Below, in pieces: positions 1-25,319 of a stretch of 25,319 nucleotides of DNA (positions are counted from its first letter, which is position 1; each line of letters begins with the position of its first letter). Under the pieces are notes generated by a model that was not told the DNA's origin, searched no databases, and was given only the letters and a program-made list of their open reading frames with translations. This stretch comes from a virus, in the IMG/VR virus record IMGVR_UViG_3300034072_000208, positions 1 to 25,319 of that record; one strand, written 5' to 3'. The translations under genes and the position numbers were made by a program.

Positions 1-69
1 GGTAATTCGGACCCCGATAAAAAACTAGCGACAGATTCTATTCATGGTCTTTCATTACAGGAGCGAGCA

Positions 70-1248
70 TTGAAGGTTGATCTCATCCCGATCGAGAAAG
101 TAATCCCCTATGCAAAAAATCCGAGGCGAAACGAGGCGGCAATTGCAAAAGTTGCAGGCAGCATTAAGGAGTTTGGTTTTCGTCAGCCTATTGTTGTCGA
201 CTCCGAAATGGTGGTTATCGCTGGCCACACAAGACTGGAGGCTGCGCGATCGCTTGGCATTGCGAATGTGCCAGTTCATATTGCCGAAGGTCTGAGCAAG
301 TCACAAATCAAGGCTTATCGCATCGCAGACAATCGAGTTGCTCAAGAGGCTGAATGGGATTTAGACCTTTTGAAAATCGAGCTGTCGGAATTGCGCGACG
401 AGGAGTTTGATTTAAGCGAGACTGGATTTGATGAAGATGAGCTGAATGATTTGCTTGCTGAAGCTGTTGCAGAAGGCTTAACCGACGAGGATGCTGTTCC
501 TGAGCCTCCACCGGAGCCTATTACAAAGCTCGGAGACATCTGGATACTAGGCAAGCACCGATTGATGTGCGGCGATAGTACGAGCGTGGATGCGGTTGAG
601 AGACTAATGGCTGGCGAACGACCCAGAATGGTTTTCACCGACCCACCGTATGGCATCGCACACAGCGGAAAGGGAATTACAGCAAACGGTGTGGGCAACG
701 ACTTCGGGCAAATACTGGGCGACGAAGATGTTAGCGTCGCTATTGACACATTCCGCCTCTGCGTTGGTCAGTGGCCAGAGGCGCGAATGGTATTTTGGGG
801 CGCAAACTACTACCCTAGCGCCTTGCCTGACGGCCACGGCTGGCTGGTGTGGGACAAGCAGCGCGAGGGCGACACATTTTCTGGCGCTGAGTTGGCGTTC
901 ATTAATGGTGGCGTGCGAGTTGATGTTTTTCGGCACATGTGGCATGGCATGGTCAAAGCAAGTGAGCATGGCCAAAAGCGCATACATCCCACCCAAAAGC
1001 CGATTGCGTTGGCTGAATGGTGCTTTGCTAAATACGGCGACTCAAGCACTGTTCTTGATTTGTTTGGCGGCAGCGGCAGCACTTTGATTGCCTGCGAAAA
1101 AACAGGTCGGTCTTGTCGAATGATGGAACTAGACCCAAAATACTGCGATGTCATCGTCAAACGATGGGAAGAATTCACCGGCAAGAAAGCGAGATTAGAA
1201 AATGGCAGTGGCGACCTACGGACTGGAGACGATCTGCAAGCTGCTTGA
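70..1248 (+). CDS. ParB-like nuclease domain / DNA methyltransferase fusion (392 aa)
   Basis: A two-domain DNA modification protein. Residues 1-95 look like a ParB/sulfiredoxin-fold domain (IPYAKNPR near the start, GHTRLEAAR at 52-60, ADNRV at 86-90). The rest is an amino-methyltransferase with DPPY at 191-194, HPTQKP at 306-311 and the SAM-binding segment VLDLFGGSGST at 328-338. DPPY before the SAM motif is the circularly permuted order of N6-adenine/N4-cytosine enzymes. Phages commonly carry this fusion next to terminase, perhaps to protect DNA from restriction or to mark it for packaging; the role here is inferred. The start is TTG at 70 with AGGAG at 59-63. The frame is open back to base 1, so an upstream start outside the window is possible. 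The 3' end overlaps the small terminase gene by 47 bases. Confidence 0.88.
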   Translation: MKVDLIPIEKVIPYAKNPRRNEAAIAKVAGSIKEFGFRQPIVVDSEMVVIAGHTRLEAARSLGIANVPVHIAEGLSKSQIKAYRIADNRVAQEAEWDLDLLKIELSELRDEEFDLSETGFDEDELNDLLAEAVAEGLTDEDAVPEPPPEPITKLGDIWILGKHRLMCGDSTSVDAVERLMAGERPRMVFTDPPYGIAHSGKGITANGVGNDFGQILGDEDVSVAIDTFRLCVGQWPEARMVFWGANYYPSALPDGHGWLVWDKQREGDTFSGAELAFINGGVRVDVFRHMWHGMVKASEHGQKRIHPTQKPIALAEWCFAKYGDSSTVLDLFGGSGSTLIACEKTGRSCRMMELDPKYCDVIVKRWEEFTGKKARLENGSGDLRTGDDLQAA

Positions 1249-1801
1249 TCTGACTCCTCAGCGGGTCAATCAACTTGTTAGGTCTGGTGTTATTCCAAAA
1301 CAAGAGCGCGGTCGATATGAGCTCGTGCCAGTTGTTAAGGCTTACATAAGATATTTGCGCGATCGTGCAGTCAATAACGATGTCGGTCCTGATTCTCTTA
1401 GTAACGAAAGAGCTCGGATGACTAAAGCTCGCGCTGATATGTTTGAGATGGAGCGAGATCAGATGCGAGAAACCTTAATCCCATCTGCTGACATTGAGGC
1501 GGCTTGGGAAAAGGTTGTGATGAATATGAGGGCAAAGCTAATAGCCATTCCTGGCAAGGCTGCTGCGAATGTCTATGCTGCGGAATCGCTTGCAGAAACC
1601 AAAGCAATACTGAAAGATGAGATCTATGAAGCCCTTGGAGAATTATCAAGAGTCGAGGTCCGAGTCGATAACCCTGTGCGGTCATCAGAATCTGAAGAAG
1701 ATCACGGAGTCAGTGCTGAGGAAGTTAGCCCCACCACCGGAGATAACCGTAAGCGAGTGGGCAGACCAAGAAAGGAAGCTGAGCCCAGAGTCGTCGGCTG
1801 A
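1202..1801 (+). CDS. Terminase small subunit, Nu1-like (199 aa)
   Basis: Probable small terminase subunit, which recognises the packaging site and recruits the large subunit. The first 50 residues resemble a winged helix-turn-helix (LETICKLLDLTPQRVNQLVRSG, then a basic wing and an aromatic helix). A helical, charged middle follows (about 65-145) that could oligomerise. The C-terminus is acidic and then ends in a basic KRVGRPRK patch like an AT-hook. Length and organisation fit lambda gpNu1-type proteins. The position directly before a GpA-type large terminase supports the call. It overlaps the methyltransferase gene by 47 bases and the large-subunit frame at its 3' end. The start is ATG with a weak purine-rich leader. 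Confidence 0.8.
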   Translation: MAVATYGLETICKLLDLTPQRVNQLVRSGVIPKQERGRYELVPVVKAYIRYLRDRAVNNDVGPDSLSNERARMTKARADMFEMERDQMRETLIPSADIEAAWEKVVMNMRAKLIAIPGKAAANVYAAESLAETKAILKDEIYEALGELSRVEVRVDNPVRSSESEEDHGVSAEEVSPTTGDNRKRVGRPRKEAEPRVVG

Positions 1802-3485
1802 GCCTGGCCAATGGAGGACTGATCGGGCTGAATATCAGCGAGGGATCATGGATTCTTTCGCAGATCCGACAATCCGTGAGGTTGTTGTCATGTCATCGGC
1901 GCAAGTTGGCAAGACTGAGATTCTTAACAATCTTTGTGGGTATCACATCGAGCATGATCCAAGCCCGATGCTAGTCGTGCAGCCAACGCTCGACATGGCG
2001 CAGACCTGGAGCAAGGACAGGCTCGCTCCAATGCTTAGAGATACCCCATCACTTGCTGGCCTGGTAAAAGATCCGAGGTCTAGGGATTCTGGCAATACGA
2101 CACTGCACAAACAATTCCCTGGTGGTCATTTGACTGCCTGCGGTGCAAATTCACCATCATCGCTTGCAAGTCGTCCTGTCAGAGTCGTGCTTTGTGATGA
2201 GGTCGATCGCTATCCAACCAGCGCGGGAAGCGAGGGTGATCCTGTCTTACTAGCCAAGAAAAGAGCGTCGACCTTTTGGAATCGAGTGATCGGATTGTTT
2301 TCGACACCAACGAATAAGGGCGCATCGCGTATTGAATCTGCTTTTGATGAATCGGATCAGCGGCGTTATTTTGTGCCTTGTCCACATTGTGAACACAAGC
2401 AATGGCTCAGATGGTCGCAAGTGAAATGGACTGAGCCTGATGATGTTCGTTATTACTGCGAATCATGCGGAGTTGGCTGGGATGATGCCGAGCGATTTCG
2501 AGCGATTAAGAACGGCAAATGGCAAGCTACGCAAGAATTTACTGGAGTCGCTGGCTTTCATCTTTCAGGGCTTTATTCTCCTTGGCTTATGCTGCGCGAT
2601 TGCGTGAATGATTTCCTTGAGGCTAAAAAATCACCTGAGACGCTACGAGTCTTTGTTAATACCTTTCTAGGCGAAACCTGGGAAGATGCAGGAGATCAGG
2701 TCGACGACTACGAGCTTGCAAGCAGAAAAGAAAACTGGGGCGATGCGCTGCCGAAAGAGGTGCTGCTGCTAACTGCTGGCGTGGATGTCCAAGATGACAG
2801 GCTTGAAATCGAGGTCGTTGGTTGGGGCAAAGATGAAGAATCCTGGTCTGTGGATTATCGCCAGATTTACGGTGATCCTTCTTCGCCTGGCGTGTGGAAT
2901 GACCTCGATCAGCTGCTGCAAGGACGATATGACCACGAGCATGGCGAGATGACGATCAGGGCTGCTTGTATAGACTCAGGGGGGCATCACACTGCAAGCG
3001 TTTACAAGTTTGCCAAGACGAGAGAAGGCCGCAGGATCTATGCAATCAAGGGTGTCGGTGGAGAAGGCAAGCCCATTGTCGGGAAACCATCGACCAACAA
3101 CGGGCAGCGGGTCAAGCTCTTCCCTGTTGGCGTGGATACGGTCAAGCGCACACTGATGTCACGATTTAGGATTCAAGAACCAGGTGCTGGCTATTGTCAT
3201 TTCCCAGAAGGCAGGGCAGATGAATATTTCCGGCAGCTGACAGCAGAAAAGCTCGTGACCAGGTATCACAAAGGCTTTCCGAGGTTGGAGTTTGTGAAGG
3301 TTCGCACCAGAAACGAGGCACTGGATGCTCGTGTTTATGCGATGGCTGCGCTGTCCATTCTGAATGCAAACCTGACTACAATGCACAATTCGATGATGCA
3401 AAGACAATCTATTCCTGTCGAGCAAAAGGCAAAACCACCTGTCTTTGCAAAAAAACCTTCGTCCTTTGTCAATAGTTGGCGTTAA
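1617..3485 (+). CDS. Terminase large subunit, GpA family (up to 622 aa)
   Basis: The packaging motor ATPase and nuclease that cuts concatemers and drives DNA into proheads. Numbered from 1617, SEWADQERKLSPESSAEPG (47-64) is the family N-terminal signature. SSAQVGKT (93-100) is Walker A and VVLCDEVD (190-197) is Walker B. FSTPTNKG (228-235) follows as a coupling motif. A Cys4 zinc motif CPHC/CESC lies at 255-258 and 281-284. AGVDVQDD (387-394) and CIDSGGH (451-457) supply acidic residues of the C-terminal nuclease. The start is uncertain: ATG at 1617 overlaps the small subunit gene by 185 bases, and GTG at 1713 (residue 33) lies just before the conserved region. Neither has a strong ribosome binding site. 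Identity is secure. Confidence 0.95.
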   Translation: MRSMKPLENYQESRSESITLCGHQNLKKITESVLRKLAPPPEITVSEWADQERKLSPESSAEPGQWRTDRAEYQRGIMDSFADPTIREVVVMSSAQVGKTEILNNLCGYHIEHDPSPMLVVQPTLDMAQTWSKDRLAPMLRDTPSLAGLVKDPRSRDSGNTTLHKQFPGGHLTACGANSPSSLASRPVRVVLCDEVDRYPTSAGSEGDPVLLAKKRASTFWNRVIGLFSTPTNKGASRIESAFDESDQRRYFVPCPHCEHKQWLRWSQVKWTEPDDVRYYCESCGVGWDDAERFRAIKNGKWQATQEFTGVAGFHLSGLYSPWLMLRDCVNDFLEAKKSPETLRVFVNTFLGETWEDAGDQVDDYELASRKENWGDALPKEVLLLTAGVDVQDDRLEIEVVGWGKDEESWSVDYRQIYGDPSSPGVWNDLDQLLQGRYDHEHGEMTIRAACIDSGGHHTASVYKFAKTREGRRIYAIKGVGGEGKPIVGKPSTNNGQRVKLFPVGVDTVKRTLMSRFRIQEPGAGYCHFPEGRADEYFRQLTAEKLVTRYHKGFPRLEFVKVRTRNEALDARVYAMAALSILNANLTTMHNSMMQRQSIPVEQKAKPPVFAKKPSSFVNSWR

Positions 3486-3508
3486 AATCGGGGCAATTTG
3501 GGGGCAGC

Positions 3509-4102
3509 ATGGCAAATTTGTTCAGTGCGGCGAACGCTCCGACGATTGAGCCCGACAAGATTGTCGTCGGTGATTTCTTGCAATGGAAGCGAATCGACCT
3601 GGGTGTTGACTATCCGAACACGCTACACACAGCAACTTATGTGGCTCGGATTACAGGCGGCGGCGCAAATGAGATACAGCTTGCAGGCACGAATAGTGGC
3701 AGCGATTATCTGTTTACGGTCAGCTCTGCAACCTCTGCAAACTTTTCGCCAGGCTACTATCACTGGCAACTTGAGATTGTTGAGACATCTTCTGGCAACC
3801 GCATTGTTGTCGATCGCGGTGCATTTGAGGCGATTGTCGATCTCGATGTCAATAACTCAGATCCTCGCACTCATGCAGAAATCATGCTCGACAAGATCGA
3901 GACGCTTTTGCAAGGAAAGGCAGATGCTGATGTTGCGAATTACTCGATTGCAGGCAGAAGTCTGACAAAACTCTCACCTCGTGAGCTGCTGGATTGGCGC
4001 AACTATTACAAGGCTGAGGTACAGAAAGAATTAAACCTAGAGCGCATTCGTCGCGGTCAATCTACTGGCATGACGATCAAAGTGAGGTTTCCTGGGAAAT
4101 GA
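3509..4102 (+). CDS. Putative head-joining protein between terminase and portal (197 aa)
   Basis: It occupies the lambda W position, between large terminase and portal. Residues 1-115 are rich in beta-strand pattern (alternating T, V, I and aromatic residues) and look like a small beta-sandwich. The last 60 residues are helical and charged and contain AGRSLTKLSPRELLDWRNYY, resembling the gpW/DUF6148-type segments in small head-joining proteins. I infer a head completion or connector role, but the beta domain is not in lambda gpW, so the family is uncertain. The frame could start at TTG 3476. ATG at 3509 is preferred because a GGGGG run lies just upstream and the sequence MANLFSAANAP looks like a natural N-terminus. 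Its stop overlaps the portal start as ATGA. Confidence 0.6.
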   Translation: MANLFSAANAPTIEPDKIVVGDFLQWKRIDLGVDYPNTLHTATYVARITGGGANEIQLAGTNSGSDYLFTVSSATSANFSPGYYHWQLEIVETSSGNRIVVDRGAFEAIVDLDVNNSDPRTHAEIMLDKIETLLQGKADADVANYSIAGRSLTKLSPRELLDWRNYYKAEVQKELNLERIRRGQSTGMTIKVRFPGK

Positions 4103-5577
4103 AGCTCTTTGATTTTTTCCGTAGAAAGACCGAGCAGAAGATTGCAAAGCCTCTGTTGCGAAATTACAACGGTGCGGCGGGCGGTCGTTTGCTTTCTGAT
4201 TTTGTCATCAACAACCAGACTGCTGATTCTGCGCTGCAATACAGCCTGCCAACCTTACGCAATCGCTCGCGGGATCTTGAGCGCAACAACGAATATGCTC
4301 GAAAGTATCTGACGCTATTGCAGACTAATGTGGTTGGTGATGCAGGCTTTAATTTGCAAGTAAAAGCGCGAACCACCAACGGCAGCCTGGACGGTCCTGG
4401 CAACACCATGATTGAAAATGCCTGGACTCGTTGGAGTCGTGTTGGCAATTGCACTGTCGACAAGAAACTGTCCTTTCTCGATTGCCAGCGACTTGCGGTG
4501 CGAATGCTTGCTCGTGATGGTGAGTGCTTTGTGCAGCTGCTCAACGGTCCAAGATACCAGGACGGTTTTGCAATCAAGTTGATGGAAGCTGATTGGATCG
4601 ACGATCAAAAGAATGAGATTCTCAGCAATGGCAATCAGATTCGGATGGGCATCGAGATTGATGAGATGCAGTCGGTGGTTGCTTACTGGGTGCTGACGCA
4701 GCATCCTGGTGATACGTCTTTCAGGACCAATGTGGCTCGAAAGCATATTCGAGTGCCTGCTGACAGGATCTTGCATCTTTATATGCCCAATCGCTTAGGA
4801 GTTCGTGGCGAACCTTGGATGGCTCCAGTGATTGACTCGCTGAAGATGCTCAGAGGTTACAGAGAAGCTGAGCTCGTGGCTGCGAGGGTTGCTGCAAGCA
4901 AAATGGGAGTGATTACGACCCCGACAGGCACTGAATACACAGGCGATGGCACAGAAAACAGCCACACGCCAATCATGAATGCTGATCCTGGGACATTCCA
5001 CCAGTTGCCTGCTGGCTGGGACATCAAGATGTTCGACCCAACGCACCCGACAAGTGCTTTCGGTGATTTTGAGAAAGCAGTGCTGCGAGGCATTGCTAGC
5101 GGTCTGAATGTGGCTTATACGAGCCTGTCAAATGATCTGGAGGCGACAAGCTACTCAAGCATCAGAGCTGGGACGCTTGAAGATCGAGACAATTATCGAG
5201 TGCTGCAATCATTCATCATCGAGCACTTTGTCGATCCGATCTATCGTCAGTGGCTTGCCTCTGCGATGCTTAACAATTCATTCCCATTGCCTCCAACCAG
5301 GTTCGACAAGTTTGCAGATGCAACGGTCTGGCGAGGTCGCGGCTGGAATTGGGTTGATCCGTTAAAAGAGATCAACGCTGCGGTGGTTGGTCTCAACAAT
5401 GGCATTTTGTCTATGCAAGACGTGGCAGCTCAATACGGCAGAGACGTAGAAGAAACCTTCTCGGCTATTCAGCGCGACAAGGAGCTTGCAGCACAATACG
5501 GGCTGAGCATGAGTTTTGAGCCCTTTGGTGAGAAGATGCCTGCTCCTGCAATGGTTGACGAAAATGCCGATTCCTAA
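4099..5577 (+). CDS. Portal protein, lambda gpB family (492 aa)
   Basis: The portal forms the dodecameric ring at one capsid vertex through which DNA enters and to which the tail joins. The N-terminus MKLFDFFRRK and SRDLERNNEYARKYLTLLQ (about 53-71), followed by VVGDAGFNLQ, match the lambda-type portal pattern. ARDGECFVQLL (about 137-147) and GLNVAYTSLSNDLEATSYSS (from residue 335) are further family hallmarks. The length is normal. It is translationally coupled to the preceding gene through ATGA. The downstream protease-capsid gene starts inside its last 14 bases. Membership of the lambda portal family is a recognition from sequence pattern, not an alignment. Confidence 0.93.
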   Translation: MKLFDFFRRKTEQKIAKPLLRNYNGAAGGRLLSDFVINNQTADSALQYSLPTLRNRSRDLERNNEYARKYLTLLQTNVVGDAGFNLQVKARTTNGSLDGPGNTMIENAWTRWSRVGNCTVDKKLSFLDCQRLAVRMLARDGECFVQLLNGPRYQDGFAIKLMEADWIDDQKNEILSNGNQIRMGIEIDEMQSVVAYWVLTQHPGDTSFRTNVARKHIRVPADRILHLYMPNRLGVRGEPWMAPVIDSLKMLRGYREAELVAARVAASKMGVITTPTGTEYTGDGTENSHTPIMNADPGTFHQLPAGWDIKMFDPTHPTSAFGDFEKAVLRGIASGLNVAYTSLSNDLEATSYSSIRAGTLEDRDNYRVLQSFIIEHFVDPIYRQWLASAMLNNSFPLPPTRFDKFADATVWRGRGWNWVDPLKEINAAVVGLNNGILSMQDVAAQYGRDVEETFSAIQRDKELAAQYGLSMSFEPFGEKMPAPAMVDENADS

Positions 5578-8023
5578 TGAAAGCATGGTTGAAGAGGCGC
5601 AGCGCGGACTGGCCTGGCGGCGAGAATTCGGACGTGGTGGGACTGCTGTTGGGATTGCTCGCGCTCGCGACATTTCTAATGGTGTTGATCTTCCGATGGC
5701 TACTATCCGACGAATGAAGGCTTATTTTGACCGGCACGAGGTCGACAAAGAGGCTCAAGGATTTAGACCAGGCGAAAATGGATACCCCAGCAATGGGAGA
5801 ATCGCTTGGGCTCTGTGGGGCGGCGATCCTGGGCAGACCTGGGCAAATCGTCTTGTCGCGCAAGACAATGAAGAGGAAAGAAGCATGATTGAGGAAAGAC
5901 CTTATCCAAACGAACATGCAGCCAGGCTGACTGATCCGGCGCAATACGATGGCTTTGCTCGTGTGAATGACCAGTTCGGACCAGGCATTGATGCGATCTT
6001 TGGGATCAAGGACGGTGAGAGCGAATTGCAAGCAATCAGGTTTGATGCAGATCGTTTCACTGCTGATGAGGCAAGAGAATGGCTTGCAGAGCATGACTAT
6101 GACCCGATAGAATTCGAGGAGGCGACAGGAGAGGACGCAAGCGGCGATACTTCTGACGACAATGACGAGGATGAAATGGCTGCTGAAGAGCGCAAAAGCA
6201 TTGCGAAGCTGAATACCAGGGCGATGACCTGGGAAGCATCTATCGACCAAAAAGCTCGCACTGCGCTGATCGCTGTCTCCTCTGAGGCTCCTGTCGAGCG
6301 ATATTTTGGGACTGAGATTCTCAATCACGAGGCTCGGTCTATTGATCTGACATTTATGAATTCTGGTCGGGCTCCTCTTTTGCTCGATCATGACGCGACC
6401 AAGCAGATTGGGGTCGTGGAGTCTGTGACACTTGATGAGTCAACCCGTCGACTACGGGCAAAGGTTCGCTTCGGAAGAGGTGAGCTGGCAAGTGAGGTGT
6501 TTCAGGATGTTTCTGACGGTATCCGCAGCAACATTTCTGTCGGTTACGAGATCCGAAAAATGGATGAGGTAACCAAAGGTGAATTCCGAGTCATGGACTG
6601 GTCACCTCTTGAAATTTCAATCGTGAGCATTCCTGCTGACCAGACAGTCGGCGTGGGTCGGTCGAAAGAAATGGATTCTTCTCAACCTGTCATTTTCCAA
6701 AAGGAAGAAATCATGTCTGATGTAAATCTCGATCAGATTCGTTCCGAAGCAGCAGCAAAAGCTCGTCAGGACGCATCTGCAATTCTCGCTCTTGCAGCTC
6801 GCCACAATCGCAGCGATCTCGGTCGCAAAGCTATTGAGGAAGGCACAAGCATTGAGGCTTTCCGTGGTCAGTTGCTGGATGCAATCGGCAATGACAAACC
6901 TCTCGACACTCGTGCGACTGACATTGGTGCATCGCGTCATGAGCAAAAGGAATACTCCTTAGCTCGTGCTCTTCGCGCTATGACCACCAATGATTGGAGG
7001 CAAGCAGGTTTCGAGCGTGAAGTCAGCGACACCATTGCTCGCAGTATTGGTCGTGACGCAAAGGGCATCTTTGTTCCTGATTTCGTATGGGGCAAGCGTT
7101 CTGGTCCTATGTCGACTGCTGCAACAGGTGGCTCTGCTTCTGAGAATGTCTCTGACAAGCTCGTGCCAACGATTCAGGCTGGTGACATGTTCATCGAGGC
7201 TCTTCGCAATCGCATGGTGATGGCTGATCTCGGTGTCACGTTCATGAATGGTCTTGTAGGCAAGATCCAGATCCCCAAGTTCTCTGCTGGTGCTAATGCA
7301 GCATTTGTGGAAGAGCTCGCAGCGGTGTCTGACCAGTCTCCGACCGATGCAGCTGTGACGTTGCAGCCTCGTACGCTTGGTGCTTATGTAGACATTTCGC
7401 GTCTGCTTATGATGACCTCGGTTCCTGCTGTCGATCAGATCGTTCGCAACGACCTGCTTGCAAGCATGGCAGAGCGCATTGAGTATTACGCAATCAACGG
7501 CTCTGGCTCTAGCGGTCAGCCCACTGGCTTGCTGAATCTGTCGGGTATCAACGATATTGACATCTCTGCTGGCACTGATGTTGATTCGCTGACCTGGGCT
7601 GACATCGTTGCGCTCGTGAAGGCTGTGGAAGAGGACAACGGCGTGGTGAATCCTGCTGCTCTTGGCTGGCTGACCCATCCTGCTGTTAAGGCAAAGCTCG
7701 CATCGACTGCAAAAGTGTCAAGCACTGATTCGGTCATGATCTTGGCTGAGCCCTGGAATTCGTTGTATGGCTACAAGTTTGCAGCCACAGCAGCAGTTCC
7801 AACCAACCTCGATCCAGGCGATGCAGGCAATGACGCTTCGGCACTCATCTTCGGTGACTTCTCACAGTTGATGGTTGGAACCTGGGGCGCACCTGAGATC
7901 CTCGTCGATCCTTATACTGGCGGCACTGCTGGTACGGTTCGTATCATCGTGATGCAGGAAGTTGATGTTGCAGCTCGCAACGCAGTCAGCTTCGCGCTAA
8001 CGAACGAAGTCTCGGTTGCCTGA
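5564..8023 (+). CDS. Prohead protease-major capsid protein fusion, HK97-like (819 aa)
   Basis: One uninterrupted frame encodes maturation protease and capsid. Residues 1-105 form an N-terminal module (GTAVGIARARDISNG, then FRPGENGYPSNGRIAWALWG) seen on phage proteases. A charged region and acidic linker follow. The HK97-type prohead protease lies at about 215-370, with probable catalytic His276 in LLLDHDA and Ser325 in NISVGYE. The HK97-fold major capsid protein begins near residue 384 with a helical delta-like segment, then SKLVPTIQAGDMFIEAL, a P-domain and GSGSSGQPTGLL. The start is ATG 5564, overlapping the portal by 14 bases; the frame is open back to 5516. Internal ATGs at 5885 and 6713 each follow a good Shine-Dalgarno sequence, so separate protease and capsid chains may also be made. 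Confidence 0.92.
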   Translation: MPIPNESMVEEAQRGLAWRREFGRGGTAVGIARARDISNGVDLPMATIRRMKAYFDRHEVDKEAQGFRPGENGYPSNGRIAWALWGGDPGQTWANRLVAQDNEEERSMIEERPYPNEHAARLTDPAQYDGFARVNDQFGPGIDAIFGIKDGESELQAIRFDADRFTADEAREWLAEHDYDPIEFEEATGEDASGDTSDDNDEDEMAAEERKSIAKLNTRAMTWEASIDQKARTALIAVSSEAPVERYFGTEILNHEARSIDLTFMNSGRAPLLLDHDATKQIGVVESVTLDESTRRLRAKVRFGRGELASEVFQDVSDGIRSNISVGYEIRKMDEVTKGEFRVMDWSPLEISIVSIPADQTVGVGRSKEMDSSQPVIFQKEEIMSDVNLDQIRSEAAAKARQDASAILALAARHNRSDLGRKAIEEGTSIEAFRGQLLDAIGNDKPLDTRATDIGASRHEQKEYSLARALRAMTTNDWRQAGFEREVSDTIARSIGRDAKGIFVPDFVWGKRSGPMSTAATGGSASENVSDKLVPTIQAGDMFIEALRNRMVMADLGVTFMNGLVGKIQIPKFSAGANAAFVEELAAVSDQSPTDAAVTLQPRTLGAYVDISRLLMMTSVPAVDQIVRNDLLASMAERIEYYAINGSGSSGQPTGLLNLSGINDIDISAGTDVDSLTWADIVALVKAVEEDNGVVNPAALGWLTHPAVKAKLASTAKVSSTDSVMILAEPWNSLYGYKFAATAAVPTNLDPGDAGNDASALIFGDFSQLMVGTWGAPEILVDPYTGGTAGTVRIIVMQEVDVAARNAVSFALTNEVSVA
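5872..5887 (+). promoter_or_regulatory. Possible internal ribosome binding site and start in the protease-capsid gene
   Basis: AGAGGAAAG at 5872-5880 lies 4 bases before an in-frame ATG at 5885. The resulting product would begin MIEERPYPNEH and would lack the first module of the fusion, leaving a more standard prohead protease N-terminus. Whether it is used is unknown. Confidence 0.4.
6701..6715 (+). promoter_or_regulatory. Probable internal ribosome binding site and start for free major capsid protein
   Basis: AAGGAAG at 6701-6707 with a 5-base spacer precedes an in-frame ATG at 6713. It sits exactly at the junction between the protease domain and the capsid delta-like region. A product starting here would be 436 residues (MSDVNLDQIRSEAAAKARQD and on). 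That is a normal size for an HK97-type capsid precursor. It would supply capsid subunits in excess over protease. Confidence 0.6.
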
Positions 8024-8026
8024 TAA

Positions 8027-8248
8027 ATGGACATTCGGATCTTGCAGACCTGTTTTGTAGTGGGAGGCAAGCACCGAGCTGGTGACATCATCTCAGTCGT
8101 TCCAACGATTGCAGAGCAGCTCATCAAGCGAGGGTTTGCGGTTCCATTGCATAACGACAGGTCTGTGGGTCTGGAAGTCAGCCAGGTAGATGCGGAAGTT
8201 TCAAAGCGCAAAGGCAGGAGGGTAGATCGTGGCAGTCGAATCGGCTGA
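8027..8248 (+). CDS. Small hypothetical head-region protein (73 aa)
   Basis: A short protein that starts 3 bases after the capsid stop. It begins MDIRILQTCFVVGGKHRAGD, followed by a helix and a hydrophobic strand (AEQLIKRGFAVPL), then a basic tail (SKRKGRRVDRG). This pattern (ligand/ribbon-like strands, KHRAGD, then AEQLIKRG-AVP) is common in unnamed small proteins located between capsid and connector genes in phages. I cannot assign a function. It overlaps the following gene by 20 bases. There is no strong ribosome binding site, so translation may be coupled to the capsid gene. Confidence 0.65.
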   Translation: MDIRILQTCFVVGGKHRAGDIISVVPTIAEQLIKRGFAVPLHNDRSVGLEVSQVDAEVSKRKGRRVDRGSRIG

Positions 8249-8537
8249 TGATCGTGCGATCTTCCTGGCAGTCAATGACTTTGGGATTTCCGCGACTTTT
8301 ACACACAGTGCAACGACGACGACAATTTCAGGCATCTTTGACAACGATTTCATCGAGGTCGATGCAGGAGGTGGGGTCGGTTTTGCACTACAGCAGCCAA
8401 AGTTCATCGCAAGGACAGCAGACGTTTCCACAGCGGTCGAAGATGACACGTTGGTGATTTCTTCAGTGACTTACAAGATCAAGGTTCGGCAGGATGATGG
8501 CACAGGCATGACGGTGTTGATCCTGGAGAAACAATAA
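8229..8537 (+). CDS. Head-tail attachment protein, lambda gpFII-like (102 aa)
   Basis: Likely the connector protein that binds the portal end of the filled head and receives the tail. It contains DFGISATFTH near 17-26, the strand-turn segment TISGIFDNDFIEVDAGGG, and the closing strands TYKIKVRQDDGTGMTVLILE. These fit the small beta-barrel of the gpFII/phage head-tail joining family, and length and position agree. The start is GTG at 8229. An AGGAGGG-like ribosome binding site about 8 bases upstream (8215-8221) decides it. The stop TAA shares one base with the ATG of the next gene, so the two are probably coupled. Confidence 0.78.
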   Translation: MAVESADDRAIFLAVNDFGISATFTHSATTTTISGIFDNDFIEVDAGGGVGFALQQPKFIARTADVSTAVEDDTLVISSVTYKIKVRQDDGTGMTVLILEKQ

Positions 8538-8977
8538 TGGCTCACGGTCGCAAAGCGATTAGAGATCGAGTCGTGACGGTTTGTACAGGTTTGACAACGA
8601 CAAGCACGAGAGTTCATAAATCGAGGTTGTATCCTCTTGCAAGTGGCAAGTTGCCAGCCTTAGCGATTTATGCACTTTCTGAGGTAAGCGAAGCGGTCAC
8701 GATTGGATCGCCAAAGTATCATCGAAATTTAGATATTGCGATTGATGCGATGGCTGAGGCAAATACCAATGTTGATGACACGCTCGATCTTATCTGCGAG
8801 GAAGTAGAAACGGCGATCGGTGCAGATCGGACCCTAAATGGTTTATGCAAGGAAGCAACGCTTGTCTCAACAGACATCGAGCTTTCTGGCGAAGGTGAGA
8901 AACCCGTTGGGATTGCTCGATTGGTTTATCGAGTGACCTATCGGACTGCGGTTACAAACGCGACAGCCACGACATAA
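8537..8977 (+). CDS. Tail terminator protein, gpU-like (146 aa)
   Basis: Probable tail terminator, which caps the tail tube at the correct length and forms the head-binding interface. The N-terminal helix RKAIRDRVVTVCTGLTTT, the strand region RVHKSRLYPLASGKLPALAI, and the ISxxYHRNLDIAID-like central strand are typical of gpU or minor-tail-U/Z-like proteins. The C-terminal GIARLVYRVTYRTA strand also fits. Position between the head-tail attachment protein and the tail tube matches lambda order. It starts at ATG overlapping the preceding TAA by one base. Its own stop TAA is part of the TAAGGAG ribosome binding site of the tail tube gene. Confidence 0.75.
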   Translation: MAHGRKAIRDRVVTVCTGLTTTSTRVHKSRLYPLASGKLPALAIYALSEVSEAVTIGSPKYHRNLDIAIDAMAEANTNVDDTLDLICEEVETAIGADRTLNGLCKEATLVSTDIELSGEGEKPVGIARLVYRVTYRTAVTNATATT

Positions 8978-8988
8978 GGAGTTTTGAA

Positions 8989-9381
8989 ATGGCTACACAT
9001 ACTGGCTCAGAAGGCACAGTGAAGATCGGGGCGAATGCGATTGCTGAGATTCGCTCTTATACGATTGATGAGACGGGCGACACCATCGAGGACACCACGA
9101 TGGGCGATACTGCTCGGACCTACAAAGCAGGGTTGAAGGACTTTACAGGCTCTGTGGACGTTTATTGGGACGAGACTGACACGACAGGTCAAGGTGGTTG
9201 CACAGTCGGCAGCTCGATCACTTTGAACGTCTATCCTGAAGGCGCATCAACTGGTGACGTTTACTACACAGGCACAGCTCTCGTGACTGGCTTTAGCGTG
9301 ACTGGATCATTTGATGGCATGGTCGAAGCATCAATCACCTTCCAGGGTACTGGTGGATTGACTAAATCGACTGCGAGCTAA
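8989..9381 (+). CDS. Major tail tube protein (130 aa)
   Basis: Subunit of the non-contractile tail tube. It begins MATHTGSEGTVKIGANAIAE and continues with alternating beta strands (SYTIDETGDTIEDTTMGDT, then DFTGSVDVYWD). This strand-loop-strand pattern is typical of small siphovirus tube proteins. The C-terminal VTGFSVTGSFDGMVEASITF strand closes the barrel, and lambda gpV is the reference fold. At 130 residues it lacks the extra Ig-like domain of lambda gpV. TAAGGAG at 8975-8981 with a 7-base spacer is one of the strongest ribosome binding sites in the window, as expected for a high-copy structural protein. Confidence 0.9.
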   Translation: MATHTGSEGTVKIGANAIAEIRSYTIDETGDTIEDTTMGDTARTYKAGLKDFTGSVDVYWDETDTTGQGGCTVGSSITLNVYPEGASTGDVYYTGTALVTGFSVTGSFDGMVEASITFQGTGGLTKSTAS

Positions 9382-9384
9382 GGC

Positions 9385-9714
9385 ATGAAAGCGATCGACA
9401 GAGCAGTCGAGCATTTCAAGTCAAAGCCAGTTAAGCGCATAGAGGTTCCAGAGTGGGGTGACGATTCTGGACCTCTTGTCATTTTTGCCAATCCGATCAC
9501 GCTAAGAGAGCAAAGCAAGCTCAGTAAGATCGAAGGTGGCGATGCGGAGATGCTGATCGAAGTGTTGGTCATGAAGTCTGAGGACGGGCAAGGCAACAAG
9601 CTCTTTACGATCGAGGACAAGCCAAAGATCAGATCGTCTGTTGATCCAACCTTAGTGGCAAAGATCGTCAGCCAGATCATGTCGCAGTCACAGGAGAGCC
9701 TCGAAAAAAACTGA
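9385..9714 (+). CDS. Tail assembly chaperone, gpG-like (109 aa)
   Basis: Short form of the tail assembly chaperone that coats the tape measure while the tube polymerises. It lies between tube and tape measure, as G does in lambda. It is helical and acidic in its C-terminal half, with FANPITLREQSKLSKIEGGD and a DPTLVAKIVSQIMSQSQE helix. It ends in a run of seven adenines followed by TGA. The region after this stop lacks its own start but is coding-like in the -1 frame, so this gene is probably read both as this short form and as a frameshifted long form. The product is not recognisable by sequence alone; the assignment rests on position and the frameshift. Confidence 0.78.
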   Translation: MKAIDRAVEHFKSKPVKRIEVPEWGDDSGPLVIFANPITLREQSKLSKIEGGDAEMLIEVLVMKSEDGQGNKLFTIEDKPKIRSSVDPTLVAKIVSQIMSQSQESLEKN

Positions 9715-9914
9715 GGGAGACTCCCGAACGACAGCTCAAATTCGTCTTGGCAGAAAAACTTTCCATGACGGTCGATGAGCTTGAAGATAAAATGTCGTTT
9801 GAGGAGTTCCTAGAATGGTCGTGCTGGCTCAAGATACAGTCGGAGAAATCGCAACATGGCAGCAGCCCTAAATTTTCCGATCACAGCAGACGATCAAACA
9901 AAGGCGGCATTTGA
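9385..9914 (+). CDS. Frameshifted tail assembly chaperone, gpGT-like (about 176 aa)
   Basis: If ribosomes slip back one base at the A-AAA-AAC heptamer (9705-9711), reading continues for 67 codons to TGA at 9912-9914. The extension begins LRETPERQLKFVLAEKLSM and contains TVDELEDKMSFEEFLEWSCW followed by LKIQ. That is the usual look of the T extension in gpGT proteins (a VDELE..MS..EF.EW segment). The fused protein would have about 176 residues and overlap the tape measure start by 59 bases. In lambda the long form binds the tape measure and the T part recruits tube subunits. The extension has no start codon with a ribosome binding site at its head, which supports frameshifting over a separate gene. 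Confidence 0.78.
9705..9711 (+). other. Programmed -1 frameshift slippery heptamer
   Basis: The sequence A AAA AAC in the zero frame (codons GAA AAA AAC) fits the X XXY YYZ rule for simultaneous slippage. It lies directly before the TGA of the short chaperone form. A small possible stem (GGGA 9715-9718 with TCCC 9722-9725) starts 3 bases downstream; it is weak and may not matter. Confidence 0.75.
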
Positions 9915-11643
9915 GAGTGTTCGTCGCAATCTAGATCAAATCCGCAAGTCTGCTGAGGATGTCCAAGGTGGATTTGCTGGATTCAAAGCAGCTGCGGTCG
10001 GTGCAATTGCTGCAATTTCCTTCGGTGCAGTCATTAGTGGCATTCGAGGGCTCATCAACGAATTCGATGATCTACTTGACCAGGCTGAGCAAGTTGGGGT
10101 CGCTGCGGAGCGATTTCAGGCTTTAGCGGTTGGGGCAGAGCTCTCTGGTGCAAAGGCTGAAGATCTAAAGGCAGCTCTCACAAAGGTCGCTCAGAATGCT
10201 TTTGATGCGGCATCAGGCAACGAAACGCTTGCAGAGCAATTCCGAGCAATGGGAGTCGCGGTTGTTGATTCATCTGGCAAGCTGCGAGACACTGAGTCAA
10301 TCTTTCTTGATCTTGTCGATCAGATCTCAAGGCTTGATGATGGCATTGCCAAGACTGGGATCGGCATTGATCTTATTGGCAAGAGCTTCACAAAATTCAC
10401 CAACGGTGCTGCGGACATTCGGGCTGCTGCCGACGAAGCTAATCGGCTGAACCTGGTTGTTTCTGAGGCGACACAGAATGTCTTTGCCAAGTTCAATGAC
10501 ACGCTATTTATTGTTGCCAGGCAGATCAAATCGTTGATCGCTGAGGCTATTGCTCCTGCTGTCAAATGGTTTACAAGCCTGCTTGAGAAGGTCAAAAACT
10601 TTTTCTCGATTGGCAAAGCTGGCGGCGACAAGATCAAAGAGATGGCAGATGCTAATCGTGACGCTGCTTCAGCTGCTCAAGAACATGCTACAAGCCTGCA
10701 AGCAGTAAACAAGGCGACAAGCTCATTGCCTGCACCGATCGCCAAGACATCGAGCATGATTGCTGCTCAAAAGAAGGCATCAGAGGAGCTTGCAAAGACC
10801 CTTAGAGATGTCGAATCGGTCACTTCTGATGTCGTCTACAAGATTGCAGAGCAAACGGAGAAAGCCTTAGATCAAGACGTAAAAGAGGTGCTCAAGCAAT
10901 TTGGTGAGGATTCCAAAGAGGCTCTCAAGAAATATCAATTGGCGCAAGATGCTGCGAGTGAGGAGTTGGCTTATTGGCGCAAAGAGACTGAAGCGGTCCG
11001 AACACCAATGGAGCAATTCAACGATCGCATGGAAATCTTGAATGACGCATTGCAGCGCGGTTTGATTTCTTTCCAGGCTTATGAAGGACTGAGCGGCAAA
11101 GCATTTGAGACATTCAGCAAAGCAATCGAAGCACCAAAAGACGGTCTCGAAGAAATCAGGGCATTGCTAGACAAGACGGGCGAATCTTTTACCCAAACAT
11201 TTACTGAAATGCTCATGACCGGCAAGGCATCGTTTAAGTCGTTGGTTGATTCGATCATCAGTGACCTGCTTCGGTTGTATATCAAACAGAAAATCACTGT
11301 GCCTTTGTTTGATGCACTTAAAACAATCGACTTTGGATCTATCTTGCCTGGTCGAGCTGTTGGCGGTCCTGTAAAGGGTGGTCGTCCTTATATGGTTGGC
11401 GAAAAAGGACCGGAGCTCTTTGTGCCAGGCGCATCAGGATCAATTGTCAGAAACCAAGACGTTTCGGCTGGCAGCGGTGGTGGTGATGTCATCATCAACC
11501 AGACTTTGCAAATCACGACTGGGGTGCAATCAACGGTCAGAGCAGAGATCGCACAGCTCATGCCACAGATCGCCAATGTCACAAAAGCTGCCATTGTTGA
11601 TGCTCGTGCTCGTGGTGGATCGTTTGCAGCAGCACTGAGGTAA
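9856..11643 (+). CDS. Tail tape measure protein (595 aa)
   Basis: Sets tail length and travels down the tube during DNA ejection. It has a long helical, alanine-rich N-terminal half with FAGFKAAAVGAIAAISFGAV (about 42-61) as a hydrophobic segment and LAVGAELSGAKAEDL typical of tape measures. A coiled-coil, charged middle follows. Near the C-terminus TGKASFKSLVDSIISDLLRL and GRPYMVGEKGPELFVPG (about 510-526) match the lambda gpH-type C-terminal signature. Using the rule of about 0.15 nm per residue, a tail near 90 nm is expected. The start lies within the -1 frame extension of the chaperone gene. Confidence 0.92.
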   Translation: MAAALNFPITADDQTKAAFESVRRNLDQIRKSAEDVQGGFAGFKAAAVGAIAAISFGAVISGIRGLINEFDDLLDQAEQVGVAAERFQALAVGAELSGAKAEDLKAALTKVAQNAFDAASGNETLAEQFRAMGVAVVDSSGKLRDTESIFLDLVDQISRLDDGIAKTGIGIDLIGKSFTKFTNGAADIRAAADEANRLNLVVSEATQNVFAKFNDTLFIVARQIKSLIAEAIAPAVKWFTSLLEKVKNFFSIGKAGGDKIKEMADANRDAASAAQEHATSLQAVNKATSSLPAPIAKTSSMIAAQKKASEELAKTLRDVESVTSDVVYKIAEQTEKALDQDVKEVLKQFGEDSKEALKKYQLAQDAASEELAYWRKETEAVRTPMEQFNDRMEILNDALQRGLISFQAYEGLSGKAFETFSKAIEAPKDGLEEIRALLDKTGESFTQTFTEMLMTGKASFKSLVDSIISDLLRLYIKQKITVPLFDALKTIDFGSILPGRAVGGPVKGGRPYMVGEKGPELFVPGASGSIVRNQDVSAGSGGGDVIINQTLQITTGVQSTVRAEIAQLMPQIANVTKAAIVDARARGGSFAAALR

Positions 11644-11645
11644 TC

Positions 11646-12266
11646 ATGGCAATCACTTACCCTTTAACCTTCCCTGCAAGCCCTGGAATTGCCAGGCTTA
11701 GGATTACCCCTAGATCGGTCGTGTCAGTGTCACAAAGCCCGTTTACAGGCCAGCAGCAGGTCTATAAACATCAGGGCCAATGGTGGGAAGCTGAGGTCAC
11801 CTTGCCTGCTATGTCTCGTGCTGAAGCTGAAGTCATCATCGCTTTTCTTCTTTCTTTGGATGGGCGTTATGGAACATTCATTATGGGTGACCCTATCGGC
11901 GCGGCTCCGAGGGGCATTGGAACGGGTACACCATTGGTTAACGGCGGTTCGCAGACGGGCCAAGATCTTGTTACGGATGGCTGGACGGCGAATCAAACGG
12001 GCATTTTAAAGGCTGGCGATTGGGTGCAAATAGGCACAGGATCGGCAACAAAGTTGCATAAAGTCTTGGTTGATGCAGACAGCAATGGCAGTGGACAATC
12101 GACTTTGACTTTATTCCCAAAGCTCAGAAGCTCACCAACTGACAACCAGGCAATCTATGTGAACAATACAAAAGGGCTTTGGCGGCTTGCTAGCAACGAA
12201 ATGCCTTACGACATCGACGAAGCAAGCATTTACGGCATCACCTTTGCCTGTGTTGAGGCGATATGA
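11646..12266 (+). CDS. Distal tail / minor tail protein (206 aa)
   Basis: A beta-rich protein right after the tape measure, where the distal tail or tail hub proteins are found. It opens MAITYPLTFPASPGIARLRI and contains GQQQVYKHQGQWWEAEVTLP and RYGTFIMGDP. It then has a loop-rich insertion of about 90 residues before the C-terminal GLWRLASNEMPYDIDEASIY. This opening, with a W-W strand and GxxGTFxxxD, is common in distal tail proteins of siphoviruses with DUF2460/DUF2163-like neighbours. The middle insertion (WTANQTGILKAGDWVQIG) looks like an added carbohydrate-binding-like or OB-like domain. I am confident it is a tail-tip component; the exact family is not certain. Confidence 0.75.
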   Translation: MAITYPLTFPASPGIARLRITPRSVVSVSQSPFTGQQQVYKHQGQWWEAEVTLPAMSRAEAEVIIAFLLSLDGRYGTFIMGDPIGAAPRGIGTGTPLVNGGSQTGQDLVTDGWTANQTGILKAGDWVQIGTGSATKLHKVLVDADSNGSGQSTLTLFPKLRSSPTDNQAIYVNNTKGLWRLASNEMPYDIDEASIYGITFACVEAI

Positions 12267-12892
12267 GTCGCGGTCTTACAGCTGGCGCACTTGCTCAGAT
12301 CGCAGCGACCGAGCTGCAACCGATTCTTTTATTTCAAGCTGAGTTTCAGTCGGGCACGATTTATATCTGGAATGGTATTGGCGATCTAAGTTGGAATTCG
12401 CAGACCTGGACAGGTGTTGGCACTTTTATGAGCTTTTCTGACATTGAGGAAAGCACAGAAGTGAAGGCAGTTGGTGCGACCATTACGCTCAACGGCATTC
12501 CTAGCGATTTAGTGTCAACAGCTTTATCTGATGTCCGACAAAACAAGCCTGGCAAGCTCTATCTTGGCTTTTTATCTTCGGGCTCTATCGTTTCTGATCC
12601 TTATCTCATCTTCGCTGGCAGGCTGGATGTTGTTCATCTCGATGAGTCATCAGAAGGATCAACAATCTCTTTGCAATACGAATCGAGGCTGATTGATCTT
12701 TCTAGGCCCAGAGTTTTTCGATATACCCCAGAAGATCAAGAGCGAGAGTTTGCAGGCGATTTAGGCATGGAGTTTGTCCCAGCATTGCAAGACAAAAAGG
12801 TGACCTGGGGACGTGTAAGCAATGCTGTTCCATCAGGAGCTGGGTCAGGTGGCGCACCTCCTGTCGATGAACAACAAACAACAGGGATGTAA
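12263..12892 (+). CDS. Tail tip hub-associated protein, DUF2163/gpL-like (209 aa)
   Basis: It begins at an ATGA overlap with the preceding gene and ends one base into the J-like gene, so it is part of a coupled tail-tip set. The sequence LLFQAEFQSGTIYIWNGIGD, TFMSFSDIEESTEVKAVGAT and ITLNGIP near 65-90 are beta strands of a tail hub-type fold. PYLIFAGRLDVVHLDE (about 113-128) and RPRVFRYTPEDQEREF (about 149-164) follow; the latter resembles the motif SRxRRYTxEDQ found in DUF2163-type and lambda L-like proteins. A role in the tail tip between tape measure and J protein is inferred from position and this motif. Confidence 0.75.
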   Translation: MSRGLTAGALAQIAATELQPILLFQAEFQSGTIYIWNGIGDLSWNSQTWTGVGTFMSFSDIEESTEVKAVGATITLNGIPSDLVSTALSDVRQNKPGKLYLGFLSSGSIVSDPYLIFAGRLDVVHLDESSEGSTISLQYESRLIDLSRPRVFRYTPEDQEREFAGDLGMEFVPALQDKKVTWGRVSNAVPSGAGSGGAPPVDEQQTTGM

Positions 12893-15800
12893 TGGGCTTT
12901 CTTGAAATCATCTTAGCAATTGCGAGCATGGCTGCTGGAGAGGCGGCTGTTAGTTATTTCGCGATAACTTCTGCTTGGCAAGCTGCTGCGGTTCGCTTTG
13001 CTGTCGCTCTTGCGATCTCGACTGCATCTAGAAACTTAGTTACTCGCAAATCATTCCAAAGCGAAGCTGAGGGCAGGATCATCACGACTAAGGAGCCTTT
13101 GGCGGCCGCTAAAGTGATTTATGGTCGGGTGAGAGTCGGCGGCACGATTGTCTACATGGAGACCACTAGCAGCTCCAACGAATATTTGCACATGGTGATC
13201 GTCCTTGCTGGTCACGAGGTTCACGCGATTGATGACATCTACTTTGATGATGAGCTCGTTCCTTTAGACGGATCTGGCAATGCAACTGGCACTTTTGCTG
13301 ATCTTGTAAGAATCAAGAAAGCTCTCGGCACTGATGCACAAACAGCCTTTAGCGATCTGGTGTCTGAGTCTGATTCGCTTTGGACAAGCAATCATCGACT
13401 GAGAGGTCGCGCTGCAATCTATGTGAGGCTCAAATACAACCAGGACAAGTTTCCCAACGGTGTCCCTAATATCACAGCCATTGTCAGAGGCAAGAAGGTT
13501 TACGACCCAAGGACCACGACGACTGCTTACAGCACAAATCCTGCTCTGATCGTTGCTGATTACCTTTGCAACACCAGATATGGACTTGGCGCGACTTATG
13601 CCACAGAGATCGACGAAACAGCTCTGACAGCTGCTGCAAACATTTGCGACCAGGATGTCACGCTCGATGCTGGCGGCACTGAAGATCGCTACACAGCAAA
13701 CGGATCATTTGACACGACTGAAGTGCCAGAGAAGGTGCTTGCTGAGCTTTGCAGCGCAATGGCAGGTCATGTCACCTATGTTGGCGGCAAATGGTCGATT
13801 CTTGCAGGAGCCTATAGATCACCATCAATCACGCTTGACGAAGATGACTTGCGAGCAGGCTTTAAGGTGCAAACCTTGGTTTCTCGCAGAGATCAATTCA
13901 ACTCAGTCAAAGGTGTTTTTAGCTCACCAGACAACCTTTGGCAGCCAACGGATTTCCCGTCCTATTCTTCTGCTACTTTTGTATCAGAGGACAATAGCGA
14001 GACGGTTTACAGAGATATTTCGCTCCCCTATACGACCAGTGCAGCCACAGCGCAGCGTTTAGCGAAGATTGAGCTTTACAAGGCTCGTGAGCAGCTGTCG
14101 ATGACTTTGCCTTGCAAGCTCACTGCTTATGGGGTCCAAGTTGGTGATGTGGTCAATGTAACCAATACCAGGATGGGCTGGTCTGCCAAGGCTTTCGAGG
14201 TTGTAGGCACAAAACTTGTTTTTGATCTCGATGCTGGCTTTGGTGTTGATCTTGATCTTAGAGAAACGAATTCAAGCATCTACTCTTGGGATGAAGCAAC
14301 CGAAGAGCAAGAGTTTGTGCAGGCTCCGAATACCAACTTGCCAAACCCAAGATCTGTTCCTGCTCCTACAGCTCTGACGCTCACTGAGGTCAAAGTTCTT
14401 CTCAATGATGGAACCCTTGCCAATGGCATTCGAGTTAGTTGGACAGCTCCGAGCGATTATTTTGTCAAGGAATATGAGGTCCAATACATCAGGACTGGTG
14501 GGGCGATCGACTATGGGCTCATCAGCCAGGCTGCAACTTCCTCACAGTCATTTGGCGACATCACTGCAAGCGCAACCGCTACGTTGAATTATGGGTCGAT
14601 CTCAGATGTCATCATTTCTGGCGAGCCTGAATTCAACAGCGGCACGACAACAACAACGCAGCTGACGATCGCTCCAGTCATCCAGGCTGTCGAATATACG
14701 GTCAAGGTCCGATCGGTTTCTCATTTGGCAGTGAGATCTGCCTTTGTGCAAGACACGATCACCACAGGCGGCGATACAACGGCTCCTGCTGCACCATCAC
14801 TTATCACGGCAACCGGCAAGATCAGGTCAATTGTTTTGAATTGGGAAAACCCATCTGATCTTGATTTTGATTCGGTGGAAGTATTTAGAAACACGACCAA
14901 CAGCGTTAATTCTGCGACCAAGGTTGCTCAGATTGCTGCTGACAATTGGACCGACACAAATCTTGATAGTGATGTCACGCGCTATTACTGGCTGCGATCG
15001 GTCGACATGTCTGGCAATCGCTCGGCATTCAGCTCTTCAGTCAATGCAACGACTCAAACGATTGTTTCTGCTGATTTCAGTGCTGAGGTGCTTAATCTCT
15101 TTGCTGAGGCTGGGGCTTATGGGATTGAGCCTGTCGCATCATTGCCAGCAAGTGGAGATTTTGTCGGGCAGATCAAGTTTGATACGACTGCGGTTGCTCT
15201 CTATCGTTGGACGGGATCAGCCTGGGACGATGACATTTTTAGCATCACGACAGGATCTGTTACCGCAAGTGCTTTTGCTGCTGGCATCGAACCTATTTCA
15301 GTCGTCAGCTCTTTGCCAAGCGCATCAGGTTACACAGGCCCGAAGGTTGTTTTTCTGACCACAGATGGCAAGCTCTATCGTTATGCTTCTGGGGCGTGGA
15401 CAACTGCGGTGCTCACCTCGGATCTTTCTGGGACGCTTGCATCTTCGCAATTCAGCAACAGCCTGAGGCCTGTCGAGGTTGTTTCGTCATTACCAAGCAG
15501 CTCCAACTTCCAGGGGCGCACAGTTTTTCTCACGACCGACAACAAGATATATCGGCATGATGGGACAAACTGGACTGCTGCGGTCCCAGCTTCAGATCTA
15601 TCAGGCACTGTTTCTGATGCACAGATCGCTGGCCTGGCGGCTGCGAAGATCACCGGCACACTAACCAATTCCCAGATCGCTGATGTCGCAGCTGCAAAGA
15701 TCACTGGATCTATTGTCGGAACCCAGATCACAGATGGCGCAATCTCAACAGCAAAGCTCGCAGCAGGATCGGTGACTACTGCCAAAGTTGCAGCTGGAGC

Positions 15801-17535
15801 AATTTCAGCAGATGAGATTGCAGCCAACGCAATCACAGCGGTCAAGATTTCTTCGGGTGCAGTGGAAACGGCAAAGATTGCAGCAGGAGCGATCGAGGCT
15901 AGCAAGATTGCATCCAGTGCGATCACGACCGACAAACTTGCAGCCAATGCGGTGACGACCGAAAAGATTACAAGCAATGCGATCACCACAGGGCTTCTGG
16001 CTGCGGGGGCTGTGACTTCGGACATTCTTGCAAGCAACTCGATCATCGCTGGCAAGATTGCTGCTGGGGCTATCAACTCATCGAGCTTGTTTGTAAGTGG
16101 GGTGATTACCTCTTCTCATATCCAGGCAGGCACGATACAAGGCGACAGGATTGCTGCTAATACGATCACTGGTGGTCTTATTGCTGCAAGCGGGATTATC
16201 ACCTCGGCTGCACAGATCAATGATGCGGTGGTGACGAATGCAAAAGTAACCAGCTTGTATTCGAGCGATTACAACGGACCTATTCCACCATCGAGCAGCA
16301 ACTTTGGGACTGCTGGTTGGTATCTCGACAAGTCGGGCAGTTTCTACGGCAATTCGGTCTATCTGCGAGGTCAGCTTGTTAGCGGCACTTCAGGAGCGCA
16401 GCGAGTAGAAATCAACAAGACACTCGCAAACAAGCTAGCGGTCTACAACAGCTCAAACACGCTTATCGGGGCCATAGGTGGCTCTGGAGTCTTTGGCGAT
16501 GCAGTCATTCAGTCTTATCCGCAAATCGTCAGCGGATCGTTTCAGGGTGCTTATATCGAGACTCCGAGTTATACGGGCTCGACGAATTATGGGTATGGTC
16601 TTTATGCAAGGACAGCCGATGGAGAGGTTGATTCCTATGTTAATTACTGGGACAGCTCTATCGGTTTAAGAGCTGCGGTTGCAGGCACTATTAGTGTTGG
16701 CGCAGCTCTCAGATCTGGAGTGCATGGCTATCGTGACTCTAGCTATTCCGCTGGTGGTCGTTTTTATGATGGCAGCGCTGGAACCCTTGTCACGCTTGCT
16801 GATAGCAGTGGCTATGCCTTAAACATTCGATCTGGGCAACTAAGGTATGGATCAACCACCATACAAGCTCCAAGCGGATCATCAGGCGATTTCTTGCGTG
16901 GCAATGGTTCTTATAGTGCCTTATCAGCCTCAGACATTCCGAATATTTCCGGCAATAAGATTACATCTGGTTTGGTTGACTGGGGTTATGTCGCAGGCTT
17001 TAAGAACGGATCGAGTCAAGTCAGAGGCATTGCAGGCACTGGATCAACAGCGACTTTACAAGCGTTTTTAGGATCAGAGACTACCGACACGACCTCTGGG
17101 AACATGGTTTATTACACCGAGGCTGGGGGCTACTTCGGTGGGGTCTATATAAACCAACGTGGAACAACAGCGACCTGGAGCGCACTTTATTCAGACGCTC
17201 GAATGAAGGATGTGCTTGGTCAAATACCGATTGCAGACCCTTTAGAAACGCTGAAAAAAATTGGCAATCCTGTGATCTGGAAATGGAACCATGAGGCATC
17301 TAGCGAGGTCTGGGGCTATACAGCACAGCAGATCGGACAAGGGCTTCCTGATGCTGTGATAGAGGCTCCAAGAACACCGAGAGGCGACTATCAGCTCGTG
17401 CCTGGCACAGAAGAACGGGTGCTGACTTTTGATAACACCAAGTTTCAGATGCTTAAGGACATGGCTTTGATTTCGCTTATTGAGAAGATCGAGATGCTTG
17501 AGGCTAAGATCGCTGCGCTGGAGGCTAGATCATGA
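12892..17535 (+). CDS. J-like tail tip / host specificity protein with C-terminal S74 chaperone (1547 aa)
   Basis: Large central tail-tip protein. Two hydrophobic stretches lie at about 1-45. Residues 60-450 carry tip-attachment (J-like) sequence, including KEPLAAAKVIYGRVRVGGTI, YNTNPALIVADYL-like strands and LDEDDLRAGFKVQTLVSRRD. Two fibronectin-III-like domains follow at about 485-615 and 629-725. Three 50-residue repeats lie at about 744-906 and a long run of ten-residue repeats at about 914-1115. A beta-rich shaft precedes YSDARMKDVLG (1433-1443), the start of a Peptidase_S74 intramolecular chaperone ending in a coiled coil. In related endosialidase-type chaperones the cut falls just before this Ser (1434), which would release about 114 residues. 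Its tip likely contacts the host; cleavage is inferred. Confidence 0.88.
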   Translation: MGFLEIILAIASMAAGEAAVSYFAITSAWQAAAVRFAVALAISTASRNLVTRKSFQSEAEGRIITTKEPLAAAKVIYGRVRVGGTIVYMETTSSSNEYLHMVIVLAGHEVHAIDDIYFDDELVPLDGSGNATGTFADLVRIKKALGTDAQTAFSDLVSESDSLWTSNHRLRGRAAIYVRLKYNQDKFPNGVPNITAIVRGKKVYDPRTTTTAYSTNPALIVADYLCNTRYGLGATYATEIDETALTAAANICDQDVTLDAGGTEDRYTANGSFDTTEVPEKVLAELCSAMAGHVTYVGGKWSILAGAYRSPSITLDEDDLRAGFKVQTLVSRRDQFNSVKGVFSSPDNLWQPTDFPSYSSATFVSEDNSETVYRDISLPYTTSAATAQRLAKIELYKAREQLSMTLPCKLTAYGVQVGDVVNVTNTRMGWSAKAFEVVGTKLVFDLDAGFGVDLDLRETNSSIYSWDEATEEQEFVQAPNTNLPNPRSVPAPTALTLTEVKVLLNDGTLANGIRVSWTAPSDYFVKEYEVQYIRTGGAIDYGLISQAATSSQSFGDITASATATLNYGSISDVIISGEPEFNSGTTTTTQLTIAPVIQAVEYTVKVRSVSHLAVRSAFVQDTITTGGDTTAPAAPSLITATGKIRSIVLNWENPSDLDFDSVEVFRNTTNSVNSATKVAQIAADNWTDTNLDSDVTRYYWLRSVDMSGNRSAFSSSVNATTQTIVSADFSAEVLNLFAEAGAYGIEPVASLPASGDFVGQIKFDTTAVALYRWTGSAWDDDIFSITTGSVTASAFAAGIEPISVVSSLPSASGYTGPKVVFLTTDGKLYRYASGAWTTAVLTSDLSGTLASSQFSNSLRPVEVVSSLPSSSNFQGRTVFLTTDNKIYRHDGTNWTAAVPASDLSGTVSDAQIAGLAAAKITGTLTNSQIADVAAAKITGSIVGTQITDGAISTAKLAAGSVTTAKVAAGAISADEIAANAITAVKISSGAVETAKIAAGAIEASKIASSAITTDKLAANAVTTEKITSNAITTGLLAAGAVTSDILASNSIIAGKIAAGAINSSSLFVSGVITSSHIQAGTIQGDRIAANTITGGLIAASGIITSAAQINDAVVTNAKVTSLYSSDYNGPIPPSSSNFGTAGWYLDKSGSFYGNSVYLRGQLVSGTSGAQRVEINKTLANKLAVYNSSNTLIGAIGGSGVFGDAVIQSYPQIVSGSFQGAYIETPSYTGSTNYGYGLYARTADGEVDSYVNYWDSSIGLRAAVAGTISVGAALRSGVHGYRDSSYSAGGRFYDGSAGTLVTLADSSGYALNIRSGQLRYGSTTIQAPSGSSGDFLRGNGSYSALSASDIPNISGNKITSGLVDWGYVAGFKNGSSQVRGIAGTGSTATLQAFLGSETTDTTSGNMVYYTEAGGYFGGVYINQRGTTATWSALYSDARMKDVLGQIPIADPLETLKKIGNPVIWKWNHEASSEVWGYTAQQIGQGLPDAVIEAPRTPRGDYQLVPGTEERVLTFDNTKFQMLKDMALISLIEKIEMLEAKIAALEARS
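15121..15610 (+). repeat. Three tandem 160-175-base coding repeats in the J-like gene
   Basis: Units begin near 15121, 15283 and 15460. Each codes for a roughly 50-residue module: a proline-containing start (GIEPV, GIEPI, SLRPV), then SSLPS, a VxFxTT strand, and a YR-x-W ending. The second and third share VVSSLPS, VFLTTD, KxYR and the closing SDLSGT. They resemble small beta modules repeated in tail fibres and probably form part of the shaft. The first unit is the most divergent. Confidence 0.7.
15631..16240 (+). repeat. Array of about 30-base coding repeats (decapeptide shaft) in the J-like gene
   Basis: The encoded protein repeats a ten-residue pattern of the form AI-x-x-x-KIAAGA (for example AISTAKLAAGSV, AVETAKIAAGAI, AITTDKLAANAV). 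About 20 imperfect units follow each other without spacers. The pattern suits a triple beta-helix or needle-like fibre shaft. DNA identity between units is moderate and concentrated in the codons for Lys-Ile-Ala-Ala. The repeats are coding and are not a CRISPR array. Confidence 0.8.
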
Positions 17536-17813
17536 GCTGTACCTGGTCGATCACAAAAATGGTTTCTGATCCAGATGAGCATGATCGTCCTAATGTGATT
17601 AGAGAAGTGACGATCTCTTGCACGAGTGACGATGAATCATTCTTCACGACTGTGATGTTAGATCCACCATCTCAAAGTTTTGTCGATTTCAATCTGGTCA
17701 CACAAGCATTGGTCTGGCAATGGGTCTACGCAAAGATTTCCAAAGAAGATATAGAGGCTATTGTTTTGCAGCGCATTGCAGATCGACAAACTGTTTCACA
17801 AATGCCGTGGTAA
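17532..17813 (+). CDS. Small tail-fibre-associated protein, DUF7936-like (93 aa)
   Basis: It starts at an ATGA overlap with the J-like gene. The sequence opens CTWSITKMVSDPDEHDRPNV, has beta strands (REVTISCTSDDESFFTTVML), and ends with a helix and QRIADRQTVSQMPW. Small proteins with a Trp-Ser-Ile start and a closing LPW/MPW are widespread next to tail fibre genes; they are grouped as DUF7936, as far as I recall. Function is unknown, possibly fibre assembly or a structural accessory. No signal peptide or membrane segment is present. Confidence 0.7.
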   Translation: MSCTWSITKMVSDPDEHDRPNVIREVTISCTSDDESFFTTVMLDPPSQSFVDFNLVTQALVWQWVYAKISKEDIEAIVLQRIADRQTVSQMPW

Positions 17814-17822
17814 GGAAATGAC

Positions 17823-18551
17823 ATGACACAAGCAGTACAACTCAGAAAAGGCACGACCTCCGAACATTCGACCTTTACGGGTTTGCAGGCAGAGGCAACT
17901 GTCGACACGACTAAGAAAACCATCGTAGTCCATGATGGGTCGACTGCTGGCGGCATTCCTTTATCCAGAGAGGATCTGAGCAATGCGAATCCTAGCAATC
18001 TGACTACGATTGTTGGGGCTGATACGGCATCTGGCGATCTCTTTGTTGTTTATGACGTTTCAGCGAGCGCGTTTAAGAAGATCACCAGGGCTGAGCTGAA
18101 CAATGCAATGGAGCAAGATGCACTAGCTTCTGTTGCGATCACTGGCGGCAGCATCAACGGCACGACGATTGGCGCAAGCACTGCAAGCACAGGAGCTTTC
18201 ACCACCTTATCTGCCTCAAGCACAGTTAGCGGTAATGGATTCAGCACTTATCTAGCCAGCCCACCAACTATTGGCGGCACTAGTCCAGGACTTATAACTG
18301 GGACAACAATAACAGCGACAAATCAATTTTCTGGGCCACATAATGGATCTGTTGGCGCAACCTCGCCGTCGAGCGGAATATTTACCTCATTGGCATCTTT
18401 AAGTGTTTTACAAAATGTCCAAACAATTGCATCATCATCATCCATTTCAGCTGGCAACAATGGGCTTTCAGTTGGGCCTGTGACTATTTCTGGTGGGGCT
18501 GTTTTTACAGTTCCAAGTGCAAGTATTTGGAAAATTTTAGAAGGAGTTTGA
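17823..18551 (+). CDS. Tail fibre protein with Mtd-type N-terminal domain (242 aa)
   Basis: Residues 1-50 (QLRKGTTSEHSTFTGLQAE, then VDTTKKTIVVHDGSTAGGIP) closely resemble, from memory, the N-terminal beta-prism domain of the BPP-1 major tropism determinant and other phage fibres. The remainder is Ser/Thr/Gly/Ala rich with beta-helix-like repeats (GGSINGTTIGASTASTGAFT, then TTLSASSTVSG). It ends in a short hydrophobic strand. The protein lacks a lectin fold and a variable repeat. It lies directly before the DGR target gene, and its last codons contain that gene's ribosome binding site (AAGGAG 18541-18546). I infer a fibre shaft or adaptor that may carry the variable receptor-binding protein. 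Confidence 0.75.
   Translation: MTQAVQLRKGTTSEHSTFTGLQAEATVDTTKKTIVVHDGSTAGGIPLSREDLSNANPSNLTTIVGADTASGDLFVVYDVSASAFKKITRAELNNAMEQDALASVAITGGSINGTTIGASTASTGAFTTLSASSTVSGNGFSTYLASPPTIGGTSPGLITGTTITATNQFSGPHNGSVGATSPSSGIFTSLASLSVLQNVQTIASSSSISAGNNGLSVGPVTISGGAVFTVPSASIWKILEGV
18541..18546 (+). promoter_or_regulatory. Strong ribosome binding site of the DGR target gene
   Basis: AAGGAG lies 6 bases before the ATG at 18553, inside the end of the upstream fibre gene. It fixes the target start. Confidence 0.75.
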
Positions 18552-18552
18552 C

Positions 18553-19563
18553 ATGGCCTATGGCAAAGTGCTCGCAAATGCGACATCTGCAACCGGCGTA
18601 TTTCGCAAAGCTGATCCCACAATCGTCGCATGGACCAAAACTGGCGCATTTACAGCTACAACAGCGACTGAATTAACGATTGAGGTAAATGGTGAATCGC
18701 AAATCATTGCGTCTGGAACCTCGATCACGATGCCAGGTTCGGCCACGACAGGAACAGATTATGCAATCTGGGCAAAAACTGATGGCACATTGCAAGCAAC
18801 AACCGATCACACATCTGCTCCGGCGACTGGTGCTAGAAAAGTCGGTGGGTTTCATTACGCGCCAGGCGGCAACGCAACAGGGACATCTGGCGGTAATACC
18901 ACAGCAGGAATTAACGAATATTCTTTTTGGGACTTGAAATTCAGGCCAGCTTGTAAAGATCCTCGCGGCATGACGCTAGTGGCTGGATGTTTTTGGTCTG
19001 ATATCTATCTTTGCGGGGTCGATCACTATACAAACGGGACGAGCAAATATAACGTCACGATCGCAGACGGTTCATCGCTGCCTAAGATTAGTGCAGCTTT
19101 TGGGGGCACAGGATCTAACTCTTATGCTGGCGGCACTTGGTTTGCTTTCAATGAAATTATGCGCGGAGCTGGTAAGCGACTGCCAAGATATACAGAGTTT
19201 GCTGCTTTAGCCTATGGCACGACCGAGGCTTCTTCGCTCGGATCTGATCCGACTACAACAGGGGTCAGCAGCGGCACGTACACAAGCAAATGGGGCGTGA
19301 TGCAATCCAGTGGAGTTATGTGGCAGTGGTCAGATGACTTTATTGCAAGTGGCGATGGGACTGGCGGCTGGCAAACTGGACTTACAGAAACCAGAGGCAA
19401 TATTTATACTTACAATTCCTCGGCACGCGCTGGGCTCTTGGGCGGCGGCTGGGCCGACGGGTCGGGTTCCGGTTCTCGTTGCTCGAACTGGACCTACGAT
19501 CCATCGCTCTCGGCCAGCCCCATCGGGGCTCGCGGCGTGTGTGACCACCTGATTCTTGATTAA
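18553..19563 (+). CDS. DGR target: variable C-type-lectin-like receptor-binding protein (336 aa)
   Basis: This is the protein whose 3' end is diversified by the retroelement. Residues 1-105 form a Thr/Ala-rich beta domain. From about 120 the sequence (EYSFWDLKFRPACKDPRGM, then FWSDIYLCGVDHYTNGTSKY) resembles the lectin fold of Mtd-type and FGE-sulfatase-type DGR targets. SKWGVMQSSGVMWQWSDDF (about 250-268) is the conserved core before the variable region. Codons 291-331 form the variable repeat; the invariant GARGVCD (325-331) follows, with the five residues HLILD at the end. Thirteen codons differ from the template, always at adenines. It likely binds the host receptor at the tail tip; that role is inferred from Mtd and from position. 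Confidence 0.93.
   Translation: MAYGKVLANATSATGVFRKADPTIVAWTKTGAFTATTATELTIEVNGESQIIASGTSITMPGSATTGTDYAIWAKTDGTLQATTDHTSAPATGARKVGGFHYAPGGNATGTSGGNTTAGINEYSFWDLKFRPACKDPRGMTLVAGCFWSDIYLCGVDHYTNGTSKYNVTIADGSSLPKISAAFGGTGSNSYAGGTWFAFNEIMRGAGKRLPRYTEFAALAYGTTEASSLGSDPTTTGVSSGTYTSKWGVMQSSGVMWQWSDDFIASGDGTGGWQTGLTETRGNIYTYNSSARAGLLGGGWADGSGSGSRCSNWTYDPSLSASPIGARGVCDHLILD
19423..19545 (+). repeat. DGR variable repeat (VR)
   Basis: Aligned without gaps to the template repeat at an offset of exactly 534 bases. 103 of 123 positions are identical and 20 differ. Every difference is at a TR adenine: 9 to G, 9 to C, 2 to T. The first five positions correspond to AAAAA in TR, so the left boundary could equally be 19428. 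The right boundary is set by a non-adenine mismatch (G in TR, C in VR) at 19546. The changes fall in 13 of 41 codons of the target. Confidence 0.97.
19521..19545 (+). other. Candidate IMH (initiation of mutagenic homology) at the 3' end of VR
   Basis: This 25-base stretch is identical in VR and TR (TR 20055-20079) and is GC-rich, with no adenine in 19524-19543. In BPP-1 such a segment is where cDNA integration is thought to begin, with a slightly different IMH* on the TR side. The first mismatch, C against G, directly follows it. Confidence 0.75.
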
Positions 19564-19577
19564 GTGGCGAAAGCCAC
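19564..19577 (+). promoter_or_regulatory. DGR target-site hairpin just downstream of VR
   Basis: GTGGC (19564-19568), loop GAAA, and GCCAC (19573-19577) form a perfect 5-bp stem with a four-base loop. It starts directly after the target stop codon and 18 bases after the VR end. In BPP-1, a GC-rich hairpin/cruciform with a short loop just downstream of VR is needed for target recognition. There is no following T-run, so a terminator is unlikely. Confidence 0.7.
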
Positions 19578-19583
19578 GTTGTC

Positions 19584-19958
19584 ATGGAACCAATCTCAGA
19601 GGCGACACAATGTTACGATCAGATGGCTATTATCGAAAAGTACGAAAGGGTCATAGCCTATCTATATCCAATTGCTCAATCGATGCCTCGTCGACATGGG
19701 ATAGCCAGAGACAAGTTTTTGAATTGTCTTTTTTCGGTTCCAGATCTTTTATATCAAGCGGGGAAATCAAATCAGATAAGCAAGATATATGCTGCAGATG
19801 CTGGATTGGCTCATCTGCGGTTTTGGATGCGATTTCTTTTTACGATCAAAAGCATGACGCAACATCAGCTGCAAACGGCTCAGGCTGTTTTGGCAGAAGT
19901 TGGGGCGATGCTTGGAGGTTGGATCAAAAGAAGAAGAGCGCAGGGGCATACTGGGTAA
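19584..19958 (+). CDS. avd: Accessory variability determinant, Avd (124 aa)
   Basis: Small basic helical DGR accessory protein. In BPP-1, Avd forms a barrel-like pentamer that binds the reverse transcriptase and the template RNA and is required for cDNA synthesis. The sequence begins MEPISEATQCYDQMAIIEKY and has PRRHGIARDKFLNCLF, QAGKSNQISKIYAADAGLAH and LRFWMRFLF, then a last helix AQAVLAEVGAMLGGWIKRRR. All are family hallmarks, and by memory it closely matches BPP-1 Avd through the first residues, which supports the 19584 start over the in-frame ATG at 19623. No strong ribosome binding site is seen. The stop TAA (19956-19958) touches the start of the template repeat. Confidence 0.92.
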   Translation: MEPISEATQCYDQMAIIEKYERVIAYLYPIAQSMPRRHGIARDKFLNCLFSVPDLLYQAGKSNQISKIYAADAGLAHLRFWMRFLFTIKSMTQHQLQTAQAVLAEVGAMLGGWIKRRRAQGHTG

Positions 19959-20079
19959 AAACGCTGGGATCTTGGGCGGCAACTGGAACAACGGGTCGGA
20001 TTCCGGTTCTCGTTGCTCGAACTGGAACAACGATCCATCGAACTCGAACAACAACATCGGGGCTCGCGGCGTGTGTGAC
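19957..20079 (+). repeat. DGR template repeat (TR)
   Basis: The invariant donor for the variable repeat. It contains 31 adenines, mostly in 11 AAC codons of the target frame. Randomising both As of an AAC codon gives NNC, which encodes 15 amino acids and never a stop. Read in the target frame it gives KNAGILGGNWNNGSDSGSRC and so on, with Asn at the positions that vary in VR. TR starts at the Avd stop and is followed by a 145-base spacer before the reverse transcriptase, as in BPP-1. Confidence 0.97.
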
Positions 20080-20097
20080 GACATCGATTTATCGCTT

Positions 20098-20111
20098 CGT
20101 AAAGGCTTACG
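20098..20111 (+). other. Hairpin downstream of TR at the same offset as the VR hairpin
   Basis: CGTAA (20098-20102), loop AGGC, and TTACG (20107-20111) form a perfect 5-bp stem with a four-base loop. It begins 18 bases after the TR end, the same as the VR hairpin after the VR end. The stem sequences are unrelated. It may be part of template RNA folding or coincidence. Confidence 0.5.
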
Positions 20112-20224
20112 CATTACGAGCAGGCCTGTCAAAATGTGGTCAGCCAGCAGTGTCCTCCTTCGGGGAATACATCAAGAGGTCTGGCATAACGTCAAGTAGG
20201 CAATCCAAAGACGGGGCTAGCACA

Positions 20225-21217
20225 ATGCCAAAACGACACAGGCATTTGATTGAAAAAATTGCGGACATCCAGAATTTGAGATCTGCATATATCAATACGG
20301 CACGATCCAAACGAATGACTCATGGATATTTAGAGTTTAAGGAATACGCCGAATCAAATTTATCATTGATTCAATCAGAGCTTTTGGATGGTGGCTATAA
20401 GATTGGTCCTTATAGAGAGTTTATTATTTATGAGCCTAAGGCGCGATTGATTTCTGCTCTTGATTTCAAAGACAGGTTGGTGCAACACGCACTTTGTAAT
20501 GTTATTGGACCGATCTTCGAAAAAGCAATGCTTCCGCAAACCTTTGCATGTCGTGTTGGACTTGGCACACATGCAGGAGTCAAATATTTGCAAGCGGAAA
20601 TGCGTCGAATTGATGCAACGCACTTTTTGAAAACTGATTTCTCAAAATATTTCCCATCCATAGATCATAAAATCTTGCATGAGATGATTGATCGTAAAAT
20701 TGACTGCGAAAAGACCCTGAAGATTCTAAGAGAGATTATTCCAATCAATGGAAAGGGCATCCCGATTGGAAGTTTAACTTCGCAGCTTTTTGCAAATGTT
20801 TATGGCGGTTCTGTTGATCGTTATATTCACTTTGAATTAAAACATCGAGCATGGGCAAGATACATGGATGATATTGTGATTCTTGGGCATGACGAAAAAG
20901 AGCTGAGAAGTTCGTTTTCTAAGATACAAATCTTTTCAAAAGAAAAGTTACTATTAGCAATAAGCAAGTGGCAATCTGGGCCTATCAGCAGAGGCATCAA
21001 CTTTCTTGGGTATCGTATCTGGCCCACGCACAAGCTCTTGAGGAAAGATTCTGTAATAAGAGCAAAACAAAAGATTTCAAAGTTTGTTCGTCTTGGCGAT
21101 CAAGACTCATTAAGAAAATTCATTGCTTCATGGTCTGGTCATGCTCGTTGGGCAGACACGCACAACCTTTTTAATTGGATGGAGAATCGACATGGCATCG
21201 TTTGTCATCAACAGTAG
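20225..21217 (+). CDS. DGR reverse transcriptase (330 aa)
   Basis: Copies the template RNA into cDNA with errors at adenines. MPKRHRHLIEK opens the protein. HFLKTDFSKYFPSID (133-147) carries catalytic Asp138. GIPIGSLTSQLFANVYGG (178-195) has IGxxxSQ in place of the QGxxxSP of retroviral and group II intron enzymes, a diagnostic DGR change. ARYMDDIVIL (211-220) carries the catalytic Asp215 and Asp216. GINFLGYRIWP and SWSGHARWADTHNLF follow in the thumb region. By memory it is very close to the BPP-1 enzyme in length and sequence. The start is ATG with GGGG at 20213-20216; the frame is also open upstream through TR and avd. It overlaps the next gene by 26 bases. Confidence 0.96.
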   Translation: MPKRHRHLIEKIADIQNLRSAYINTARSKRMTHGYLEFKEYAESNLSLIQSELLDGGYKIGPYREFIIYEPKARLISALDFKDRLVQHALCNVIGPIFEKAMLPQTFACRVGLGTHAGVKYLQAEMRRIDATHFLKTDFSKYFPSIDHKILHEMIDRKIDCEKTLKILREIIPINGKGIPIGSLTSQLFANVYGGSVDRYIHFELKHRAWARYMDDIVILGHDEKELRSSFSKIQIFSKEKLLLAISKWQSGPISRGINFLGYRIWPTHKLLRKDSVIRAKQKISKFVRLGDQDSLRKFIASWSGHARWADTHNLFNWMENRHGIVCHQQ

Positions 21218-21431
21218 GGCTGATCTTGATGCAATTGCAGGGACGGTAGAACATCAACGATTTATGCAGGCTTTGCGCGGGTCAATGATTCGCAAGATCA
21301 ATGTTCAGACGTATCCTGATGGATACAACCAGCCTGGCTATAGTGGACCGACATTGGAACCAGTTTGGCAAGATCAGGAAGATCTATCTACGATCGAGCA
21401 ATTTGGTTTTACCAAAGAAGATTTTGAGTGA
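21192..21431 (+). CDS. Small hypothetical protein after the reverse transcriptase (79 aa)
   Basis: Starts inside the last 26 bases of the reverse transcriptase gene, with a GGAG-containing leader about 9 bases upstream. It has a helical N-terminus (SRADLDAIAGTVEHQRFMQA) and then a Pro/Tyr/Gly segment (YPDGYNQPGYSGPTLEPVW). The acidic end is STIEQFGFTKEDFE. I do not recognise a family. The C-terminal pattern occurs in small proteins near tail fibre or lysis genes, so a tail or assembly accessory role is possible but not shown. A start at 21123 is possible in frame but has no ribosome binding site. Confidence 0.65.
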   Translation: MASFVINSRADLDAIAGTVEHQRFMQALRGSMIRKINVQTYPDGYNQPGYSGPTLEPVWQDQEDLSTIEQFGFTKEDFE

Positions 21432-21438
21432 GGATGAA

Positions 21439-21603
21439 ATGTCACGCGATGAGGCTTTAGCAGCAATCGAAAAGCACGAGGCTTTATGTGCCTTGCAATA
21501 TGCTCAGATAAACGCTCGACTAAAACGCTTGGAGCAGATTCTGCTTGGTGCTGGCGGTGCAATTATCCTGCTGCTGGTCAACCTGGTGCTAAAGCTGCAT
21601 TGA
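21439..21603 (+). CDS. Small single-span membrane protein of the lysis cassette (54 aa)
   Basis: A charged N-terminal helix (MSRDEALAAIEKHEALCALQ, then NARLKRLEQ) is followed by one transmembrane segment (ILLGAGGAIILLLVNLVL, about 34-51). This coiled-coil-plus-TM layout is like XhlA-type or holin-associated proteins. TGAGG sits 6 bases before the ATG. Its position before the holin and endolysin supports a lysis-related role, perhaps a holin partner or regulator; it is too short for certainty. The frame extends upstream to 21301, but that extension overlaps the preceding gene and does not look coding. Confidence 0.6.
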   Translation: MSRDEALAAIEKHEALCALQYAQINARLKRLEQILLGAGGAIILLLVNLVLKLH

Positions 21604-21604
21604 C

Positions 21605-21787
21605 GTGGAAGCGATCACCGAAGCTGTCTCGAAATTGTGGTACTTAGGGGCGGCAGTGGTCGGCATTGCTGCTTATGCAGTGACCTTAAAAGTCAGGCTC
21701 GATTACTTAGAAAAGGGCTATGACAAGCAGATCACAGCTCTCTGGGAAAAGGTCAACGAGCTGACTGAAAAACTAGGAATGCGATGA
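21605..21787 (+). CDS. Small single-span membrane protein with coiled coil (60 aa)
   Basis: One membrane segment near the N-terminus (LWYLGAAVVGIAAYAVTL, about 11-28) is followed by a charged coiled-coil helix (LDYLEKGYDKQITALWEKVN). It resembles small lysis-region proteins whose short N-terminal anchor holds a periplasmic or cytoplasmic helix. The start is GTG directly after the previous stop, with no clear ribosome binding site, so translation may be coupled. Its stop overlaps the holin ATG. A spanin or antiholin role cannot be distinguished; no lipobox is present. Confidence 0.55.
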   Translation: MEAITEAVSKLWYLGAAVVGIAAYAVTLKVRLDYLEKGYDKQITALWEKVNELTEKLGMR

Positions 21788-22269
21788 TGTTTGATTTGCT
21801 CAGCGGCGGTCTGCTTGGCAGTATCTTTGGCGGTCTTTTTAGACTTGCTCCAGAAGTGCTCAAGTATTTTGACAAGAAGAACGAGCGAAGCCACGAGCTG
21901 CAAATGTTCACGCTCCAGACGGACCTAGAAAAGATGCGTGGTCAGTTTCGGATGGAAGAGCGATATGTCGATCACAGCATTGCTCAGATGGATGCCATAA
22001 AGGAGGCTTTTAAGGAGCAAGCTGAGACTGCCAAGGCTGCGGGATGGTTCGTCGCTGCGATCTCTGCTCTTGTTAGACCTGGAATCACTTGGGTCGCTTT
22101 TGGCATGTATATGACAGTCAAGATTGTTGGTCTCATGATGGCTTTAGATGCTTCAGCTGATTGGCGAGAAGTGATCGTGAAAAGCTGGGATGAAGATGAC
22201 TTTGCCATGCTGAACATGATGCTCACTTTTTGGTTTATTGGTCGCTCCATCGAGAAATATCAAAAGTGA
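21784..22269 (+). CDS. Putative holin, 3TM GTA-type (161 aa)
   Basis: Probable holin that opens the inner membrane for the endolysin. It has an N-terminal hydrophobic segment with a GGLLGSIFGGLF glycine pattern (residues 8-19). A long charged helical middle follows (about 30-85). A pair of hydrophobic segments (GWFVAAISALVRPGITWVAF and YMTVKIVGLMMAL, about 87-119) comes next. The last segment, MLTFWFIGRSIEKYQK, fits the ending of the GTA holin 3TM family, where an aromatic-rich FWFG-R-x-x-K motif is typical. It lies directly before the GH24 lysozyme gene, sharing the GTGA overlap at its end. ATG 21784 overlaps the upstream TGA; ATG 21787 is an alternative. Confidence 0.7.
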   Translation: MMFDLLSGGLLGSIFGGLFRLAPEVLKYFDKKNERSHELQMFTLQTDLEKMRGQFRMEERYVDHSIAQMDAIKEAFKEQAETAKAAGWFVAAISALVRPGITWVAFGMYMTVKIVGLMMALDASADWREVIVKSWDEDDFAMLNMMLTFWFIGRSIEKYQK

Positions 22270-22733
22270 ATCCAGAGGCAATCAAGATAGCGATTGCAAT
22301 CATCAAGCAGTTTGAAGGGTACGCAAAGCGATTGCCTGATGGCGGCTGCACTGCTTATCCAGATCCTGGCACTGGAGCAGATCCTTGGACTATTGGGTAT
22401 GGTTGCACAGGAGCAAACATCAAAAAAGGCACTGTGTGGACTAAAGAGCAAGCAGAGCGAGCCCTGGAAAATGAGGTGATCCACTTCATGAAAGCAGTGC
22501 TGCAACATTCGCCAGGCTTGGCAGAAGATGCTCCGAGAAGGCTTGCAGCGATTACCTCCTTTGCCTTCAATTGCGGTGTTGGCAATTACAGGATCAGCAC
22601 ACTAAAACGCAGAGTGAATGAACGTGACTGGGCAGCTGCTGCTCAAGAGATAAAACGCTGGAACAGAGCTGCTGGCAGGATCATGCCTGGTCTTAGTAGG
22701 CGCAGGGAGGCTGAGTCTCTTTTACTGCAATAG
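22266..22733 (+). CDS. Endolysin, GH24 lysozyme (155 aa)
   Basis: Cuts the glycan of peptidoglycan to release progeny. From the GTG start the motif is FEG (Glu17) and, after an insertion, YPDPGTGADPWTIGYG (Asp33, Thr42). Together they give the Glu-Asp/Cys-Thr catalytic triad of the T4/P22-type lysozyme family. AITSFAFNCGVGNYRISTL (about 98-116) and LSRRREAESLLL at the end are also conserved. There is no signal peptide or signal-arrest segment, which fits canonical holin-dependent release. The start was chosen as GTG at 22266 because it overlaps the holin stop as GTGA; the longer TTG start at 22230 is unlikely. The 3' end overlaps the opposing HTH gene by 41 bases. Confidence 0.92.
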   Translation: MNPEAIKIAIAIIKQFEGYAKRLPDGGCTAYPDPGTGADPWTIGYGCTGANIKKGTVWTKEQAERALENEVIHFMKAVLQHSPGLAEDAPRRLAAITSFAFNCGVGNYRISTLKRRVNERDWAAAAQEIKRWNRAAGRIMPGLSRRREAESLLLQ

Positions 22734-22944
22734 TCACGATGTGAGCTCGGTTCCTGGCTCCAATCTTCAGCTTTATAAGCGCAATGTGAGCTTTCACTGT
22801 ATTGATTGAGATCTCCAGTTGCTCAGCAATCTCGGCATTGTTCAGACCTATTCGGATGCACTGGACGATTTCTCGCTGTCTTGCTGTGAGATCCTTTCCT
22901 CGTAGTGCAAGATTCGGTGGCAGTTGGCGCAAAGGGCTATGCAC
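22693..22944 (-). CDS. Stand-alone LuxR/GerE-type HTH regulator (83 aa)
   Basis: Encodes little more than a LuxR-type DNA-binding domain. LTARQREIVQCIRIGLNNAE, IAEQLEISINTVKAHIALIK and LKIGARNRAHIV span residues 19-70 and fit the four-helix GerE pattern. There is no signal-binding or receiver domain. The start is GTG, supported by GAGGAG 8 bases upstream (minus strand 22958-22953). It lies last in the leftward operon, overlaps the HNH gene by 97 bases in another frame and converges with the endolysin by a 41-base tail overlap. A control role over phage gene switching or host functions is inferred from the fold only. Confidence 0.8.
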   Translation of the reverse strand: MHSPLRQLPPNLALRGKDLTARQREIVQCIRIGLNNAEIAEQLEISINTVKAHIALIKLKIGARNRAHIVTIAVKETQPPCAY

Positions 22945-23228
22945 TTTTTAAGCTCCTCTCTAATTTTTTTATAGGAGTAATTCTTAAAAAGCTGGTTGAC
23001 TGTTTTATCTTTTTCGCTTGGATCGAGATGATGAAAGTCAATAATCGCAGGGTGACTTGCACCACACTTGGCGCATTGCAAAGTGCTTTTGAATCGCTGC
23101 CATTCCTCTCTGTGCTTAGCTTTATTCGCTGCAACCACAGCTTTATGCTTTGCTGAGTTTTTCTTGTACCAGACCGAGTTATAAGCACGACTCCTGATTT
23201 TTCGGATCTCAGGATCTTTGTAAGGCAT
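22848..23228 (-). CDS. HNH endonuclease-like protein (126 aa)
   Basis: Carries a Cys-x2-Cys (52, 55), an FHHLDP core (His66, His67) and a second Cys-x2-Cys-His (100, 103, 104). This is the zinc-ribbon HNH arrangement. The N-terminus (DPEIRKIRSRAYNSVWYKKN, then AKHREEWQRFK) is basic and could bind DNA. Proteins of this size occur as free-standing homing nucleases or as packaging/recombination nucleases in phages. It sits between the exonuclease and the LuxR-type gene in the leftward block. The start ATG has a weak leader. Activity cannot be assumed: the catalytic His and metal residues look complete, but the DNA target is unknown. Confidence 0.78.
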   Translation of the reverse strand: MPYKDPEIRKIRSRAYNSVWYKKNSAKHKAVVAANKAKHREEWQRFKSTLQCAKCGASHPAIIDFHHLDPSEKDKTVNQLFKNYSYKKIREELKKCIALCANCHRILHYEERISQQDSEKSSSASE

Positions 23229-23265
23229 TCAGGGCGAGATTCTAACCATCGCTCTAAGATTTGTC

Positions 23266-23892
23266 TCATGATTTTTTACCTTCTTTTAGTGCCAGCAAAT
23301 CCTCGATCACAGCATCGCATTCAATCAAGAATTGCACTGCAAGCTCCTCGACGTTGGCGATCTCTTCATCGGTTGGCTGAAATCGCACGACAAACAAATC
23401 AAGCCCTTTTGGGAACCTCGGATCGTAAGAAACAAAGTCACACCATTTGCGCCTGGTGCAAGCAAGCTGAGCAAGCATTTGCGGTTTGTGCTCGGCAGGA
23501 ACGACCTTGCTTGTCAGCCAGGTGAGGTGATTCAGAGACTCTGGGCATTTGATTTCGACAAGCCCTTCGCTGCCAATCAGACCATCTGGTGATGCGCCAA
23601 AGCCTGTGATGCTCGGATGATCGACGAACCCAGCTTGGTCGACCATCTCTTGCGCTGCGAGCTCGTAGGCAATCCTGGCATCGTTTTCTTGCTCGACTCC
23701 CCATTGCATCGCACGATTCACAAAGACTGGTGATGGATTGCCTGTCAGCCTCTCACAGATGAGCTGCATTCGATATTTAGCTCGCTCGGCAGATTCGGTC
23801 TTGTCCTTCTTAAACGACATAGCATCTGACATGCGCGATGCAGTTAATTTGCCAAGCCTTACTGCAAACCATTCTGGTGATCGTTGTTCCAT
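23266..23892 (-). CDS. YqaJ/lambda-type recombination exonuclease (208 aa)
   Basis: A 5'-3' double-strand DNA exonuclease of the PD-(D/E)xK superfamily, expected to produce single strands for annealing. SPEWFAVRLGKLTASR (5-20) is the YqaJ N-terminal signature. ASPDGLIG (Asp103) and LVEIKCPES (Glu113, Lys115) form the catalytic D-ExK set. HKPQMLAQL follows. The start chosen is ATG at 23892, 7 bases after AGGAG; a GTG one codon earlier overlaps the preceding stop. It is directly downstream of the annealing protein gene, the usual exonuclease/annealing pair of phage recombination. The length agrees with the family. Confidence 0.9.
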   Translation of the reverse strand: MEQRSPEWFAVRLGKLTASRMSDAMSFKKDKTESAERAKYRMQLICERLTGNPSPVFVNRAMQWGVEQENDARIAYELAAQEMVDQAGFVDHPSITGFGASPDGLIGSEGLVEIKCPESLNHLTWLTSKVVPAEHKPQMLAQLACTRRKWCDFVSYDPRFPKGLDLFVVRFQPTDEEIANVEELAVQFLIECDAVIEDLLALKEGKKS

Positions 23893-24467
23893 CACTTGAC
23901 TCCTAATTCGGTTTTGCGTAGATCCTTGGCTTTTACAATATCAAGCCTTCTTGGGTCACCTTTTGGTAATGCCTGCTGTGCCTGCACATAAGCGGCCTGG
24001 AGCGATTCTTTGTCGGCTGCCTTAGTGATGTTGTCTAGCAGTGATTCGTAGTCCACAGCGACCGATTCTGAGCCATCCTGAGTCTTTGCTTCGATATTTG
24101 TTTCGACTTTAGGATCTGGCAGCGACTCGTCCTCATAGACATAGAGACCAAGGCCAAAGAGCGCACAGGCTTTCACCAGGCAACGCTGCATGGCTTTGTT
24201 GATGTCCATTGCATTCGGATTCACGATCGCTTTGTTCTTGAAATCCATCACAGGCAGGTGGGCGGTCCTGGTTACTCCTTGGACGGTTAGCGAGCAATAG
24301 ACCATGACGGTTTCTGCAAACCATTTTTCTTCTTCAAACTTGAAGGTTGCAGTCGGGTCTATCCGCATGATCTGATCCCAAGCGCGAGCCCAAGGCAGAT
24401 ATTTCATGCCTTGCTTGGTCTTGAGGTCTTTTTCTAGATTGATTTGTGCGATGTCTTGGTAGTTCAT
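23892..24467 (-). CDS. Single-strand annealing protein, Sak3/DUF1071-like (191 aa)
   Basis: Probable recombinase that anneals complementary single strands together with the downstream exonuclease. KYLPWARAWDQIMRIDPTAT (22-41), then the ETVMVYCSLTV strand and the conserved NPNAMDINKAMQRCLVKACA (about 84-103), LFGLGLYVYEDESLP are the hallmarks of DUF1071/Sak3 (Rad52-like superfamily) proteins. The C-terminal third is acidic, helical and less conserved, as is usual where partners bind. Its start overlaps the preceding gene as ATGA and its end overlaps the exonuclease GTG. Assignment is by motif recognition without alignment. Confidence 0.85.
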   Translation of the reverse strand: MNYQDIAQINLEKDLKTKQGMKYLPWARAWDQIMRIDPTATFKFEEEKWFAETVMVYCSLTVQGVTRTAHLPVMDFKNKAIVNPNAMDINKAMQRCLVKACALFGLGLYVYEDESLPDPKVETNIEAKTQDGSESVAVDYESLLDNITKAADKESLQAAYVQAQQALPKGDPRRLDIVKAKDLRKTELGVK

Positions 24468-24721
24468 AGCAAATGCCTTCCGATAGTATTCATGACTGCG
24501 ACGATAGATCCCCAGAGGACAAAATAAAGCAAGCCCTTTTCGACTCGATACTTGATTGCCTCTCTGGGAAGTTTGCGAAGGAAAAAGATGTCTTGCAGCC
24601 AGAGCTGATCGCTGCTGATATGGTTTGCAAGCGGTTTGCGGTAGTTAGACGAGATTTTCACTCGATGACCTAGCGGCACTGCCACAGGGATGATCTCCCC
24701 ATCTCTTATATAGAAAGCCAT
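24464..24721 (-). CDS. Hypothetical small protein with one C-terminal membrane segment (85 aa)
   Basis: The chosen start (ATG 24721) follows GGGAA 5 bases upstream. A longer start at 24736 would add MMGNN and overlap the upstream gene by 14 bases. The protein opens MAFYIRDGEIIPVAVPLGHR, has a basic middle (FFLRKLPREAIKYRVEKG), and ends in a hydrophobic segment LLYFVLWGSIVAVMNTIG. That suggests a membrane anchor. I do not recognise a family. It is in the leftward early operon and ends in ATGA shared with the annealing protein start. Confidence 0.6.
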   Translation of the reverse strand: MAFYIRDGEIIPVAVPLGHRVKISSNYRKPLANHISSDQLWLQDIFFLRKLPREAIKYRVEKGLLYFVLWGSIVAVMNTIGRHLL

Positions 24722-24722
24722 G

Positions 24723-24977
24723 TTATTTCCCATCATTTTTGTGTTGATCTAAGTAGTCGATCAGTGCTTTTATGGTCGTCATCAGCAGGGCAACCTGATG
24801 CGCGAAATAAGAGTCAATAGGCTTCATGTCGCAGAAGATCCTGCCTCCAAAGCTATCCTGAAGCATCTCGTTGCCTTCATTAAGATTGCGGCGAATCTCT
24901 GCAAGCGAAGGTGGCTTTCTAGCTGGGCAGCGTCTGCCTTGATCGCAGTCTTGATTGCAAGGTGGACAGGTTTTCAC
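24723..24977 (-). CDS. Small Cys-rich hypothetical phage protein (84 aa)
   Basis: The N-terminus has CPPCNQDCDQGRRCPAR, four cysteines in a zinc-binding-like arrangement. A helical remainder follows (SLAEIRRNLNEGNEMLQDSF, then VALLMTTIKALIDYLDQHKN). Small phage proteins beginning with CNQGRxCP-like motifs are common in early regions but have no known function. The start is GTG overlapping the upstream stop as GTGA, with an AAGGGG-like ribosome binding site within 15 bases. It ends close to the start of the next leftward gene. Confidence 0.65.
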   Translation of the reverse strand: MKTCPPCNQDCDQGRRCPARKPPSLAEIRRNLNEGNEMLQDSFGGRIFCDMKPIDSYFAHQVALLMTTIKALIDYLDQHKNDGK

Positions 24978-25319
24978 TGCTCACCCCTTGCTCTGATTGC
25001 GTCTGCGTATTGCCTGCCCATGTAGAACTCGTCATCCGCAGCTTGCTCACACACCTTCGCACACGCCTCGCGCTCGCGCTCCCTGATCTGCCACTCCAAC
25101 TCTTTCAGCAGGTCTTCCACGGTGTCGCCGTGTCCTGTGGCATAGCCTTGTCGCATCATCCATGCAGCCACTTTCTCACGTTCAGTTTCAATCGCTTTGT
25201 TCCAAATCGCCATAGCCAATGCTGTGTAAGCGTTGTGTGGGCCTTTAGCGCATAGCTCCATGTCAAGGTGTGTGACGTTGCCGTCTTTGTCTACTCGCGC
25301 CCAGATTTCTGAGGTGTTG
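24974..25319 (-). CDS. Hypothetical early phage protein, 5' end outside the window (partial)
   Basis: The leftward frame ends at 24974 and is open to the right edge. An ATG at 25261 would give 95 residues, but no ribosome binding site precedes it. The upstream part (IWARVDKDGNVTHLDMELCA) reads like protein, so the gene probably continues beyond the window. The visible sequence has a helical, charged C-terminal half (REKVAAWMMRQGYATGHGDT and LLKELEWQIREREREACAKV). It ends DDEFYMGRQYADAIRARGEQ. Such short acidic/basic helical proteins with REREACAKVCE-like segments are frequent in phages and unnamed. Function unknown. Confidence 0.6.
   Translation of the reverse strand, partial: NTSEIWARVDKDGNVTHLDMELCAKGPHNAYTALAMAIWNKAIETEREKVAAWMMRQGYATGHGDTVEDLLKELEWQIREREREACAKVCEQAADDEFYMGRQYADAIRARGEQ

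Follow-up and report, generated by a model that had tools for sequence, protein, structure and literature searches.

A probable diversity-generating retroelement of BPP-1 type on the lambda-like backbone of an uncultivated phage

Does the segment at 18553-21217 of the viral record IMGVR_UViG_3300034072_000208 form a complete diversity-generating retroelement (DGR), of which type is it, and what becomes of such a cassette in related phages? We analysed the window, that is, the whole stretch of 25,319 nt from position 1 to 25,319 of the record. Every part named in an earlier note on this DNA was found, in the order given there: target gene, variable repeat (VR), hairpin, avd, template repeat (TR), spacer and reverse transcriptase (RT). 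The features are as follows.

12892-17535, + strand: J-like central tail fibre or tip protein (PHROG tail fiber protein, E 1e-91; central tail fiber J, E 4e-87)
17823-18551, + strand: fibre gene, its first 50 aa being an Mtd_N domain (Pfam PF18454, E 2.4e-14)
18553-19563, + strand: mtd-like DGR target gene, 336 aa (PDB 1yu4, Mtd, E 2e-99; PF21916 mtd_2nd, E 1.5e-17)
19428-19548, + strand: VR, 121-bp repeat shared with TR, hypervariable between siblings
19524-19558, + strand: IMH-like zone, GC-rich 14 bp plus 21 bp (from VR/TR and BPP-1 alignments; limits inferred from BPP-1)
19564-19577, + strand: hairpin/cruciform after the mtd stop, GAAA loop and 5-bp stem (GTGGC-GAAA-GCCAC)
19584-19958, + strand: avd, 124 aa (PF22296 bAvd, E 2.8e-28; NCBIfam DivGenRetAVD, 113.9 bits, cut-off 80; PHROG Avd)
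19962-20082, + strand: TR, 121-bp repeat shared with VR, 1/121 differences in sibling contig L084
20094-20221, + strand: structured DGR spacer RNA (Rfam RF03022 Phage_DGR, 89.7 bits, gathering 50)
20225-21217, + strand: DGR RT, 330 aa (YMDD, IGSLTSQ; PDB 8ub7, E 4.5e-147; PF00078)
21192-21431, + strand: Bbp4-family gene, 79 aa (66.7% identical to BPP-1 Bbp4), a conserved neighbour of mtd

Sequence comparisons indicated that a complete BPP-1-type DGR, carried by an uncultivated phage with a lambda-like backbone, is the best explanation of this locus, with a probability of about 0.95. The reading frames of avd and RT are both open, and the RT likely starts at the ATG at 20225 rather than at the ORF start at 19556. 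The backbone has a gpA-type terminase, a lambda-family portal and the J-like tip; the tip protein matched NCBIfam lambda TipJ far below the model's cut-off (E 4e-13) and has a weak S74-type chaperone domain near its C-terminus (Peptidase_S74, E 8e-4, just below cut-off). With this tail protein upstream, and a weak holin match (PHROG, E 0.0012) and an endolysin 3' of the cassette, the description of the surroundings as a tail/lysis operon was a fair one.

The motif [ILV]GxxxSQ marks DGR RTs. Both YMDD and a DGR-type IGxxxSQ, which the earlier note had reported, were read in the RT sequence, the latter as IGSLTSQ. Other RT models match this protein too (PADLOC generic RT, 142 bits; RT_UG17, 120 bits; NCBIfam group II, 101 bits), as would be expected if it were a retron, group II, defence or abortive-infection RT beside a repeat produced by chance or duplication. 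However, the closest solved RT was that of BPP-1 itself (8ub7); the runner-up, a group II RT (E 2.4e-16), trailed it by about 130 orders of magnitude. All six NCBIfam RT models stayed below their cut-offs (group II, 101 bits against 300; retron, 49 bits against 235), Avd and the RF03022 RNA lie beside the RT, and the repeat statistics given below argue against chance or duplication. We therefore rejected a retron, group II or defence RT on the solved-structure, NCBIfam and PADLOC comparisons, and consider that whole explanation extremely improbable. A grouping with retrons or group II introns, which the earlier note had set against a DGR, is thus contradicted by similarity scores.

VR and TR had been described as gap-free copies differing only at adenines. 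Pairwise alignment was indeed gap-free over 121 bp and gave 17 mismatches (A to C, 7; A to G, 7; A to T, 2; G to C, 1). TR adenines, at 27 of the 121 positions, carry 16 of these 17 mismatches (hypergeometric P 5.6e-12); the word 'only' fails for one G/C difference at 20080/19546, which lies inside the 21-bp zone equivalent to IMH/IMH*. In this zone VR and TR (TR counterpart of the whole IMH-like zone, 20058-20092) are mismatched at 8/21 positions, compared with 5/21 in BPP-1, and the 14-bp part is not purely GC, unlike that of BPP-1. A search of both strands of the 25,319-nt window found no second VR, and an additional VR was rejected. Across 73 records with a VR/TR pair, the window and BPP-1 included, 1020 of 1151 mismatches fell at TR adenines, which make up 1969 of 8833 positions; neutral scoring was used for this count, and one made with scoring that favoured adenine mismatches was discarded. 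In the spacer RNA, 17 of 25 predicted pairs show compensatory changes (71 sequences). By a strict test, a GRNA-loop hairpin was present in 60/74 RT+ records, 7/27 RT- records and 18/1940 random windows. At 5 bp, the stem found here falls short of the reported BPP-1 optimum of 8-10 bp (PMC3240598).

The mtd-like product is probably the variable receptor-binding protein. VR falls in the last 136 bases of mtd. Mtd has a C-type-lectin (CLec) fold, and the homology of the target to solved Mtd chains agrees with the C-type-lectin-like C-terminus that had been proposed for it. The RT is 64%, Mtd 53% and the 79-aa protein 67% identical to their BPP-1 counterparts (Brt, Mtd, Bbp4). Gene order (mtd-avd-TR-brt, then bbp4) and VR/TR logic are the same as in BPP-1, and both loci contain an IMH zone, a GAAA hairpin, Avd and the RF03022 RNA; of the 13 BPP-1 TR codons whose first or second base is A, 12 correspond to a mutable codon in the window, which has 17. 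The locus thus combines an Mtd target, bAvd, RF03022 RNA, a GRNA-loop hairpin and the mtd-avd-TR-RT order of the BPP-1 type with what marks DGRs in general, namely a DGR-lineage RT, an adenine-specific VR/TR pair, a VR at the 3' end of the target, Avd and natural VR variation. The type named in the earlier note was right, as the RT, Mtd, Avd and spacer RNA comparisons agree, and the element is a further example of an already known kind of DGR.

Two differences from BPP-1 concern its surroundings. BPP-1 is a podovirus, whereas the backbone here is lambda-like. In addition, BPP-1 and five further records have Mtd_N and target joined in one protein, whereas in the window Mtd_N is absent from the target protein and lies on the separate upstream gene at 17823-18551. 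We did not take Mtd_N in the target as defining a BPP-1-type DGR, because the targets of most relatives also lack it.

By analogy with BPP-1, the avd-TR-spacer-RT transcript would fold through its RF03022 RNA, and RT with Avd would copy TR into cDNA while misreading template adenines. The cDNA would then replace VR at the 3' end of mtd, aided by the IMH and the GAAA-loop hairpin. In this way the C-type-lectin-like tip of Mtd could be changed at as many as about 17 codons, with TR left intact. The tip is likely the host-binding part, rewritten as in the Bordetella phage system; homology to Mtd suggests that this phage would bind receptors and switch tropism through it.

Sibling contigs indicated that the element has apparently been active in nature. 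Between L084 and the window, mtd before VR shows 0/875 differences, VR 20/121 (19 of them at TR adenines), TR 1/121 and RT 1/993. The sole TR difference, A20020T, is also present in L084's own VR, as templating predicts. In L083, 17/121 VR positions differ from the window, 16 at TR adenines. The check proposed earlier, that VR should vary at TR adenines while TR stays, was thus passed on assembled natural contigs, with the constancy of TR resting on L084, as L083 has no TR. Over 10 kb, L084 and the window share 96.3% identity; the two diverge by at most about 4% in each 500 bp ahead of 18500 and by 11-31% from 21500 onwards. Because siblings diverge elsewhere too, VR is a hot spot only within the 18.5-21.5 kb block, where it has diverged much more than the remaining sequence common to the window and L084.

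A DGR intact on paper but no longer active, with old VR/TR differences, could account for the contig L002/L082, which is identical to the window over 12.7 kb including VR, for 0/140 VR differences in L058/L154, a pair nearly identical across the locus, and for the short hairpin stem. The 19 adenine-site changes in L084 beside an unchanged upstream mtd, together with the open frames of avd and RT, make such a silent element very unlikely. In these close-pair comparisons, and in the scar comparisons and tree below, the window was represented by L002. Three RT-less groups (L118-L121, L086/L087, L134/L136) also had 0/140 VR differences, which says little because their members are identical or nearly so elsewhere; we rejected them as a clean control for a frozen VR. 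The RT-less pair L117/L124, 96.5% identical before VR, differs at 18/140 VR positions. The best-studied type of DGR is extended here to a phage with a lambda-like backbone, with signs of natural activity.

The cassette lies between mtd and the conserved 79-aa Bbp4-family gene, whose BPP-1 homologue has no annotated function. In almost every RT+ locus long enough to include it, this gene touches or overlaps the RT stop codon, as a DGR accessory factor might. Yet it is retained directly behind mtd in 20 RT-less records, and it was not detected next to 17 DGR RTs for which the retrieved loci gave no Mtd match, so that an accessory role, rather than partnership with Mtd, is unlikely. Among the top 80 loci from a separate scan for the gene, 65 were behind an RT or RT remnant, 13 behind mtd and 2 at a contig edge. 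The window's protein had no family or fold match in Pfam, NCBIfam, PHROG and structure searches. Its predicted structure is confident (pLDDT 94.3), and the model had no significant match in PDB or BFVD; the fold was dropped as a functional clue. A weak match to PHROG 30757, for which no function is given, occurs in 7/95 family members. Two long, naturally fused members carry an extra DUF4376 or tail-assembly-chaperone domain (the latter, for tail-fibre assembly, at the C-terminus of L143), which hints that the gene is a candidate assembly chaperone of the Mtd tail fibre; chaperone-type matches in the family are confined to these fused C-domains. Known tail-fibre assembly chaperones (PF16778 Phage_tail_APC and related PHROGs) are likewise encoded by a small gene directly behind the fibre gene, whereas the 79-aa domain, unlike them, matches no Pfam, NCBIfam or fold entry. 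An uncharacterised gene that accompanies Mtd thus gains a testable function.

Between mtd and this neighbour, the cassette forms a removable module. Repeated loss by deletion in the wider family is well supported by sequence comparison; after loss, related phages keep Mtd, presumably frozen, and usually the small Bbp4-family gene as well. Synechococcus phages S-CBS1 and S-CBS3 and Marinomonas phage P12026 encode an Mtd homologue, like the window, and have no RT in the whole record. S-CBS1/3 retain a GACA hairpin and a divergent, weakly scoring homologue of the neighbour gene; P12026 retains an avd remnant, and no Bbp4-family gene was found in it. The spacer RNA was not found in the scanned loci of S-CBS3 and P12026. 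These cultured phages are described as complete, whereas most RT-less records may be fragmentary.

If RT-less Mtd loci had never held a DGR, the cassette would have been gained rather than lost. Indeed, of the 20 RT-less records in which the neighbour gene immediately follows mtd, 15 have no clear scar, and changes counted on a tree do not distinguish gain from loss. However, pieces of avd, RT C-terminus or hairpin persist in L083, L117, L124, L138, L100, L105, L097, P12026, L148 and S-CBS1/3, and on the tree RT+ rows are intermingled with RT- rows (17 changes of state, of which starred branches force at least 10), which makes a history of gain improbable. The tree was a quick one with long branches flagged, including P12026 and S-CBS1/3; L083 and L105 were scored RT-, and L119-L121, eight contigs whose state was unclear and one row containing a stop were omitted.

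The sibling contig L083 has apparently lost the cassette by deletion (junction 19968/21068 in window coordinates), which would place such a loss within this phage's own population. The deletion was seen on a single contig, and VR/TR repeats trouble assemblers, so an assembly error is a serious possibility, albeit the less probable one. At the junction the two ends have no bases in common, and the join is not one between VR and TR; the left flank differs from the window at 12/500 positions, 11 of the 12 in VR, and the right flank at 2/467, and deletions of the same kind occur in other phages.

Tentatively, and at slightly worse than even odds, Mtd and its Bbp4-family chaperone may be the basic receptor-binding unit, with the mutator (avd-TR-RNA-RT) as an optional insert that is repeatedly shed. 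Populations, including this one, would be polymorphic for hypermutation, and deletion would take lineages out of a 'keep searching' mode into 'locked' receptor binding; in some of them TR and RT would go in a first step, and avd and the hairpin in a second. Deletion scars make the question of when hypermutation is worth keeping countable in phage populations. What is added here is the site of the cassette beside the 79-aa gene, its repeated losses by deletion and Mtd_N on a separate upstream gene; the comparison around the cassette, with Bbp4 and the scars, is more useful than the element itself. Genome-borne RTs were rejected as a pointer to the host; the nearest came from an Akkermansiaceae MAG (71%), a Gallionellales MAG (66%), Pandoraea (64%) and Castellaniella (56%).

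The window carries a complete BPP-1-type diversity-generating retroelement (DGR). The earlier note had proposed this, and it was borne out by the reverse transcriptase (RT), Mtd, Avd, the RF03022 spacer, the hairpin and the pair of variable and template repeats (VR and TR).

19428-19548: VR, 121 bp, pairing gap-free with TR
19564-19577: hairpin with a GRNA loop, stem of 5 bp
19962-20082: TR, 121 bp, pairing gap-free with VR
21192-21431: Bbp4-family gene, 79 aa, 66.7% identity to BPP-1 Bbp4

The RT was 64.3% identical to BPP-1 Brt, and its top solved-structure match was 8ub7; the target protein was 53% identical to BPP-1 Mtd and matched solved Mtd chains at E values of 2e-99 and weaker. Relative to BPP-1, the Bbp4-family neighbour gene was slightly more conserved than the RT and more conserved than Mtd. 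Avd scored above the cut-off for PF22296 and an NCBIfam model. The spacer matched Rfam RF03022 with 89.7 bits (gathering score 50), and its RNA had 25 predicted pairs, 17 of them with compensatory changes among 71 sequences; a priming role of the spacer is described in PMC12875486. PMC3240598 shows that the GRNA-loop hairpin matters for BPP-1 homing and gives an optimal stem of 8-10 bp, compared with 5 bp in the window. Under a strict test, such a hairpin was found 3' of the target gene mtd in 60 of 74 records with an RT (14 failed; the commonest stem was 6 bp), in 7/27 records without an RT and in 18/1940 random windows.

VR and TR differed at 17 of 121 bp, with 16 of the mismatches at TR adenines (P 5.6e-12). 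The claim that they differ only at adenines therefore held for 16 mismatches and failed for one, a G/C difference located in the 21-bp segment of the IMH-like zone. In this segment, VR and TR differed at 8/21 positions in the window and at 5/21 in BPP-1. Among 41 aligned TR codons, mutable adenines occurred in 17 in the window and 13 in BPP-1, with 12 in common.

The backbone was lambda-like, with a gpA-type terminase, a lambda-family portal, a lambda-type tape measure and a J-like tail tip; prohead protease and major capsid domains lay within a single 835-aa ORF (5516-8023). No megablast match to bases 1-25000 of this 25,319-base IMG/VR virus record was found among 50,697 phage records. Downstream of the J gene came a 93-aa gene, an Mtd_N-domain fibre gene, mtd, the hairpin, avd, TR, the spacer and the RT, and 3' of the RT came the 79-aa gene, two small ORFs, a holin (weak match) and an endolysin. 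The RT (20225-21217) was AT-rich (GC 0.39, compared with 0.52 for mtd and 0.49 for the window), which is compatible with a foreign module.

We then compared the window with its closest contigs: L084 (IMGVR 3300010354_000753), L083 (3300005805_001277), L002/L082 (3300036770_002247) and L085 (3300010370_000359). L084 showed 0/875 differences in mtd before VR, 1/378 in avd, 1/121 in TR, 0/142 in the spacer and 1/993 in the RT, whereas its VR differed at 20/121 positions, 19 of them at TR adenines. Its sole TR change, A20020T, recurred at the corresponding VR site. The expectation that VR varies at TR adenines while TR stays constant held in this sibling contig. The two siblings are not clonal: upstream of 18500 they differed at up to 22/500 positions per bin (up to 4%), and from 21500 onwards at 54/499, 87/500 and 66/215 (11-31%), whereas 18500-21500 was almost free of differences except in VR. 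The whole block from mtd to the neighbour gene may have been exchanged recently by recombination, which makes the VR difference inside it all the more striking. L083 differed at 17/121 VR positions (16 at TR adenines) and at 15/875 in mtd before VR; L002/L082 was identical to the window across 12.7 kb, VR included, and the L085 contig stopped inside VR.

Other RT-carrying groups, at least 98% identical before VR, showed 13 (L060/L122), 22 (L027/L029), 15-17 (L017/L018/L021) and 0 (L058/L154) VR differences out of 140; L094/L095 showed 15/140, the L094 contig stopping ahead of its RT. Pooled over the 73 records that had both repeats, TR adenines accounted for 1020 of the 1151 mismatches (480 A->G, 315 A->T, 214 A->C and 11 called N); the fraction was smallest in L049, at 9/21. 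The window DGR shows signs of natural activity; wide natural DGR activity has already been reported (PMC8144416).

Beyond the DGR itself, the interest lies in the pattern of a removable cassette and in a gene linked to Mtd. RT presence changed 17 times on the Mtd tree (102 rows, 76 with and 26 without an RT), with at least 10 changes forced by starred branches. Scars were found at several RT-less loci. Sibling L083 retained mtd, the hairpin, avd and the neighbour gene, and avd was followed by 7 nt of TR and then the last 49 RT codons; across its junction (7416/7417 = window 19968/21068), TR and most of the RT are missing from the contig. L117 and L100 kept the hairpin and avd followed by RT C-terminal codons, and L138 kept RT C-terminal codons. 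L124, a close relative of L117, had the same RT side and also lacked the hairpin and avd, as if by a second deletion. L105 kept the hairpin and an avd start fused in frame to the RT end. A truncated avd remained with the hairpin in L097 and a remnant of avd in P12026, and S-CBS1/3 kept a GACA hairpin. L148, which failed the strict test, kept a hairpin remnant as judged by likeness to RT-carrying relatives. Counting L117/L124/L138 as one and S-CBS1/3 as one, the scars amount to about eight loss events. Of the 20 RT-less records in which the neighbour gene adjoins mtd, the remaining 15 showed no clear scar.

A PF00078 search found no RT in 20/20 records of Mtd phages lacking an intact RT at the locus, which include cultured S-CBS1, S-CBS3 and P12026 and many that may be fragments. 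RF03022 was absent from the 13/13 RT-less loci scanned and was found in the BPP-1 control. A literature search on DGR loss found no paper, and we do not claim that such loss is unreported; passages of PMC6199706 treat remnant prophages, not cassette loss. Decay may have run the other way in L153 (Pandoraea nosoerga): it had the RT and the neighbour gene, only the second half of its spacer aligned, and the locus examined, which reached 10 kb upstream, gave no mtd.

In the window, Mtd_N (50 aa) forms the start of a 242-aa gene of its own that ends one base ahead of mtd, whereas in BPP-1 it belongs to the same protein as the Mtd body. The window mtd has a separate ribosome site of the AGGAG type. 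Fusion of Mtd_N to the target was found in BPP-1, L009, L031, L032, L063 and L145, and a separate Mtd_N in no lineage but that of the window. The stretch ahead of the body ranged from 10 to 837 residues among relatives, and in L083 the gene upstream of mtd was largely different from that of the window while mtd was nearly unchanged. The Mtd body is thus likely a tip module on exchangeable anchors. T7 records LR745707 and LR745708 contain an Mtd-like stretch within gene 17, presumably engineered.

The neighbour-gene census covered 156 records after removal of duplicates (including the window, its identical copy L002, BPP-1 and L083); 5, broken off within mtd, were excluded, leaving 151. In 97, the gene lay no more than 150 nt from the stop codon of an RT or RT remnant; it lay no more than 300 nt 3' of mtd with no RT at all in 20, which contain near-copies and represent ~15 different viruses; the S-CBS1/3 homologues were weak (E about 7e-5). 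The remaining 34 had other arrangements: at 17 DGR RTs whose loci gave no Mtd match the gene was not found, and 10 contigs stopped short of its position. It lay 430-610 nt 3' of mtd in L100, L117 and L146 and upstream of an mtd in L110, and was not found in L097, L105 and P12026 in the locus census. An independent scan gave 181 relatives, several on contigs already in the census; among the best 80, 65 followed an RT or RT remnant, 13 followed mtd and 2 began at a contig edge. The gene therefore travels with mtd, not with the DGR.

The 79-aa protein had a confident fold prediction (pLDDT 94.3) with no significant structural match, and searches of Pfam, NCBIfam and PHROG with the window copy were also negative. 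Long forms (at least 120 aa) made up 41/116 family members, and eight were scanned for domains. L143, a distant member (E 3e-7), contained PF16778 Phage_tail_APC (E 5e-24) and tail-fibre-assembly PHROGs, and L106 contained DUF4376 (E 5e-18); five matched only PHROGs of unknown function (one with a chance-level Pfam match besides), and L010 had no domain match. From the fused domains of L143 and L106 we infer a candidate chaperone, at about even odds. A literature search for bbp4 together with Bordetella found no paper.

Some loci were arranged differently. In L110 (5744-7368), two mtd genes stood in tandem, the latter broken by the contig end, with the neighbour gene 5' of the pair, and no RT was seen at the locus. 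L118-L121 carried a tandem array of three mtd genes ahead of a single neighbour gene (two of the three are visible in the L120 stretch), with no RT in the 16-kb L118 record. In L146, mtd and the neighbour gene were separated by a 179-aa ORF (5372-5911, minus strand), which we take from its motif to resemble an HNH homing endonuclease.
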